NCBI RefSeq assembly: GCF_015265475.1
Contig: NZ_CP054493.1
Coordinates: 1,302,001-1,366,000 of the forward strand
Length of the DNA: 64,000 nt
Reading direction: 5' to 3'
Origin: Candidatus Sulfurimonas marisnigri
Lineage (GTDB): Bacteria > Campylobacterota > Campylobacteria > Campylobacterales > Sulfurimonadaceae
Below the pieces are notes generated by a model. The model searched no databases, was not told where the DNA came from, and worked only from the letters and a program-made list of their open reading frames with translations. Both the position numbers and the translations under genes were made by a program. Below, one piece after another: positions 1-64,000 of this stretch; within the stretch, counting starts at the first letter, position 1; each line of letters starts with the position of its first letter.

Positions 1-385
1 CACAACTCACACAGTAGTGACCCTCATAAAAATCTTTGTAAATATCACCTTTAGCATACATAACTTCAAAAGCTTTTTGCACACCTTTTTTATGGTCTGA
101 GTCGGTAGTTCTAATAAATTTGTCATAACTTATTTCAAATTCATCCCATAAATTTTTAAAAGTAGCACTTATCTCATCTGCAAACTCTTGAGTAGGTTTG
201 CCATATTTTTGTGCTGACTCTTCAATCTTTTGACCATGTTCATCAGTACCAGTTAAAAAGTATGTATCTTCACCTTTTAATTTCTCATATCTAGTCATTG
301 TATCAGCTATAAATGTAGTATAAGCATGTCCTATGTGAGCTTCGCCGTTCACATAGTATATAGGTGTTGTAATATATTTACTCAA
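1..385 (-). CDS. metG: Methionyl-tRNA synthetase, N-terminal part (runs off the window)
   Basis: Charges tRNA-Met in the cytoplasm. Only the first ~128 residues are inside the window; the gene continues past base 1. The visible protein begins MSKYITTPIYYVNGEAHIGH, the class I Rossmann-fold start with the HIGH motif (AHIGHAYT), followed by the ATP-site segment FLTGTDEHGQK typical of MetRS, and the beginning of the Cys-containing connective peptide (EGHYCVSC) at the window edge. The start is a TTG at 383-385, preceded by an AGAGG ribosome-binding site; no ATG lies in a better place. It is the last gene of a leftward run mobB-fbp-small ORF-metG. The KMSKS motif and C-terminal domain are not visible here. 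Confidence 0.93.
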   Translation of the reverse strand, partial: MSKYITTPIYYVNGEAHIGHAYTTFIADTMTRYEKLKGEDTYFLTGTDEHGQKIEESAQKYGKPTQEFADEISATFKNLWDEFEISYDKFIRTTDSDHKKGVQKAFEVMYAKGDIYKDFYEGHYCVSC

Positions 386-399
386 TTTTTATTCCTCTT

Positions 400-606
400 T
401 TAAAATTCAAATCCGCCAGTATCGCCCTTGGACATACTGTTGTAAACTGACTTTACATAATCAGTTCTTAGCTCACAATTTAAATAGTGTTCACACTTAC
501 TGCAACTATTTAAGTTTTTTTCTTTGTGACAATTCTCAACTTTTACTATCATCTCGTCAAGATGAAATTCAAATCTATCTTTTTCTTTACTATCTATTTT
601 TTGCAT
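400..606 (-). CDS. Small Cys-containing protein of unknown function
   Basis: A 68-residue protein I do not recognise as a named family. It has four cysteines (C26, C35, C38, C44; spacing C-x8-C-x2-C-x5-C), an arrangement that could bind zinc or an Fe-S cluster, which is inference only. No signal peptide or membrane segment is visible. Its start overlaps the last 17 bases of fbp in another frame and its stop lies 14 bases before the metG start, so it sits inside a tightly packed leftward operon (mobB, fbp, this gene, metG). That packing is the main support for it being a real gene. Confidence 0.7.
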
Positions 607-1432
607 AAACTTCTTTTACTCTTGCTATTTCATATTTAGACCCAAAAAAACATGCCGAAGTTTCATGAATACCTTTATGTGAAAGTGTCATTAAGTCCAC
701 ATGTCCGTTCGTAGCCTCTCCACCAGCAATTTTATAAATAAAAGCAAAAGGAAACACCTCAAAAAGTTTACGAAGTTTACCTTCTGGTTTATCAGCAGTA
801 CCTGGATAGCTGAAAAGTCCTCCACCTTTAAGTAAAAGTTGGTGTAAATCAGGAACCATTCCACCAGAATATCTTAAACGGTAACCCTCTGAAAAGAAGC
901 TATCAACTAGTTCTTTATGATATGGTTCCCAATTTTGCTGAGTCCCACCAGGTGCATTTAGATTTCCTTTTTCTTTCAATCTAATCTCTTTAACAAACTC
1001 AAACTCACCATCTTGAAGTAGGTGAAGTTTAGTTTTATGATGAGCAAATACCATCTCTACACGAGGACCAAACACAACATAACAAGCGGCAACCATGTTT
1101 TTTGCACCAAAAGCATTTTCATAAATACCAAAAATTGAACCAACACTAAGGTTTACATCTATAAGTGATGAACCATCTAGAGGATCATAAGCAATATAAT
1201 ATTTACCAGCTTTATGCATTGGCATCTCATGCTCTTTTTCTTCACTCGCTATTGTGTGAATTGAAGCTACGTGAGAGAATTCTTCTTCAATAATCATGTC
1301 ACACTTAATATCAAGCTGAAGCTGGGTCTCTCCAGAACTATTCTCTTGTTGTGAGTAACCTATGTCTTTAGTATCTATCGCTATCTTAATTCTTTTTGCT
1401 GTTCTTTGAATTGCCTCAAATATATCAGTCAT
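590..1432 (-). CDS. fbp: Fructose-1,6-bisphosphatase, class I
   Basis: Hydrolyses fructose 1,6-bisphosphate to fructose 6-phosphate plus phosphate, the committed gluconeogenic step needed by an autotroph. The protein (280 residues) carries the metal-binding segment [20 protein letters not shown] (the DPLDGS signature), the upstream Glu pair in SEEKE, and the later substrate region [13 protein letters not shown] and GGLFSYP, all in class I order. A longer reading frame reaches 1468, but the start at 1432 is chosen because it has a GAGG ribosome-binding site about 9 bases upstream and gives the usual N-terminus MTDIFEAIQ. It begins six bases after the mobB stop, so it is probably co-transcribed. 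Length is slightly below the usual ~330 residues but close to other epsilonproteobacterial forms. Confidence 0.95.
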
Positions 1433-1437
1433 CTGTT

Positions 1438-1941
1438 TTACACCTCTTTTGCATTTTTTAGTATCCAAGATATCACATTTTCACAATTGTTTATATCTAG
1501 GATCTCTATATTATCTGGTAAACTATAATTTTTAATATCTACACTATTATCTGTAGCAAGTGCATCCATATATGGAAAATAGTCACTATCTAAAGAACCT
1601 CTAAACACACTAATTCTAGGAAGAGGTAGATTTTTAAGCCCTTCAACTAACAGTATATCAAATTTATCAAATAGCCTAATCATTTCATCTAGCTCTTTTT
1701 GTCGTTGTGAGAAATAAGTTGTGCGATTAGGTGAAGTAACTATAACCTCTGCGCCTGCATCACTGAACTTATAACTATCTTTTCCTTCAACATCAAAACG
1801 GGCTTTATCTTTAGGATCATGCTTAATAATAGCAACCTCTTTCCCATATTCATGGATAAGTTTTCTAGCTACTTTTAATATAAGTGTAGTTTTACCACTA
1901 TTGGATGGACCTGTAAACGCAACTGCTAATCTTTTGCTCAA
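1438..1941 (-). CDS. mobB: Molybdopterin-guanine dinucleotide biosynthesis adapter protein MobB
   Basis: A GTP-binding helper of MobA in forming the bis-MGD cofactor used by molybdenum or tungsten enzymes such as periplasmic nitrate reductase and formate dehydrogenase. The 167-residue protein opens with the P-loop [10 protein letters not shown] (residues ~11-20), followed by the MobB-typical IIKHDPKD segment, the [12 protein letters not shown] motif and [14 protein letters not shown], the family's hallmark E-G-x-K sequence. The start is TTG (1939-1941) with a weak purine-rich site ahead, so a different start is possible. It is the first gene of the leftward operon mobB-fbp-small ORF-metG and is divergent from the lipoprotein gene at 2038. 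Confidence 0.92.
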
Positions 1942-2037
1942 GTTATATCTTTATTTAAATTTTAAGTGATTATACAAAATAGTCATTAAAAGCTTGTTTA
2001 ATAAGATATAATTCTCGCATTATTTATAGGAACTTCA

Positions 2038-2508
2038 ATGAAATCTTTTTTTTTATTTTTTATTTTTTTAATACTATTGGCAGGTTGTTCAAATAAAAAT
2101 GCTTTTAAAGACTTTAAGATGAGTAAAGAACAGGAACTAAGTGTATCAAGCTTACAAAGTAGTAAGGTTGTTTCTGACAAAGGAGAGATTAGTGGTGTAT
2201 TTTCTGCTATATACCTAAATGATGTTTATCCAGAGTTATATAACGATAATGATTACTTTTTTGTCTACATGTATGTAAAAAAATCTCCACAACATGAACC
2301 AAACTTAAAACTAAATTCTAAGCCACCTGTTAAATTGCAGGAGTTACCAAAAGATAATAAATTTTCTCATCTGGCCTTAACAAAAAGTGATTGGAATAGA
2401 TATTATATTGCCACTTTTTCAAAAGACAATAATGATAGTATTAGCCTTGTTTTCGAAAGCGGTCAGTCATCTTCGGCTGTGTTAAAATATCAAAAAGGTG
2501 AGCAATAG
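2038..2508 (+). CDS. Small lipoprotein of unknown function
   Basis: A 156-residue exported lipoprotein. Residues 1-17 form a signal peptide (Lys, then a Phe/Leu/Ile-rich core) ending in the lipobox LLAGC, so Cys17 is the likely lipidated residue. The rest is hydrophilic with no domain I recognise. An AGGA site lies 6 bases before the ATG. The gene stands alone on the plus strand between leftward genes. Its last 68 bases overlap the 3' end of the lytic transglycosylase gene on the other strand, a tail-to-tail overlap. Confidence 0.8.
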   Translation: MKSFFLFFIFLILLAGCSNKNAFKDFKMSKEQELSVSSLQSSKVVSDKGEISGVFSAIYLNDVYPELYNDNDYFFVYMYVKKSPQHEPNLKLNSKPPVKLQELPKDNKFSHLALTKSDWNRYYIATFSKDNNDSISLVFESGQSSSAVLKYQKGEQ

Positions 2509-4066
2509 ATATCTCATCACCCATAACTTTTTTATACATTACATAGTTGGCTAAAACTCTTTTACCATATTCTCTGCTTTCACTATTAGACATCATTTCC
2601 ATACTTAAAAAAGGTTCGTACTCACCTTTACTAAAATTGCCTTTTAGCAGATGCTTTTTAAAAAAACCCATGCCTCCATTATATGCATATGCCATAAATA
2701 AAGGGTGATATAATGATTTTTGCATCCATTTTATATGTGCTCTGGAATACCTAATATTATTTTTTGGAATAAACATCTCATCATAGTTTTTAATTGGTTC
2801 TTTAATACGCTTGCTAATATCGTCAGTTACAAAAGGCATTATTTGCATGAGTCCTAGTGCGTATGAGCGGGATAGGGCAGATGGAATCATATTACTCTCT
2901 TGCCTCATAAGTGCATAGACTAAAGCTTTAGAATCTAAACTTAAACCTTTAAGGTGTTTATCGTACGGCATCATATAGCCATGCATATTATGTTGATTTG
3001 CTTTTTGGATAATAAGGGCTTGAACAGGTAACATTTCTTTTTGTTTGTAGAGTTTTGCAAGGTTAAAAAGTTCATCTTTTTCTGTACTTTTTATCTCTTT
3101 TAATATTTTATTCCATTCAAATGGATCCAATAAACTTTTTTTTGAAACTTCACCGTTTGTCTCAAGTGAACTAAAGTAATTTTTAAAATCTACACTCATT
3201 TTTTCTCGTGCAAAAAGAGTATATATATTAATATCCATACTCAAAAGCAGCTTATTTAAGTAATCTTTATGTTTTGTAATTTTATATAGCCAGAAGTTAT
3301 TTTTATCTACATCAATTTTATATTTGGCTTGTGAACGGGAGAGTTTAAAATACTTTATAGCATAATCTTTCTCTGAATGTCTTAGACTGTTTAGTGCTAA
3401 AAAAAAGTTACTTTTAGAGTTTAATTTTTGACCATCAATATAAAATAAAGATTGCTGAAGCTTGTCAAGTTTATCATCATGTATAACTGTTTTAATAAAC
3501 TGTGAAATTCTCCAAGATGATGTAAGTGAATCTAAAAATTCTTTATTTAGTTGCATATTTAAATATTTTCTTCTATACCTGTATCCAGTGTTGTTAAATA
3601 GAGTCAATATTGTATCAGCGTCGTATGACTTGTAATTTTTTGCTAAGTGTTTTTCATTTAAAATATTTAAAATTTTTACTTTTGGCTTTGATTTTAATCT
3701 TTTTGTTAGAACATTTCTTTGATAGTTTGTGTATTTAAGAGCCTTGTATGGAGAGAAAGCAAGTTCCAAACACTCGCTATCTTTTATTTTAAAAAGGTTG
3801 GATTTCTTTTTACAAGAGATTTTTTTCTTAATCTCTTGATTTTTGGTTTTTTTAGAATAAGCGTATAATAGTTTATTATTTTTTTTATTATTTACCTGCT
3901 GGTATGCTTTGTCAGCTTCACTTGAATTAATATTTTGCTTTAAATATTGCCAAATCATAAAGTCTTTAGCACGGCTTGCCGGCTTAGAATCGATGTCATT
4001 AAGTGTTATCTCAGCACTACTACATGTAAAGATTAAAAGTAGTACTAAAAAAAACTTTATAATCAT
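2441..4066 (-). CDS. slt: Soluble lytic murein transglycosylase (Slt family)
   Basis: A periplasmic enzyme that cleaves the MurNAc-GlcNAc bond of peptidoglycan with formation of 1,6-anhydro-MurNAc. A signal peptide (MIIKFFLVLLLIFTCSSA) is followed by a long helical region, as in the superhelical Slt70 domain, and a C-terminal family 1 SLT domain with the catalytic Glu in ALMRQESN (about residue 390), the S-x-x-G-L-M-Q-I-M-P motif, and AYNGGMG. The frame is open to a TTG at 4087, but the ATG at 4066, four bases after the yggT stop, gives a normal signal peptide. No strong ribosome-binding site is visible at either, so translational coupling is likely. The 3' end runs into the convergent lipoprotein gene. 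About 541 residues, somewhat shorter than E. coli Slt70. Confidence 0.9.
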   Translation of the reverse strand: MIIKFFLVLLLIFTCSSAEITLNDIDSKPASRAKDFMIWQYLKQNINSSEADKAYQQVNNKKNNKLLYAYSKKTKNQEIKKKISCKKKSNLFKIKDSECLELAFSPYKALKYTNYQRNVLTKRLKSKPKVKILNILNEKHLAKNYKSYDADTILTLFNNTGYRYRRKYLNMQLNKEFLDSLTSSWRISQFIKTVIHDDKLDKLQQSLFYIDGQKLNSKSNFFLALNSLRHSEKDYAIKYFKLSRSQAKYKIDVDKNNFWLYKITKHKDYLNKLLLSMDINIYTLFAREKMSVDFKNYFSSLETNGEVSKKSLLDPFEWNKILKEIKSTEKDELFNLAKLYKQKEMLPVQALIIQKANQHNMHGYMMPYDKHLKGLSLDSKALVYALMRQESNMIPSALSRSYALGLMQIMPFVTDDISKRIKEPIKNYDEMFIPKNNIRYSRAHIKWMQKSLYHPLFMAYAYNGGMGFFKKHLLKGNFSKGEYEPFLSMEMMSNSESREYGKRVLANYVMYKKVMGDEISIAHLFDILTQPKMTDRFRKQG

Positions 4067-4070
4067 AATT

Positions 4071-4367
4071 TTATAAGAGTTTAGCAATTACGCTGAAAAG
4101 TAAATTTAGAAGAATTATTCCAACCTGCAAGCCTACAATAATAACAAGTGGTGCCAAGTCCAAGCCATTAAAGTTTGTTCGAATAAATCTTCTTACAAAA
4201 TTATATGCTGGTTTAGTTATTCTGCTTAAAAATTGAACTATTGGATTATATGGGTCAGGATTTACAAAACTAAGTAATGCTGCAATTATTACAACCCATA
4301 TATAAACTTCTATTAAACCAGTAAAAAGTCCGCCCAGTTTTAAAAATGCAATTCCTAAATCACTCAT
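4071..4367 (-). CDS. YggT family inner-membrane protein
   Basis: A 98-residue integral membrane protein with two hydrophobic blocks: residues ~20-35 ([15 protein letters not shown]) and ~72-95 ([20 protein letters not shown]). The linker has the YggT hallmark pattern of N-P plus a conserved F-R-R segment ([20 protein letters not shown], then FVRRFIRT). The family's role is uncertain; in other bacteria members have been linked to membrane integrity, osmotic stress and cell shape. The start ATG shares four bases with the gltX stop (ATGA overlap), and the lytic transglycosylase begins four bases after its stop, so gltX-yggT-slt is one transcription unit. Confidence 0.9.
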
Positions 4368-5662
4368 TTAACGATCTCCCCTATATAGTTTTTAATATAC
4401 TTATATATCTCAGCAACATCTGGACCATGTCCGGCACCTGTTAAAATAAAACGAAGAGGTTTAAAAAAATCTTTTCCTTTGAGACCTGACTCTTTCATAA
4501 TATAGTTCTTAAAATCACCGTATTCTTCAAAGTAGGGTGAATTTTTAATAGTCTCTATCATTATTTTAGCTGAGTCTGCAAACTCGTCTGGAATTATTTT
4601 GTCAGCAAAAATAGGCTCTATTTTAGATCTCAATTCTTTAGTTGTTCCTGCTTCTTCTAAGTAAACTCTTGCAAGTTCACCTATTTCATTATCAGCAAAA
4701 CCCATATATCTTGACAGCTCTTTAGCGTCAAGATTTTTAAGATGCTCTCTATTTATATGTTTTAGCATGTCAATATCAAAGCGAGCAGGGGATTTAGATA
4801 TTTTTTCCAAATCAAACCAATCAATTGCTTCGCTTATATTAAAAATTTCTTTAGGTGGTTTATTTCCTATTAATATTAAGTAGTTTGCAATAGCATCTGG
4901 TAGATACCCCTCTTCAAGAAGCCATTTAACACTTGACGCATCATCTCTTTTACTCATTTTTTTACCACTATCATTTAAAATAATAGGCAAGTGAGCATAC
5001 TCGATCTCTTTCTCATAAGCAAGTGAATTTCTAATTAAAGCTTGTTTTGGTGTATTGCTCATATGGTCTTCACCGCGAATAACAAGAGATATATCACTTA
5101 ACATATCATCAACGGCACAAGCAAAGTTATAAGTAGGTGTTTTGTCTTGCCTCATTATAATAAAGCTGTCAACATCTTTTGGCTCAAAACTAACATCACC
5201 CTTTATATAATCCTTAATAACTATTGTTTCATCTGGTTTTTTAATTCTAATAGTGAATGGATTCATATTATCTATTACAAGTTCGTCAGGTAAGTTTCTA
5301 CATGCATCATCATATCTGTATGCTTTTTTTTCCTCTTTAGCTTCATCACGCTTTTTATCAAGCCAATCTGAAGAACAAAAACAGCTAAACGCTTTTTTAT
5401 TATGAATCAACTGAAGAGCCATTGCAGTATGGAAACGTACATTTTCACTCTGATAAATCACTTGAGAATACTCTATACCGAACAGAGATAACAAATCAAG
5501 TATCTCTTTATCTTTGCCATCTATATTGCGCTCTTTATCTGTGTCTTCAATTCTAACAATTAGCTCTTCATTTCTTTGTTTTGACACAATGTAGTTAAAT
5601 AAAGCAACTCTAAGGTTACCTATGTGCATATCACCAGTCGGACTAGGCGCAAATCTTAACAT
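4364..5662 (-). CDS. gltX: Glutamyl-tRNA synthetase (short epsilonproteobacterial form)
   Basis: Class I synthetase that attaches glutamate to tRNA-Glu and/or tRNA-Gln. The 432-residue protein starts [20 protein letters not shown], containing the HIGH-type motif HIGN. It has the tRNA acceptor-binding segment [14 protein letters not shown] and the KMSK-type loop [11 protein letters not shown] at about residue 240. Many Campylobacterota carry two GluRS paralogs; from memory, the shorter one (about 430-440 residues, H. pylori GltX2-like) charges tRNA-Gln with Glu for later amidation by GatCAB. Length and N-terminus suggest this could be that form, but specificity cannot be read directly. A region of 430 bases without a clear gene lies upstream. 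Confidence 0.94.
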
Positions 5663-6093
5663 TAAAAATCCTAAAAATTATTTTTGTGATTTTATCTTAT
5701 TTTACCTAATAGTTACATTTGTAAAAGTTTTGCTTTTGATTGTTATGAAAAAAGAAGTGGTGCCCCAGAGGAGAGGGTCACTACTCAAAACAGCCTCCTT
5801 ATAACAGGGCTCTTATTTGACATAGATAACCTCATTCCACTACCGTTTATTCCTGGTTTTGCTTGTTTGAACTCTCGTCATATTTTTATGGTGATGTTCT
5901 AAAGAGAAGAACTTTTCAACTGCTTCTTAGCAGCAACAAACTAACTCTATTTTTTAAATAAACATCTTTTTACAAAGCTAATCTTTACATAAAAGGAACC
6001 TTGCTTGCCTGGTTTAACAACCTTTAAAATAGGTCTTTAAGGGAATTTACAATAAGATTATGCACTAAAAATCCTAAAGGAAAAAACAAATTT
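5663..6093. other. Intergenic stretch, no gene recognised
   Basis: About 430 bases between gltX (leftward) and the tandem-RHH gene (rightward), so it must hold both promoters. The largest open frame is short (ending near 5804), overlaps gltX and has no family resemblance. A short stretch near 5759-5790 is more G/C-rich than its surroundings and superficially resembles a tRNA 3' end on the minus strand, but no T-loop or cloverleaf can be drawn. An AAAGGA ribosome-binding site for the downstream gene lies near 6078. Confidence 0.5.
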
Positions 6094-6486
6094 ATGGATA
6101 CAGCTATTAATATAAAATTTAAAGTAACACCATCACAAAAAGAAACGATTGATTTAAGGATGTCAGAAAATGGATTTGATGAAATCTATGCATATTTAAA
6201 AGTAGTAGCACTAAAAACACAAACATTTAGTGTTACATCTGCAGGTTCATCAACAGAAGAAGCATCTGTTGAACTTGGATTTAAAGTGACAGAATCACAA
6301 AAAACTAAAATAGAAGAAAACATGAAAGAGAGTGGTTGCGTAGATCTTACTACTTATCTAGTATATGTTGCATTGCATGCAGTTGTAACAGCAGTGGTAG
6401 AAGTACGATCAACTGGAAGTTTAGATGAAATGCTAAAGCGTATTACTGATAGTCGTAACCCATCGAAGAGAAAAAGGTTGTTTTAA
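6094..6486 (+). CDS. Tandem ribbon-helix-helix-like protein (two repeats in one chain)
   Basis: A 130-residue protein built from two copies of the same unit: residues 5-40 and 59-94, offset by 54, with about 16 of 36 positions identical (F-K-V-T-x-S-Q-K, then I, M, E, G, Y-L and V-A-L in register). Each copy has a short beta-like strand followed by two helices, the layout of RHH DNA-binding proteins and of MobC-like plasmid mobilisation proteins (F-K-V-T-x-x-x-K start). Since RHH folds normally dimerise, one chain could be a built-in pseudo-dimer; this is inference. The basic tail RNPSKRKRLF could contact DNA. An AAAGGA site lies about 11 bases upstream. It precedes the large AAA+ gene by 183 bases on the same strand, so a regulator or adaptor role for that gene is plausible but unproven. 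Confidence 0.65.
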   Translation: MDTAINIKFKVTPSQKETIDLRMSENGFDEIYAYLKVVALKTQTFSVTSAGSSTEEASVELGFKVTESQKTKIEENMKESGCVDLTTYLVYVALHAVVTAVVEVRSTGSLDEMLKRITDSRNPSKRKRLF

Positions 6487-6669
6487 CTTCGATTTCATCA
6501 GTATATATAATTTTTTTCCTATTTTTATTATAGCTTCATACTCTACTTTCATCTTTCTGAAATATTTTCTTACTGCTACATTTGATACTACACAATTAAG
6601 ATAGAAAAGCTAGAATTCACCATATAGAATATATATATAAAATAATTCAAAACTATTAAGAGCAAAAAT

Positions 6670-9294
6670 ATGACAAATACAGAAGCGTTAGTCAAAGCAG
6701 AAATTGAAAAATACGAGAAAGCCCATGAAAATGAGTTGGACAGTTTATCATTGAATGAGACTAAAAACAATATACAATTTTCTAAAAAATTCAAAGTAGA
6801 ACTCTCTAAAGATCTATTTGGACAAGAACAAGCAGTCAATATTGTAGCCAACAGTATGAAAAACAATGTCAAAGACGAAAAAGGACCTAAGAGTACCTAT
6901 CTTTTTTTAGGCTCTCCTGCTACTGGTAAGACCTTTCTTGCTGAGCTTATGGCTAAACATTTGCCCAAGTACAAAATCATGAAGTTTGATATGACACAGT
7001 ACCATCAGCAAAACGGTGGAGAGCTGTATGGGTATCCTACTGGTTGGAAAGGGTTTGGTGTTGGTCAATTGACAGGCTTTGTCCATAGAAATCCAAAAGC
7101 TGTCATTGTTCTGGATGCATTTGAGAAGTGTGACAATATCATTCAAAACAACCTTCTTTCCATCTTTGAAGGTGGCAGAATGCGTGATGCATGTGGTTGG
7201 GATAAGGTTACAGATGAGCCTTGTAATGAAGACCCAGACATCACATACAGTGATGAGAATGCTACCTACTGGGTAGATTTTACCGAGGTTATTTTTATCA
7301 TCACTACAAGTTTAGGTAAAGAGCTATATCTTGACTACAGGTTTAAAGATCTAGTAAAAAAAGACTATATCCAAGCCGAATCGATGATTCTCGAAGCTAT
7401 AAAACGGGAAAAGAAGAGAGATAGTAGAAGTGGTGGTCTTCAAGAAGCCATAGTACCGGAACTGGTCTCTCGATTTTCCAAAGCAAACATTGTCTTATTT
7501 AATAAGCTTGACTACGATGCTTTAGAAAAGATATCCAAGAAAGTATTCCTAACTTATATAGATGAGTTTAACAAACAGTATGAGATTGAATTTGACGTAG
7601 CTAATAATTTTGATAACTTTTTGAAAATTCAGATACTAAACTTTGCTCCAGAACTAGATGCAAGGCGTCTTAAGGATAAGGTAAGTACGATCTTCTTTAA
7701 CAGAATTACCTCATACATTCAGGACTCAGAAAAGCCTATTAATAGTTTCAAGCAGATAAAAGTATCTATTTCCAAAGATACTATGAGATTTTTAAATGAT
7801 AGAGTGAACCCACTTATAGAAGATGAGACGCTTGTTAGAGAACTTTTTAGAAAGAATATCACACTTGAACTCAATGACAAAATCACAGAGAAAAATGGCG
7901 TTATAACGTATAAAGTAAGCAGTTGTAAATTCTTGCAAGTTATCAGGATTAAAGATTTCAGTGAAGATGGACTTGTCTTTGATATACCAAAAGTCTCTTT
8001 TGATGATATCGCAGGTCACCATAAGGCAAAGCAAAGACTTAGAGAGGTCATTAACTTTTTTAAAGAGCCAAAGCAGTTAGAAAGCTTTAACATCGAACCA
8101 CCTAAAGGCATGCTTTTGTATGGACCTCCTGGTACTGGAAAGACGATGCTGGCAAAAGCCTTTGCTAAAGAAGCTGAGTTGCCTTTTATCTCAGTAACAG
8201 GACTTGAATTACTCCAGCCTGAAAAGACTCAGCAGATATTTTCTAAAGCTAAGGAGTACGCACCGGCTATTATCTTTATTGATGAAATCGATACCATTGG
8301 AAAGCGTGAGGGAGAAAATAGTAATACCGTACCTATTAATAAATTGTTATCGGAGATGGATGGGTTTTCGGGAAAAAAAGGTGAACATATCTTTGTCATT
8401 GCTGCAACTAACTATAAAGAAAATATAGACAGTGCTATCATCAGACCGGGAAGGGTAGAAATCCATATAGAGATTAATAACCTTGATAAAGATGCAAGAG
8501 AATATTTCTTAAACCAAATCATTGAGAAAAAACCCGCAAGTGGTGCATTTGATATGAATAAGCTGCTAATGTATACCGCTGGATTTACAGGTTCACAACT
8601 CGAACTTTTAGGTAAAGAAGCTTCGTTTTATTGTTTACGTCACGGTTTACCTGCAATTACACAAGATATTTTAATTGAGCAGATTAATATGATTAAATAC
8701 GGTGAGAGACAGTCCTATTTATCTCTTGAAGAGATGTTTGAAGAGACAGCGATCTATGAAGCGGGACGTACTGTAATCTCTAAAGTTTTAATGCCTCATA
8801 TTCATATTGAACATGTTAGTTTAACTCCAAAAGACAATAATGAACATTTTGTTTCACTCAATTATAATGATGTTCAAGAGAATATGACAGTCAAAGATTT
8901 TAAAGACAAAATATGCGTATCTTTAGCAGGAAGAACAGCCCAAATAAAAAAGTTTGGTGACATTGATGGTATGGATACAGGTGCTTCCAATGACTTGCAA
9001 CAAGCCACACGTGATGCGTATACGGCAATTGCACATTATGGAATGGATAAGGGAGTTGGATACATAAATATCAATGGTGTAATGGATGCAAAAGAAAACT
9101 CTATAAGTAGTAAAGATACAAAACACTATCATGAAAAAATTGAAACTGCACTTGAACGCTGGATGCTTGAAGGTGAAAAACATGTTACAGGTTTAGTCAA
9201 TGAATATTGGAGTACTATAGAGAGCTTATCAAAATTACTTCTTGAGAAAGAAATTATTTACGAAGATGAATTGGATGAAATTCTAGCTAGATAA
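6670..9294 (+). CDS. Double AAA+ protein: ClpB-D2-like module fused to an FtsH-like module with inactivated M41 peptidase domain
   Basis: An 874-residue soluble protein. Module 1 (about residues 45-345) resembles the second AAA+ module of ClpA/ClpB: Walker A GSPATGKT (81-88), Walker B VIVLDA (145-150) where the expected catalytic Glu is Ala150, sensor-1 region ITTSLG with Ser214 where ClpB has Asn, arginine-finger candidate R268 and a sensor-2-like DARRLK (330-335). Module 2 (about 443-680) is FtsH-like: Walker A GPPGTGKT (485-492), Walker B IIFIDEID (534-541, E539 kept), AATN (578-581) and RPGR (592-595). The stretch carrying the FtsH pore loop (F-V-G) is about six residues shorter and lacks that motif. 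The tail (about 685-874) aligns with the FtsH M41 peptidase, but HEAGH is YEAGR (696-700), so both zinc histidines are gone; Glu697 and the third ligand Asp775 (GASND) remain. No transmembrane segment is visible, unlike FtsH. Likely a remodelling or regulatory ATPase rather than a protease. AAGAG site 8 bases before the ATG. Substrate unknown. Confidence 0.85.
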   Translation: MTNTEALVKAEIEKYEKAHENELDSLSLNETKNNIQFSKKFKVELSKDLFGQEQAVNIVANSMKNNVKDEKGPKSTYLFLGSPATGKTFLAELMAKHLPKYKIMKFDMTQYHQQNGGELYGYPTGWKGFGVGQLTGFVHRNPKAVIVLDAFEKCDNIIQNNLLSIFEGGRMRDACGWDKVTDEPCNEDPDITYSDENATYWVDFTEVIFIITTSLGKELYLDYRFKDLVKKDYIQAESMILEAIKREKKRDSRSGGLQEAIVPELVSRFSKANIVLFNKLDYDALEKISKKVFLTYIDEFNKQYEIEFDVANNFDNFLKIQILNFAPELDARRLKDKVSTIFFNRITSYIQDSEKPINSFKQIKVSISKDTMRFLNDRVNPLIEDETLVRELFRKNITLELNDKITEKNGVITYKVSSCKFLQVIRIKDFSEDGLVFDIPKVSFDDIAGHHKAKQRLREVINFFKEPKQLESFNIEPPKGMLLYGPPGTGKTMLAKAFAKEAELPFISVTGLELLQPEKTQQIFSKAKEYAPAIIFIDEIDTIGKREGENSNTVPINKLLSEMDGFSGKKGEHIFVIAATNYKENIDSAIIRPGRVEIHIEINNLDKDAREYFLNQIIEKKPASGAFDMNKLLMYTAGFTGSQLELLGKEASFYCLRHGLPAITQDILIEQINMIKYGERQSYLSLEEMFEETAIYEAGRTVISKVLMPHIHIEHVSLTPKDNNEHFVSLNYNDVQENMTVKDFKDKICVSLAGRTAQIKKFGDIDGMDTGASNDLQQATRDAYTAIAHYGMDKGVGYININGVMDAKENSISSKDTKHYHEKIETALERWMLEGEKHVTGLVNEYWSTIESLSKLLLEKEIIYEDELDEILAR

Positions 9295-9375
9295 TGCTAA
9301 ACAGGGTTGCTGATAGTAGAACAATATCTTATTCATTTCTATTCAAGTAAACAAATAAACAAAGGAACAAAGATT

Positions 9376-9795
9376 ATGATGACACAAGAACAACTACCTA
9401 TGGTCGCAATACCAAGTATGAATAATACTCATCTAGAAGAGATGTTAATTATAAATAAACTCGAAACTGCTGCAAGGGATAATGACACAGGTACAGTGTC
9501 TAAAATATTAGAAGAGTTGCTGAAACATACAGTCATGCATTTTGTCGATGAAGAAGATATGATGGAAAAAGGACTGTTTCCTGATTTCAATACGCATAAA
9601 AGTGAGCATGACAGACACTTGCACGAACTCAAATCTTTATTAAAATATTTTGAAAAAAATAAAGACACAAAAGCCATACTTGTTTATATTGAAGGTGCTT
9701 TAACACCATGGCTAATTCACCATATGGAAACTATGGATACTGTAATGGCTACGTATATACAAGCAGAATCTTCTACTAAGGGAAGTACAACATGA
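9376..9795 (+). CDS. Hemerythrin-like di-iron oxygen-binding protein
   Basis: A 139-residue four-helix-bundle hemerythrin that binds O2 (or NO) at a non-haem di-iron centre. The ligand pattern is complete and in order: H in NNTHLEEM, HxxxE in HFVDEED, HxxxH in HKSEHD, and HxxxxD in HHMETMD. The frame is open to a TTG at 9307, but an AAAGGAACAAAG site sits just before the ATG at 9376 and gives a normal hemerythrin N-terminus. It starts about 80 bases after the AAA+ gene on the same strand and may be co-transcribed with it. A hairpin with a T-run follows. A second hemerythrin lies at 12880-13281. Confidence 0.9.
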   Translation: MMTQEQLPMVAIPSMNNTHLEEMLIINKLETAARDNDTGTVSKILEELLKHTVMHFVDEEDMMEKGLFPDFNTHKSEHDRHLHELKSLLKYFEKNKDTKAILVYIEGALTPWLIHHMETMDTVMATYIQAESSTKGSTT

Positions 9796-9814
9796 AACTG
9801 TTAAAGTACTAAGG

Positions 9815-9864
9815 ATAAAGAGGCTTGTTTCCTAATAAAATAGCCCATCCCTCTTTATTTTTTT
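9815..9864 (+). terminator. Rho-independent terminator after the hemerythrin gene
   Basis: A 9-base stem (ATAAAGAGG at 9815-9823 pairing with CCTCTTTAT at 9850-9858) is followed at once by a run of T ending at 9864. The 26-base loop is long. It separates the rightward AAA+/hemerythrin unit from the convergent selO gene, whose stop lies six bases further on. Confidence 0.65.
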
Positions 9865-9869
9865 CGTCG

Positions 9870-11309
9870 TCATGACGAGCAGGAAAGTCCAAGGTTTTTG
9901 TACTCTTCGGGTGTATCTCCTGCGAAATGCTCAAATTCTGGTAGTTCATCATACGGATGTGCTGCAATATATAACAGCGTTTCCACCATTGAATAGTCAC
10001 CACCCTCAGCCTGTGTTATAGCTTTTTGAAGCATATAGTTTTTCAAAATGTACTTTGGATTACTATTTAGCATCTCTTTTTGACGTTGGGATTGAGTACG
10101 TGTTTCCTGTGATAGACGATCATCATATAGCTTAAGCCATTTGTCCAGTATCACAGGCTCCATAACAATATCATACAGTGGTGTTTTATCACCGTTATAG
10201 CGACTAAGTGTTCGGAAGAAAAGAGTGTGATCAACGAAGACGTTATGCAGTGTTTCCACAAGTTCTTCAATCAGTAAGGCGTCATCATCTAGCTTCATAG
10301 AGAGTCCAAGTTTGTCACGCATGATATCAACATATGCATTTGGATAAATAAAGGCACCGAAGTCATCGAGTTTTTGCTGCATCCTCTCTTTTGAAATGAT
10401 TGGAGAAAGTGCTTTTGAAAGCATAGTAAGATTCCAGTAGGAAATATTAGGCTGTTCTCCGTAACTATAGCGTCCGGCACGGTCAGTATGATTGCAAATA
10501 TAACCATACCTGAAATCATCAAGCATAGCAAAAGGGCCATAGTCAATAGTAAGACCTTCTATTGACATATTATCGGTGTTCATGACGCCGTGATTAAACC
10601 CTATCGCTTGCCATTGTGCAATCAATTTTGCAGTACGCTCAACAACTTCGCAAAACATTTTGAAAAAGCGGTCGTCATCATCTTTGAAGTGTGGGTACGA
10701 TTCAACAATGACGTACTCAGTAAGCATCTCAAGCTTACTATACTCACGCCTATAGTAAAAGTACTCAAAGGTACCAAAACGCACCCAGCTAGTCGACATA
10801 CGCATGACGATAGCCGCTTGCTCTATGCTATTACGAATGACTTTAGTCTTTGATCCGATGATACCAAGAGCTCTGGTCGAAGGAATGCCCAGATGGTGCA
10901 TCCCTTCGCTCATCAGATACTCACGTATAGATGAGCGTACAACTGCCCTTCCGTCTGCCATACGAGAATAGAGTGTTTCACCGCTACCTTTGAGCTGTAA
11001 GTTCCAGCCATTAACGCTTCCCAAGTTGATAGTTCTTCCATCTCCTAGCCATGGGTTATAATTACCAAACTGATGTCCAGCATAGCACATGGCAAAAGGA
11101 CGTGAACCTTTAGGTATAAAAGTACCATTGAGAAGTGCAACAAAATCAGGATCATTACAACTATTGCTATCAAGATCGATCAGTTTTGCAGCCTCAGGAT
11201 TAAAGCTGATTAGATAAGGTTCATCAAGCGGCGTAGGGTCGGTTAAATCATAAAATTCGCTATCCAATGAAAGGTAGGTAGTTTGAAGTATCATATTATC
11301 AAGTATCAT
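9870..11309 (-). CDS. selO: SelO (YdiU) family protein adenylyltransferase
   Basis: A pseudokinase that transfers AMP from ATP to Ser/Thr/Tyr of target proteins; in E. coli it is tied to redox homeostasis. The 479 residues match the family length. Visible motifs: GHQFGNYNPWLGDGRTINLG (78-97), the ATP-binding lysine in NLQLKGSGETLYSR (Lys107), SSIREYLMSE with Glu130, the catalytic NTDN (244-247) and the metal-binding DYGPFAML (Asp257). It ends in SCSS, the conserved C-terminal tail where eukaryotic SelO has selenocysteine. The gene looks more GC-rich than its neighbours by eye, which may mean transfer. M1 (11309) and M6 (11294) are both possible starts; neither has a clear ribosome-binding site. 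It stands alone between a convergent hemerythrin gene and an unknown acidic protein. Confidence 0.95.
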   Translation of the reverse strand: MILDNMILQTTYLSLDSEFYDLTDPTPLDEPYLISFNPEAAKLIDLDSNSCNDPDFVALLNGTFIPKGSRPFAMCYAGHQFGNYNPWLGDGRTINLGSVNGWNLQLKGSGETLYSRMADGRAVVRSSIREYLMSEGMHHLGIPSTRALGIIGSKTKVIRNSIEQAAIVMRMSTSWVRFGTFEYFYYRREYSKLEMLTEYVIVESYPHFKDDDDRFFKMFCEVVERTAKLIAQWQAIGFNHGVMNTDNMSIEGLTIDYGPFAMLDDFRYGYICNHTDRAGRYSYGEQPNISYWNLTMLSKALSPIISKERMQQKLDDFGAFIYPNAYVDIMRDKLGLSMKLDDDALLIEELVETLHNVFVDHTLFFRTLSRYNGDKTPLYDIVMEPVILDKWLKLYDDRLSQETRTQSQRQKEMLNSNPKYILKNYMLQKAITQAEGGDYSMVETLLYIAAHPYDELPEFEHFAGDTPEEYKNLGLSCSS

Positions 11310-11383
11310 GATGAAATTTTACATTTGTTGTTCTAAATAGCAGATAGCATATGCAGAGTAATTTGTCATCCTTTGTAAGTACT

Positions 11384-11423
11384 AAGAAAAAGAGATTCAC
11401 TCAACTTGCTGATACTTTTTCTT
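11384..11423 (-). terminator. Hairpin after the acidic protein gene (weak terminator candidate)
   Basis: A 9-base stem (AAGAAAAAG at 11384-11392 with CTTTTTCTT at 11415-11423) around a 22-base loop lies just beyond the stop of the gene at 11427. The T-rich arm is part of the stem rather than a tail, so this is a weak call. Confidence 0.3.
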
Positions 11424-11426
11424 TAG

Positions 11427-11825
11427 TCACTCAATAGAAAAGGGCTTAGATTTACACTTCAATTCATAGGCCTCATTCACACCTGCAATAAACGAACCTG
11501 TAAACATTTCTGCCAAGTCTTCATCTTCATGTTCATCATCATAATGATATTGAGCAAACCCAAAGAAATCATCAGGTGTAATTTCACATTCACACATTTT
11601 GTTTATGGCGTCCATATAATGATCATTAAAGAATAGCGTTGCTATTTCTTCTCCTTGATAAACGTGCTCACTATGATCATCAATCTCTTTATAACACTTT
11701 TGCTGATATAGTAACGCTTCAAGTTCGTCAATTTTATCAGCTTCTGCCACTGATGCAGATCCATTTTTTAGAATGCTCATAACTATCTTATGCATTTCTG
11801 CTATTATTCTTGCTTGTTCACTCAT
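11427..11825 (-). CDS. Acidic protein of unknown function
   Basis: A 132-residue strongly acidic protein, not recognised. It begins MSEQARIIAEMHKIVMSILK, probably helical, and has an Asp/Glu-rich stretch around residues 97-107 (YHYDDEHEDEDLAEM). Cysteines at CYKEID, CECE and KCKS. No signal peptide or membrane segment. The ATG is preceded by AAGGAG (spacing about 8), a near-perfect ribosome-binding site that supports real expression. It lies between selO and the aldo/keto reductase, all leftward, with gaps of 117 and 177 bases, so it is probably its own unit. Confidence 0.7.
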   Translation of the reverse strand: MSEQARIIAEMHKIVMSILKNGSASVAEADKIDELEALLYQQKCYKEIDDHSEHVYQGEEIATLFFNDHYMDAINKMCECEITPDDFFGFAQYHYDDEHEDEDLAEMFTGSFIAGVNEAYELKCKSKPFSIE

Positions 11826-12002
11826 TTTATCTCCTTTTTGATATCTTAGAAAAACTTTATAAACTCCAAAATATTTTGATACTATTAAAACCTAAACTTA
11901 GGGTGTTGACTACCTATCTATTGAGTATAATACTGAATAATTGTTGAGTATAAGCATAAAGTAGAAGTAGCCTCTTCCCCTTTGTTTTTATCTATAGAAA
12001 AC

Positions 12003-12821
12003 CTACTCAAAAAGTGAGTCGAGATTTGAAATCTCACTATCTTCTAAAGTAATATCAAAACTCTGCAGATCACTTTGCATATGCTCCAGGTCCGTAGTTC
12101 CTGTCAAAGGTGTGATGCCAATCTGATGAAGGTAGGCAAAAAACAATTGTATAACATTCTTATTGTACTTTTTACTAAGCCCAAGGAGTTCTTTGCTTTG
12201 AAGTATGTGAGGGTTTGCAGTGAGTGTCCAAAAACTTTGGTAGATTATATTATTTATTTTACAAAAGCTACGTATCTCTTTGTCATAGCCGCTATCTTGA
12301 TAAAACCTGTTCTGAACTACAGAAGGTTTTATATTTGCCATGTCGTAAAGACGTTGCAGAGTCTGAAGGTTATAGATATTTGAGATACCTAGCTGTTTGG
12401 CTTCGCCTCTTTGAGCTATCTCCTCCATAGCTTTCCATACCGCTTCAAAGTCTTCGAAGGGAGAGAGAGGCGAATGTAGAATAAGTGAGTCGATATAGTT
12501 GGTATTTAAGTTTGTTTTTGAAATATCAAAAGATTGTGCAACTTGAGTGCTTAGTTTGGCTTTTTTATCATAAGGAATGTTCAGAGGATCCTGCCCTGAA
12601 AGGGGAGTAAACTTAGTCTGTAAAAAAAGATCTTCACGTCTAAAACCATCTTTTGCCAAAGCTTCTATGGCTTCTCCTACTCCTTCTTCATGGTAATGTT
12701 TGGGCTGACAGGCCGTATCAATACCTATAAACCCTGTTTTGACTGCTTGAATTACAAGTTCTTTAGTATGCTCTTTTTTCCATGCGGTACCATAGATTAG
12801 GGGAGGTGTATCTATATGCAT
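12003..12821 (-). CDS. Aldo/keto reductase
   Basis: A NADPH-dependent (beta/alpha)8-barrel oxidoreductase that reduces aldehydes and ketones. The catalytic tetrad is visible: Asp in GFIGIDTA, Tyr in KHYHEEGVGEA, Lys in LFLQTKFTP and His in LILHSPLSP. The later segment KQLGISNI and the Gln in VVQNRF are typical cofactor and barrel positions. At 272 residues it is slightly short for the family (about 280-320). The substrate cannot be predicted. It sits among oxygen/redox genes (hemerythrin, globin, SelO), so detoxification is a reasonable guess. Confidence 0.9.
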   Translation of the reverse strand: MHIDTPPLIYGTAWKKEHTKELVIQAVKTGFIGIDTACQPKHYHEEGVGEAIEALAKDGFRREDLFLQTKFTPLSGQDPLNIPYDKKAKLSTQVAQSFDISKTNLNTNYIDSLILHSPLSPFEDFEAVWKAMEEIAQRGEAKQLGISNIYNLQTLQRLYDMANIKPSVVQNRFYQDSGYDKEIRSFCKINNIIYQSFWTLTANPHILQSKELLGLSKKYNKNVIQLFFAYLHQIGITPLTGTTDLEHMQSDLQSFDITLEDSEISNLDSLFE

Positions 12822-12879
12822 TTTTCACCTTTTTGTTATATAAAACTATAAACTTTCAAATTTGCTTTGGATATTATTA

Positions 12880-13281
12880 CTAATTTGAGTTAGCAAGGTG
12901 CAAAGCAGTTTCAGTATCCCATTTTGAAATATGTAAAATCAACCACTTCTTAAAATCTTTCTCTAAAAAACCCTGTAGCTCTGTTGGACCTTTAAGTATT
13001 TCCCATCGTTTATGGAATTTTTTTAATTTTTCTCTCATAGTATCATGGTCACTTTTATGCACTTGAAAATGACTATAGTTATTTTGCTCCATCATATCTT
13101 CTTCCGTTTTAAAGTGATCTTCGATATCAAACATAACTACTTTGAAAAGTTCATCTATTTTATCTATATCTTTGGCTACAACAGCATCATAAAAATCATT
13201 TATAACTTGTATCTCTTCTTCATGTAACATATTAATTACTTCATTCGCTACTTGTTGTATATCTTGTTCTTGTATTAGCAT
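12880..13281 (-). CDS. Second hemerythrin-like protein
   Basis: A 133-residue hemerythrin with a complete ligand set: H in NMLHEEEIQV, HFKTEED (HxxxE), HKSDHD (HxxxH) and HISKWD (HxxxxD). It is divergent from, not a recent copy of, the hemerythrin at 9376: the two share the ligand framework but little else. It lies between the aldo/keto reductase and truncated hemoglobin genes, all leftward, with AT-rich gaps of about 60 and 200 bases. It may buffer O2 for a microaerophile or sense O2 or NO. A GGAG site lies just ahead of the ATG. Confidence 0.9.
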   Translation of the reverse strand: MLIQEQDIQQVANEVINMLHEEEIQVINDFYDAVVAKDIDKIDELFKVVMFDIEDHFKTEEDMMEQNNYSHFQVHKSDHDTMREKLKKFHKRWEILKGPTELQGFLEKDFKKWLILHISKWDTETALHLANSN

Positions 13282-13454
13282 TTTATCTCCATAAAATAAG
13301 GTTTGAAAAAATATTATAGCTATAAAAAATTTATACTTACTGACAAATATTAAGAAATTTAAATATATATATAAAGTTTAAAGAGTAATGTTAGTCCAAA
13401 ACATTGATAAGAAAGTTTACTGTATTCAACTAGGTAAATGTAATTTTAATAGCA

Positions 13455-13475
13455 GGTACTTAAAATGTAAGTACC
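13455..13475. other. Perfect hairpin downstream of the globin gene
   Basis: GGTACTTA (13455-13462) and TAAGTACC (13468-13475) form an 8-base stem with a 5-base loop, followed on the plus strand by six A. On the globin's strand the T-run comes before, not after, the stem, so it is not a canonical terminator. It may still mark or stabilise the 3' end of the globin transcript. Confidence 0.4.
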
Positions 13476-13487
13476 AAAAAACATAAC

Positions 13488-13871
13488 TTAGATATTTAAG
13501 TCACGCATAAATTGTTCAGAAAAGAGTAAACCTTTTTCCTTAAAACGATCAGAAATATCAGAGACATACACTTCATCAGCTGATGCTGAAAAAAGCTCTA
13601 TCCACTTCATAAAACTTTCTTTTTTTATATGAGGAACTCTAATATGCGCACCAGAAAGGTCTCCTTTATAAGTCTTTTCACCCAAAAGTTTAGCCAGCCA
13701 AAAATCAGCTAAAAGTTCTATATGTTCTTTCCAATCCTCGCTTGCTATATCATCCCCAAGTTCATGGATAAAAAAAGGACCTAATTCTTTATCACATATA
13801 GCTCTTTCGTAAAACAAAGTCATTAAGTTTTTTATATTTTTTCTTGTAATACTATTTTGAAGTTCCAGCAT
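13488..13871 (-). CDS. Group III truncated hemoglobin
   Basis: A 127-residue 2-over-2 globin; group III members in Campylobacter (Ctb) respond to NO and affect respiration under low oxygen. The family hallmarks are visible: helix B FYERAICDKELGPFF, then WKEHIELLADFWLAKLLGE, the haem-ligand region GAHIRVPHI with the proximal His, and FMKWIELF after it. The start ATG follows AAAGGATGC and gives the usual N-terminus. It is the last gene of the oxygen/redox block before tRNA-Glu. Confidence 0.92.
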   Translation of the reverse strand: MLELQNSITRKNIKNLMTLFYERAICDKELGPFFIHELGDDIASEDWKEHIELLADFWLAKLLGEKTYKGDLSGAHIRVPHIKKESFMKWIELFSASADEVYVSDISDRFKEKGLLFSEQFMRDLNI

Positions 13872-14075
13872 GCATCCTTTTTGTACAAATCACCTATAGA
13901 CACACGTGGAATAAAGGCAAAAATAATTTTTTAGAAATGAAATTATATCAAGATTTAATGCTCCAATTCAAGTTTAAGTTGCAGCACTCTTAAAATTAAA
14001 TAGTGGTATATTTTGCTCTAGCTTCAATGGGAGTAGGGTAAATATAGTACACGAAGCATTGTCAATAGTGTCCAT

Positions 14076-14130
14076 GGCTATTTGTAACGGTAATATATTC
14101 TTGGAGGTGCCTATGATAGGCTATTTGTAA
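14076..14130. repeat. 12-base direct repeat beside tRNA-Glu
   Basis: GGCTATTTGTAA occurs at 14076-14087 and again at 14119-14130, ending directly at the 3' side of the tRNA-Glu gene. The copies are 43 bases apart. The rest of the 260 bases between the globin and the tRNA shows nothing I can name. Confidence 0.5.
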
Positions 14131-14131
14131 G

Positions 14132-14206
14132 TGGTGACCCCGAGGAGAATTGAACTCCTGTAACATGGATGAAAACCATGGATCCTAACCGCTAGACGAC
14201 GGGGCC
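14132..14206 (-). tRNA. tRNA-Glu (anticodon TTC)
   Basis: Read on the minus strand it begins GGCCCCGTCGTCTAGCGGTT. The acceptor stem GGCCCCG pairs with CGGGGTC (one G-U pair). The D arm CTAGCGGTTAG, the anticodon stem CATGG/CCATG around TTTTCAT (anticodon TTC), a T arm with GTTCAAT, and an encoded CCA end are all present. It marks the right edge of the accessory-looking block that starts after gltX. Confidence 0.96.
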
Positions 14207-14234
14207 ACTTAGTAATATCGATTACTGAGCCGAA

Positions 14235-14240
14235 ATTATA
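14235..14240 (-). promoter_or_regulatory. Possible -10 box for tRNA-Glu
   Basis: A perfect TATAAT on the minus strand lies about 30 bases before the mature tRNA 5' end, in a suitable place for the -10 element. The region upstream is AT-rich without a clear -35. Confidence 0.4.
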
Positions 14241-14299
14241 TAGATTTATATCTTAATAAATTATAAAATTGATCAAACTCAGCAAAGTTTATGATAGGT

Positions 14300-14845
14300 T
14301 TAGTCGTAAAAACTACGAAGAGCTCTAATTATAACAGCATTTTTAGAAATACTTTCAGCTTTTGCATTTTCATTAACTATTTCATAAAGGTCTAAAGGAA
14401 GAGAAATAGAAAATGTTTTAGTCTCTATTTTTTTCTTTTTATTAATCATAGACATAACACTCGTAAGTAATTCAATAATTTTTTTAGTATCTATTGGTTT
14501 TTGAATAAAACTATTTACTCCAACTTCAATAGACTCAGATATTTTTTCAATATCATTACTTGCAGAAATTACAATAATTATTTGAGTAGGGTTGATTTCA
14601 CGAATCTTACGAGAAAGTTCAATTCCGTCCATTCCTGACATAATGATATCAACAAAAACAACATCTGGAGCTGACTTCATATAAGCATTAAGTGCATCTT
14701 CACTATTGAAGTATGACCCTACAGTTGAAAAAAAGTTTTTGAAAGTTGAACTTAAAAGTTCATTTACTACTTTTTCGTCTTCAACAACCATAGCTGTTAA
14801 TTTTTTTGTTTCTTGTGTCAATTGAACCAAATCTACATTTGACAT
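14300..14845 (-). CDS. Response regulator with ribbon-helix-helix output domain
   Basis: A 181-residue two-domain regulator. The receiver domain (about 15-130) has the acidic pocket E22/D23, phospho-acceptor Asp66 in VVFVDIIMSGMDG, switch residue Ser94 in VISAS, and Lys116 in QKP. A lysine-rich linker (136-140) leads to a C-terminal stretch (143-181) with a strand KTFSISLP followed by two helices (LDLYEIVNENAKAE, then SKNAVIIRALRSFY), the pattern of a CopG/Arc-type RHH domain. This replaces the usual winged-helix or HTH output. No sensor kinase is adjacent, so it is an orphan. AAGGA lies 7 bases before the ATG. Confidence 0.85.
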   Translation of the reverse strand: MSNVDLVQLTQETKKLTAMVVEDEKVVNELLSSTFKNFFSTVGSYFNSEDALNAYMKSAPDVVFVDIIMSGMDGIELSRKIREINPTQIIIVISASNDIEKISESIEVGVNSFIQKPIDTKKIIELLTSVMSMINKKKKIETKTFSISLPLDLYEIVNENAKAESISKNAVIIRALRSFYD

Positions 14846-14975
14846 AATAAATCCTTGTTTTAAAATATTAAAGAATTATAGCAGATAATTGGGTAACAAA
14901 TGAAACAAAATAGTACAAATAAGACTTATCATTAACTAAATGACACCAAAGAAGGGATTAACTTAAAGTAATATA

Positions 14976-15185
14976 TCAATTTTCGTGTTTTTTAAATTTT
15001 TCTAACCACTCAAGGTCAGGTTCCTTTGAGCACTCTTTTTGATTTAATAAAGAGTCTATAATATTTACAAGGGTCTTTTCATCCATAAACTCTAATAATT
15101 TAGGATTAATAGATGTCTTTTTTACATTATCATATGTATTTAATAGATTTTGTATATCATTTATTAATAGTTCTTTTTTATTCAT
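14976..15185 (-). CDS. Small protein of unknown function, coupled to the upstream glucosaminidase-like gene
   Basis: A 69-residue, probably helical, soluble protein that I do not recognise. Its ATG overlaps the stop of the upstream gene by four bases (ATGA) and has TGGAG ahead of it, so the two are translated together. Nothing in the sequence gives a function. Confidence 0.65.
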   Translation of the reverse strand: MNKKELLINDIQNLLNTYDNVKKTSINPKLLEFMDEKTLVNIIDSLLNQKECSKEPDLEWLEKFKKHEN

Positions 15186-15964
15186 TTATTACTCCAGGCT
15201 TTATTGAAATCCATGTTATCTATATGCACAGCTCTTGCTAGTTCTATTAAACCAACTTTTTTCATAATCAGTTTAGTTTTTTTAGGCCAACCATCCCTGT
15301 AGTTAAATGAGTGAGGATGTCCTCCTATCATATCTATAAAATGTTCATTTGTACCAATCTCAAACAGTATACCTACCCCATACAATGAAACCTGACGATT
15401 TAACCAAAGTTTTGCATCTCTAAAAACTTTAACTTTAGACTTACTCACTATCCATCTAGTTGCAAAATCATTTATACAAGCTCGATTTGCAATACGTTTT
15501 AAGTTTTTATCATATTTCAGTAGCTCTAAGTTCTTTACAGTACCGGCATGAGGAACTGGTCTATAATCTCTTTTTAAATTTTTAGGTCTTGTTTGCCAAA
15601 ATAAATCACCTGTTTGATGCTTTTTAATAATTTTTTTATCAAATATAACCACTTTATTAGATTTGGAGTAGGGGAGATAAAGTCTTGGAAGTTCTTTGTC
15701 TCCTTTAAATGCGCCAAGACTAAGGATATTTCCAGTAATTTGGGCTACATAACCTCTTCCATATCCAGATTCTAATCCTGCAATTGCCATTATTGCCGCC
15801 GGAGGAATATTGTTTTTAACTCCAATTTCAATAACATCTACGCAAATATCATAATAGAAGTTTTTTACATGTGGATACTTCCTAAATGAATATTGGCTTG
15901 ACAAAAGGCTCGTAAAACCTATAGATATGGCTATAAGTATAATTGGAAGTTTATTTAATAACAT
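15182..15964 (-). CDS. Secreted glucosaminidase-like (FlgJ/Bax family) peptidoglycan hydrolase
   Basis: A 260-residue exported protein. Residues 1-22 form a signal peptide or anchor (MLLNKLPIILIAISIGFTSLL). The core IMAIAGLESGYGRGYVAQ with the downstream GNILSLGAF matches the start of the mannosyl-glycoprotein endo-beta-N-acetylglucosaminidase fold of FlgJ and Bax (ALESGWG then NNxFG in those), with a conserved Glu as the likely catalytic residue. It probably trims peptidoglycan in the periplasm. There are no flagellar genes next to it, so a general wall-remodelling role is as likely as a flagellar one. It is followed directly by a coupled 69-residue protein. Confidence 0.75.
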   Translation of the reverse strand: MLLNKLPIILIAISIGFTSLLSSQYSFRKYPHVKNFYYDICVDVIEIGVKNNIPPAAIMAIAGLESGYGRGYVAQITGNILSLGAFKGDKELPRLYLPYSKSNKVVIFDKKIIKKHQTGDLFWQTRPKNLKRDYRPVPHAGTVKNLELLKYDKNLKRIANRACINDFATRWIVSKSKVKVFRDAKLWLNRQVSLYGVGILFEIGTNEHFIDMIGGHPHSFNYRDGWPKKTKLIMKKVGLIELARAVHIDNMDFNKAWSNK

Positions 15965-16029
15965 AATGAACTGTATTTCCTATTGGTTAACATAATGTAT
16001 ATTCTATTGAATATAACTTTAATTGCATT

Positions 16030-16290
16030 CTACTTAATAAGTGGAGAATTTGATATTGCTCTTTTAACTTCCGATGCATCTATATCATCACCTTGAAGCA
16101 TAAGTTCAATATTACCATCCTCACCACTAACTTGCATATTTTTAATTTTTTCTTTGGTCTCTTGGATCATACATTCACACTTACCACTTTGACATCTTTC
16201 AACCATCTCAACTACATTTTTCTTTTCTACTGCGCCACTAAATGTTATTTTAACACCATCTTTTTGTACTTCAACGTTTGCTTTTTTCAT
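16030..16290 (-). CDS. Small protein of unknown function with a Cys cluster
   Basis: An 86-residue, mostly charged, cytoplasmic protein that I do not recognise. The centre carries CQSGKCEC (C33, C38, C40), a possible metal or redox site. AAGGGAGATGATATG, just before the start, gives a good ribosome-binding site (GGGAG). It lies between the glucosaminidase-like gene and RNase P RNA, on the same strand as both, but with spacing that suggests its own promoter. Confidence 0.65.
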   Translation of the reverse strand: MKKANVEVQKDGVKITFSGAVEKKNVVEMVERCQSGKCECMIQETKEKIKNMQVSGEDGNIELMLQGDDIDASEVKRAISNSPLIK

Positions 16291-16337
16291 ATCATCTCCC
16301 TTGTAATTGTTAATATTAAATAGTATATATCTATAAG

Positions 16338-16659
16338 TTAGGCACAGCTGTAAGCCGAGTTTTGTTTAAATAGCATTAATCTACATCACAATTTACATAG
16401 TGCGTCTAGCGAAACAGTAGCATTATAAGACGCTGACCACCTGTTTCTTGCTGCCATGTTGGGTTTACAAGCTCTCTATATTACTATAAAGACTGGTGGG
16501 CTCTTACCCCGCCCTTTCACCTTTACCACCTAAGTGGAAGTTTACTTTCTGTTGCACTTTCCCTCGCATTACTACGGCCATTAGTTAAATGGAACACTGT
16601 CTTATAGCAGCTCGGACTTTCCTCTTGTATCGCTACAAGTTGCTATCTGCTGTACCTAC
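16338..16659 (-). ncRNA. rnpB: RNase P RNA (catalytic RNA of tRNA 5' processing)
   Basis: On the minus strand the conserved bacterial type A core is present: GAGGAAAGTCCGAGC near the 5' end (CR I), GGTAAAGGTGAAAGGGCGGG and GTAAGAGCCCACCAG in the middle, and ACTCGGCTTACAG near the 3' end (CR V). The P1 helix closes exactly: TAGGTACAGC (16658-16649) pairs with GCTGTGCCTA (16348-16339) over ten pairs. This fixes the ends to within a few bases and gives about 320 nt, slightly shorter than E. coli M1 RNA (377 nt). The region just upstream is the operator array shared with tetR. Confidence 0.96.
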
Positions 16660-16704
16660 GGAATGTTACTAAAACTTTCCTTTAAATCTGTTTTTTTACC
16701 AAAA

Positions 16705-16812
16705 AACAACTGTTCATATATGATATTCGACAAATGAACAACTGTTCATTTGTCGAAAGCTTAGATTAACAACTGTTCATATATAATACTTTTTAAATTA
16801 ACAACTGTTCAT
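16705..16812. promoter_or_regulatory. Four phased copies of a TetR-type operator between rnpB and tetR
   Basis: AACAACTGTTCAT occurs at 16705-16717, 16737-16749, 16768-16780 and 16800-16812, spaced 32, 31 and 32 bases, i.e. three helical turns apart on the same DNA face. Copy 2 sits at the heart of a perfect inverted repeat with 13-base arms (16728-16740 and 16743-16755, CGACAAATGAACA and its complement) around AC. The others keep the AACA-AC-TGTTCA core. The array fills the gap between the divergent rnpB and tetR genes, so it probably holds tetR autoregulatory sites. Copy 1 lies about 50 bases upstream of rnpB. Confidence 0.8.
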
Positions 16813-16832
16813 ATACTGAAAAAAGGTTTATA

Positions 16833-17450
16833 ATGCCCAATAATACGACTATTGCAAAGAAAATAAATACAAAACAAAAGATACTAAAGGTGTCATCTAC
16901 CCTATTCTCTGAGCATGGATACAAGGGAACAAGTGTGCGAAAAATAGCCTCTGAAGTAGGTATTAGAGAGAGTGCTTTATATAATCACTTTAAAAATAAA
17001 GAGGATATATTTTTAAGTGTTGCTAAAGAGATTTTTACTTCTCCCTTCTCCGATAACAATGAAGATATTAGAGAGTCTGCCATGAAAGGAAAAGCTTTTT
17101 TACAGAAGTTTGCTATGCAGTATAAGCTACTTACATTTGATAAAAATAACGAGAGTATGTTTAGGCTGCTTATGATTGAGTTGTTTGCCAATAAAGAGCT
17201 TAGAGAGCAGTTTATGGATGAGTTCCACACTCAGAACATAAAAACACTCTCAGAGGCATTCTTTATAATGATGCAAAACAACATTATACGATCTGCTGAT
17301 CCAATGATGGTAGCTTATGAATTTCTATCCACCCTGTTCTACATTAGACTACAAATAACACTTATGAGGTTTGATAATAGCTCTACTAATAGCATGTCAA
17401 CACAGTTCGAGAAGCATGTAGAGTTTTTTTGGGAGAGCATTGGAGTATAA
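16833..17450 (+). CDS. TetR/AcrR family transcriptional regulator
   Basis: A 205-residue one-component repressor. The N-terminal HTH (about 14-60) reads ILKVSSTLFSEHGYKGTSVR, then KIASEVGIRESALYNHFKNK, a textbook TetR domain. The helical C-terminal ligand domain cannot be assigned a ligand. The ATG at 16833 is preceded by AAAAGG. The four-operator array directly upstream suggests strong autoregulation. No efflux or metabolic target lies beside it on the same strand, so its regulon is probably elsewhere. A perfect palindrome follows its stop. Confidence 0.92.
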   Translation: MPNNTTIAKKINTKQKILKVSSTLFSEHGYKGTSVRKIASEVGIRESALYNHFKNKEDIFLSVAKEIFTSPFSDNNEDIRESAMKGKAFLQKFAMQYKLLTFDKNNESMFRLLMIELFANKELREQFMDEFHTQNIKTLSEAFFIMMQNNIIRSADPMMVAYEFLSTLFYIRLQITLMRFDNSSTNSMSTQFEKHVEFFWESIGV

Positions 17451-17484
17451 TACTAATTAATATTATATAGATATTAATTAGTAT
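17450..17484. repeat. Perfect 14-base inverted repeat after tetR
   Basis: ATACTAATTAATAT (17450-17463) and ATATTAATTAGTAT (17471-17484) are exact complements around a 7-base spacer. The arm begins in the tetR stop codon. All arm bases but two are A/T and no T-run follows, so it could be a weak terminator or a protein-binding site. Confidence 0.6.
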
Positions 17485-17497
17485 CAATATAAGAGTT

Positions 17498-17529
17498 TAA
17501 AAAAAAGACAACCCATTACAGGTTGTCTT
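17498..17529 (-). terminator. Rho-independent terminator of the oorDABC operon
   Basis: On the minus strand AAGACAACC (17529-17521) pairs with GGTTGTCTT (17513-17505) around a 7-base loop, followed directly by a run of T. It lies just after the oorC stop and closes the oor operon. Confidence 0.85.
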
Positions 17530-17543
17530 CTAAATAAAACTAA

Positions 17544-18098
17544 TTAAGCCATAGCTTCTTTAGCATATTTTTCACCAAGCTCGTAAGCTTTTTTATTTAC
17601 TTCATGAACTTTAGCTGGAACTTTTGAAAGCATTGTAGCTATTAAAACATCTTTGTCAATAGCATTCATCATAGTATTAGCAATTGCCAAAGCAACAACA
17701 GATTGAGTAATTACATTACCAACCTCTTCTTTAGCTATAGTAATAATTGGAATTTCATGGATTTTCCATGTTTTTCTATCTTCATCAGTTGGATGAACAA
17801 GGTTTGGATCAACAACGATTGTTCCACCTGGTTTAACACCATCTTTAAAAGAATTATAACTAACATTTGCAACTGAAAGCATAAAACCTATTTCACCATC
17901 ATTTGCATATGGATAATAAATCTCTTCATCATCTAGTTGAATATCAACAACAGTCGGTCCGCCACGAACTTGTGATGTGTATGTTGCTGTCTTAAGACCC
18001 TCTCCACCAGTTTTAATCTTTGCTGCTGCAAAAATTTCTCCAGCAAGAAGAACACCTTGTCCGCCAACACCTGTAAATCTCATTAATGTTTTACTCAT
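17544..18098 (-). CDS. oorC: 2-oxoglutarate:acceptor oxidoreductase, gamma subunit
   Basis: Gamma subunit of the OorDABC complex that interconverts 2-oxoglutarate, CoA and oxidised electron carrier with succinyl-CoA and CO2. In the reductive TCA cycle it runs toward 2-oxoglutarate. The 184 residues show the family start MRFTGVGGQGVLLAGEIFA and TYTSQVRGGPTVVDIQLD. It is the last gene of oorD-oorA-oorB-oorC, nine bases after oorB, with a terminator behind it. Confidence 0.95.
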   Translation of the reverse strand: MSKTLMRFTGVGGQGVLLAGEIFAAAKIKTGGEGLKTATYTSQVRGGPTVVDIQLDDEEIYYPYANDGEIGFMLSVANVSYNSFKDGVKPGGTIVVDPNLVHPTDEDRKTWKIHEIPIITIAKEEVGNVITQSVVALAIANTMMNAIDKDVLIATMLSKVPAKVHEVNKKAYELGEKYAKEAMA

Positions 18099-18107
18099 AG
18101 TGTCTCC

Positions 18108-18965
18108 TTATATTTTTTTAGCAAAGTCATCTTGAGTTATTGCTTTTCTCTGACCTTGGTGAACTTTTTGAATCTCTGCATACATGTCACAATACTCATC
18201 AGCTTCTGTATCTTGCTTTAAGATACCAGTTGGTAGGATATTAAGTTGCTCTTCTGGTGTCATAAGATCATATTTCTTCTTAGGAGCAGTAATACTGTCA
18301 ATCCACTCTAGATTTTCCATAGCTGAAAGCATTTTATTTTTTCTACCAAGATTAATATGGCAGTTAGAAAGTACTTCCATCATTGAGAAACCTTTGTGTT
18401 CCATCGCTTTAATAAGTGCTTTTTCTAGCTTTTTAGGGTCAAGCATACTCTCACGAGCGACAAATGAAGCTCCTGAAGCTATTGCTAAATCACATGTATT
18501 GAATGTTGGATCAATATTACCAACTTTTTGAGTTACTGTCCACATACCTTTTGGTGTAGTTGGAGAAGTTTGTGAATTAGTTAAACCATAAATGAAGTTA
18601 TTGATAACAATCATAGTTATATCTATATTTCTTCTACAACCATGGATGGTATGATTACCACCAATAGCAAGTGCATCACCATCACCAGCAACACAGATAA
18701 CCATTTTGTCTGGTCTTGCTAGTTTAATACCTGTTGCATAAGCTACTGTTCTACCGTGAGTTGTGTGAACAGTATTAAAATCAACATAGGATGAAAACCT
18801 TCCTGAACAACCTATTCCAGAAACAACACATACATCATTTTGGTCTATACCCATCTTTTCTATTGCTCTTACAAATGCTTTAAGAATAACCCCATCACCA
18901 CAACCCCAACACCACAGTGTAGGCATCTTTTCAAGTCTTAAATATTTATCATAATTAAATGCCAT
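18108..18965 (-). CDS. oorB: 2-oxoglutarate:acceptor oxidoreductase, beta subunit (thiamine diphosphate)
   Basis: Beta subunit holding thiamine diphosphate. The 285-residue protein shows PTLWCWGCGDGVILKAF near the N-terminus (Cys residues for the proximal cluster in this family), GIGCSGRFSSYV, the HGRTVAYATGIKLARPD segment, and the TPP motif GDGDALAIGGNH followed by NNFIYGLTNSQTSPT. It starts one base after the oorA stop and is nine bases from oorC, so all four subunits are one transcript. Confidence 0.96.
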   Translation of the reverse strand: MAFNYDKYLRLEKMPTLWCWGCGDGVILKAFVRAIEKMGIDQNDVCVVSGIGCSGRFSSYVDFNTVHTTHGRTVAYATGIKLARPDKMVICVAGDGDALAIGGNHTIHGCRRNIDITMIVINNFIYGLTNSQTSPTTPKGMWTVTQKVGNIDPTFNTCDLAIASGASFVARESMLDPKKLEKALIKAMEHKGFSMMEVLSNCHINLGRKNKMLSAMENLEWIDSITAPKKKYDLMTPEEQLNILPTGILKQDTEADEYCDMYAEIQKVHQGQRKAITQDDFAKKI

Positions 18966-18966
18966 A

Positions 18967-20100
18967 TTATAATTCCTTTACTTTATTTACAATCTCATAA
19001 GGAGATATTGGTCTACCATTAACCTTAAATAAGCCTTCAATATCTAGTCTTGAAGATGCTCTTTGGATTTCACTATGATACTGACCAATATTCAGCTCTA
19101 CAACTAGAACTTTTTCAATTTTATCAGTATGCTCTTTGATTTTTTCTGCTGGAGATGGCCAAATTGTAATTGGTCTAAATAAACCAGCCTTAATCCCTTC
19201 TTTTCTCAAGTGTCTAATAGACTCTTTAGCAGCTAATGATACTGAACCGTATGCAATAATCATAATCTCTGCATCATCCATCATAAACTCTTCATAAGAC
19301 TCAAGCTCATCTTCATGAAATGCCACTTTGTCTTCTAGTCTTTGGATTAATTTTCTGCAAGTCTCAATCTCTTCAGTTGGGAAACCATTTTTATCATGGT
19401 GTAGACCTGTAAAGTGATATCTATAACCTTCAAACATAGGGTTAAGAACTGCTGGCTCATCATGCTCACATTGATATGGAAAATAATCTTCCGGCTTGCC
19501 ATCAAATCTTTTTCTTGGAATAATTCCAGCTTCAACATCTTCGGCAGTTGGAATATCTGCTTTACCGTGCATATGACCGATAGTCTCGTCTAGCAACACA
19601 ATAACTGGTTGCATGAATCTGTCAGCTAAATTAAATGCTCTTACAGTTTCAGTGTAGCACTCAGCTAAAGAACCAGCACACAAAGTGATTGATTTATAAT
19701 CACCGTGTGATGGGTTTTTAGATTGAAGGATATCACCTTGAGAAACACGAGTTGGAAGACCAGTTGACGGGCCACCGCGCATAACATTAACACAAACCAA
19801 AGGCACTTCTGCCATTTGAGCAAGGCCTAAATTTTCAGCCTTTAAAGACATTCCTGGACCTGATGTAGCGGTTAGTGCTCTATCACCAGCCATTGCAGCA
19901 CCGATAACAGCACAAATACCAGCTATCTCATCTTCCATTTGTATTGCAACACCACCTTTTTTAGGTAAAAGGTCTGATATAACATGCATAACTTCACTTG
20001 ATGGTGTTAGTGGATAACCACCAAAAAACTTACAACCAGCATCAACTGCTGCAATTGCTGCTAGTTCATTTCCAGTTGATATTACTTCTCTAGTTGGCAT
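18967..20100 (-). CDS. oorA: 2-oxoglutarate:acceptor oxidoreductase, alpha subunit
   Basis: Alpha subunit of the Oor complex, 377 residues, with the typical N-terminus GNELAAIAAVDAGCKFFGGY, PLTPSSEV, then MEDEIAGICAVIGAAMAGDR and ALTATSGPGMSLKAENLGL (pyrimidine-binding domain) and the C-terminal transketolase-like fold (GLFRPITIWPSPAEKI). Its ATG overlaps the oorD stop by one base (TAATG). It shares one promoter with oorD, located upstream at about 20516-20543. Confidence 0.96.
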   Translation of the reverse strand: MPTREVISTGNELAAIAAVDAGCKFFGGYPLTPSSEVMHVISDLLPKKGGVAIQMEDEIAGICAVIGAAMAGDRALTATSGPGMSLKAENLGLAQMAEVPLVCVNVMRGGPSTGLPTRVSQGDILQSKNPSHGDYKSITLCAGSLAECYTETVRAFNLADRFMQPVIVLLDETIGHMHGKADIPTAEDVEAGIIPRKRFDGKPEDYFPYQCEHDEPAVLNPMFEGYRYHFTGLHHDKNGFPTEEIETCRKLIQRLEDKVAFHEDELESYEEFMMDDAEIMIIAYGSVSLAAKESIRHLRKEGIKAGLFRPITIWPSPAEKIKEHTDKIEKVLVVELNIGQYHSEIQRASSRLDIEGLFKVNGRPISPYEIVNKVKEL

Positions 20101-20447
20101 TATTTAGCTCCTTGATTTAGTGACATAAAATTATTCGCAACTATTGCTGCTTGACGTTCTTTTGCTTCATCAGTAAGTTTTGCAAAACTAAAGCCTGCAG
20201 CTTTATACTCTTTTGAGTCTGCTACATAAATAGCAAAGTCAGGACATGTAAGCTCACACTCATTACAACCAATACAAGATTCAGGATGATCAATTGAAAT
20301 CATCGCGCCAAGAGTTGATGTTGATTCATACTTCATACCAAGAACACCTGAAGGACATACTGAAACACATATGTCACACGCTTTACAGTTATCTGTATTT
20401 ACCCAAACCGGTTGATCGCCTGGGTTTACCATTGGACTAGCTGCCAT
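20100..20447 (-). CDS. oorD: 2-oxoglutarate:acceptor oxidoreductase, delta (ferredoxin) subunit
   Basis: A 115-residue ferredoxin-like subunit with two [4Fe-4S] motifs: CKACDICVSVCP (about residues 22-33) and CIGCNECELTCP (about 57-68), which carry electrons between the catalytic subunits and ferredoxin or quinone. First gene of the oor operon. The ATG has TAGGAGAAAAT ahead. The upstream region holds a -35/-10 pair and a perfect palindrome, and beyond them an IS256-family remnant that separates oor from sucCD. Confidence 0.95.
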   Translation of the reverse strand: MAASPMVNPGDQPVWVNTDNCKACDICVSVCPSGVLGMKYESTSTLGAMISIDHPESCIGCNECELTCPDFAIYVADSKEYKAAGFSFAKLTDEAKERQAAIVANNFMSLNQGAK

Positions 20448-20515
20448 ATTTTCTCCTATATTAAATAAAAATTAAGATTGTATCTTACTTTGTAAGTAAA
20501 AATAATATCTAAGTT

Positions 20516-20543
20516 ATTATAAGTTTAATCTAAATTGTGCCAA
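20516..20543 (-). promoter_or_regulatory. Predicted sigma-70 promoter of the oorDABC operon
   Basis: On the minus strand TTGGCA (20543-20538) and TATAAT (20521-20516) are separated by 16 bases, close to the consensus spacing. The distance to the oorD ATG is about 70 bases. It lies inside the flank left by the old IS insertion, so oor keeps its own promoter. Confidence 0.65.
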
Positions 20544-20550
20544 TAACGCT

Positions 20551-20578
20551 TCAAAATGTAACATCTGTTACATTTTGA
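20551..20578. promoter_or_regulatory. Perfect 13-base palindrome upstream of the oor promoter (operator candidate)
   Basis: Arms TCAAAATGTAACA (20551-20563) and TGTTACATTTTGA (20566-20578) are exact complements around TC. The centre lies about 21 bases upstream of the -35 of the oorD promoter, a normal place for an activator site (roughly position -55). The 2-base spacer resembles the operators in front of the tetR gene, but the core differs (TGTAACA here, AACA there). Confidence 0.75.
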
Positions 20579-20599
20579 GACTCGTAGAAGTCTAAAACT

Positions 20600-21647
20600 A
20601 GAGAGTATTTAAAATTATGTGTGAGCTACAATATGTAACACAAAGCTACACTTCTAAATATTTATCCAGTCTACCTTCAAAGAATATAGCCAGTTAATAA
20701 ATAGTTAACAATCAGTTTACAACAGGCAAAGTCCATTTTTAGAGGTATTTTTCATCAAATAAATATAGTAATTTTAACAGTTAATTTTCATTTGGAAAAG
20801 ATTATTTCACTTTTGTAGGTTTTATTAACTATCAATATGCAGATTCTATAATATTAGTTCTATAAATAATTTTTCTAATTTCTGATGAATATTTTAAAAA
20901 ATAATGAGTGGATACTTTTTACCCCAATTTTGTCAAGCTTTAAAAGCTCTTTTTCTGAAACTTCCTTTGTTTGTCTCTGAAAACAAGCTTCAAATCTTTT
21001 GCAAACTATTTTTGCTATTTGGAGACTATATATCTAATATAGTTTCTAATCTCATTAACGAAACAGAGCTGAACTTAAGTTTATGGGAAAATAGCGTTTA
21101 TTCGCTTCAGGAAATCCTTTCAGTCCATCAACTGAAGCTATTATCTTCAACATCTTTGGCTTGTAAATCAGTGAGAACTAATAGGCAAAGGTTAGTAGCA
21201 TGATTCTTTACTTATTATTTTATCTGGAAAAGCACTAGTTGTAGCTTTGCAGATGGATACTTCGTAAATCTGTTCGATGTGTAATGACATATCTATATAT
21301 ATCATTTCTGAGCCACTCATTGAAATAATTTTTTCTTCTATTTCACACTGATAGTAGTTTATTGTTTTTTACGTATTTGAGGTTCAAAAGTGCCATAACT
21401 TGCACCTTTTATATTTTATTTCATTGCCACGAAGAAGATCATCTGAAATATGTGATTTTTTTTATGATTAAAGTACAGCTTCTGTAAGTTGTTTAATTAG
21501 TGGAGCTAAAAGCCAACCTTTACCTGTAATCTTTTTCCCACTTCTAAATTCTTCTAAGATTTCATCAAAATCAAAATCTATTTCTTCGTTCATTGTCAGT
21601 CCTTAATAGTACTTTATCAGACTGACACGAAATTTCTAACACTTCCT
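20600..21647 (-). mobile_element. Remnant of an IS256-family insertion sequence
   Basis: About 1.05 kb between oorD and sucD bounded by degraded inverted ends: 20600-20627 (AGAGAGTATTT... TGTGTGAG) and 21620-21647 (GACTGACACGAAATTTCTAA then CACTTCCT), about two thirds of 28 positions matching as complements. The right end resembles IS256-family termini. The right end stops four bases before the sucD stop codon. An intact IS256-type element is about 1.3 kb, so internal DNA has been lost. No clear target duplication is left. Confidence 0.75.
20640..21593 (-). pseudogene. IS256-family (mutator type) transposase, decayed
   Basis: Conceptual reading on the minus strand recovers family pieces in order but in shifting frames with many stops: the N-terminus MNEEIDFDFDEILEEF, KKITGKGWLLAPLIKQLTEA; then EEKIISMSGSEMIYIDMSLH and IEQIYEVSICKATTSAFPDK; then VDGLKGFPEANKRYFP, EIRNYIRYI, FAKDLKLVF, SSEIRKIIYRTNIIESAY, SFPNEN, LLKLLYLF and KWTLPVVN. 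These match the DDE transposase order, including the Asp in VDGL. The region of the first catalytic Asp is deleted. It cannot make a functional enzyme. Minor plus-strand ORFs here are antisense noise. Confidence 0.8.
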
Positions 21648-21651
21648 AAAA

Positions 21652-22524
21652 TTACTTAGCTAATACTTCCGCTATTGCTTTACCAATTTCTGCAGGAGAA
21701 ACAACAACTCTTACGCCAGCTGCTTCAAGTGCTTCCATTTTCTCTTTTGCAGTACCCGCACTACCAGATACAATTGCGCCTGCATGACCCATTGTTTTAC
21801 CTTTAGGAGCAGTTTGACCAGCAATGAAAGCAACTACAGGTTTAGTAATTTGCTCTTTGATTAGTTTAGCGGCTTGAATCTCAAGGTCACCACCAATCTC
21901 ACCAATCATAACTATCGCATGAGTATCTGGATCTGCTTCAAACATTGGTAAAATTTGCATATATGAAAGTCCAATAATTGGATCTCCACCAATACCAACA
22001 GCTGTACTAATACCAAAACCTTCATTACATACTTGATTTGCACCTTCATAAGTTAATGTACCGCTCTTTGAGATAAGGCCAACATTACCTTTTTTGAAAA
22101 TCATACCAGGCATAATTCCAATTTTACACTCTTCGGCAGTAATAACACCAGGACAGTTTGGCCCGATTGTTTTCATGCCATGTTTAGTAGAATGAGCTTT
22201 TGCAGCTTGCATATCCTTTACCGGAGCACCTTCAGTAATAATTACTGCAAGTTCAATTCCAGCTTCAGCAGCTTCCATTACGGCGTCACCAACAAATGCA
22301 GGTGGAACAAATATCATAGAAACAGTAGCACCAGTAGCAGTAACAGCATCAGAAACAGTATTAAATACAGGTTTACCTAAATGCTCTTGACCACCTTTGT
22401 TAGGAGTAACACCACCAACAATTTTAGTACCATATGCTAAACACTGCTCAGCATGGAAAGTACCCTCTTTACCAGTGAAACCTTGAACGATTACTTTTGT
22501 ATCTTTATTTACTAAAATTGACAT
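21652..22524 (-). CDS. sucD: Succinyl-CoA synthetase (ADP-forming), alpha subunit
   Basis: Interconverts succinate, CoA and ATP with succinyl-CoA; it makes the substrate of OorDABC when the cycle runs in reverse. The 290 residues show the CoA-binding [13 protein letters not shown] near the N-terminus and the phospho-histidine loop [20 protein letters not shown]. Its ATG overlaps the sucC stop (TAATG), with GAAAGGA for translation inside the end of sucC. The IS256 remnant begins four bases past its stop. Confidence 0.97.
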
Positions 22525-23696
22525 TAGTTTCCTTTCGCTGCTGCTACTGCTTTTGCAGCACCATCACCTAAATCATTACCAACGATAAGGTTGGCAATAT
22601 TTGCATTTTTAAGAATTTCTGCTGCTTCTGGAGCATTTGTTCCATCAAGACGAACAATAACCGGGACATTAACATCAGTAAGCTTAGTAGCTTCGATAAT
22701 ACCATTAGCGATACGGTCACAACGAACAATCCCACCAAAAATATTTACGAAAATAGCTTTAACTTTTGGGTTTTTAAGAATAATCTCAAAACCTTTTGCT
22801 ACTGTCTCAGCATTAGCAGAACCACCAACATCCAAGAAATTCGCAGGTGTTCCACCCATATAATTAATTGTATCCATGGTACCCATAGCAAGACCAGCAC
22901 CATTAACCATACAACCAATTTCACCATCTAGAGCAACATAAGAAAGACCATACTTAGCAGCCTCTACTTCATCCGGATCTTCCTCTGTTAAGTCTCTCAT
23001 ATCAGCAATTTCCGGTTGACGACCTAGAGCTGAATTATCAAAACCCATTTTACCATCAAGTGCAATAAACTCACCCTTGCCTGTTTTAACAAGTGGGTTA
23101 ATTTCTATCATCTCTGCATCATTTTCCATATATAATTTGAAAAGTTTATGTGCAAATTTGATGATATTTTTTTGCTCATCCTTATCTGTAAGACCAAGAC
23201 CAAATGCTAATTTACGACCGTGAAAGCTTTGAAAACCGATAGCTGGATCAACGGGTATTGTTATGATTTTTTCAGGAGTGTTTTCAGCAACATCCTCAAT
23301 ATTCATACCACCCTCAGTTGAAGCCATAATTAAAGGCATTTCAAGTTTTCTATCAAGCACAACTGATAAATACAGTTCTTCTTTAATATCAGCACCATCT
23401 TCAATATAAAGTTTTTGAACTAACTTGCCTTCTGCCGTTGTTTGGTGCGTTATCAAAGTCATACCAAGAATTTCACTAGCTAATTGTTCTACTTCTTCAA
23501 GAGACTTAGCAAGTTTAACGCCACCACCAAGACCACGACCACCTGCATGTATTTGAGCTTTAACAACCCATACCGGGCCACCTAATTGCTCTGCAGCTTT
23601 AACAGCGTCTTTAACGCTTAAAACCATTATACCTTTTGGTACTGGAACACCATATTTTTTGAAAATCTGTTTTGCCTGATATTCATGTATATTCAT
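22524..23696 (-). CDS. sucC: Succinyl-CoA synthetase (ADP-forming), beta subunit
   Basis: Partner of SucD with the ATP-grasp domain. 390 residues, starting [20 protein letters not shown] with the usual [18 protein letters not shown], nucleotide- and metal-site residues in EINPLVK and ALDGKMGFD, and the C-terminal [19 protein letters not shown]. It is 34 bases after fumC, leftward, in the mdh-fumC-sucC-sucD unit, with AAGGAGAA ahead of its ATG. Confidence 0.97.
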
Positions 23697-23730
23697 TTAT
23701 TCTCCTTGTTTTAAAGTGGGCACAAAGCAG

Positions 23731-25122
23731 TTAAGCTTTAGGTGCAATCATATCTTCTGGTACAACATATTTATCAAACTCTTCGGCAGTTAAAAAACCA
23801 AGTTCTATGGCTGTAGCTTTTAATGTAGAATTGTTTTTATGCGCTGTTTTTGCAATTTTTGCTGCATTATCATAACCCACATAAGGGTTAAGTGCTGTTA
23901 CTAGCATTAATGAATTATGTAAAAAGTGATCTATTTTATCTGCAACTGGTTCAAGTCCAACAGCACAATGATCATTAAATGAAACAATTGAATCTGCCAA
24001 TAGACGACATGATTGTAAATAATTATATGCAATAACAGGCTTATAAACATTTAACTGAAAATTACCTTGTGATGCACCCATAGAAATTGCAACATCATTC
24101 CCAAATACTTGACATGTAACCATTGTTACAGCTTCAGCTTGAGTTGGATTTACTTTACCTGGCATAATTGAAGAACCTGGTTCATTCGCAGGAATTTCAA
24201 GCTCACCAATGCCACAACGAGGACCTGATGCTAACCATCTAACATCATTAGCAATTTTCATCATGTCTGCGGCAAGTGCTTTTAGGGCACCATGAGAATA
24301 AACCAATGCATCATGTGATGTTAAAGCATGGAACTTATTTGGAGCTGTTATAAAATCATGTCCAGTTAATTCTGTAAGTTTTTTAGCAACCCTTTCACCT
24401 AGTTCTGGATGAGCATTAAGCCCAGTACCAACAGCTGTACCACCAAGAGCAAGTTCTCGAACTGCCTCTAGCGAGTCTTTAGTCATTTTTTCACACTTAT
24501 TAAGCATTTCTACCCAACCACTAATCTCTTGACCTAATGTAATTGGTGTTGCATCTTGAAGGTGTGTACGACCAATTTTAACAATAGATTCAAATTTAGC
24601 TGATTTATCAGCAAGCGTAGCTTTAAGCTTTGCAATCGCAGGTAAAACCTGAGTCTCAACTGCTATAACAGAGGCTACATGTAAGGCAGTAGGATAAGTA
24701 TCATTTGAAGATTGTGATTTATTAACATCATCATTTGGATGTACAAGTTTTTCAACTCTAAAATCTCCACCAAGAATTTCAGTAGCGCGATTAGCAAGAA
24801 CTTCATTATTGTTCATATTTGACTGCGTACCAGAACCAGTCTGCCATACAACTAAAGGGTAATTACCATCTAATTTGCCAGATAACATATCATCTGCTGC
24901 CAAGGCAATAGCATCTGCTTTTTTGGCGTCTAATTTACCCAAATCTTTATTTACAAGTGCGACTGCTTTTTTTAGATACGAAAATGCTCTTGTTATTTCA
25001 TAAGGCATTGTCTCTTCACCAATAGCAAAGTTTTCAATAGAACGCTGTGTTTGTGCAGCCCAATAAGCATCTATAGGTACTTCTATTTCACCCATTGTGT
25101 CTTTTTCTATACGTGTACTCAA
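23731..25122 (-). CDS. fumC: Fumarate hydratase class II
   Basis: Interconverts fumarate and malate; iron-free class II enzyme of the fumarase/aspartase superfamily. 463 residues with the signature [13 protein letters not shown], the substrate-site [14 protein letters not shown] and [16 protein letters not shown]. The frame is open to a TTG at 25137, but a TTG at 25122 is preferred: it has AAGGAG six bases upstream, lies two bases before the mdh stop region and gives [16 protein letters not shown]. Finding class II rather than the oxygen-sensitive class I enzyme fits an organism meeting some oxygen. Confidence 0.95.
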
Positions 25123-25123
25123 A

Positions 25124-26080
25124 TTATTCTCCTTCAAAAAATTTATTTTGATTAAGTGTGTTTATTAACTCTTGAACAGATGCGCATGAGTTTTTAAACA
25201 TTTCTTGTTCTTTCTCATTTAGAGTTACTTCAATAATTTTTTCAGCACCATTCGCACCTAACATTACAGGTACACCGGAAACTACGTCACTATATCCATA
25301 TTCACCTTCAAGATAAACAGCACAAGGATGAATCTGTTTTGTGTCTTTTAATATTGCTTCTACCATAATAGATGTAGATTTTGCAGGAGCATAGTAAGCT
25401 GAGCCTGTTTTAAGGTGTCCAACAATCTCTGCGCCGCCATGCCGAGTACGAGTCACAATTTCTTTAATCTCATCATCACTTAAAACATCAGTTAGTGGAA
25501 CACCAGCTACAGTAGAGTAACGAGGTAAAGGAACCATGTCATCGCCGTGACCACCCATAACAGAAGCACGTATTTGACCACCGCCGTATCCAAGTTTTTC
25601 TTGAATAAAAGCAGCCATTCTAGAACTGTCTAATATACCAGCCATGCCTATAACACGGCTTCTATCAAAACCACTCTCTTTTAATGCTACATATGTCATA
25701 GCATCTAAAGGATTAGAAACCATAATGATTATCGCATTAGGAGAATATTTTGCAATTCCGACAATAACTTCTTTTGTAATATTTGCATTAATCATAAGTA
25801 AATCATCACGACTCATACCTGGTAATCTTGGACTACCTGCAGTAACAACAACAACATCACAATTTGTTAAGTCAGACATCTCTTCTGCAACACTTACTAC
25901 AGTATGACTTCTAACAGCTGATGCTGCTTGACTCATGTCTAACGCTTTACCGCGTGCAACATCAATTTTATTGTCACGAAGGATTATTTCATGGCATGAT
26001 CCAAGCATTGCTAGGGAGTAAGCTACTGTAGCGCCAACATTACCAGCACCAACTATCCCTACTCTTTTTCCTTGACTCAT
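25124..26080 (-). CDS. mdh: Malate dehydrogenase (NAD-dependent, LDH-like type)
   Basis: Interconverts malate and oxaloacetate. 318 residues with the Rossmann [14 protein letters not shown], the specificity loop [12 protein letters not shown] (Arg for oxaloacetate), and the catalytic [15 protein letters not shown]. It is the first gene of the leftward mdh-fumC-sucC-sucD operon; its stop and the fumC start are within two bases. A dyad at 26125-26160 lies in its upstream region. Confidence 0.96.
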
Positions 26081-26124
26081 ATGTACTCCTCAGTATAAAA
26101 TATTATGATATTTTAAACAAATAC

Positions 26125-26160
26125 ACTTAAAAAATATGTGCTAACACATGAAATTTAAGT
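26125..26160. promoter_or_regulatory. Imperfect dyad upstream of mdh
   Basis: ACTTAA (26125-26130) and TTAAGT (26155-26160) flank an inner ATGTG (26136-26140)/CACAT (26145-26149) pair with a common centre near 26142, about 60 bases before the mdh ATG. Possibly an operator for the mdh operon; no regulator can be named. Confidence 0.4.
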
Positions 26161-26219
26161 ATATAGATATCATATTAAAGACTTATTTTGCCTTTTATAT
26201 AAAACTAAAAAGTTCCATA

Positions 26220-26256
26220 AAAAAAGAAAACGATAAGAGGGTCACACCCTCTTATC
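26220..26256 (-). terminator. Rho-independent terminator of icd
   Basis: GATAAGAGGGT (26256-26246 on the minus strand) pairs with ACCCTCTTATC (26242-26232) over 11 bases with a tiny loop, followed by TTTTCTTTTTT. It lies 9 bases after the icd stop and separates icd from the mdh operon. Confidence 0.9.
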
Positions 26257-26264
26257 TTGCAATA

Positions 26265-28436
26265 CTATATGTTGTTTATGATAGCATTTAATGTTGCAGA
26301 TGGTCTCATCGCAGCTTCAGCTTTCGCGTCATTTGGATGGAAGTAACCACCAATATCTTGTGCTTTACCCTCTGCAGCAAGAAGCTCAGCAATAATAGTA
26401 TCCTCTTTCTCAGTTAGCTCTTTAGCTACTGGAGCAAATTTAGCTGCTAATTCAGCGTTATCACCTTCGGCAAGTGCTTTTGCCCAGTACTGTGCTACAA
26501 AAAAGTGTGAAGCTTTGTTATCTGGCTCACCACATTTTCTTGAAGGTTCTTTGTTATTATCTAAGTAACCATCGTTAGCAATATCTAGAGCAGCAGTTAA
26601 TGCAGCAAGCTTAGAATCATTGTTTTTTTGACCGATAAATCTTAAAGACTCAGCAAGTGCTAAAATCTCACCTAGTGAATCCCAACGAAGGTGACCCTCA
26701 GCTAAGAACTGATCAACATGCTTAGGAGCAGATCCACCAGCACCAGTCTCATATAGACCACCACCAGCTAATAAAGGAACGATTGAAAGCATCTTAGCAG
26801 ATGTTCCAAGCTCTAGAATCGGGTACATATCTGTAAGGTGGTCACGAAGAACGTTACCTGTTACAGCGATAGTGTTTTTACCTTCACGTACACGAGCATT
26901 TGTAAAACGTGTAGCGTCAGTAACTTTCATAAATTGAATATCTAAACCAGTAGTATCAAACTCTTTAAGGAATGCATCTACTTTGATTTTAACTTGTACA
27001 TCATGAGCACGTTTTTCATCTAACCAGAAGATTGCAGGAATATTTTCAATTTTTGTTCTCTCAACTGTTAAACGAACCCAGTCTTTGATTGGAATATCTT
27101 TAGTACGAGACATTCTCCAGATATCACCAGCTTCACACTCAAAACTCATAAGAACGCCATCAGCACCAGTTACGGTAACAGTACCAGCTTCAGCTAATTC
27201 AAAAGTTGTTGGGTGAGAACCATATTCTTCAGCTTTTTGAGCCATAAGACCAATATTTTGCATCGTACCCATAGTTGAAACATCGTACTGACCATTTTTA
27301 ACACAATCAGCTACCATTTCAGCGTGGAACATAGCGTAAGTAGAATCAGGAATAACAGCAACACACTCTACTGCAGCTCCAGTTCTATCCCATTGCTTAC
27401 CACCTTCACGAACAACTACTGGCATAGAAGCATCAATAATTACATCGTTAGATGCGTTAAAATTAGTAGTACCTTTATCAGAATCAACCATTGCAAGCTT
27501 AGGAGAGTCAGACTCTAATGCAGCTAAGAAGTCAGCTTTTATTTCAGCTTCTTTAGCGTGACCAGCAATTTTTTTCTCTAAGTCAGACATACCTTGGTTT
27601 GGTTGAACTTTAAGTTCTGCAAATGTAGCTGCATGTTTAGCAAATACATCTTTAAAGAATATTTTGAAAGCATGACCGAACATAATTGGGTCAGAGATTT
27701 TCATCATTGTAGCTTTAAGGTGTAGTGACCATAAAACATCATTTGATTTTGCATCTTCAATTGTTTTTTCATAAAAATTATTAAGTGCAGCAATTGACAT
27801 GAAAGTACCATCAAGAATTTCACCATCAAGTGTATCAACAGAAGTTAATTCTTTACCGTTAAGTGCGATAGTAACTTTTTGTGCTTTTTCAACAGTAACT
27901 GATTTCTCATTACCAAAAAAGTCTCCCTTACCTTCCATATGAGCAACATATGATTTAGCATTTTCTGGGAATGCACGTAATTTATGTGGATTCTTTTGAG
28001 CAAATTTCTTAACTGCTACTGCAGCACGTCTATCAGAGTTTCCTTCACGAAGAACAGGGTTAACTGCTGAACCCAAACAAGTGCTATATCTAGCCTGAAG
28101 AGCTTTTTCTTCATCGTTTGCCGGATTTTCAGGATAGTTAGGAATATCATAACCTTGACCTTGAAGCTCTGCAATACAATCTTTAAGCTGACCAACTGAA
28201 GCAGAAATGTTTGGAAGCTTAATAATGTTTCCATCTTCTTGAAGAACAACTTCACCTAACTTTGACAGTTCGTCTTCTGCTAGACCCATTGCAGCTAAAA
28301 CTCTACCTGCAAGTGAAATATCACTAGTAACTACTTCTACGCCTGCTGCTTTAGTAAAAGCATTAACGATAGGTAATAACGAATAAGTTGCTAAAGCTGG
28401 TGCTTCATCAATTTTTGACCAAATTATTTTTGACAT
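26265..28436 (-). CDS. icd: Isocitrate dehydrogenase (NADP), monomeric type
   Basis: Interconverts isocitrate with 2-oxoglutarate and CO2 using NADP(H). At 723 residues it is the large single-chain type common in Campylobacterota, unlike the ~420-residue dimeric form. It starts MSKIIWSKIDEAPALATYSL as in other monomeric IDHs and has the family segments IDASMPVVVREGGKQWDRTG and GAGGSAPKHVDQFLAEGHLR. It stands alone, with a strong terminator behind it. In the reductive direction it fixes CO2 using the 2-oxoglutarate made by Oor. Confidence 0.97.
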   Translation of the reverse strand: MSKIIWSKIDEAPALATYSLLPIVNAFTKAAGVEVVTSDISLAGRVLAAMGLAEDELSKLGEVVLQEDGNIIKLPNISASVGQLKDCIAELQGQGYDIPNYPENPANDEEKALQARYSTCLGSAVNPVLREGNSDRRAAVAVKKFAQKNPHKLRAFPENAKSYVAHMEGKGDFFGNEKSVTVEKAQKVTIALNGKELTSVDTLDGEILDGTFMSIAALNNFYEKTIEDAKSNDVLWSLHLKATMMKISDPIMFGHAFKIFFKDVFAKHAATFAELKVQPNQGMSDLEKKIAGHAKEAEIKADFLAALESDSPKLAMVDSDKGTTNFNASNDVIIDASMPVVVREGGKQWDRTGAAVECVAVIPDSTYAMFHAEMVADCVKNGQYDVSTMGTMQNIGLMAQKAEEYGSHPTTFELAEAGTVTVTGADGVLMSFECEAGDIWRMSRTKDIPIKDWVRLTVERTKIENIPAIFWLDEKRAHDVQVKIKVDAFLKEFDTTGLDIQFMKVTDATRFTNARVREGKNTIAVTGNVLRDHLTDMYPILELGTSAKMLSIVPLLAGGGLYETGAGGSAPKHVDQFLAEGHLRWDSLGEILALAESLRFIGQKNNDSKLAALTAALDIANDGYLDNNKEPSRKCGEPDNKASHFFVAQYWAKALAEGDNAELAAKFAPVAKELTEKEDTIIAELLAAEGKAQDIGGYFHPNDAKAEAAMRPSATLNAIINNI

Positions 28437-28571
28437 TTTTTGTCCTTTAGGTTAATATTTGTTTTTGTTAGTTAGTATTTGAGTTACAAAAACTTATAAT
28501 GATATAGTACCACTAAGATAAGTAATATTCATATACCTTCTGTTAATAATTAGATATATTTATATTTTGTT

Positions 28572-29492
28572 TCATTTGGTAACACGCTTAATATTGCTCA
28601 AATGTGTAGAATAGTTACATGAGAAATCATGTGTTCCGCTATTTGATTTCATAAAATAGAGATATTTTGTCTGTGCCGGAAATATTGCTGCCCTGATTGC
28701 ATCAAAGCTAACATTACAAACTGGGATTGACGGGAGCCCCTTGTTTCTGTATGTATTGTATAGAGACGTATCTCCTTTTATTCTACTTGGTGTTACTTTT
28801 ACATGTGAATATTTTCCATAGTTAAGAGTACCATCCATCTGTAATTTCATTTTTTTATTGAGTCTATTGTATATGACAGAACTTACCAGCGGCATCTCTT
28901 TAGTATTAGCCGATTCTTTTTGAATAATTGATGCAACTGTTACAAAATGAAACCATTTCTTTTCATTATAGCTTCCAAATATTTTAACTGACAGGCTTTT
29001 CATTTGATCTAACGATGTAGAAAGTAAAATTTTAATTATCATTTTCTCTGTAATACCAATAGGCATTTTATACGTATTTGGAACCAGAGCACCTTCTACA
29101 TGTGAGGCTTGTGAGTCATACTCTTTTTGTAGAACCTCTCTATCTAATTTTAAATCTTTAGACAATTGATCTAAAAAAACATATGTTGTCTCACCTGGAA
29201 TTAGTGTTATCTCTTGAAGTGCTGCTTTTGCAGTTGTTAGTTTATATAAAAAATCTGCTCTTCTACTACGTATTGTTCCTATATCTATCCATCCACTTTG
29301 AGGAGAGCCTATAACTCTTAAAAGTAGTGAGTCAAGTTTACTTACATTGTAATTTTTATCACTCAAATGTGTTATAATCTTGTTAATAGAACCTTGAGGT
29401 ATATAGATGACTTTGGGTGAATTTATAGGCTTATTTAGGTAGTACATGAACGACAAAATTATTATTAATACTATTTCAAAAATCCACTTCAT
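28572..29492 (-). CDS. mltG: Endolytic murein transglycosylase MltG (YceG-like)
   Basis: A single-pass inner-membrane enzyme that cuts nascent glycan strands and is thought to release new peptidoglycan chains. About 306 residues: an N-terminal anchor (KWIFEIVLIIILSFMYYL) then a periplasmic YceG domain with the catalytic Glu in SIIQKESANTKEMPLVSSVI and the later QMDGTLNYG. An upstream ATG at 29516 is equally open; both starts lie inside the divergent AsmA-like gene, giving an overlap of 47 or 71 bases between the two 5' ends. Ribosome-binding sites are weak at both. Confidence 0.9.
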   Translation of the reverse strand: MKWIFEIVLIIILSFMYYLNKPINSPKVIYIPQGSINKIITHLSDKNYNVSKLDSLLLRVIGSPQSGWIDIGTIRSRRADFLYKLTTAKAALQEITLIPGETTYVFLDQLSKDLKLDREVLQKEYDSQASHVEGALVPNTYKMPIGITEKMIIKILLSTSLDQMKSLSVKIFGSYNEKKWFHFVTVASIIQKESANTKEMPLVSSVIYNRLNKKMKLQMDGTLNYGKYSHVKVTPSRIKGDTSLYNTYRNKGLPSIPVCNVSFDAIRAAIFPAQTKYLYFMKSNSGTHDFSCNYSTHLSNIKRVTK

Positions 29493-32400
29493 ACTAATCA
29501 GCGCTCTTTCTTTCATTTTATTAACACTTTCTATAATGTTTATACTTCTTCAAAATGGATTGTATATAGATGAAATATCATTTCCAAACTTTAAAGCTAA
29601 GAAATTATACATTAAATGGGATGAAAAAGTAAGTGTAATTATAGAAGAGTTAAATGTTGTCAAAGAAAAAAATTCTAAAGATTCTAAGCCAGACTATGAA
29701 ATGTTTAGTGAAATTTTAAAAAGTACTGTGCATCTTGACAACTGGTTTGAAAAAATTATTATTAAAAAAATATCATTCAATGATATTGAAGGCTCTTTTA
29801 AATATATAGACGGTGGAAATGGCTTTTTATCTGCATCTTCCCCTACTTTTTCTCTTGAAAGTAGAATGTTCTTTGAATCACACATGTTTAACATTCAAAT
29901 AGATGAATATAAAGATAGAAAAAGAGAGTTGCTCGTTAGCGGAAATTTAATCTTAAACACTATTGGTAAGATAGAGCTGATTACTTCATTAAGTATAGAT
30001 ATAAACTGCGATACAAACTTAAATGTTTACGCAATAAGCGATACTAAAAAACTTTCTTATAAAGTAGAGTCTACAAAGAATATAAAAAATAGCAGATACA
30101 TTGTTGATCTGCTCGATATGAACCCTAAGGCAAAGTACTGGGTTTATAATGCAATTGAGATGTCAAGTCTATCAATTAAAAGTGCTTACGGTTGGCTAGA
30201 GTATGATAAAGTAAACGAAGCATATTTAAACCTGCATGTTAAAGCAACTGCTAATGATTTAAATTATACCTATGATAAGGAATTAGAACCAGTAAACACT
30301 GCTTATACTGACTTAGAATTTAAAAATGGTGTACTTTATATAAAACCGCAAAACGCTTTTTCCTATGGTTTTTTTCTTGATAAGAGTTGGTTAAAAATTG
30401 ATTTTTCTAAAAAAGAGGAGCTTCTTTCACTATATCTACTATTTAAAGGAAAGGTTAATAAAGGCTTATTGAGCTTACTAAATAGATATAAAATAACATT
30501 ACCTTTTATACAGACAGAGGGTGAAGTAGCTACAAACCTGGAACTAAATATCAATCTAAGGTCAGCACAAGTTGTAGCAGTAGGTGATTTTTATGCTAAA
30601 CAGGGGAAAATAGAGTACCTAGGTTTAGATATAGATGTCTTTGACGCACACGTTTTTTTAAATAATTCACATATTAAAATAAAAGACATGTATGCAAAAT
30701 ACAAAGATATTGCAACCTCGTATGTAGATATGAATTTCAATGCTAGAGAGTCAGCTGGAACCCTGGATTTTAGAGTTAAAGAGATATCTTTGAAAGAGAG
30801 AGGTTTAACACTACAAAAGCTTGCGGAGCCTCTACATGTAACTTATGCTATTTCACCACAAAATGATTATTTAAGAGTTGAAAAATCTAACTGGATATTT
30901 AAAAATAAACTTTTTAAAGTTTCTTCAATGAAGATACCTTTTGATATAAAAAAATTAACGGCTCAAATACCGATTACTCCTGTAGAAATTCCAAAAATAG
31001 CATCTGCTCTTGTGTCAGGTAAAATACTATTTAAACCTATTAGAGCTAAACTAACAATTGACTTGCAAAAATTAAACTATGCAAATATTGAACTAAGCAA
31101 ACCACCGTCATCTATAGACCTTGTTTACAATAATGGTTTTAGCCTCTCATCCAAAGATAAAATTATTTTAGATATTGACAGTGTTAATTACACATTTGGT
31201 AATGCCAGAATAGACTTTAATACAGACAATGTTAGTGTAAAAAATCTCTCTCTTAATATAAGTGATAAATTAAAATCAAAAATCAGTGCCATTTACAGTC
31301 TAAAAAAATCAGATGGATATATAGACCTTCATAGCATGGAATTTTCAGATTCTAAACTTGGAGAAATCTTTAAAAATGAGAAAACTACACGCCTACATGT
31401 AGAAGCAACAGGTTCAAACATCAATATAACTTCTAAAGAGTATGATTTAGATTATTTGAAGAGAGATGATGAGTGGAGATTAAAATTAAATTCTATAGAG
31501 AAAATCGCTAAGAGTTCTAAAGCTTTGAGAGAGTTTGGTTTAACTAATGGAAATTTTTCAATTTTTAAAAAAAATAGTGATAAAAATATAAAGTTTACAG
31601 CAAGTAGTGAATACAAGTATAAAATTCTTGTAAAAGACAACACTCCTGTAAAAAACTATCTTGTAAGTGGAGAGATAGAAAAAGAAGTTGGTAGTGTATC
31701 TCTAAGAGTAAATGACTCCGTTGATGTAAGCATAAATGATAAAATAAAAATTGAGGCAAATAGTATTGGTATAAATATTAATGAAATTCTGAATTTTATA
31801 TCTGACAAAAACAACTCTAACAAAAGTAATAACAATCTAAAGCTATCATTAAATGCAAAAAAGTCTTATATATATTTTAGTAAAAATAGATATGCAATAT
31901 CTGATAATATTGAACTTAAGTATAATAATAATATTACAACTTTAAATCTAGAACATAAGAATGGTAATGCTGATTTTAAGTTTAGTGATGGAAACTTTCA
32001 TATTTATGGGAGAGATTTCGGTGATTTATTTATGGAAAATCTATTTGCTCACTCCGAGTTTAAAGGTGGTATCTTAGACTTTGCCATAACCGGTACACCG
32101 TATAAACATAACGGTATGATTTTTGTAAGAAAAACAACTATTCTTGATTATAAAATTCTAAATAACATACTTGCATTTGTTAACACTATACCATCTCTAG
32201 TGACATTCTCACTTCCAGGATACAACAATAAGGGATTAGCAGTCGAAAGTGCATATATGAGCTTTAATTTAAAAAATAATATATATAAAATAGATGATTT
32301 GTATCTTAAATCTAAAGAGATTGATATTGTAGGTAAAGGTAATGCCAGCATAAAGAACAACACTATTGATGTTGATCTAAATTTAAAAACAGACTTAGGG

Positions 32401-32607
32401 AGCACAATATCTAAGATACCTATTGTAGGATATATATTGTTAGGTAAAGACAGTATCTCTACTTCTTTAAAAATAAGAGGGAAACTAGATGATCCAGACG
32501 TAACAACTCAAGTTACAAAAGATATAATTGTTGCACCGCTTAATATTATAAAAAGAACTCTTATGCTTCCATTTGAACTTTTTAAAAGCGATGATGATAA
32601 AAAGTAA
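29446..32607 (+). CDS. Large AsmA-like envelope protein (YhdP/TamB-like, DUF3971 type)
   Basis: A 1053-residue protein with one N-terminal membrane anchor (residues ~14-38, FILISALSFILLTLSIMFIL) followed by a long beta-rich chain, as in bridge-like AsmA/YhdP proteins linked to outer-membrane lipid transport and permeability. The end (KDIIVAPLNIIKRTLMLPFE then LFKSD) is the AsmA2/DUF3971-style C-terminus, preceded by the GNASIKNNTIDVDLNLKTDL pattern. The lipid-transfer role is inferred from the family. TTTAGGTA lies ahead of the ATG. Its 5' end overlaps mltG and its 3' end is ten bases from the convergent lolC/E gene. Confidence 0.8.
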   Translation: MNDKIIINTISKIHFILISALSFILLTLSIMFILLQNGLYIDEISFPNFKAKKLYIKWDEKVSVIIEELNVVKEKNSKDSKPDYEMFSEILKSTVHLDNWFEKIIIKKISFNDIEGSFKYIDGGNGFLSASSPTFSLESRMFFESHMFNIQIDEYKDRKRELLVSGNLILNTIGKIELITSLSIDINCDTNLNVYAISDTKKLSYKVESTKNIKNSRYIVDLLDMNPKAKYWVYNAIEMSSLSIKSAYGWLEYDKVNEAYLNLHVKATANDLNYTYDKELEPVNTAYTDLEFKNGVLYIKPQNAFSYGFFLDKSWLKIDFSKKEELLSLYLLFKGKVNKGLLSLLNRYKITLPFIQTEGEVATNLELNINLRSAQVVAVGDFYAKQGKIEYLGLDIDVFDAHVFLNNSHIKIKDMYAKYKDIATSYVDMNFNARESAGTLDFRVKEISLKERGLTLQKLAEPLHVTYAISPQNDYLRVEKSNWIFKNKLFKVSSMKIPFDIKKLTAQIPITPVEIPKIASALVSGKILFKPIRAKLTIDLQKLNYANIELSKPPSSIDLVYNNGFSLSSKDKIILDIDSVNYTFGNARIDFNTDNVSVKNLSLNISDKLKSKISAIYSLKKSDGYIDLHSMEFSDSKLGEIFKNEKTTRLHVEATGSNINITSKEYDLDYLKRDDEWRLKLNSIEKIAKSSKALREFGLTNGNFSIFKKNSDKNIKFTASSEYKYKILVKDNTPVKNYLVSGEIEKEVGSVSLRVNDSVDVSINDKIKIEANSIGININEILNFISDKNNSNKSNNNLKLSLNAKKSYIYFSKNRYAISDNIELKYNNNITTLNLEHKNGNADFKFSDGNFHIYGRDFGDLFMENLFAHSEFKGGILDFAITGTPYKHNGMIFVRKTTILDYKILNNILAFVNTIPSLVTFSLPGYNNKGLAVESAYMSFNLKNNIYKIDDLYLKSKEIDIVGKGNASIKNNTIDVDLNLKTDLGSTISKIPIVGYILLGKDSISTSLKIRGKLDDPDVTTQVTKDIIVAPLNIIKRTLMLPFELFKSDDDKK

Positions 32608-32617
32608 TAAGTAGGTT

Positions 32618-33820
32618 TTACTCATTCCTTAATACAGTTAATATATCTATTTCACTAGCTTTTTTTGCAGGATAATATGATGATGCTACAACAATCGCAA
32701 ATGCTCCAACAACTATAAGTATAAAGTCTTTAAAGCTTAAGTCAAGAGGTAGTGTAGATGTAGGGTAAACGTCTTTTGGTAAGTGTACTATATCAAAAGT
32801 ACTTAACACCCATAAACCACTCATACCAAGAATGATTCCAACTAAAATACCGCTAATACCAATAACAATACCTAAATATAAAAATACTTTCTTCACTTCC
32901 GAAGATGTAGCACCTAATGATAAAAGCAATGCTATTTCGCTTCGTCTGTTCATTACATTCATTAAAAGAGAAGATATAATATTTATAGCTGCTATTAAAA
33001 TAATAAGCATTAAAACTATAAATAGAGAGGCTTTTTCTAATTCCAAGGCTGCAAAGAAGTTAAGGTTGTCTTCCCACCAACCTTTTATAACGACACTGTT
33101 TGGAAGAAAGTTTTTTAGTTCTACAATGTCAACTTCTGGGTTTTTAGAGAAAATATGAATCCCATTATATTGATTAGTTGGTATATGTAACATAGTTTGA
33201 AGAGATGAGAGTGTTGTATAGCTATATGCTTTATCATAAGCAGATAGTCCTGAGTCAAATACACCCTTTACCTTAAACCTTTTTATTTTTGGAGTTATAG
33301 AGAGACCGCCTGGCTCTACTTGTGTAAAAATATACATAAGTCTATCATCTATAAAAAGATTGAACTCCTCTTTTAAGGACTTACCAATCAGTATATCAAA
33401 TTTATTAAAATCACTATTTTGTATAGCCTCGCTTAAAATGCTGTTTACTTTAGCTTCACTTTTAAAATCAACTCCAAATATATAGCCACCCTCTAGCTTT
33501 GTTCCACTTCTTGCCATTACAGCAGATTGAACATAAGGACTAAAATGAAGCTGTGGAAATTTATTCTCCAAGTCTATTAATAAATTTTCATTAACTGAGC
33601 CATAAAACTTTGGCATAACAGTCAATGGGTAGTTCATAATCGTAAGCTTTTTTTTAAACTCTTTGTCAAAGCCATTCATCAGGGCCATAGCAATCAACAG
33701 TACCATTACACCAAGTGAAATTCCTAGAAATGCAAGTAAGGCAGACAAGAAAATAAATGGCTGCTCATTGTCAAATCGTAAAAAACGTTTTACTAGGTAT
33801 GGTACTATCGATTTTTTCAA
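32618..33820 (-). CDS. LolC/LolE family lipoprotein-releasing ABC permease
   Basis: Inner-membrane permease of the Lol system, which extracts lipoproteins for LolA. 400 residues: one N-terminal membrane segment, a large periplasmic domain, and three C-terminal segments (FtsX-like domain) with the typical [20 protein letters not shown] and [19 protein letters not shown]. It starts at TTG overlapping the secA stop (TTGA), indicating coupling; no ribosome-binding site of its own is visible. A LolD ATPase is not adjacent. lolA lies just beyond secA on the other strand. Confidence 0.88.
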
Positions 33821-36408
33821 GAAACAGAAGCACCATTTCCAGCAAATACACCCTTCTTGGGACCACTTTTACCACAACACTGCTTGTATTTTTTGCCACT
33901 TCCGCATGGACATGTGTCATTTCTTGAAATCTTTTTAGAACCATATTCTACATCACTGTCGGAGTGACTAAGTTGTATAGCGGCTGCTGAGTGTTTGCGC
34001 TGAAGCTCTAACTGCTCAGCAACTTTTCTAGCTTCTTCTTCTGGATCTTCTACTCTAAACTGAATAATTTGAAGAGTTTTTATCGTGTTGAATTTAATAT
34101 CACTAATTAATTCTGTAAAAAGATTAAAACTCTCTTTTTTATATTCTACTAATGGGTCTTTTTGGTTGTATGCTCTTAGTCTGATACCGGTTTTCATGTT
34201 GTCCATAGCATATAGATGCTCTCTCCAAGCACTATCTAGCTCTTTAAGATACAGCTCTCGCTCTATTTCATTTGAAATTCCATCATCTAATACACTCATC
34301 TTATTATCATAAGATTTTTTAATAGTGCTAACTAGAGCCTCTAATAATTCTTCATACTCAAGTGAAGAGAATTCATCTCTATTAAGTTCTAAATTAACCT
34401 CTTCGCGTAATAGCTTAAAAACTTTTTCTAAATTGAAATCTTCTTTGTCTCCACCCTCAAATATATCTGAACTTGCTAGAATATGTGCCACATACTCTTC
34501 TCTGACTTCATCAACCTTAGATGATATGTCATACTCACTATTAAGTAGTTGAGCTCTAAATTTATAAACTATTTTTCTCTGCTCATTTGCAACATCGTCA
34601 TACTCAACAATCTGTTTTCTACCTTCGTAGTGCATATTTTCAACTTTTTTCTGAGCTTTTTCAACTGCACGAGTAACCATTTTAGACTCTATATATTCAC
34701 CATCCTCAACACCAAGACGCTCCATTATAGATTTAATTTTGTCACTTCCAAAAATACGTAGAAGATTATCTTCTAATGATAGATAAAATTGAGTTGTACC
34801 AGCATCACCTTGACGACCAGAACGACCACGAAGCTGATTATCAATACGACGATTTTCATGTCTCTCTGTTCCCACTATATAAAGACCGCCAAGCTCTCTA
34901 ACTTCATCATTTACTTTAATATCAACACCACGACCTGCCATATTTGTTGCAATCGTTACAGCACCTTTTGCACCGGCATTTTTAATAATTTCACCCTCTT
35001 GCGCATGGTTTTTAGCATTAAGTACAGTATGAGCAATTTTTTCTTTTTTTAGAACACTGTGTAGCACTTCAGATTTATCAATAGAAGCGGTACCTATAAG
35101 TACAGGTTGACCAGTTTTTGAAAGAGTTTTGATTGTATCTATTACAGCTGCAAATTTCTCCTCTTCTGTTTTATAAATTAAATCATTTAAATCTTTTCTA
35201 GTAATTGGAATGTTTGTAGGTATAGATATAACATCTAAAGAGTAAATTTGAGCAAATTCCGACGCTTCAGTCTCTGCTGTACCAGTCATGCCAGCTAATT
35301 TATCATACATTCTAAAGTAGTTCTGAAATGTGATATCTGCTAGAGTTTGTGTCTCTTCTTTAATGTCAACACCCTCTTTTGCTTCAAGTGCCTGATGAAG
35401 TCCTTCTGAAAAACGACGTCCTTCACTAAGGCGACCAGTAAACTCATCAACAATTACAACTTCACCATCATTAATTACGTAATCAACATCTATTTCAAAA
35501 AGATAGTTTGCTTTTAAAGCTTGATCCAGTACATGTGGAAGTGAAGAGTTCTCAGCAGAATAAAGATTTTCAACTTTAAACAGCTCTTCTGCTTTAGTTA
35601 TACCATCTTCAGTTATAAGTACTACTTTGTCTTTTTCATCAACTGTAAAATGTTTTTCTTTTTCTAATTTTAAAGCTATCAAATTTGCGTCAGTATAGTC
35701 TTGCATAGTATTATTGGTTGGTCCTGAGATAATAAGAGGAGTTCTAGCTTCGTCAATTAAAATACTATCAACTTCATCAACTATAACAAAGTTATGACCT
35801 CTTTGAACCATATTCTCTGCTGAGTAGCTCATATTGTCTCTTAAGTAGTCAAATCCAAACTCATTGTTTGTTCCATAAGTTATATCTGCTGAATAAGCTT
35901 CTCTTTTAACAGATGAATCATGCATGTTTTCCAATAAAATACCAACAGATAGACCTAAAAACTCATATAGAGGTCTCATCTCATTACCATCTCTCGAAGC
36001 AAGATAATCATTAACCGTCACAAGGTGAACCCCTTTTCCAGTCATCGCATTCAAAACAATAGCCAGAGTTGCAACAAGTGTTTTACCCTCACCTGTTTTC
36101 ATCTCAGCAATCCTACCCTCGTGAAGGACTATCCCACCAATAAGTTGAACGTCAAAATGTCTCATTTTAAGAGTTCTAACACTCGCTTCTCTAGTTATTG
36201 CAAAAGAGTCCTCTAGAACATCTTCTAAAGTTTTTTCCTCTTTTAATACGCTATTTTTAAGCTCAGAAAAAGCATCTTTTAATTCATTATCATTTAGAGC
36301 TTGATACTTGCTCTCTAACTCATTTATACTGTTAGCAATCTTCGTATATTTTTTTAATTCACGATCATTTGATGTACCGAATACTTTACCCATTAATGCT
36401 TGTAGCAT
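33817..36408 (-). CDS. secA: Protein translocase ATPase SecA
   Basis: The motor that drives proteins through SecYEG. 863 residues from the preferred start at 36408 ([20 protein letters not shown]), with Walker [16 protein letters not shown], the DEAD-type [20 protein letters not shown], helicase domain 2 [13 protein letters not shown] and [18 protein letters not shown], and the zinc-binding C-terminus [19 protein letters not shown] used for SecB/lipid contact. The open frame extends to 36432, but only 36408 gives the standard N-terminus; AAGG lies about 7 bases ahead. The permease gene follows with a 4-base overlap. Confidence 0.97.
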
Positions 36409-36585
36409 CTCCAACCTTATATGCATCACCATAAATTATTATAATATGGCAATTCTGAAATTGCTATAATTTTATCACACTTATAATTACAATTTGCATA
36501 AATTTGTAAATGAATTTTATTATAATTAATATTATATAATATGTAAACAATCGCTTTGATATAATTTTCAACAAAAAGGAATTAT

Positions 36586-37101
36586 TTGAAATACCTACTA
36601 TTAACTATACTACTTATAGCACAAGCTACTGCCTCGATGAATGATGTAACCTCTTTTGAAGCTGATTTCACACAAAGTATAACTGATGACAAAGATAAAG
36701 TTCTAACTTATAGTGGACATATATTAGCCTCTAAACCTCAAAATGCAAAATGGAGTTATACTAAGCCATTTAAAAAAAATGTTTTTATCACTCAATTTGA
36801 AGTTACTATAGTTGAGCCTGAAATTGAGCAGGTTATTATTAAAAGAATAGAGTCGAATTTTGATTTTTTTAAAATGATTGCAAATGCTAAGAAGATAGAA
36901 AATAATACTTATGAGACAAACTATAAAGAATCAGTATTTAAAATAATTCAAAACAATAATTTAATAGAATCAATATCATATATAGATGAGTTTGAAAACA
37001 GAGTTCAAATACTTTTTAAAAATCAAAAACAAAATCACAGTATTGATTTAAAAGTTTTTATTCCTAATTACCCTATATACTTTGACATTATAAGAGATTA
37101 A
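36586..37101 (+). CDS. lolA: Outer-membrane lipoprotein carrier protein LolA
   Basis: Periplasmic chaperone that ferries lipoproteins from the Lol permease to the outer membrane. 171 residues: signal peptide MKYLLLTILLIAQATA, then SFEADFTQSITD and the family motif YSGHILASKPQNAKWSYTKP, with the later NDxF-like region. The start is TTG with AAAAAGGA 7 bases ahead. Short for the family (about 180-200) and of modest similarity, but its position beside secA and the Lol permease supports it. Confidence 0.88.
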   Translation: MKYLLLTILLIAQATASMNDVTSFEADFTQSITDDKDKVLTYSGHILASKPQNAKWSYTKPFKKNVFITQFEVTIVEPEIEQVIIKRIESNFDFFKMIANAKKIENNTYETNYKESVFKIIQNNNLIESISYIDEFENRVQILFKNQKQNHSIDLKVFIPNYPIYFDIIRD

Positions 37102-37124
37102 ATTTTAAATAACTAAGAAGTTAA

Positions 37125-37143
37125 CGACGCATAAGTTGCGTCG
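37125..37143. other. Hairpin between lolA and acnB
   Basis: CGACGC (37125-37130) and GCGTCG (37138-37143) form a 6-base GC-rich stem between convergent lolA and acnB. Neither side has a good T-run, so terminator function is possible but weak. Confidence 0.4.
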
Positions 37144-37186
37144 CTATTTGAGTTTGCAAGAGGTAAATCCCTCAAGCAAGAAAAAA

Positions 37187-39772
37187 TTATACTGGTTTAA
37201 CTGTAATTCCGTATTTATTTTCAGCAACATCACGAGCTTCTAACTTATAGTTTTTAATCTCATTAAAGTTAAGGTATTTGTATACTTTATCTTCTTTACC
37301 AGCAAGTTTAGCAGGAACAACATCCATGTACTCTTGAACTGTTGGAATACGACCTAACTTAGCACATAGTGCAGCTAGTTCTGCAGAACCAAGATAAACT
37401 TGTGTTCCTTTACCTAAACGGTTATCAAAGTTACGAGTTGATGTTGAAAAAACTGTACATCCCTGACGAGCAGATGCTTGATTACCCATACATAAAGAAC
37501 ATCCAGGAACTTCTGTTTGTGCTTGAATCTCTTTGTACACGTCGTAGTAACCTTCGTTGATAAGCTGTTGCTCATCCATGCGAGTTGGTGGAACAATCCA
37601 GAATTTTTCAACTGCATTTTTAGTTTCACCACGCATAACTTCACCAGCTGCACGGTAATGACCGATGTTAGTCATACAAGACCCTAAGAATACTTCATCA
37701 ATTTTTTCACCAGCAACTTCAGATAATAATTTAACATTATCTGGGTCATTTGGACATGCAAGAATTGGTTCAGTAATGGTGTTAAGATCTATTTCAATAA
37801 CTGCTGCGTACTCTGCATCAGCATCTGGTTTCATAAGTGTAGGATTAGCTAACCAATCTTTCATCTTACCAATACGACGTTCGATTGTAGTAACATCGGA
37901 ATAGCCATCTTTAGCCATAGCTTCTAAAAGTGCAACGTTTGATTTGATGTATTCAATAACTGGCTCATTGTTTAATAAAACAGTACAAGCAGCAGCAGAA
38001 CGCTCAGCAGATGCATCAGATAACTCAAATGCTTGCTCAGCTTTAAGATCAGGAAGACCTTCAATTTCTAAAATACGTCCAGCAAATACGTTGATTTTAC
38101 CAGCCTTAGGTACTGTTAAGTGACCCTGTTGGATAGCAACATAAGGGATAGCGTTTACAAGGTCACGTAAAGTGATACCGGGTTGCATCTCACCTTTGAA
38201 ACGTACAAGAACAGACTCAGGCATAGTCAATGGCATAGAACCAGTAACTGCAGCAAATGCAACAGCACCAGATCCAGCTGGGAAAGAGATACCTAGAGGG
38301 AAACGAGTATGTGAATCTGCGCCCGTACCAACAGTATCTGGAAGAACCATACGGTTCATCCAAGAGTGAATAACACCATCACCTAGACGTAAAGAGATAC
38401 CTGAACGGTTAGAGATAAAGTCAGGCAGTGTATGTTGCATTTCAACATCAGATGGTTTAGGATATGCAGCTGTATGACAGAAAGTTTGAAGTACCAAGTC
38501 AGCATTGAAACCTAGCGCTGCAAGTTCTTTGATCTCATCACGAGTCATAGGACCGGTAGTATCTTGAGAACCAACTGTGTTCATTTCTGGCTCTACGTAC
38601 ATACCTGGACGAACACCAGCAAGACCAGAAGCTTTACCAACCATTTTTTGTGCAAGCGTGTAACCCTTACCTGTATCAGCTGGTTGTTCTGCAGTTAAAA
38701 ATTTATCAGAAGCTGGAAGACCAAGAACTGCACGGGCTTTAGACGTAAGGCCACGGCCAACGATCAATGGAACACGTCCACCTGCTTGTACTTCGTCCGT
38801 GATAGTATTAGGGTTTAGCTTGAAAGTAGCAACAGTTTTACCGTTGATTTTAGCTTCACCTTTGTATGGTAAAAGTGTTAAAACATCACCTGTTTCCATA
38901 CCAGAAACGTCCATCTCTAATGGAAGTGCACCTGAGTCTTCACACGTAGCAAAGAAAATTGGAGCAATAGTAGAACCAATAACAACACCGCCAGTGCGCT
39001 TGTTAGGAACACCTGGAATATCTACACCCATATGCCATTGAACAGAGTTAACACCTGATTTACGAGATGAACCCGTACCAACAACATCACCAACATAAGC
39101 AATTGGGTGACCTTTTGTTTTAAGTTCTTTAAGAGTATCTAATGGGTTGTCCATTCTGTTAATAAGAAGAGAGTTTGCATGTAAAGGAATGTCAGAACGT
39201 GTAAACGCTTCAGATGCTGGAGAAAGATCATCTGTGTTTGTTTCGCCTGGAACTTTATAAACAGTTACAGTAATTTCATCAGCGATTGGTGCTTTAGAAG
39301 TAAACCACTCAGCGTTTGCCCATGAAGTCATTACTTTAGTAGCAGCTGCATTACCATCTTTGTGTAGTTTTTCAACATCGTTAAATGCATCGTAAACTAA
39401 AAGTGTTTTGCTTAGTGCAGCAACAGCAGCGTCAACAACAGCAGTGTTTGAAGAGGCTAAACAATTAACCATAGGAAGAACATTAAATCCACCTAACATC
39501 ATACCTAGCATCTCTACTGCTCTTGTAGGAGTAATAGTTGCAACTTTAATATTCTCAGCGGCTACATCATTTAAGAAAGCTGCCTTAACTTGTGCAGAAT
39601 CGTCAACACCTGGTGCTACACGACTTGTAAGTAACTCTAATAACTCATCAGTACATTCAGTTTTGATAAGTTTGATAACAGTTGCAGTTTGCTCTGCAGT
39701 TAGTGGTAGTGCTGGAACGCCTAAAGCTTCGCGTTCAGCAACATGTGCTTTATATTCTTCAATAAATGCCAT
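37187..39772 (-). CDS. acnB: Aconitate hydratase B
   Basis: Interconverts citrate and isocitrate through a [4Fe-4S] cluster. 861 residues with the AcnB-specific N-terminal HEAT-like domain, the swivel domain early in the chain ([40 protein letters not shown]) and Fe-S ligands in [18 protein letters not shown] and [13 protein letters not shown]. Only aconitase in the window; it complements icd, mdh, fumC, sucCD and oor. It stands alone, flanked by ftsK-side genes on the same strand. Confidence 0.97.
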
Positions 39773-39895
39773 TGTAATTCCTGTTTATTTTAAATTTTAT
39801 CGATTATATCTAAATATTAGGAAGCAGAATAAACAGTGTTACCATAGTAAACATATTTTTGGTTATTTATTTTATAATTGTGTATATTCGTAACA

Positions 39896-40288
39896 TTATA
39901 GAGACCTGAAAATAATTTCAGCCTCAAGTATCTCTCTATCTTTACCTTTATAATTACTTTTTAACCATAAAAGGTATGCATCAGGAATATCTGAATAAAA
40001 CATTCCCTTGTATTTTCCAAATTCTACTTTTCTTTTTTGTTGAACTTTTAATATTTTTTCTTCACAAGAAGCTTCTAATAGTATATGCTCAAGTAGCAGA
40101 GTAAATTCATTAAACTCTAATCTTTTTTTAATAACAAATATATATGTATCAAAATCAAATATACCATTACGTTCAGATACAAAGGCTTCTATCTGCTGTA
40201 TCTGCTCTACTGAGAGTTTCTCCAGGTTACTTACATGTACACTAAATGAGCTTGCATACTTTGTGAAAATAAAATGTGCTTTAGCCAT
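39896..40288 (-). CDS. Protein with a DUF3820-like C-terminus, unknown function
   Basis: A 130-residue protein. The end, VEFGKYKGMFYSDIPDAYLL then WLKSNYKG, resembles the DUF3820 pattern (FGKYKG, then pDxYLLWL), sometimes called a quorum-sensing-regulated virulence factor; that label carries little function. The first 85 residues are unrecognised. Its ATG overlaps the ftsK stop by one base (TAATG), so it is translated with ftsK. A role in chromosome handling is only a guess from that link. Confidence 0.7.
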   Translation of the reverse strand: MAKAHFIFTKYASSFSVHVSNLEKLSVEQIQQIEAFVSERNGIFDFDTYIFVIKKRLEFNEFTLLLEHILLEASCEEKILKVQQKRKVEFGKYKGMFYSDIPDAYLLWLKSNYKGKDREILEAEIIFRSL

Positions 40289-42504
40289 TAGAGAATTTCA
40301 CGAATACCTTTAGTATTTGGAGAAGATAAAACACCCTCATTTTCTAGCTGTTCTATAATTCTTGCTGAACGGTTATAACCTATTTGTAGCTTTCTTTGAA
40401 GATATGAAATAGAGGTTTTTCTGTCTGATAAAATAACATTTCTAGCATCATTATAAAGTTCATCCAACTCTTCGTATGTTTCATTAGTAGAATTACTAAA
40501 TTCATTCTCTTCAACTAGAAAGCTTTTATCATAATTTGGTGCTCTTTGAGATTTTATAAACTCAACAATATTTTCTATTTCTGCCTCTGTGCTCCACGGT
40601 GCATGCAGACGAACTAAACCAGTAGAACCAGGAGGAGTAAAGAGCATATCACCTTTACCTAGGAGAGATTCAGCACCCTGCTGGTCAAGAATAATTTTAG
40701 AATCAATTCTTTGCCCTACTCTATAAGATATACGAGATGGCAAGTTTGCTTTTATTAATCCAGTTACAACATCCACCGATGGTCTTTGAGTCGCAACTAC
40801 TAAGTGTATTCCAGAAGCTCTTGCCATCTGTGCAAGTCTTGCTATTGAGTGTTCAACATCTTTGCCGCTTGTCATCATTAAGTCAGCTAACTCATCTATA
40901 ATTACTACTATATAAGGAAAGTGTTCACCACCCTCTTTTTTTACTTTTTCATTATAGTTTTCAATATTTTTTGTTCTGTTCTCACTCATAAGCTCATAAC
41001 GGCGTTCCATCTCAAAAACCATATTATTAAGAGCTACTATTGCCTGCTTGGGCTTCGTTATTACAGGAGTTAAAAGATGCGGGATATCATTATATATTGA
41101 AAATTCAAGCATTTTTGGATCAATCATAAGAAGTCTTAACTGATCTGGGGAATTTTTGTATAAAAGAGATAAAATCATTGCATTTATACCAACACTTTTA
41201 CCGCTACCTGTAGTTCCAGCGATAAGAAGATGTGGAAGCTTTTTCAAATCAGTAATAAAAGGTTTACCTACTATATCTTTACCTAAAACTATAGTCAATG
41301 GTGATGACGACTCCTTAAATATCTGACTATCTAATAGATCTCTTAAGTATATAGTATCAACAGTTGCATTTGGTATCTCTATACCTACCACATCTTTACC
41401 AGGTATTGGTGCTTGGATACGTATAGTTTCAGCACTAAGTGCCATTGCCAAATCATCCTGAAGGTTTAAAATCTTTGACACTTTTACATTTGCAGCCGGT
41501 TTAAATTCAAAAGTAGATACAACGGGACCTGCGTATGTTCTTACAACATCACCATCTATTTTAAAGTGTGCAAGTTTTTCTATTAAAAAGCCTATTTTAT
41601 CATCCAACTCACTCTCATCAACACTATGGGCTTTAGAGTTTGGTTTTTGTAAAAAATCTACTGATGGAAGAGTAAAATTTTTGGGCTTTTCCACCTCTCC
41701 CTTTTCTATAGAGGCTAATAGCTTTGCATTTTCCTCTAACTCTTCTACAACAATCGCAGAACTTTGCTCTTTTATCTCATGAACTAATTCTAATATATTA
41801 TGTGGTGTTTCTTGTTTACTTTCCAAATTAGCTTCACTTACCGATGATTCTAAAACTTCGCTACGCTCTTCTTTTCTTAAATATGCCGGTTTATCAATTT
41901 CTTGTTCAAACTTTTCTTCAACTTTTTCAATCTCTTGTGTTACATGTACTTTTTTTACCTCTTTAGGCTTTTCTACATGTACTGGTGAAACTCTTTTTTC
42001 TACAATAGTTGATTTTTGGTTTTTAGCAGTGTTTTTTTTAAATGCAATTTTATTTTTTACTCGTCCTAAAAATATATCAACCAATTCATGAGCACTTTTA
42101 TCTAGTATTATAACTAATGAAACAATTGTAATTATTAGCCAAAATATCCAGAGCCCAAATGAACCAATATAAGGAGAGAGAAACTCTACAAAATCAGCAC
42201 CTACATTTCCTCTTAACTTATCATTTACTAAGAGTGCTTGAGCCAACAAAAAAGAGAAAAAAACTAAAAAAGAAGTTATTGCTAATTCAAATTTTCTTAT
42301 GTTTAACACAGTGTTTTTATAAAAAAGATACAGAGGTATTAAAGAAGCAAATATATATATGTAAGACATGTAACCAAAATAGTTATGATTATATTTAGCA
42401 AAAGTAGCGCCATAACTACCCATTATAGAGTTGTCACCAAGGAGCGTAGCGAATCCAAGATATATCAGTAAACCAAAAATTATTATAAATATAGTATCTT
42501 TCAA
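40288..42504 (-). CDS. ftsK: DNA translocase FtsK
   Basis: Hexameric, membrane-anchored motor that moves DNA at the septum and activates XerCD-type dimer resolution. 738 residues: about four N-terminal membrane segments (to ~150), a charged linker (~160-290), the motor with Walker A GTTGSGKSVGIN (near residue 430) and Walker B YIVVIIDELADLMM (near 538), RASGIHLVVATQRPSVDV, and a C-terminal gamma winged helix (SDRKTSISYLQRKLQIGYNR) that reads polarity sequences. Linker shorter than in E. coli, as usual outside the Enterobacteria. The DUF3820-like gene follows with overlap. Confidence 0.96.
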   Translation of the reverse strand: MKDTIFIIIFGLLIYLGFATLLGDNSIMGSYGATFAKYNHNYFGYMSYIYIFASLIPLYLFYKNTVLNIRKFELAITSFLVFFSFLLAQALLVNDKLRGNVGADFVEFLSPYIGSFGLWIFWLIITIVSLVIILDKSAHELVDIFLGRVKNKIAFKKNTAKNQKSTIVEKRVSPVHVEKPKEVKKVHVTQEIEKVEEKFEQEIDKPAYLRKEERSEVLESSVSEANLESKQETPHNILELVHEIKEQSSAIVVEELEENAKLLASIEKGEVEKPKNFTLPSVDFLQKPNSKAHSVDESELDDKIGFLIEKLAHFKIDGDVVRTYAGPVVSTFEFKPAANVKVSKILNLQDDLAMALSAETIRIQAPIPGKDVVGIEIPNATVDTIYLRDLLDSQIFKESSSPLTIVLGKDIVGKPFITDLKKLPHLLIAGTTGSGKSVGINAMILSLLYKNSPDQLRLLMIDPKMLEFSIYNDIPHLLTPVITKPKQAIVALNNMVFEMERRYELMSENRTKNIENYNEKVKKEGGEHFPYIVVIIDELADLMMTSGKDVEHSIARLAQMARASGIHLVVATQRPSVDVVTGLIKANLPSRISYRVGQRIDSKIILDQQGAESLLGKGDMLFTPPGSTGLVRLHAPWSTEAEIENIVEFIKSQRAPNYDKSFLVEENEFSNSTNETYEELDELYNDARNVILSDRKTSISYLQRKLQIGYNRSARIIEQLENEGVLSSPNTKGIREIL

Positions 42505-42567
42505 ACTATAGCTGCCTTTAAAAATAGATAATATTAATTAAGGAAGTATAGCCAAAATCGTTCCATA

Positions 42568-44667
42568 TTATAAGTAATTAACTAGGCTTAATTGCGAAAC
42601 TTTACCAACTGTATATAGCATTGCCGAATAATTATTTGTTAATTGTGTCAACTTCAAAGATGCTTCAGCTAAATCTGTATCTATCACAGATGAACGAAGT
42701 GACATTGTTGTAATTTCAAGTATTTGTGTTCTCTCCAATGAGAAAGTAAGAGCATTTGATTGAGCTCCAACTTGAGCATGAGATTTAGACACATGATCTC
42801 TTAAGCCTGATAATCTTGAAATTGAGTTTCCTATCCCTATACTTCTCATATCGCTACTTGAACTATCTGGATGCAATTTATAATTTTCAACAGAAGTTAT
42901 GATTTCATCTAAGGTTTTAAAAAAATCTGTTTTTGGATCACGAATTGTCAGTGCATTATTTGCATTAAAAGACATAACAGACGAATCTGCGCCAACAGTA
43001 AAATCACCGCTATTTGAATCATGAATAGAGATTGTAGCCTGCGTACTACTTGAGTTTAAATCTTCAAATTGAACTTTTCCATCATAGCTTAAATAAGTAC
43101 GTCCATTTGAATTTGAATTTACAATTGCTGAATCAAATTGAGCTTCAGTACCTGGTGCAGCAGCCGGAAAACTACTTGTAACAACCATATTGACAACATC
43201 CATCAATTGACGATATGTCATATCATCAGCAGCAACTGCAACTCTTGGAGTTTGCATATTGAAAATATCATAATTTGTTAAGCCACCATCAAGGGAAAAA
43301 GTCGAACCAGCGGTAGCAAAATCTATCTGTGCCGTATATGCAATTCCACTAACATTGGTTCCAGAGAGTGTAAATTGTGTGCCATCTAGTGTGCCGGCTG
43401 TTCCTTGAGATAGGTCTGCTACTTCTGAAATTTTTGTAGATGGTTGAGCAAAAGCATTTGTTGTTTTCAATATTTGAGGAACATTCGATGATAATTTTGA
43501 TCCATCTTTAGTAAACTCCGTTCTATCGTACAGTAAAGAGTCTATATTTACTACTCCACTATCATCGGAAGGAGCAAAAGGAGATTTTACAAATTCCTTT
43601 ACATGTAAATTTGAATTTACTGCTGTGCTTGTAGCAAATATTATTTTATCAAAATCCTTTTCACCACTATCCAATAAGTCTATGTTATTCACATCTGCAG
43701 CAACACCACCACTTAAATCTGTAGCACCAACCATATGAAAATCTAATTTACTAGAACCTTTTAACTTATCTTCAATAACTATTTCTCCGGAGCCATTCAA
43801 ACTTACGTTAACAACATTTAATGATGCTGTGTTTCCATAAAAATCTCCAATCTGATCTAAAAGTGAATCAATTGTGTCAGTATCTGTCATAACTATTTTT
43901 TCACTAAATGAGGTTCCATCACTTTGTGCACCTCTAAGGTAAAAATAATGATTATTTGGAGGTACTATAGCATTGTCTGTATCACCCATTAAATCACGTA
44001 TAGTATCACTACTTACAACAGTCACAGGAGTTCCTGTAACTGTTGCATCTGTAAAGTCAGGATATTTACTACTTAAATTAGTTTGAACAACATTACTTGT
44101 TATTTCTCTTTTAACACGAACCTCTTCACCTAAAAACAGTTCAGAACCAGTGAGATTAAATTGTTGCTCTATTCCTGAACCTAAAAATGCATTCCTAGAA
44201 ACATCATTTCCCATGTATCTGCCATCTGCAGCAATTGGTTTAGTGTCTACTGCTGAACCAGAGAAAAGATATTGACCATTTATAGAAGTATTTGACAAGT
44301 TAATAAAATGATCTTCAAGTGCCCTTAATTCTGCTGCTATTGCATCAAGAGAAATACTGTCATTTGTACCATTTGCAGCTTGAACCAGAAGAGTATTCAT
44401 ACGATTTATACTGCTCTCAAATTCATTTAAAACAACATCTGTCTGGTCTGAAGTCTTATATCCACTTTCAGTACTTTTAGTAACTTGTTTTAACGTGATC
44501 AACTCATTATCAAGCCTCATGGTATCCGTAAATACGCCTATATCATCACTAGCATATTGAATTTTAAGACCAGACGCAATCTGCTTGTTAACATCAAAAA
44601 GCCTCTCATTTGCTCTAGAGCTCTCAGCGGTTACATTTTTGTAGTACATACTAGGTGTTACTCTCAT
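42568..44667 (-). CDS. flgL: Flagellar hook-associated protein 3 (hook-filament junction)
   Basis: Forms the junction between hook and filament with FlgK. The N-terminus MRVTPSMYYKNVTAESSRAN, then LFDVNKQIASGLKIQYASDD, and the C-terminus (SSVIDTDLAEASLKLTQLTN then YSAMLYTVGKVSQLSLVNYL) are the flagellin-like D0/D1 ends. At 699 residues it is far longer than the ~300-residue enterobacterial FlgL; the extra ~400 residues form variable surface domains, as in other Campylobacterota. A sigma-54-type promoter lies about 60 bases upstream. GGAGG lies 6 bases before the ATG. Confidence 0.93.
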   Translation of the reverse strand: MRVTPSMYYKNVTAESSRANERLFDVNKQIASGLKIQYASDDIGVFTDTMRLDNELITLKQVTKSTESGYKTSDQTDVVLNEFESSINRMNTLLVQAANGTNDSISLDAIAAELRALEDHFINLSNTSINGQYLFSGSAVDTKPIAADGRYMGNDVSRNAFLGSGIEQQFNLTGSELFLGEEVRVKREITSNVVQTNLSSKYPDFTDATVTGTPVTVVSSDTIRDLMGDTDNAIVPPNNHYFYLRGAQSDGTSFSEKIVMTDTDTIDSLLDQIGDFYGNTASLNVVNVSLNGSGEIVIEDKLKGSSKLDFHMVGATDLSGGVAADVNNIDLLDSGEKDFDKIIFATSTAVNSNLHVKEFVKSPFAPSDDSGVVNIDSLLYDRTEFTKDGSKLSSNVPQILKTTNAFAQPSTKISEVADLSQGTAGTLDGTQFTLSGTNVSGIAYTAQIDFATAGSTFSLDGGLTNYDIFNMQTPRVAVAADDMTYRQLMDVVNMVVTSSFPAAAPGTEAQFDSAIVNSNSNGRTYLSYDGKVQFEDLNSSSTQATISIHDSNSGDFTVGADSSVMSFNANNALTIRDPKTDFFKTLDEIITSVENYKLHPDSSSSDMRSIGIGNSISRLSGLRDHVSKSHAQVGAQSNALTFSLERTQILEITTMSLRSSVIDTDLAEASLKLTQLTNNYSAMLYTVGKVSQLSLVNYL

Positions 44668-44727
44668 GATGCACCTCCATTTAATCTTTAATATTTTACT
44701 ATATTTTTGCTTTATCTAATTTAACCA

Positions 44728-44742
44728 GCAATATAAGTTCCA
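44728..44742 (-). promoter_or_regulatory. Sigma-54 (RpoN) promoter of flgL
   Basis: On the minus strand TGGAACTTATATTGC, i.e. GG and GC separated by exactly ten bases with TGGaAC and TTGC blocks, matches the -24/-12 consensus TGGCAC-N5-TTGC except one base. It is about 60 bases before flgL, a hook-associated gene of the class known to be RpoN-dependent in epsilonproteobacteria. Confidence 0.7.
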
Positions 44743-44826
44743 TGCTACATATATCGGCTAAAAAACATTTACTATTCATTTTAAAAATATTTTAAGTTAT
44801 AAACCACTATCATTCCACTCTTTCAT

Positions 44827-44910
44827 GCCAGAGTGGTGGAACGGTATACACGGCGGATTCAAAATCCGCTGCCGCAAGGCTTAGGGGTTCGAATCCCCTC
44901 TCTGGTACCA
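44827..44910 (+). tRNA. tRNA-Leu (anticodon CAA)
   Basis: Begins GCCAGAGTGGTGGAACGGTA. The acceptor GCCAGAG pairs with CTCTGGT (one G-U). The anticodon stem GCGGA/TCCGC encloses TTCAAAA (anticodon CAA, reads TTG). There is a class II variable arm (TGCCGCAAGGCTTA), a T arm GGGGTTCGAATCCCC, and an encoded CCA end. 84 nt, the length expected of a class II tRNA. Confidence 0.97.
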
Positions 44911-44976
44911 CTTTTTTATAATATCACACTAAATATGTTAGAATTCTAAAACATTTTATATTGGATTATTATTGAC

Positions 44977-45846
44977 ATGCTAGCAAAAACTTTTTTTTCA
45001 CTACTTATCTCTCTAACATTATATTCAAATAACACTCTTAACAAAACATATCATGTAAATACAAAAGATATTAACCTCTCACATATTATTCCACATGTTA
45101 AAAGTGATTTAAAGCTATTTTCAATTGAAAAGAGTAAGCATACAAAAAGGGTAAAAACAAAAGATTTATTAAAAACTCTAAAAAAACTTGGATATACAGA
45201 CTATAATTCAAAAAGTAGCTACACAAACTTTAAATTGAAAAGTCCTATTGATACATCAAAAATAGAGCTAAAACTTATAAACTATTATCAAAGCAAATAT
45301 GAAAATATTAATATTACAAATATTTTTATCGAGCCAAGAGGTTATTTAGCCTCCTTGCCTAATAACTATACAGTTAATATTAGAGATAGAAATTATCTTT
45401 CTAAAAGTGGTGTTTTAGATATCAAAACATCAAATAATAAAAAAATCTTCTTTAACTACAATATAACAGCCACATTATCAGTATATAAAACTAGAAAAAA
45501 GATGAAAAAAGATGCTCAATTATCGGCAATAAATGTAAATAAAAAGCGTGTAGTTTTGGATAAATTTGTAGACAAACCAATACAAAATGTAACCAAGGGT
45601 AAATATCAAAGTAAACGCCATATATCTAAAAACAAAATCTTAACTATTAGAGATGTCGAAGCATTCAATGTTGTAAAAAGAGGCTCTTTAATAAATATCA
45701 GTTTAAGAAGTGACAATATGTCAATCAACTTCAGTGCAAAAGCTCTTCAAGAGGGCAAGATAAATGATATAATAAGAGTTCAAAAAAGCAATGGAAAAAA
45801 AATTAAAGTTAGAATTATTGGAAAAAATAGAGCGGAGATGCAATGA
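44977..45846 (+). CDS. flgA: Flagellar basal-body P-ring formation protein FlgA
   Basis: Periplasmic chaperone for P-ring (FlgI) assembly. 289 residues with an N-terminal signal peptide (MLAKTFFSLLISLTLYSNNT) and a C-terminal SAF/ChapFlgA domain (VVKRGSLINISLRSDNMSIN then FSAKALQEGKINDIIRVQ). The middle is Lys/Asn-rich and divergent. Its last four bases overlap ubiX (ATGA), making flgA the first gene of flgA-ubiX-coaD-tmk. The tRNA-Leu gene lies about 65 bases upstream. Confidence 0.88.
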   Translation: MLAKTFFSLLISLTLYSNNTLNKTYHVNTKDINLSHIIPHVKSDLKLFSIEKSKHTKRVKTKDLLKTLKKLGYTDYNSKSSYTNFKLKSPIDTSKIELKLINYYQSKYENINITNIFIEPRGYLASLPNNYTVNIRDRNYLSKSGVLDIKTSNNKKIFFNYNITATLSVYKTRKKMKKDAQLSAINVNKKRVVLDKFVDKPIQNVTKGKYQSKRHISKNKILTIRDVEAFNVVKRGSLINISLRSDNMSINFSAKALQEGKINDIIRVQKSNGKKIKVRIIGKNRAEMQ

Positions 45847-46361
45847 AGTTAATAGTAGCTACAAGTGGTGCTAGTGGTGTAAACTTAGGTCTTAAAATAC
45901 TTAAACTACTCCCATTAGATATAGATAAACATTTTATTATGACAAAAAATTCTGAGATTGTTTTAAATAAAGAGATAAATGTTACTATACATAAAAATGA
46001 AGATATTTCTGCGAGCATAGCCTCTGGTTCATTTGGAAGTGATGCTATGATTATTGCACCATGTAGCATGAATACACTTGCAAAAATAGCATGTGGTATT
46101 TCTGACAACCTTGTAACAAGATGTGCCAGTGTTATGATTAAAGAACAGAAAAAGCTTATACTTGCTCCACGAGAGATGCCATTTTCTGCAATAGCATTAG
46201 AAAATATGCAAAAACTAGCAACTATAGGTGTAATAATTGCACCACCAGTGATGGCTTACTACTCTGAACAACAAACGCTTGATGAGATGGAAAATTTTGT
46301 AATTGGCAAATGGTTTGACATGCTAAATATAGAAAATAACTTGTATAAAAGATGGGAATAA
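45843..46361 (+). CDS. ubiX: Flavin prenyltransferase UbiX
   Basis: Attaches a dimethylallyl group to FMN to make the prenyl-FMN cofactor of UbiD-type decarboxylases, used in quinone synthesis. 172 residues with MKLIVATSGASGVNLGLKIL, SGSFGSDAMIIAPCSMNTLA, KIACGISDNLVTRCASVMIK and LAPREMPFSAIALENM, all hallmarks of the family. Overlaps flgA by four bases, and coaD begins one base after its stop. Campylobacterota use menaquinone, and UbiX/UbiD homologues serve the futalosine route there; that is inferred. Confidence 0.94.
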   Translation: MKLIVATSGASGVNLGLKILKLLPLDIDKHFIMTKNSEIVLNKEINVTIHKNEDISASIASGSFGSDAMIIAPCSMNTLAKIACGISDNLVTRCASVMIKEQKKLILAPREMPFSAIALENMQKLATIGVIIAPPVMAYYSEQQTLDEMENFVIGKWFDMLNIENNLYKRWE

Positions 46362-46362
46362 A

Positions 46363-46854
46363 ATGAGAAAGACAGCACTTTATCCTGGGACATTTGATCC
46401 TATCACAAATGGTCATTTCGACATTATAGAGAGAGCATTAAGACTTTTTGATGAAGTAATAATAGCAGTCGCTATTTCTCAAGATAAAAAACCAATGTTT
46501 TCACTTGATGAGAGAATAGAAATGACTAAAGAAGCTGTAAAAAGCTTAAGCAATGTAACTGTTGTTGGTTTTGACAACCTGACAGTTGAGTTGGCAAAAG
46601 CACACAATGCAAGCATAATTATCCGTGGTCTAAGAGCCGTGAGTGACTTTGAGTATGAGCTCCAGCTAGGATATCTAAACAATTCTCTAGATGACACTAT
46701 TGAGACTGTATATCTTATGCCTAAACTTCAAAATGCATTTGTAAGCTCATCAATTGTAAGAAACCTCCTAAAGTTCAATGGTAAAACTGACCACATACTT
46801 CCAAAAGAAGTTCAAAAAATAATAGGAAATATGACCTCATGTACATTGCACTAG
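46363..46854 (+). CDS. coaD: Phosphopantetheine adenylyltransferase
   Basis: Fourth step of coenzyme A synthesis: ATP + 4'-phosphopantetheine to dephospho-CoA. 163 residues with the nucleotidyltransferase motif YPGTFDPITNGHFDIIERAL (TxGH-type) and the C-terminal FVSSSIVRNL (ISSTxVR-type loop). Also RGLRAVSDFEYELQ. Its last 16 bases overlap tmk in another frame. Confidence 0.97.
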   Translation: MRKTALYPGTFDPITNGHFDIIERALRLFDEVIIAVAISQDKKPMFSLDERIEMTKEAVKSLSNVTVVGFDNLTVELAKAHNASIIIRGLRAVSDFEYELQLGYLNNSLDDTIETVYLMPKLQNAFVSSSIVRNLLKFNGKTDHILPKEVQKIIGNMTSCTLH

Positions 46855-47414
46855 AAGGGATAGATACCGCTGGTAAAAGCACTCAGATAAGTAATATATC
46901 GGAGTATTATCCAGATGCAATAATTACAAAAGAGCCTGGGGCAACAAAAATCGGTAAAGAGATAAGAGAGATGGTTCTTAGCGCTCGTGCTAAAAGTAAA
47001 AAAGCTGAATTTCTACTTTTTTTAGCAGATCGTGCAGAACATATAAAAGAGGTCATTGAGCCAAATATATCAAAAATGATTATATCTGACAGAAGTGCAG
47101 TAAGTGGTGTAGCTTACGCTTTAGTCCAAGGCGAAATAGATAAAAAAGATTTAATAGGGTTAAATAATTTTGCAACAAACGGCATTTATCCAGAGAAAGT
47201 TTTCTTGCTTAAACTAACAAAAAAAGAGCTAGAATTTAGACTTTCTCAAAAAGAGTTAGATGGGATAGAACTTAGGGGTTCACAGTACCTATTGAACATT
47301 CAAGATGCTTTGATTGAGGCTACGGAACTCCTAAACTTGGAACTTGTAGAGATAGATGCAACAAAAAGCAGAGAAGAAATAACAAAAGAAATATTAGATA
47401 ATATTAAGTATTAA
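46839..47414 (+). CDS. tmk: Thymidylate kinase
   Basis: Phosphorylates dTMP to dTDP. 191 residues: P-loop LEGIDTAGKSTQ at the start, the DR(Y/S)-type motif ISDRSAVSGVAYALVQGEID around residue 86, and the lid with EFRLSQKELDG. Starts inside the end of coaD (16-base overlap), the last of the flgA-ubiX-coaD-tmk unit. Slightly short (about 205-215 usual). Confidence 0.95.
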   Translation: MYIALEGIDTAGKSTQISNISEYYPDAIITKEPGATKIGKEIREMVLSARAKSKKAEFLLFLADRAEHIKEVIEPNISKMIISDRSAVSGVAYALVQGEIDKKDLIGLNNFATNGIYPEKVFLLKLTKKELEFRLSQKELDGIELRGSQYLLNIQDALIEATELLNLELVEIDATKSREEITKEILDNIKY

Positions 47415-47442
47415 TTGCCTTAATATAATATGAGGAATATTG

Positions 47443-49359
47443 ATGAATAAGAACACAAGAAATCTTCTATTGGTAATTACTTCCATATTATTCATCAGCA
47501 TAACAGCCATATATTACACATATGATGAACATAAAAAAGTCACGAGAAAAAATAAAAAGATTATAAAAAAAGAGCAAGTTGAAATTGTTTTTTCAAATAA
47601 AAAAACACAAATCGAACAAGCTTTTAAGAAAATGTACGAGAGCGCGAGGACAATCTCTCTACTTCCTTCTGTTAGACAGATAGACAGTGGGAACAGATTG
47701 AGTGAAGAAGAGGATATTGTAGCGACTGGAAGATTTTCAGAAGACGCTTTTTCAACTGTTCAACAACTTTACAATGATTTGGTCTCCAACGTTAATGTAT
47801 CAGAAATATATGCTGTTGCTGATGGACTTGATTTTCAAAAGGGTCAGTTTCCGTTTTTTATGTTTGATTCTTTAGTAATAGGCAATGAACAAGAGCATGA
47901 ATATGCTAATGTAGTTAATCCAGATTTTCCAGAAGAAGCCGAAGAGGCTGAGTATTTGTACTACCCTACTCAAATTGAATATTTTAAGAATAACTATCCG
48001 ACATTTAATTATAAAGATTTAAGTGACATACCTGCAGTTTTTTCGCCACTTCTAAGAACTTGTGATAATACTCAATATATCTCAAAATCAACCGGTAATG
48101 TAGAAGATAGTTTTGGTATCTTATATTCTATACCTTTTTATAACAATCAAAACAAAGTAAAAGGGATAATTTCTATTATTTTTAGAAAAAACCTACTTGA
48201 ATCTTTACTAGTTGATGTCCCTTTTATCATAATCACTGACAAGGATAAAAAAGAGGCAAAAGAGATCAGTTTCTCTATGCCAAAGGAGTTCAGTCAGTTT
48301 GTTTTGTATAACAAACAAAATGATATCTATATTGCTGATAGACGAGATAAAGAGATTATTTCGTTTGTAAATACTAAAAACAAAAATGCTTCAAACTTTC
48401 ATGAAGTGACAATTAATACAACTGGTGAGAGCGACTGGAAACTTTTTATGAGAATTCCAGAGACTCTATATACCGAAAATCTTAAACAAGAGAGTGAAAT
48501 ATATATACTAAAAATAGGTTTTATCGTATTTACAACTCTATTCTTGATTATATTCATGATTTATAGAACTAAAAAATTATTAAGCAATGCTAATAGTGGA
48601 ACAAAAGAGTTTGAAGATGTTGTACATGATTTGATAAACAACATTTCATTATTAGTAGAACAATCATCGAAAAACAAAGATATTCTTTATACTACAAATG
48701 AGAGCATAGAAAATAGTTTTTTGATGACAAATAAAAATAGTGAGAGACTACAAATAACTTATAAAGTTTTAGCAGAATTAGTAACTAGTTTAAAAAATGT
48801 AATGTCAAAAATAAACGCAAACAGTGCAAAACAAAATGATGCTGTGCATGCTATGAACCAATTAAATGGACAAGCTGGTGAAATCATAAAAGTTATAAAT
48901 TTCATTAATAAAATTGCAAATCAAACAAATCTATTGGCATTAAATGCCGCAATTGAGGCAGCTCGTGCTGGGCAACAAGGGTTAGGGTTTTCAGTAGTTG
49001 CAGACGAAGTTAAACAACTAGCCAATAAAACAAAAAAAAGCCTTATAGAGATTAGTGCAACAACAAAACTTATTACGCAAAGTATAAGCACTATAGGAAG
49101 TGATTTAGAGCTTAACTCCCAAGAGATTTCAGATGTATCTGAATATACAAAAGAGCTTGTAGAAAAAGCGGACTCAACAAAAAATGAATTGACAAAAACC
49201 ATAAGCGCATCAGAGAGTCTAATATTAAATAACCATGAAGTAAAGGAAAATTTAGAGACTCTATTAGAAGGTATGGAAATTATCACTGATTATTCAGAGA
49301 AAAATAAAAAATCTAGCGAAGATATTCAAGCCGTTGCACTTAAGAGATTTAATGTTTAA
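47443..49359 (+). CDS. Methyl-accepting chemotaxis protein, no visible HAMP domain
   Basis: Transmembrane chemoreceptor of 638 residues. Membrane segments at about 8-26 and 350-371 frame a large periplasmic sensor (about 30-345) of probable Cache type. The cytoplasmic part carries the hairpin tip [20 protein letters not shown] then [20 protein letters not shown] and [14 protein letters not shown], the most conserved MCP stretch. The linker after membrane segment 2 shows no HAMP pattern (no Pro-containing amphipathic pair). Start at ATG 47443 with GAGGA 7 bases ahead (TTG at 47440 is less likely). No che genes nearby; ligand unknown. Confidence 0.9.
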
Positions 49360-49528
49360 AATATTAGAACACAATTTTTAGATTTAACCCATCATCTATC
49401 AGTACAAGCATGGAAACGAGGAAACAAATTTACATATTTGTTTAATGGAATAACTACAAATATTATTTTCTTTTAAATCTTTAATTTTGCTATTATATCC
49501 TTATATTCATTTTTACAAAGGTCTTTTT

Positions 49529-51151
49529 ATGGAATCCATTCTACAAATACTTCTCATTACTGCGTTACTTTCAATTTTGATCAATACTTTTTTAAAGAAA
49601 TATGATTTCCCACCGATAATCGGTTATATTATAGCAGGTGCTTTTGTTACATACGTATTTTCTTTAAGGGATACTAGCCTGCATATCCTTCATGAAATTT
49701 CTGAGTTTGGAATTGCTTTTTTAATGTTTACAATCGGTCTGGAATTTTCAGTTACGAACTTTAAAAAGTTAAAAAAAGAAGTTTTTATTTTTGGAACATT
49801 TCAGGTAGTTCTAAGTGGCCTGCTTTTTACTATAATATCCAATTATCTATTCCACTTAAGTCCTCAATCATCTATTATAATTGGGTTTGCTTTGGCCCTT
49901 TCTTCAACAGCAATTGTTTTGAAAATAATCAATGAAAATCGTGATGTTCAAAAAGATTATGGGCGCATGGTTCTGGGCATCTTACTTTTTCAAGACCTTG
50001 CTGTCATTCCTATTCTTTTAATGATTACCTTCTTTAGTACTAGTGGTGTTGCACTTGAAATAATGCTAATCAACACACTCATTAGTGCCATATTGGTCTT
50101 ACTTATTTTGTTTTTTGCTGGAAAGTATCTTGTTACCCCCTTTTTAAGATTTGTTTTTAATTCACATTCGCATGAACTTTTTATTGCTTCTGTACTATTA
50201 ATTGCTACTGCAGCATCTTATACCGCTTATCATTTTGGATTTTCTTATTCTCTTGGTGCTTTTATAGGGGGGATGCTACTAGCAGAAACACCATTCAAAC
50301 ATCAAATTCAAGCAGATTTAACCCCATTTCGAGATCTCTTACTTGGCGTATTTTTTGTTTCTGTAGGAATGCAGGTCAGTGTGGAGTTTCTTGTCTCTAA
50401 CATTGCAGATATATTAGCTGTAATGACAACAGTAATGCTTCTAAAAGCATTTGTGATTTTTTTTATATTAAAGTTTTTCACTGTGGCCTCTAATGCTCTC
50501 AAAAGCGCCCTTGCTCTTTCTCAAGTAGGAGAGTTTTCATTTGTAGTTCTCGAACTTGCACGAATAAACGGTATAACAAGCCAGGATATAAACCAGACAC
50601 TTATTATTGCAGTTGTATTTTCAATGATACTCACCCCTTTTATTGTTAAAAATCTACAAACAATTGTTGAAAAAATTTTACGCTCCAAAGAAAAGCTTAC
50701 AGAACCATTTTCTACGACAGGAATCAGTGGACACATTGTGGTTTTAGGCTATGGAAGTCTGGGTCAACAGATATGCAAAATTATCAAAGAAAAAGGACTT
50801 TTATATATAGCTATTGATAATAAACACAAGCTTGTAAAAACAAGTCAGGAAAATTCAGATCCATTTATTCTTGGAAATGCCAATCAGAAACATATCCTCT
50901 GTGATGCTAATGTCAAAAATGCCATGGCTGTCTTAATTACAGTTGAAAATGATGAAGATACTAATAATTTAGTTGAATCAGTTTTTCATCTTTCACCAAC
51001 AGTAAATATTGTTGTATCAAGTAGAGTTGATAAATCAAAGCTTATGTTCGATAAACGTATACGCTTTTTTGTACACGAACATGAAGAAGTTGCAGCACGG
51101 ATGACGCTTCATGCGCTCACCTGCAATCTTACGCAAAGTGCAAAACTATAA
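49529..51151 (+). CDS. Kef-type cation/proton antiporter with TrkA-N domain
   Basis: A 540-residue CPA2-family transporter, predicted to exchange K+ or Na+ for H+. About a dozen membrane segments (residues ~1-380), opening MESILQILLITALLSI with the Kef core FDFPPI-like (KKYDFPPIIGYIIAGAF), LMFTIGLEFS, and ILLFQDLAVIPILL, followed by a cytoplasmic RCK/TrkA-N Rossmann domain from GISGHIVVLGYGSLGQQ. An open frame to 49487 is rejected: AAAGG lies 8 bases before the ATG at 49529. First of a trio with the PsiE-like and MscS-like genes, suggesting ion and osmotic homeostasis. Confidence 0.93.
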   Translation: MESILQILLITALLSILINTFLKKYDFPPIIGYIIAGAFVTYVFSLRDTSLHILHEISEFGIAFLMFTIGLEFSVTNFKKLKKEVFIFGTFQVVLSGLLFTIISNYLFHLSPQSSIIIGFALALSSTAIVLKIINENRDVQKDYGRMVLGILLFQDLAVIPILLMITFFSTSGVALEIMLINTLISAILVLLILFFAGKYLVTPFLRFVFNSHSHELFIASVLLIATAASYTAYHFGFSYSLGAFIGGMLLAETPFKHQIQADLTPFRDLLLGVFFVSVGMQVSVEFLVSNIADILAVMTTVMLLKAFVIFFILKFFTVASNALKSALALSQVGEFSFVVLELARINGITSQDINQTLIIAVVFSMILTPFIVKNLQTIVEKILRSKEKLTEPFSTTGISGHIVVLGYGSLGQQICKIIKEKGLLYIAIDNKHKLVKTSQENSDPFILGNANQKHILCDANVKNAMAVLITVENDEDTNNLVESVFHLSPTVNIVVSSRVDKSKLMFDKRIRFFVHEHEEVAARMTLHALTCNLTQSAKL

Positions 51152-51220
51152 ATAGAGAAGCTCCATCTTGGACAATACTTATCAAAAAAGAGTATACTTC
51201 GTAAAAAAAAGGACGTTGCA

Positions 51221-51592
51221 ATGAGAGACTATTTCAGAATTGAAAAAGCTCCTGTATTTATTAAATTTTTTATCACTTTACTTCTTTTTATATTCGTCAG
51301 TGATATCCATTCAATCAACTCCTTTTCCAAGCTGGTCGTGGCTCTTTTAGAATTTATTATCATCCTTGAATTAGTTCGTATGCTTGTCGAGTTTTTGTTT
51401 AGTGATGAAAATCGTATTAAGTTGAGACTTGTTCTAGATTCTACTATTGTCTTTTTTATACGGGATATTATGTTAATCGCTAATGACAAGCTAGATATTC
51501 TGAAGATTGCATATTTATTAGGTATTATTGCAGTTTTATTTATTCTTAGAATTTTTGCAATGAAATATAGCCCTGCAAAACTGGAAAAATAA
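51221..51592 (+). CDS. PsiE-like (phosphate-starvation-inducible E family) membrane protein
   Basis: A 123-residue protein with about four membrane segments (PVFIKFFITLLLFIFVSDI; VALLEFIIILELVRMLVEFL; VFFIRDIMLIA; AYLLGIIAVLFILRIFAM). The charged layout FxxxEN-R-KLRLVLDS and VFFIRDIM matches the PsiE family, of unknown biochemical role. Lies between the Kef-type antiporter and the MscS-like gene, all rightward with small gaps. The ATG follows GGACG. Confidence 0.78.
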   Translation: MRDYFRIEKAPVFIKFFITLLLFIFVSDIHSINSFSKLVVALLEFIIILELVRMLVEFLFSDENRIKLRLVLDSTIVFFIRDIMLIANDKLDILKIAYLLGIIAVLFILRIFAMKYSPAKLEK

Positions 51593-51624
51593 CAACAAAT
51601 AAAAAAACTAAAGGATTTCAAAAA

Positions 51625-52107
51625 ATGGATAATAGTATCTTTTGGAGCTTAGGAACTCTTCTTATTACTTATATTTCTATTCGCCTTTTTAAGCGCGCTA
51701 TTAAAAGAGTTGCAAACAGTAAGCATGTTGCAGAAAAAAGAATCTACTATATTGAAAAAGTTTTTGAATTTCTTTTTATAATAACTGCGTTTATTATTTT
51801 TGCGTTTATATGGAGTGTTGATATCAAAGGAGTCTCAGTATTTGCTTCTTCTATTTTTGCTATTATTGGTGTAGCTATGTTTGCACAATGGTCTATACTG
51901 AGTAATATCACAGCAAGTATTATTATCTTTTTCACATTTCCAGCAAGGGTTGGGGATAAAATAAAAATTGTTGACGGAGATAATAGTATTGAGGGTATTA
52001 TCAAAGAAATAGCACTCTTTCAAATTGAGCTTAGAGACAGTGAAAACAATCTTGTAATGTATCCAAACAATCTTTTATTGCAAAAACCAGTCATAAAAAT
52101 AGTTTAA
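51625..52107 (+). CDS. Small MscS-like mechanosensitive channel
   Basis: A 160-residue protein that keeps the core of MscS-type channels: membrane segments at about 8-25 and 55-80, the pore helix region FASSIFAIIGVAMFAQWSIL then SNITASIIIFF, and the start of the beta domain (FPARVGDKIKIVDG, then MYPNNLLLQKPVIKIV). The usual cytoplasmic vestibule (about 100 further residues) is missing, so it is either a minimal channel form or shortened. The stop is followed by a hairpin and the remains of a transposase, so 3' truncation by a mobile element is possible. Confidence 0.85.
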   Translation: MDNSIFWSLGTLLITYISIRLFKRAIKRVANSKHVAEKRIYYIEKVFEFLFIITAFIIFAFIWSVDIKGVSVFASSIFAIIGVAMFAQWSILSNITASIIIFFTFPARVGDKIKIVDGDNSIEGIIKEIALFQIELRDSENNLVMYPNNLLLQKPVIKIV

Positions 52108-52111
52108 GTAC

Positions 52112-52147
52112 TTTTTATAAGTATTAAAGATTTGATACTTATAAAAA
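52112..52147. other. 13-base perfect hairpin after the MscS-like gene
   Basis: TTTTTATAAGTAT (52112-52124) and ATACTTATAAAAA (52135-52147) are exact complements around a 10-base loop. Because the T-run leads and the A-run follows, it is the wrong way round for a plus-strand terminator. It may instead be a leftover end of the IS200-like element downstream. Confidence 0.5.
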
Positions 52148-52205
52148 AAAAGGCAAATAGGGTTGAATCTCCACTTTTAAAACAAACATGTCAATCTATC
52201 ATATT

Positions 52206-52221
52206 TTTCTACATGTAGAAA
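52206..52221. other. 16-base perfect palindrome
   Basis: TTTCTACATGTAGAAA is its own complement. It lies 61 bases before the transposase remnant. The core CTACATGTAG also occurs at a few places inside genes (for example near 31390 and 54510), so it may be only a common word. Confidence 0.55.
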
Positions 52222-52266
52222 TAAATCTAATAAAATGCCTCTGTTCAACATACTATCTACAAGTAA

Positions 52267-52795
52267 ATGATTTTTATGCCAACTAAACCAAAAATAGTCT
52301 TTACAGGGTATCATCACACAATCAACAGAGGAGTTAATTGTTGTAATATCTTCAATAAAAAGTATAAAAGAAGCGGGTATCTTTGGCAAGACCGTTATAA
52401 ATTTAAATATATAACGTCCGAAAACTACTTATACACTCTTCTTAGATACATTGAATACAATCATTTAGAGGCAGGTATTTCTTTACATGTAAGTGAATAT
52501 CCATATACTTTTTGGTTCAGCAATATTTAACTCAAAAAACTATTATTCTTGCACAAACAATTATATTATGATTAATAAGTTTGATATTAAAACGCTGAGT
52601 GAGTTTTTAAATAAGCCGATTATAGAAAATAAAATTAGTTTTCTTAAATAAAAACAAAACTAGATAGAAACATTACAATAATAAATGCTTATTTTGATGG
52701 ATATACGCAGTCAAATATAGCTTTATATTTAAACCTTTCTAAGTCACTGGTATCAAAGGTGATAAAAAGTGGAGTTACTTCTTATACAATATAAT
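52267..52795 (+). pseudogene. Decayed REP-associated (IS200-like, Y1) transposase
   Basis: Pieces of a Tnp_REP/RAYT protein are joined by deletions and stops. The N-terminal piece, IVFTGYHHTINRGVN, is the family start (GxYHHxxNRG). It jumps straight to NKKYKRSGYLWQDRYK and ENYLYTLLRYIEYNHLEAGI from the middle of the domain, so the HUH histidine motif region in between is gone. After a stop, further pieces appear: MINKFDIKTLSEFLNKPIIE and FDGYTQSNIALYLNLSKSLV, the C-terminal helix-turn-helix-like end. It cannot be active. The 87-residue leading frame alone should not be annotated as a complete gene. Confidence 0.75.
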
Positions 52796-52822
52796 AGACT
52801 AATGTATTGAATATTTATTATT

Positions 52823-53584
52823 TTACATTCCACCAATACCAAAAGTTTCTTGCAATATATAACCAGTTAAAAATGCAAGACCAGCGGCTGTTCCACCAGT
52901 AAGTAGTGTACGCATGCCAGAAATAAACATTGGTTTAGAAAAGAGAAAGCTTTTTAGCATTCCAACTGTAAAGAACATTATTCCAGCTAGAAATGTACTT
53001 AGCATAAACTGCTCCTTCATTTCTAATTGTGGTATAAGAAATGGCATTAATGGTATTCCTCCGGCAAAAATAAATGATAAGAATGTAGTAATAGCAGATT
53101 TCAAAGGATTTGCTTTAGTTTTTTGTATTCCGTATTCCTCTGTTATCATTGTTTCTACCCATAAACCCTTATCCTTGCAGATGGTATCTATTATTTCATC
53201 AAGGACTTCTCCTTTAAAACCTTTTTCTAAAAATATTTGCTTTATTTCTTCTCGTTCTCCAATTGGATATTTATTTATATGTTCATCTTCGGTTCTTCTA
53301 ACCCCATCTGCAAATTCTTGCTGAGCATTTATTGATTCATAGTTACTAACAGCCATACTAAAACCATCCGCGAATAGATTTGCAAAACCTAAAACAAGAG
53401 CAACCGAGGATGGAAAGCCAGCACCTACAGCGCCTGAAACTATTGCAAATGTCGTTACACATCCATCTATTGACCCAAGAACAGCATCAGAAATATTTTG
53501 AGGTGTTTTAAAGTTTTCTAAGCGTCTTTTAATCGCCTCTATCTGATGCTCTCTAATATGCTCCGAATAGTTATTTTGATTCAT
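52823..53584 (-). CDS. VIT1/CCC1 family transporter (predicted iron/manganese transport)
   Basis: A 253-residue membrane protein. The VIT1/CCC1 hallmarks are visible: AVLGSIDGCVTTFAIVSGAV (membrane 1), ALVLGFANLFADGFSMAVSN (membrane 2, with the D and M that line the metal path), a cytoplasmic Glu-rich segment with REEIKQIFLEKGFKG, and membrane segments 3-5 (AITTFLSFIFAGGIPLMPF, FLAGIMFFTVGMLKSFL, LTGGTAAGLAFLTGYIL). Start at 53584 chosen over 53614 because GAGGG lies just upstream. Metal preference is inferred. Confidence 0.9.
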   Translation of the reverse strand: MNQNNYSEHIREHQIEAIKRRLENFKTPQNISDAVLGSIDGCVTTFAIVSGAVGAGFPSSVALVLGFANLFADGFSMAVSNYESINAQQEFADGVRRTEDEHINKYPIGEREEIKQIFLEKGFKGEVLDEIIDTICKDKGLWVETMITEEYGIQKTKANPLKSAITTFLSFIFAGGIPLMPFLIPQLEMKEQFMLSTFLAGIMFFTVGMLKSFLFSKPMFISGMRTLLTGGTAAGLAFLTGYILQETFGIGGM

Positions 53585-53826
53585 TACCACCCTCTTTGAG
53601 AATCTTAACAGCACTGTTTATGTAAATAATTTTTACTATATTTAAACATTGTTTAATTTTACACTATTGTACTATATAAAATATAGTTTTTCAAATACTT
53701 TGATATGATTATAAATCAATATATAACTCAACTATCAATGCTATTTGTAAATCAGATATAAGCAAAAAATGGTATCCTTTCATTTAAATTAAACTTAAAT
53801 AATATTGCACACTACTAAGGATAAAA

Positions 53827-55038
53827 ATGATTAATTCACTAAGAGGAATGAATGATATTTTAAGTGAGGATTATGAAAGATTTACCTACTTTATCAACAC
53901 AGCCACAGATATAGCTCAAAAGTATGGTTTTCACTTTATAGAGACTCCACTTTTAGAAGAAACTGCCCTATTTAAACGCTCTGTTGGTGAATCTAGTGAT
54001 ATAGTTGGCAAGGAAATGTATCAGTTTATAGATAAGGGTGAAAACGATGTTTGTCTTAGACCTGAGGGAACAGCCGGTGTTGTTCGTGCATTTGTACAAA
54101 AAAAGCTTGATAAAGCAGGTGGAATTCAGCGTTACTTCTATCACGGTTCGATGTTTCGTTACGAGAGACCTCAAAAAGGAAGACTAAGACAGTTTCACCA
54201 GTTTGGTGTTGAGAGTTTTGGGGTAGATAGCGTTTACGAAGATGCAACTATGATTATGATGGTTAGCGATATTTTAATAAAGCTTGGTATTGGCTATAGA
54301 CTTCAGCTTAATTCCCTTGGTGACAACAATTGTATGCCAGATTATCGCACTAACTTAGTTAAATTTGTGCAAGCGTGCAAAGATGATATTTGTGAAGATT
54401 GTGTAAGAAGATTAGACACTAACCCTATTCGCGTACTTGATTGTAAAAACTCTAAATGCCAAGAGTTATATGTTAGTGCTCCAAAGCTTATACAAAATCT
54501 TTGCCCTACATGTAGCGATGACTTTGAGACTCTTAAGAAAATTTTACAAAACAATGGAATAGATTACGAAATTGACACTAATTTAGTTCGCGGACTTGAT
54601 TACTACTCTAAAACTGCATTTGAATTTGTAAGTGACAACATAGGAAGCCAAAGCGCAATAGCTGGCGGTGGAAGATATGACAGACTTGTTGAGTTTCTAG
54701 ATGGTCGCCCTACTCCTGCTGTTGGTTTTGCAATGGGAATAGAGAGACTTATGGAGCTTATAGTTATGCCTGAGAGTGTAAGAAGTGGTTACTATCTTGG
54801 TGCTATGGATGATGAAGCTATTGATTTAGTTGTTAGTTTAACTCAGAAAAAAAGAGCTACTGACAGATCTACATGTGAGTACAAAACAAAAAATCTTAAA
54901 AACCATCTAAAAGGTGCTGATAAAGTAAACGCTAAATATTGTGCAGTAATAGGCTCAAATGAAATTGCAGATGGTACTATATGGGTCAAAGATTTAGAAA
55001 ATAAAACGGAACAGACAATACTTTTGGAGGAATTTTAA
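53827..55038 (+). CDS. hisS: Histidyl-tRNA synthetase
   Basis: Class II synthetase for tRNA-His. 403 residues with motif 1 (ETPLLEETALFKRSVGESSD), motif 2 (YHGSMFRYERPQKGRLRQFH), the His-specific sequence LVRGLDYYSKTAFEF, and motif 3 (AIAGGGRYDRLVEFL, then AVGFAMGIERL). GGAT leads the ATG. The next gene begins one base after its stop. Confidence 0.96.
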   Translation: MINSLRGMNDILSEDYERFTYFINTATDIAQKYGFHFIETPLLEETALFKRSVGESSDIVGKEMYQFIDKGENDVCLRPEGTAGVVRAFVQKKLDKAGGIQRYFYHGSMFRYERPQKGRLRQFHQFGVESFGVDSVYEDATMIMMVSDILIKLGIGYRLQLNSLGDNNCMPDYRTNLVKFVQACKDDICEDCVRRLDTNPIRVLDCKNSKCQELYVSAPKLIQNLCPTCSDDFETLKKILQNNGIDYEIDTNLVRGLDYYSKTAFEFVSDNIGSQSAIAGGGRYDRLVEFLDGRPTPAVGFAMGIERLMELIVMPESVRSGYYLGAMDDEAIDLVVSLTQKKRATDRSTCEYKTKNLKNHLKGADKVNAKYCAVIGSNEIADGTIWVKDLENKTEQTILLEEF

Positions 55039-56766
55039 TTGGAAATACTGCATGCAATATGGGCTATATTTATAGACTTTATCGAGTTTTTTTTATTGGC
55101 GGGTATTTTTTTAATCGTCATACTATTTGTTTATGACAGATACATACAAAGAAGACATGCACTACTAATTAACTATCCAGTAATAGGACGTTTTAGATAC
55201 CTATTTGAAGCATTAAGAGAACCACTGCGTCAATACTTTGCAGAAGAGACATTTTATGACTCAAAAGACAAAGTAGACTGGGTATATACAGCAGCTAAAG
55301 ATAAACCAAATTATAAATCATTTTCAGTTGCACAACCATTTTCAGGTTCAAGATTTATTATTAAACATGCAACAAATGTACTAAATGATGATGAAGTAAG
55401 TGATGACATATCTGTTGTTTTTGGTAAAAATAGAGAGATTCCATTCACTTCACATACTCCAATAATCCGTTCTGCCATGAGTGATGGATCACTTAGTCCT
55501 GAAGCTGTTCGTGCATTCTCTATCGCTGGTGAAAACTCAAATTTAACTATTAATACTGGAGAGGGCTCACTAACCTCAAACCACCTATTTACACACAAAC
55601 CTGACCTTAAAAACTGTGACTATCTTGAAATAGTTCAAAGCAGTCCATATGCAGAATTTATATTTAAGATAGGTAGCACACTGTTTAATAATGCAAGAGC
55701 TTTGAAATGGTACAGAACAGTATTATTAAACAAAAAAACTCAAAATACATATATATATGACACAACTTCACATGTACTCTTTCGTGTAAACTGGAAAGCA
55801 CCTCTGGAAGCCTTTCCTAAAGAAGTTCCATCTGATATACCTAACATAATTTTTCAAATGAGTTCAGGACTATATGGTGTTCGTGATGATGATGGAAAAT
55901 TTGATGAAGTTAAATATCAAAAAGTTATGAAATTTTGTCGTATGACAGAGATTAAGATTGCACAAGGGGCAAAGCAAACTGGCGGAAAACTTTCCGGCTC
56001 TAAAGTTACAGCTGATATTGCATACTACAGAGGTGTACCTGAAGGTAAAGATGTTTTTTCACCAAACCGTTTCCCTTTTGCAGACAGCACTTCTCATTTG
56101 TTGGATTTCGTAGAAAAACTGCAAGAATTATCTAAAAAGCCTGTTGGATTTAAAATAGTTATCTCTGATGCCAAAGATGTTGAAGAGATAGTAAGGGAAA
56201 TCTCTGCAAGAAAGTCTGCTGGAAGAAATATTCCAGACTTTATTACAGTTGATAGCGGAGAAGGTGGAAGTGCTACAGCACCACTAGAACTTATGGAGTC
56301 AGTTGGTCTAACAACAAACAATGCACTTTTTGTGCTTGACACTCTTCTGAAAAAATATGAAATCAGAGAAGATATTAGCATTATTTCAAGTGGGAAAATT
56401 TTAACTCCAGATGATGCTATAATTACTTTAGCTATGGGTGCTGATGCTGTTGGCATTGCTAGAGGTTTTATGATGAGTGGTGGATGTATTCGCGCTAGAA
56501 TGTGTTCAGGGTTTGGTTCACACGTTTGCCCTGTTGGAATGGCAACTCAAGATGAAAAGAAAAGAGCTTCATACCTAGTTGTAAAAGAAGGTAAAGAGAT
56601 AGGTAACTATCATACTAATCTGATTAAAGGAATGAAAGTAGTTTTAGAAGTTATGGGAATTAAACACATTAGTAAATTAAACCGAAGTATGCTTACTTTT
56701 AAAAACCAAAATGAAGAAATATTTTTTGATGTGGAAGAGTATTTTCATCATAAACTACATGTATAG
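55039..56766 (+). CDS. FMN-binding glutamate synthase-like protein
   Basis: A 575-residue protein with one N-terminal membrane segment (about 5-30, FIDFIEFFLLAGIFLIVILF) and a glutamate synthase central domain: GLYGVRDDDGKFD, KIAQGAKQTGGKLSGSKVTA, FITVDSGEGGSATAPLELME, and the FMN phosphate region DDAIITLAMGADAVGIARGF with the Cys cluster of C-I-R-A-R-M-C-S-G-F. It lacks the glutaminase and reductase domains of full GltB, so ammonia transfer to 2-oxoglutarate is unproven; the family is linked to archaeal-type glutamate synthase. TTG start directly after the hisS stop, with TTTTGGAGGAA ahead. Confidence 0.9.
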   Translation: MEILHAIWAIFIDFIEFFLLAGIFLIVILFVYDRYIQRRHALLINYPVIGRFRYLFEALREPLRQYFAEETFYDSKDKVDWVYTAAKDKPNYKSFSVAQPFSGSRFIIKHATNVLNDDEVSDDISVVFGKNREIPFTSHTPIIRSAMSDGSLSPEAVRAFSIAGENSNLTINTGEGSLTSNHLFTHKPDLKNCDYLEIVQSSPYAEFIFKIGSTLFNNARALKWYRTVLLNKKTQNTYIYDTTSHVLFRVNWKAPLEAFPKEVPSDIPNIIFQMSSGLYGVRDDDGKFDEVKYQKVMKFCRMTEIKIAQGAKQTGGKLSGSKVTADIAYYRGVPEGKDVFSPNRFPFADSTSHLLDFVEKLQELSKKPVGFKIVISDAKDVEEIVREISARKSAGRNIPDFITVDSGEGGSATAPLELMESVGLTTNNALFVLDTLLKKYEIREDISIISSGKILTPDDAIITLAMGADAVGIARGFMMSGGCIRARMCSGFGSHVCPVGMATQDEKKRASYLVVKEGKEIGNYHTNLIKGMKVVLEVMGIKHISKLNRSMLTFKNQNEEIFFDVEEYFHHKLHV

Positions 56767-56774
56767 GAAAATAA

Positions 56775-58604
56775 ATGAATAATTTCGGTCTTGACATTTG
56801 GGCAAACAATAACTTTATAATTGAAGATGGGCAAATTAAATTAAACTATAAATGTATGCCATCAATATTACAAATAGTTGAAGAGATTCGTTCTGATAAT
56901 GTAAAGGGGCCTATTTTGCTAAGGTTTCCTCATCTAATAAAAAGACAGATTAAAACTCTTTACTCGTATTTTGACAAAGCTATACAACACAACAACTATC
57001 AAGGTAGTTTCAATGCTGTATTCCCACTCAAAGTAAACCAATTTCCTCATGCGGTAGAAGCTATAACATCACAAGGTGCTACATACAACTATGGATTAGA
57101 AGCAGGAAGCAAAGCTGAACTTATCTTAGCAATGAGTAAAACTCCAAATGGGGCCAATATAACAGTAAATGGATTTAAAGACAAAGAAATGATTACTCTT
57201 GGTTTTATTGCGGCTCAAAGTGGACATAATATTACACTCACAATTGAAGGACTTGGTGAACTTGAAACCATAATAGAAGTAGCAAAAGAGTGTGATTTAA
57301 AAATACCAAATATAGGTATCAGAATAAGACTACATAGTGCTGGAAGTGGAATCTGGGCAAAAAGTGGTGGTATGGATGCTAAATTTGGACTAACTTCAAC
57401 AGAAATCATAGAGGCTGTTAATCAACTTAAAGAGGCGAAACTATTAGATTGTTTGAGTATGATACACTTTCATATAGGGTCTCAAATGTCAGATATTGCG
57501 CCTCTTAAAAAAGCGCTTAGAGAAGCCGGCAATATTTACGCAGAACTTAGAAAAATGGGTGCTTCAAAACTAAATAGCATCAACATTGGTGGTGGTTTAG
57601 CAGTAGAATATGACCAACATACTCACTCAAAGTCTCGTAATTACTCTATAGATGAGTTTTCAAGCAGCGTTGTATTTTTACTTGGTGAGATTATGAATGC
57701 AAAAAATGTTAAACATCCAGATATATTTACAGAATCTGGAAGATTTATAGTAGCTTCACATGCAGTATTAATCACCCCTGTATTGGAACTATTCACACAA
57801 GATTATCAAGAAAAACTACTTAACTTTAAAACAGTTAATCCCCCTCTAATAGAAGAACTTGTAGAGTTAAATAAACTTTTAAACAATACAAACTGTATAG
57901 AATATCTGCATGATGCACTTGACCATATGGAATCACTGTTAACACTATTTGATTTAGGTTACATAGACCTGCAAGACCGTTCAAACGCCGAAATTTTAGT
58001 TCATAATATTATAAAAAGAGCTTTATATTTAAAGTCGGCAAATCCAACAGATGAGCTTGAACAATTACAAGTAAAACTACAAGAACGCTACCTTATAAAT
58101 GCTTCTATTTTTCAAAGTTTACCTGACTATTGGGGACTTAATCAGCATTTTCCAGTTATGCCATTACACCACTTAAATACACAACCACTTAGAGCTGCAT
58201 CTCTATGGGACATTACATGTGACAGTGATGGAGAGATAGGTTTTAATCCAGATAAACCTCTATACCTGCATGATGTGAACTTGGATGAAGAGGATTACTT
58301 TTTAGGATTTTTCAATGTTGGTGCATATCAAGAAACATTAGGAATGAATCATAATCTATTTACTCATCCAAGTGAATATACAGTTTACATCAATGATACA
58401 GATTATAAAATAACCAACAAAGTTGAATCAAAAAGTATATTGGATATTCTAGAATCACTGGGCTATAACAAAAATATAGTCTCTGATAAACTTAAAAATG
58501 ATTTATTAGCTTCCAAGTTTATTACAGAAAAAGAAAAAAATGATACACTAGCCAAATTAGAACTATATTTAGATCAAAATGGTTATTTAAGAACAACAAA
58601 TTAA
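56775..58604 (+). CDS. speA: Arginine decarboxylase (biosynthetic)
   Basis: Makes agmatine from arginine, the first step to putrescine and spermidine. 609 residues, alanine-racemase fold: the PLP lysine in FNAVFPLKVNQFPHAVEA near residue 85, HIGSQMSDI, NIGGGLAVEYDQH, and the C-terminal SLWDITCDSDGEIGFN then SEYTVYINDTDYKI. Slightly shorter than the E. coli enzyme (658). Follows the FMN protein after 8 bases; cysE is 18 bases further on, so hisS-FMN-speA-cysE may be one unit. Confidence 0.95.
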   Translation: MNNFGLDIWANNNFIIEDGQIKLNYKCMPSILQIVEEIRSDNVKGPILLRFPHLIKRQIKTLYSYFDKAIQHNNYQGSFNAVFPLKVNQFPHAVEAITSQGATYNYGLEAGSKAELILAMSKTPNGANITVNGFKDKEMITLGFIAAQSGHNITLTIEGLGELETIIEVAKECDLKIPNIGIRIRLHSAGSGIWAKSGGMDAKFGLTSTEIIEAVNQLKEAKLLDCLSMIHFHIGSQMSDIAPLKKALREAGNIYAELRKMGASKLNSINIGGGLAVEYDQHTHSKSRNYSIDEFSSSVVFLLGEIMNAKNVKHPDIFTESGRFIVASHAVLITPVLELFTQDYQEKLLNFKTVNPPLIEELVELNKLLNNTNCIEYLHDALDHMESLLTLFDLGYIDLQDRSNAEILVHNIIKRALYLKSANPTDELEQLQVKLQERYLINASIFQSLPDYWGLNQHFPVMPLHHLNTQPLRAASLWDITCDSDGEIGFNPDKPLYLHDVNLDEEDYFLGFFNVGAYQETLGMNHNLFTHPSEYTVYINDTDYKITNKVESKSILDILESLGYNKNIVSDKLKNDLLASKFITEKEKNDTLAKLELYLDQNGYLRTTN

Positions 58605-58622
58605 TTATTTAGGACTTTAACC

Positions 58623-59324
58623 TTGGGACTTTATGCTGAAATAAAAGAAGACTTTTCCAATGCTTATAACAATGATCCTGCACTCAATTCAAAGCTTGAT
58701 TTTTTATTTAATTACCCTGGTGTTTGGGCTATAGCTTGGTACAGAGTGGCTAGTAAACTGTACAATGCAAACTTTAAAAGTTTTGCCAGAGTAATCATGG
58801 GTTTAACTCAGATATTAACAAATATAGATATTCATCCAGCTTCAAGAATTGGAAAAAGAGTTTTCATAGACCATGGAACTGGTGTAGTTATTGGTGAAAC
58901 AACAATAATAGAAGACGATGTGTTAATATACCAAGGTGTCACTCTTGGTGGCGTATCTCTAACGCATGGTAAAAGACATCCCACTATTAGAAACGGTGCT
59001 GTATTAGGTGCTGGTTCAAAGATTCTAGGAAATATAGTAATCGGCGAATATGCAAAGATTGGAGCAAATTCCGTAGTAGTTAAAGATGTTCCAGATAATG
59101 CAACTGCCATTGGCATTCCTGCACATGTAATAGAAAAAGGGAGATGTAAAGATCCTCTTATGCATAATATGCTTCCAGATATAAACAAAGAGATGTTTGA
59201 ATATATGTTAAAAAGGGTTGCAGTTTTAGAACATATATTGGTTGAAGATAATAAAGAGCTACTAGAACAAGACTTAGAACTGGAAAAAATATACGAATCT
59301 TTTATTACAGCTATGAAAAATTAA
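58623..59324 (+). CDS. cysE: Serine O-acetyltransferase
   Basis: Acetylates serine to O-acetylserine, the direct precursor of cysteine. 233 residues: an N-terminal helical domain, then the hexapeptide left-handed beta-helix DHGTGVVIGETTIIEDDVLI, VTLGGVSLTHGKRHPTIRNG and GAVLGAGSKILGNIVIGEYA, and PHVIEKG-like end (IPAHVIEKGRC). The start TTG at 58623 has AGGA about 9 bases ahead. Links to the sulfur metabolism of the host are plausible but ordinary for this gene. Confidence 0.95.
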   Translation: MGLYAEIKEDFSNAYNNDPALNSKLDFLFNYPGVWAIAWYRVASKLYNANFKSFARVIMGLTQILTNIDIHPASRIGKRVFIDHGTGVVIGETTIIEDDVLIYQGVTLGGVSLTHGKRHPTIRNGAVLGAGSKILGNIVIGEYAKIGANSVVVKDVPDNATAIGIPAHVIEKGRCKDPLMHNMLPDINKEMFEYMLKRVAVLEHILVEDNKELLEQDLELEKIYESFITAMKN

Positions 59325-59399
59325 AAAACCACTCCCCCTTAACTCATATATATTATTATTTTAGTATAATGTATTCATTATTTCACCTAAGGGTTTCAA

Positions 59400-60569
59400 A
59401 TGCTAACAAGTCGCATTAACGCACTATCTGAATCGATTACAATCGCAATCTCAACGCTCGCACAAGAGCTAAAGTCACAGGGTAAAGATGTCATAAGTTT
59501 TTCTGCTGGAGAACCTGATTTTGATACTCCTCAAATTATAAAAGATGCTGCTATAGAAGCTATTAACAGTGGCTTCACTAAATACACTGCTGTTGATGGA
59601 ATCCCTGCTCTTAAAGATGCTATTGCTAATAAATTAAAGAGGGATAATGGATTAACCTATGCTCCTAATCAAATAATAACCAACAATGGTGCTAAACACT
59701 CTTTATTTAATCTTTTCGCTGTAACTATTGATAAGGGTGATGAAGTTATTATCCCCTCTCCATACTGGGTAACATACCCTGAGTTAGTTTTGTATCATGG
59801 TGGAACTGTAGTTGAGATAGAAACTCATGACTCCAGTGAGTTTAAAATTACTCCTGAGCAATTAAAAGATGCCATAACAATAAACACTAAAATGCTAGTG
59901 CTAACAACTCCGTCAAATCCAACTGGTTCTATTTATACAAGAGATGAACTAATCGCACTTGGAAAAGTTCTAGAAGGTACAAAAGTAATAGTTGCAAGTG
60001 ATGAGATGTACGAGAAACTTATCTATGACGGTGAGTTCACATCTGCTGCATCTGTAAGTGATGATATGTATCAAAGAACTGTTACCATAAATGGTCTAAG
60101 TAAATCAGTTGCTATGACTGGATGGAGATTTGGTTATATGGCAGCTCATGACACTGAACTGATACAAGCTACTAAAAAGCTACAAAGTCAAAGTACTTCA
60201 AATATCAACTCTATTACTCAAAAAGCTGCAATCGTTGCTCTAAACGGAGATGCAGATGCTGATATAGAAATGATGAGAAGAGCATTTGCGCAACGTCGTG
60301 ATGAGGCTGTTAAACTAATTAATGCAATCGATGGATTAAGTGTTTTCAAACCTAATGGTGCATTTTACCTTTTTGTAAATATAAAAGAATTAAGCAATGA
60401 TTCAATGGAGTTTTGTAAAGAGTTGCTAGCTAAAAAAGGTATAGCTGTAGTTCCTGGCGTTGGTTTTGGAAGTGAAGGTTATTTCAGATTTAGTTTTGCA
60501 ACAAATATTGAGAGTATAAGAACTGGTATAAAGCGCATCGAAGAGTTTGTAAAAGAACTTAGAGTATAG
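59400..60569 (+). CDS. aspC: Aspartate aminotransferase-type PLP transaminase
   Basis: A 389-residue fold type I aminotransferase, most likely making aspartate from oxaloacetate and glutamate. FSAGEPDFDTPQ, FTKYTAVDGIPALKDAIA, TTPSNPTGSIY, and the PLP lysine in GLSKSVAMTGWRFGY are all present; VPGVGFGSEGYFRFSFA is the substrate-carboxylate Arg region. Separated from cysE by 75 bases, preceded by AAGGG 8 bases before the ATG. Substrate assigned by family; a related prephenate or alanine role cannot be excluded. Confidence 0.92.
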   Translation: MLTSRINALSESITIAISTLAQELKSQGKDVISFSAGEPDFDTPQIIKDAAIEAINSGFTKYTAVDGIPALKDAIANKLKRDNGLTYAPNQIITNNGAKHSLFNLFAVTIDKGDEVIIPSPYWVTYPELVLYHGGTVVEIETHDSSEFKITPEQLKDAITINTKMLVLTTPSNPTGSIYTRDELIALGKVLEGTKVIVASDEMYEKLIYDGEFTSAASVSDDMYQRTVTINGLSKSVAMTGWRFGYMAAHDTELIQATKKLQSQSTSNINSITQKAAIVALNGDADADIEMMRRAFAQRRDEAVKLINAIDGLSVFKPNGAFYLFVNIKELSNDSMEFCKELLAKKGIAVVPGVGFGSEGYFRFSFATNIESIRTGIKRIEEFVKELRV

Positions 60570-60575
60570 TATTTT

Positions 60576-60596
60576 AAAGTAGGTTAAACCTACTTT
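60576..60596. terminator. Hairpin between aspC and the convergent small gene
   Basis: AAAGTAGG (60576-60583) pairs with CCTACTTT (60589-60596) over 8 bases, with the stem including the stop codon of the minus-strand gene. There is no strong T-run on either strand, so it may act as a weak two-way terminator. Confidence 0.45.
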
Positions 60597-60793
60597 AGTG
60601 ATGTAAGTGCTTCTATTACTTCATCAAGATTTTCAAGTGGAATGTGAACTTTCCATTCAGGTTCATTTGCATTTCCAGCTAAAGATATACCAATACTTGC
60701 AACTGGTGTACTTTTTTCACCATAAGGTTTATCTATTTTTGTTACAGAAATAACACCTTTTTTTGTTCCATTTAATGCGATAGTTTTTGACAT
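60590..60793 (-). CDS. Small conserved-looking protein, unknown function
   Basis: A 67-residue soluble protein (MSKTIALNGTKKGVISVTKI, then a hydrophobic end LENLDEVIEALTSLK). No family I recognise. It has a strong ribosome-binding site (AAGGAGTG, 5-6 bases before the ATG) and lies in a leftward run after lpxD, separated by 50 bases, which supports it being a gene. Confidence 0.65.
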   Translation of the reverse strand: MSKTIALNGTKKGVISVTKIDKPYGEKSTPVASIGISLAGNANEPEWKVHIPLENLDEVIEALTSLK

Positions 60794-60843
60794 TTAACAC
60801 TCCTTAATTTTATAGTTTCTTAACCAGAAGGCTAATATGCTAA

Positions 60844-61794
60844 TTATTTAAGTAGTCTAGCAATTTTCACCTGAAGTCTAAGCCACATTTTGTGTTCCAT
60901 AAGTGGAAATCCTGAAAATGTCTTACCGCTCTCTTTTATACTCTTCGTTATTCCACTTCTTGCTGCAAATGTATTGAAAGGTGCAATTTCCAAGTGACCT
61001 GCTGTCGCAGATTGTCCACCCATAACAACATTACGTCCAAGTTTTGTAGAGCCCGCAAGACCAGATTGAGAAACCATTACACAATACTCGCCAATCTCGC
61101 AGTTGTGTCCAACCTGAACCAGATTGTCTATTCTGGTGCCTTTTTTAATTAAGGTCGTACCAAACACAGCTCTATCGATTGTTGTTGAACTTCCAATCTC
61201 TACATCCTCCTCGATAGCTACATTGCCGTTTTGATAAATCTTTTTATGCTCACCAAGTTTATTGGTAGCAAATCCAAAGCCATCACTCCCTATAGTCGTA
61301 TTCGCGTGAATAATACAATCATTTCCAATGGTGCAGTCTCTGTAAACAGTTACATTGGGGTAGATAATAGTGTTGTCACCAACAACTGTTTGGGCGCCAA
61401 TATATACATGTGCTAAAATCGTGCAGTTCTTGCCAATCTTTGCTCCATTTGCTATTTCAGCTTTAGGAGATACTCTGCTCCCCTCGCCTATCTCTGCATA
61501 TGGCAATTGATCGTCCTCAATCGGAGGAGAAAAATATTTTGATAACACTGCCATCGACCAATAAGGAGAGTCAACCACTAAAGCCGCGCACCCTTGCGGT
61601 ATATGGCTTTTTAAAGATTTGTCTATTATAACAGCAGCTGCTTTGGTATTTTGTATATCTTTTATATATTTAGAATTTGAAACAAAAGTGACTTCGTTTG
61701 AACTTGCTTCTTTAAGTGTATTTAAACCTGTTATTTCAAAACTAATGCCATTAAATTCAGCACCAATTATAGAAGCTACTTCAGTTAAATCCAT
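60844..61794 (-). CDS. lpxD: UDP-3-O-acylglucosamine N-acyltransferase
   Basis: Third step of lipid A synthesis. 316 residues with the N-terminal uridine-binding domain and repeated hexapeptide units of a left-handed beta-helix (SRVSPKAEIANGAKIGKNCT, then ILAHVYIGAQTVVGDNTIIY), the catalytic His in VQVGHNCEIGEYCV, and SGLAGSTKLGRNVVMGGQSA, TAGHLEIA. Lies 3 bases after ilvH, so ilvB-ilvH-lpxD form one unit. Confidence 0.96.
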   Translation of the reverse strand: MDLTEVASIIGAEFNGISFEITGLNTLKEASSNEVTFVSNSKYIKDIQNTKAAAVIIDKSLKSHIPQGCAALVVDSPYWSMAVLSKYFSPPIEDDQLPYAEIGEGSRVSPKAEIANGAKIGKNCTILAHVYIGAQTVVGDNTIIYPNVTVYRDCTIGNDCIIHANTTIGSDGFGFATNKLGEHKKIYQNGNVAIEEDVEIGSSTTIDRAVFGTTLIKKGTRIDNLVQVGHNCEIGEYCVMVSQSGLAGSTKLGRNVVMGGQSATAGHLEIAPFNTFAARSGITKSIKESGKTFSGFPLMEHKMWLRLQVKIARLLK

Positions 61795-61797
61795 TTA

Positions 61798-62271
61798 CTA
61801 TCTCTCAAGTGCTACTGCACCGCTTCTAACAATTTCTTTTGGATTATATCTTTTAATAACTTGTAAAAAATTATCAACTCTTTTTGGTTCATCAGCAACC
61901 ATAACTATAATAACATTCTCACCAACATTTACTATTTTGCCATTATATGCTTCACAAAGAGTACTTATATCAGTAATATTTTCAGTTACAGGGAACTTTA
62001 CCAAAGCCATCTCTTTTTCAACCAAGTCTGCATGTTCGTACACTCTAAGAACAGGAATAAGTTTATGCAGCTGTTTCGTAATCTGCTCTATTACTCTTAT
62101 AGAACCTGATGTAACAATAGTAAGTCTAGAATATCTACTATCAGGTATTGGAGCAACAGTTAAAGATGTAATGTTGTACCCACGACCAGAGAAAAGATCC
62201 GTAATACGAGATAAAACACTAGCCTCGTTTACTACAATAACAGAGATAACTCTTCTTTCACTAGCTTCCAT
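61798..62271 (-). CDS. ilvH: Acetolactate synthase, small regulatory subunit
   Basis: Regulatory partner of IlvB, activating it and usually giving valine feedback. 157 residues with the N-terminal ACT domain (RRVISVIVVNEASVLSRITD, then FSGRGYNITSLTVAPIPDS) and a C-terminal ACT-like half ending NPKEIVRSGAVALER. The ATG overlaps the ilvB stop by one base (TAATG). Confidence 0.95.
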   Translation of the reverse strand: MEASERRVISVIVVNEASVLSRITDLFSGRGYNITSLTVAPIPDSRYSRLTIVTSGSIRVIEQITKQLHKLIPVLRVYEHADLVEKEMALVKFPVTENITDISTLCEAYNGKIVNVGENVIIVMVADEPKRVDNFLQVIKRYNPKEIVRSGAVALER

Positions 62272-63965
62272 TATTTCTCCTTCTTCTCTAATAACATCAT
62301 GTTAAACAGTGATCCACCAGATGGAACCATTGGCATAACGTTTTCCATTCTTTCAACAACAACATCTATAAATGCAACTATGTTTTTCTCAACAGCATCT
62401 TTTAAAGCTGCATCAAATTCATCTTTTGTCTTAACTCTGTATCCGATTCCACCAAATGCTTCAGAAAGCTTTACAAAGTCAGGCTGAACACTTAAATCAG
62501 TCTCACTATGTCTTTTATCGTAAAACATTGTTTGCCACTGACGAACCATTCCAAGAAAATTATTGTTAAGAATGATATTTATAACCGGAAGTTTTTGCTC
62601 AACCGCAGTCATCAACTCTTGACAATTCATAAGGATTGAGCCATCTCCTGTAAAGTTAACACTTATCTTTTCGGGACAAGCTGATTTTACACCTATAGCC
62701 GCAGGAAAACCAAAACCCATAGTACCTAGTCCACCAGAACTAATCCACTGACGAGGTCTTGTGAACGGATAAAATTGTGCAGACCACATCTGGTGCTGCC
62801 CAACATCAGTAGAGATATTTGCACTATCACCAAGAAGTTCACCAACACGTTCTATAACCCACTGAGGTTTAATTCTATCTGTATCTTCATGGTATGCTAA
62901 TGGATGTAATTCATCAAATTGGTTTATTGTATCTCTCCAAGATGAATACTTTTCAGATTTAATTTCAGATGATAACTCTAACATCTCTTTTACAACATTT
63001 TTAACATCACCAACGATTGGATAATCAGCATTTACAAGTTTAGAAATAGATGCAGGGTCTATATCTACATGTATAACTCCAGCATTTTTAGCAAATTCAG
63101 AAAGTTTACCAGTTACACGATCATCAAATCTAGCACCAAGTCCTATCACTAAATCAGTTTCACTCATAGCCATATTAGCAGCGTATGAACCATGCATGCC
63201 AAGCATAGATATAAGTAAATCATCATCGTGACTAAGAGTACCTCTAGCCATAAAAGTCTCAACAGCAGGAATTCCAGTTTTGTGAACTAAATCTCTAACT
63301 TCATAAGCAGCATCTGCATTTATAATACCGCCTCCAAGATAAAATAGTGGTCTTTTAGCTTTTGAGATAGCTTCCATAGCTTTTTTAATTTGACGAGGAT
63401 TACCTTTAACATGAGGCTTGTAAGTCTCAAGATTAAGCTCTAAAGAATAATCAAATTCAGCTATCTGAGCAGTAACATCTTTTGGGATATCTACGTGCAC
63501 AGGACCTGGACGACCAGTTGATGCAATATGAAATGCTTCTTTGAGTATACGACCTAAATCTTTAGCGTCTGTTACAAGATAGTTATGCTTAGTACATGAA
63601 CGACTTATACCAACGGCATCAATCTCTTGAAATGCATCGGTACCAATAAGACTCATCGGAACCTGTCCGCTAATTACAACTAATGGAATTGAGTCCATAT
63701 ATGCATCAGCTAAACCAGTTACAGCATTTGTAAAACCAGGTCCACTAGTAATCATTGCAACACCAACTTTACCACTAGCTTTTGAGTAGCCCTCAGCAGC
63801 ATGTACAGAAGCTTGTTCGTGTCTTGTCAAAATATGTTTAAAGTCATTTTGCTTATAAATCTCATCATAGACATTCATGATAGCTCCGCCTGGGTAGCCA
63901 AACACTGTGTCAACGCCCTCTGCGATTAAAGCCTCAATGACCATTTGTGCGCCATTTATTTGCAT
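62271..63965 (-). CDS. ilvB: Acetolactate synthase, large catalytic subunit
   Basis: Makes 2-acetolactate or 2-aceto-2-hydroxybutyrate for valine, leucine and isoleucine. 564 residues, TPP enzyme: GVDTVFGYPGGAIMNVYDEI then RHEQASVHAAEGYSKASGKV, FAD-region ARFDDRVTGKL, and the TPP motif TGDGSILMNCQELMTAVEQK followed by ILNNNFLGMVRQWQ. First gene of ilvB-ilvH-lpxD; GGAG ahead of the ATG. The region beyond 63965 to the window end holds its 5' leader. Confidence 0.97.
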   Translation of the reverse strand: MQINGAQMVIEALIAEGVDTVFGYPGGAIMNVYDEIYKQNDFKHILTRHEQASVHAAEGYSKASGKVGVAMITSGPGFTNAVTGLADAYMDSIPLVVISGQVPMSLIGTDAFQEIDAVGISRSCTKHNYLVTDAKDLGRILKEAFHIASTGRPGPVHVDIPKDVTAQIAEFDYSLELNLETYKPHVKGNPRQIKKAMEAISKAKRPLFYLGGGIINADAAYEVRDLVHKTGIPAVETFMARGTLSHDDDLLISMLGMHGSYAANMAMSETDLVIGLGARFDDRVTGKLSEFAKNAGVIHVDIDPASISKLVNADYPIVGDVKNVVKEMLELSSEIKSEKYSSWRDTINQFDELHPLAYHEDTDRIKPQWVIERVGELLGDSANISTDVGQHQMWSAQFYPFTRPRQWISSGGLGTMGFGFPAAIGVKSACPEKISVNFTGDGSILMNCQELMTAVEQKLPVINIILNNNFLGMVRQWQTMFYDKRHSETDLSVQPDFVKLSEAFGGIGYRVKTKDEFDAALKDAVEKNIVAFIDVVVERMENVMPMVPSGGSLFNMMLLEKKEK

Positions 63966-64000
63966 GAAAGTCTCCTCTAATAAAAAATTTGCTTATTATA

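Follow-up and report, generated by a model that had tools for sequence, protein, structure and literature searches.

A soluble AAA+ protein joining ClpB-D2-like and FtsH-like modules to a zinc-site-deficient M41 domain in Campylobacterota

Energy-dependent proteases are thought to require a motor and a peptidase together. What work, then, could be done by an 874-aa protein in which two AAA+ modules precede an M41 peptidase domain that has lost its zinc site? The gene lies in a window of 64,000 nt (the whole stretch of DNA analysed), and its architecture, motif states, conservation, tree and gene neighborhood were obtained with computational tools (features in Table 1). We favor, at a probability of roughly 60%, a remodelling machine of the AAA+ class that is soluble, probably hexameric and free of proteolytic activity, with its three parts stacked on one another.

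Table 1. Features of the locus; positions are those in the 64,000-nt window, and residues those of the 874-aa protein of ORF 6670-9294
Feature	Position	Strand	Basis
Tandem ribbon-helix-helix (NikA-like) gene, 130 aa, conserved upstream neighbor	6094..6486	+	Flank comparison
Double-AAA+/M41 pseudo-protease gene, 874 aa, type I	6670..9294	+	ORF, Pfam, scan, motif table
Module 1, residues 34-410, HSP100 D2/ClpB NBD2-like AAA+	6769..7899	+	Pfam AAA_2, phmmer, VIA
Walker A1 GSPATGKT, residues 81-88	6910..6933	+	Motif scan; G-[SP]-PATGKT throughout type I
Module 1 pore loop G125-W-K-G-F129, equivalent to ClpB D2 GYVGY	7042..7056	+	Alignment; GWKG[FY] throughout type I
Walker B1 VIVLDA, residues 145-150, Glu replaced by Ala150 (A or S throughout type I)	7102..7119	+	Motif scan, alignment
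Insert with CGWDKxTDxxC; Cys175 and Cys185 invariant in type I	7189..7266	+	Alignment, conservation
Module 1 sensor-1 region, Asn lost (TSN to TTS)	7300..7317	+	Motif table, alignment
Module 1 arginine finger R268, retained	7471..7473	+	Motif table, alignment
Module 1 sensor-2 DARRLK (Arg332), retained	7657..7674	+	Motif table, alignment
Module 2, residues 433-680, FtsH/AAA-type motor domain	7966..8709	+	Pfam AAA, VIA
Walker A2 GPPGTGKT, residues 485-492, invariant in type I	8122..8145	+	Motif scan, conservation
Six-residue pore-loop-1 deletion site (no FVG)	8197..8241	+	All 51 family members, neither own-genome FtsH paralogue
Walker B2 IIFIDEID, residues 534-541, intact	8269..8292	+	Motif table
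RPGR arginine fingers, residues 592-595, intact	8443..8454	+	Motif table
M41 pseudo-peptidase domain, residues 686-874	8725..9291	+	Pfam Peptidase_M41
YEAGR (696-700) at HEXXH position, zinc site lost	8755..8769	+	Motif scan and table
Asp775, third-zinc-ligand position, retained	8992..8994	+	Invariant column, motif table
Bacteriohemerythrin gene directly downstream, likelier start near 9376	9307..9795	+	PF01814, conserved neighbor
Second hemerythrin of the neighborhood	12880..13281	-	Profile match, conserved neighbor

Pfam places three domains on the protein, all above cut-off: AAA_2 at residues 73-270 (E 1.3e-22), AAA (PF00004) at 481-603 (7e-43, 146.7 bits) and Peptidase_M41 (PF01434) at 691-871 (1.2e-22, 81.1 bits). 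Searched alone by phmmer, module 1 matches ClpB (6e-19), ClpC and CLPB D2. The AlphaFold model has a mean pLDDT of 78.6 and a pTM of 0.59, a value at which the position of one module against another is insecure. By VIA fold matching, residues 34-410 of the model resemble the ClpB C-terminal ATPase domain/NBD2 (4fd2; Z 22.9, rmsd 3.4, 297 aligned) and residues 433-874 soluble FtsH (6gcn_B; Z 22.4, 415 aligned), with a second FtsH match to 7zbh_B (rmsd 3.4 over 367); module 2 alone matches the Thermus thermophilus FtsH ATPase (1iy2; Z 22.7, rmsd 2.3). No membrane helix was found by hydropathy, the maximum over 19 residues being 1.05 as against 2.65 in FtsH of the same genome, whereas both other M41 proteins of the genome have one. 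The protein is a ClpB-D2-like module joined to a membrane-free FtsH-like part. The original prediction, made from the DNA alone, had proposed this combination and the lack of a membrane segment, and Pfam, phmmer, fold matches and hydropathy agree with it; the positions that it gave for the four Walker motifs, Ala150, RPGR, YEAGR and Asp775 are all confirmed by motif scan.

We compared module 1 with the D2 domains of ClpB and ClpA from the same genome, both of which have Glu where module 1 has Ala150. Walker A, the Walker B Asp, R268, Arg332 and the aromatic pore loop are retained, and the Walker B Glu and sensor-1 Asn are gone. Most AAA+ modules, though not every one, cease to hydrolyse ATP once the Walker B Glu is gone, and the pattern as a whole would suit a site that binds ATP without hydrolysing it. 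Four cysteines are invariant in type I, the group containing this protein (Cys154, Cys175, Cys185 and Cys655), two of them within the CGWDKxTDxxC insert. This insert, absent from nearly all other family members, is a possible redox or metal site.

Module 2 of type I is complete apart from its pore loop. The stretch between TG(511) and IF(524) is, as predicted, shorter than in FtsH, by exactly six residues when aligned with that of the same genome (L109), and lacks FVG; the deletion is shared by 51 of 51 aligned relatives and by neither FtsH outgroup. In FtsH, the phenylalanine of FVG binds substrate (PMC9020784). Since the motif is absent family-wide, any threading must rely on module 1, and types III to VI lack the aromatic loop of module 1 as well. 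The missing pore loop described in the original prediction applies to module 2 only; module 1 has the aromatic loop GWKGF. At the HEXXH position the protein has YEAGR, where FtsH of the same genome has HESGH. That genome encodes three M41 proteins, a normal FtsH and two with dead sites, the other dead-site paralogue (L108, G000:C1:1213371 region) being a membrane-anchored protein of 552 aa with YQAAK.

A scan of a collection of 84,980 species with the 874-aa protein returned 18 close loci (72-86% identity, close relatives only) in Sulfurimonas, Sulfuricurvum, Sulfurovum and one MAG labelled Arcobacter. The wider family occurs in 39 of 397 Campylobacterota genomes searched, with exactly one member per genome; the searches were centered on this phylum, and restriction to it is not proven. 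Counting HEAAH as satisfying HEXXH, we recognize six types. Type I (2/39), which includes the window protein, has lost the Walker B1 Glu and carries an intact motor 2 and YEAGR. Every motif is intact in type II (5/39; HEAGH). In type III (5/39; HEAGH), module 1 has a degraded Walker B and Arg finger, and module 2 keeps its Walker motifs and has lost the first Arg finger. Both motors are degraded in type IV (12/39; HEAGH), the Walker B2 Glu is lost in type V (8/39; HEAAH), and type VI (7/39; HEAAH or HEAGH) consists of 448-aa proteins from which module 1 is absent. Six soluble AAA+/M41 proteins of about 448 aa (L093, L095, L100, L101, L106 and L107), with no module 1, a degraded Walker B2 and an intact zinc site, are possible motor-less M41 peptidases. 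In G146, a frameshift or sequencing error breaks the type IV gene (L105) into separate frames of 664 and 161 aa. Four intact type II genes (L043, L045, L046 and L047) adjoin DUF4062/NACHT-like STAND NTPases, a TIR protein (L046:3562-5112) and TrkA-N proteins, a setting that resembles an immune- or signalling-like island.

In a tree built on module 2 and M41 with the motif columns removed, the family is split from FtsH with full support (branch approximately 1.1). Type I forms a fully supported clade that joins part of type II at 94/88, and types III-VI make up a second clade, also with full support. Parsimony requires one change for the zinc site and two each for Walker B1 and Walker B2; the zinc site was lost once, at the base of the type I clade. 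Because the intact type II members are basal, the ancestor of the family was probably a complete soluble double-AAA+ protease, with the root set by a distant outgroup and a weak deepest branch. Degeneration has been reciprocal, type I keeping the motor and losing the protease, and the III-VI clade keeping the zinc site and degrading module 1 and mostly module 2.

Type I is under strong purifying selection on every module, the dead M41 included: the folded modules show a dN of 0.06-0.16 with dS near saturation, giving a dN/dS of approximately 0.05-0.1 over the gene, and 448 of the 874 residues are invariant across 15 type I members. The M41 domain (73-83% identity to the window protein) is looser than module 2 (82-90%), yet clearly constrained. 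The original prediction had asked whether Ala150, the altered HEXXH and the pore-loop gap are conserved, and had regarded homologues with the zinc His pair or the pore loop as a sign of a local degenerate variant. The gap is indeed universal, with the pore loop in none, whereas Ala150 (A or S) and the zinc-site loss characterize type I, the zinc site being intact in all 36 relatives outside this clade. Across a clade of several genera evolving under purifying selection the dead site has become fixed, so the protein is not a local degenerate copy. A local pseudogene was likewise rejected by dN/dS and conservation across genera, only L014 being split in two frames. We also rejected a defence system for type I (PADLOC matches, IetA among them, reflect generic AAA similarity only), a plasmid origin (plasmids give FtsH-like parts only and no double-module match) and a phage origin (viral contigs give short AAA matches only).

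Beyond the original prediction, the analysis revealed the module 1 pore loop, the sensor-1 Asn loss, the wider Campylobacterota family and a link to genes for hemerythrin, an oxygen-binding protein. The genome has only six hemerythrin genes, two of which lie within 3.6 kb of the AAA+/M41 gene. Based on an iterated HMM over the flanks and gene order, a hemerythrin is near 14 of the 15 type I loci with usable flanks (those of L010, L011 and L013 are cut by contig ends and fall outside this count), on the same strand and at most 50 bases downstream by ORF call in 10 of the 14; none was found at L009/L042, which represent one organism. The same flank search found none near 19 loci of types II-IV, the types to which this comparison extends. 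In eight type I organisms the ribbon-helix-helix gene, probably encoding a regulator, precedes the AAA+/M41 gene in the same orientation; in a ninth it is found elsewhere in the vicinity. Genes for a SelO pseudokinase-AMPylase (window 9870-11309), a receiver-domain-like protein (window 14300-14845) and a globin-like protein (identified by eye only) also recur near type I genes. For hemerythrins in Sulfurimonas, roles in the storage, sensing or detoxification of oxygen have been discussed (PMC10066037). The co-occurrence of the gene with bacteriohemerythrin makes an oxygen- or redox-related client or trigger probable for the type I protein, which itself probably serves oxygen or redox physiology. 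The association may instead reflect a shared accessory island rather than a shared function.

For the type I protein we infer a hexamer with an ATP-locked module 1 and no protease activity, engaged in remodelling and linked to oxygen. Module 1 would bind ATP without being able to hydrolyse it efficiently, so that its ring, always charged with nucleotide, would keep the hexamer assembled and hold the client via GWKGF. Module 2, which has no threading pore loop itself, would hydrolyse ATP and perform the conformational work, and M41 would be a dead peptidase retained as a structural platform or client dock, comparable to chloroplast FtsHi. The original prediction had likewise cast module 1 as a nucleotide-bound scaffold, module 2 as the motor and the whole as probably not a protease. 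Zinc-site loss throughout type I supports the last point, and the scaffold reading of module 1 is strengthened by the loss of the sensor-1 Asn and Walker B Glu while Walker A, the Arg finger and sensor 2 are retained.

Module 2 without pore loop 1 may, however, pull nothing. A nucleotide-switched scaffold with no motor, in which ATP turnover by module 2 toggles assembly of a complex (e.g., with hemerythrin or the ribbon-helix-helix regulator) without threading, would accord with the pore-loop deletion in all members and with the persistence of several sister groups with both motors degraded, which implies that the fold is useful beyond threading. We consider it rather unlikely, as a pure scaffold would not need the aromatic pore loop that is invariant in module 1 of type I. 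Mixed hexamers with true FtsH or the YQAAK paralogue, modulating them as FtsHi does with FtsH12, are conceivable in a genome with two dead-site M41 proteins among three, but are made improbable by the deep split of the family from both, the lack of a membrane anchor and the lack of a shared pore loop. It is still harder to credit a residual or altered hydrolase working through another metal site: Asp775 is invariant, as are His819 and His821 of the M41 domain and the Cys residues specifically in type I, but the first zinc His is replaced in every type I member and the second in all except one organism (YEAGH), and Glu697 has become Gln in two.

Returning to the remodelling machine, its family amounts to a natural experiment, with one branch having a motor without a peptidase, another a peptidase without motor parts (some without the whole of module 1), and basal members retaining everything. 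Comparing types I, II and IV as enzymes would reveal the role of each part alone, show whether an FtsH-type ring works once its threading loop is gone, and offer a clue to why an AAA+ machine is accompanied by hemerythrin genes in sulfur-oxidizing Campylobacterota. We advance only tentatively the full proposal of reciprocal motor and protease loss in a new soluble AAA+/M41 family whose type I members are hemerythrin-coupled, oxygen-responsive protein remodellers.

Among known systems, the protein shares module 2, the M41 fold, RPGR fingers and the third-ligand Asp with FtsH and other M41 AAA+ proteases (Yme1, AFG3L2), and differs in lacking a membrane anchor and zinc site and in having an N-terminal ClpB-D2 module and the six-residue pore-loop deletion. 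It scores 298.1 bits against the FtsH equivalog TIGR01241 (cut-off 600) and 91.7 bits against the ClpB equivalog (cut-off 1232), the latter over the D2-like part only. Our literature searches found no published description of a ClpB-D2/FtsH fusion and nothing useful on HP0286; with no NCBIfam equivalog reached either, no named family fits, and the original prediction likewise knew of none. Chloroplast FtsHi and the Ycf2-FtsHi motor, conserved pseudo-proteases of FtsH type by which proteins are still moved, resemble it in having an FtsH-like motor, a destroyed HEXXH in an otherwise recognizable M41 domain and non-proteolytic work (presumed for the 874-aa protein), and Ycf2-FtsHi chains are among its fold matches; they are, in contrast, chloroplast envelope-membrane proteins of a protein-import complex and have no ClpB-like module (PMC8197885; PMC9020784).

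Module 1 resembles the second ATPase domain of HSP100 proteins (ClpB, ClpC and ClpA) in sequence, fold, aromatic pore loop, Arg finger and sensor 2, whereas the 874-aa protein lacks D1 and the middle domain, has an FtsH-like part fused and retains neither the Walker B Glu nor the sensor-1 Asn. The proposed pairing of a structural ring with a motor ring recalls double-ring AAA+ proteins with a static ring (NSF, p97 and Rix7/NVL). In NSF, one ring is structural and the other is the motor. Both modules align with p97 and Rix7 in the fold search, although module 1 is of HSP100 type rather than classic AAA, and an M41 domain is present. The protein fits instead an unnamed Campylobacterota ClpB-D2/FtsH family marked by the pore-loop deletion, the lack of a membrane anchor and a clade apart from FtsH.
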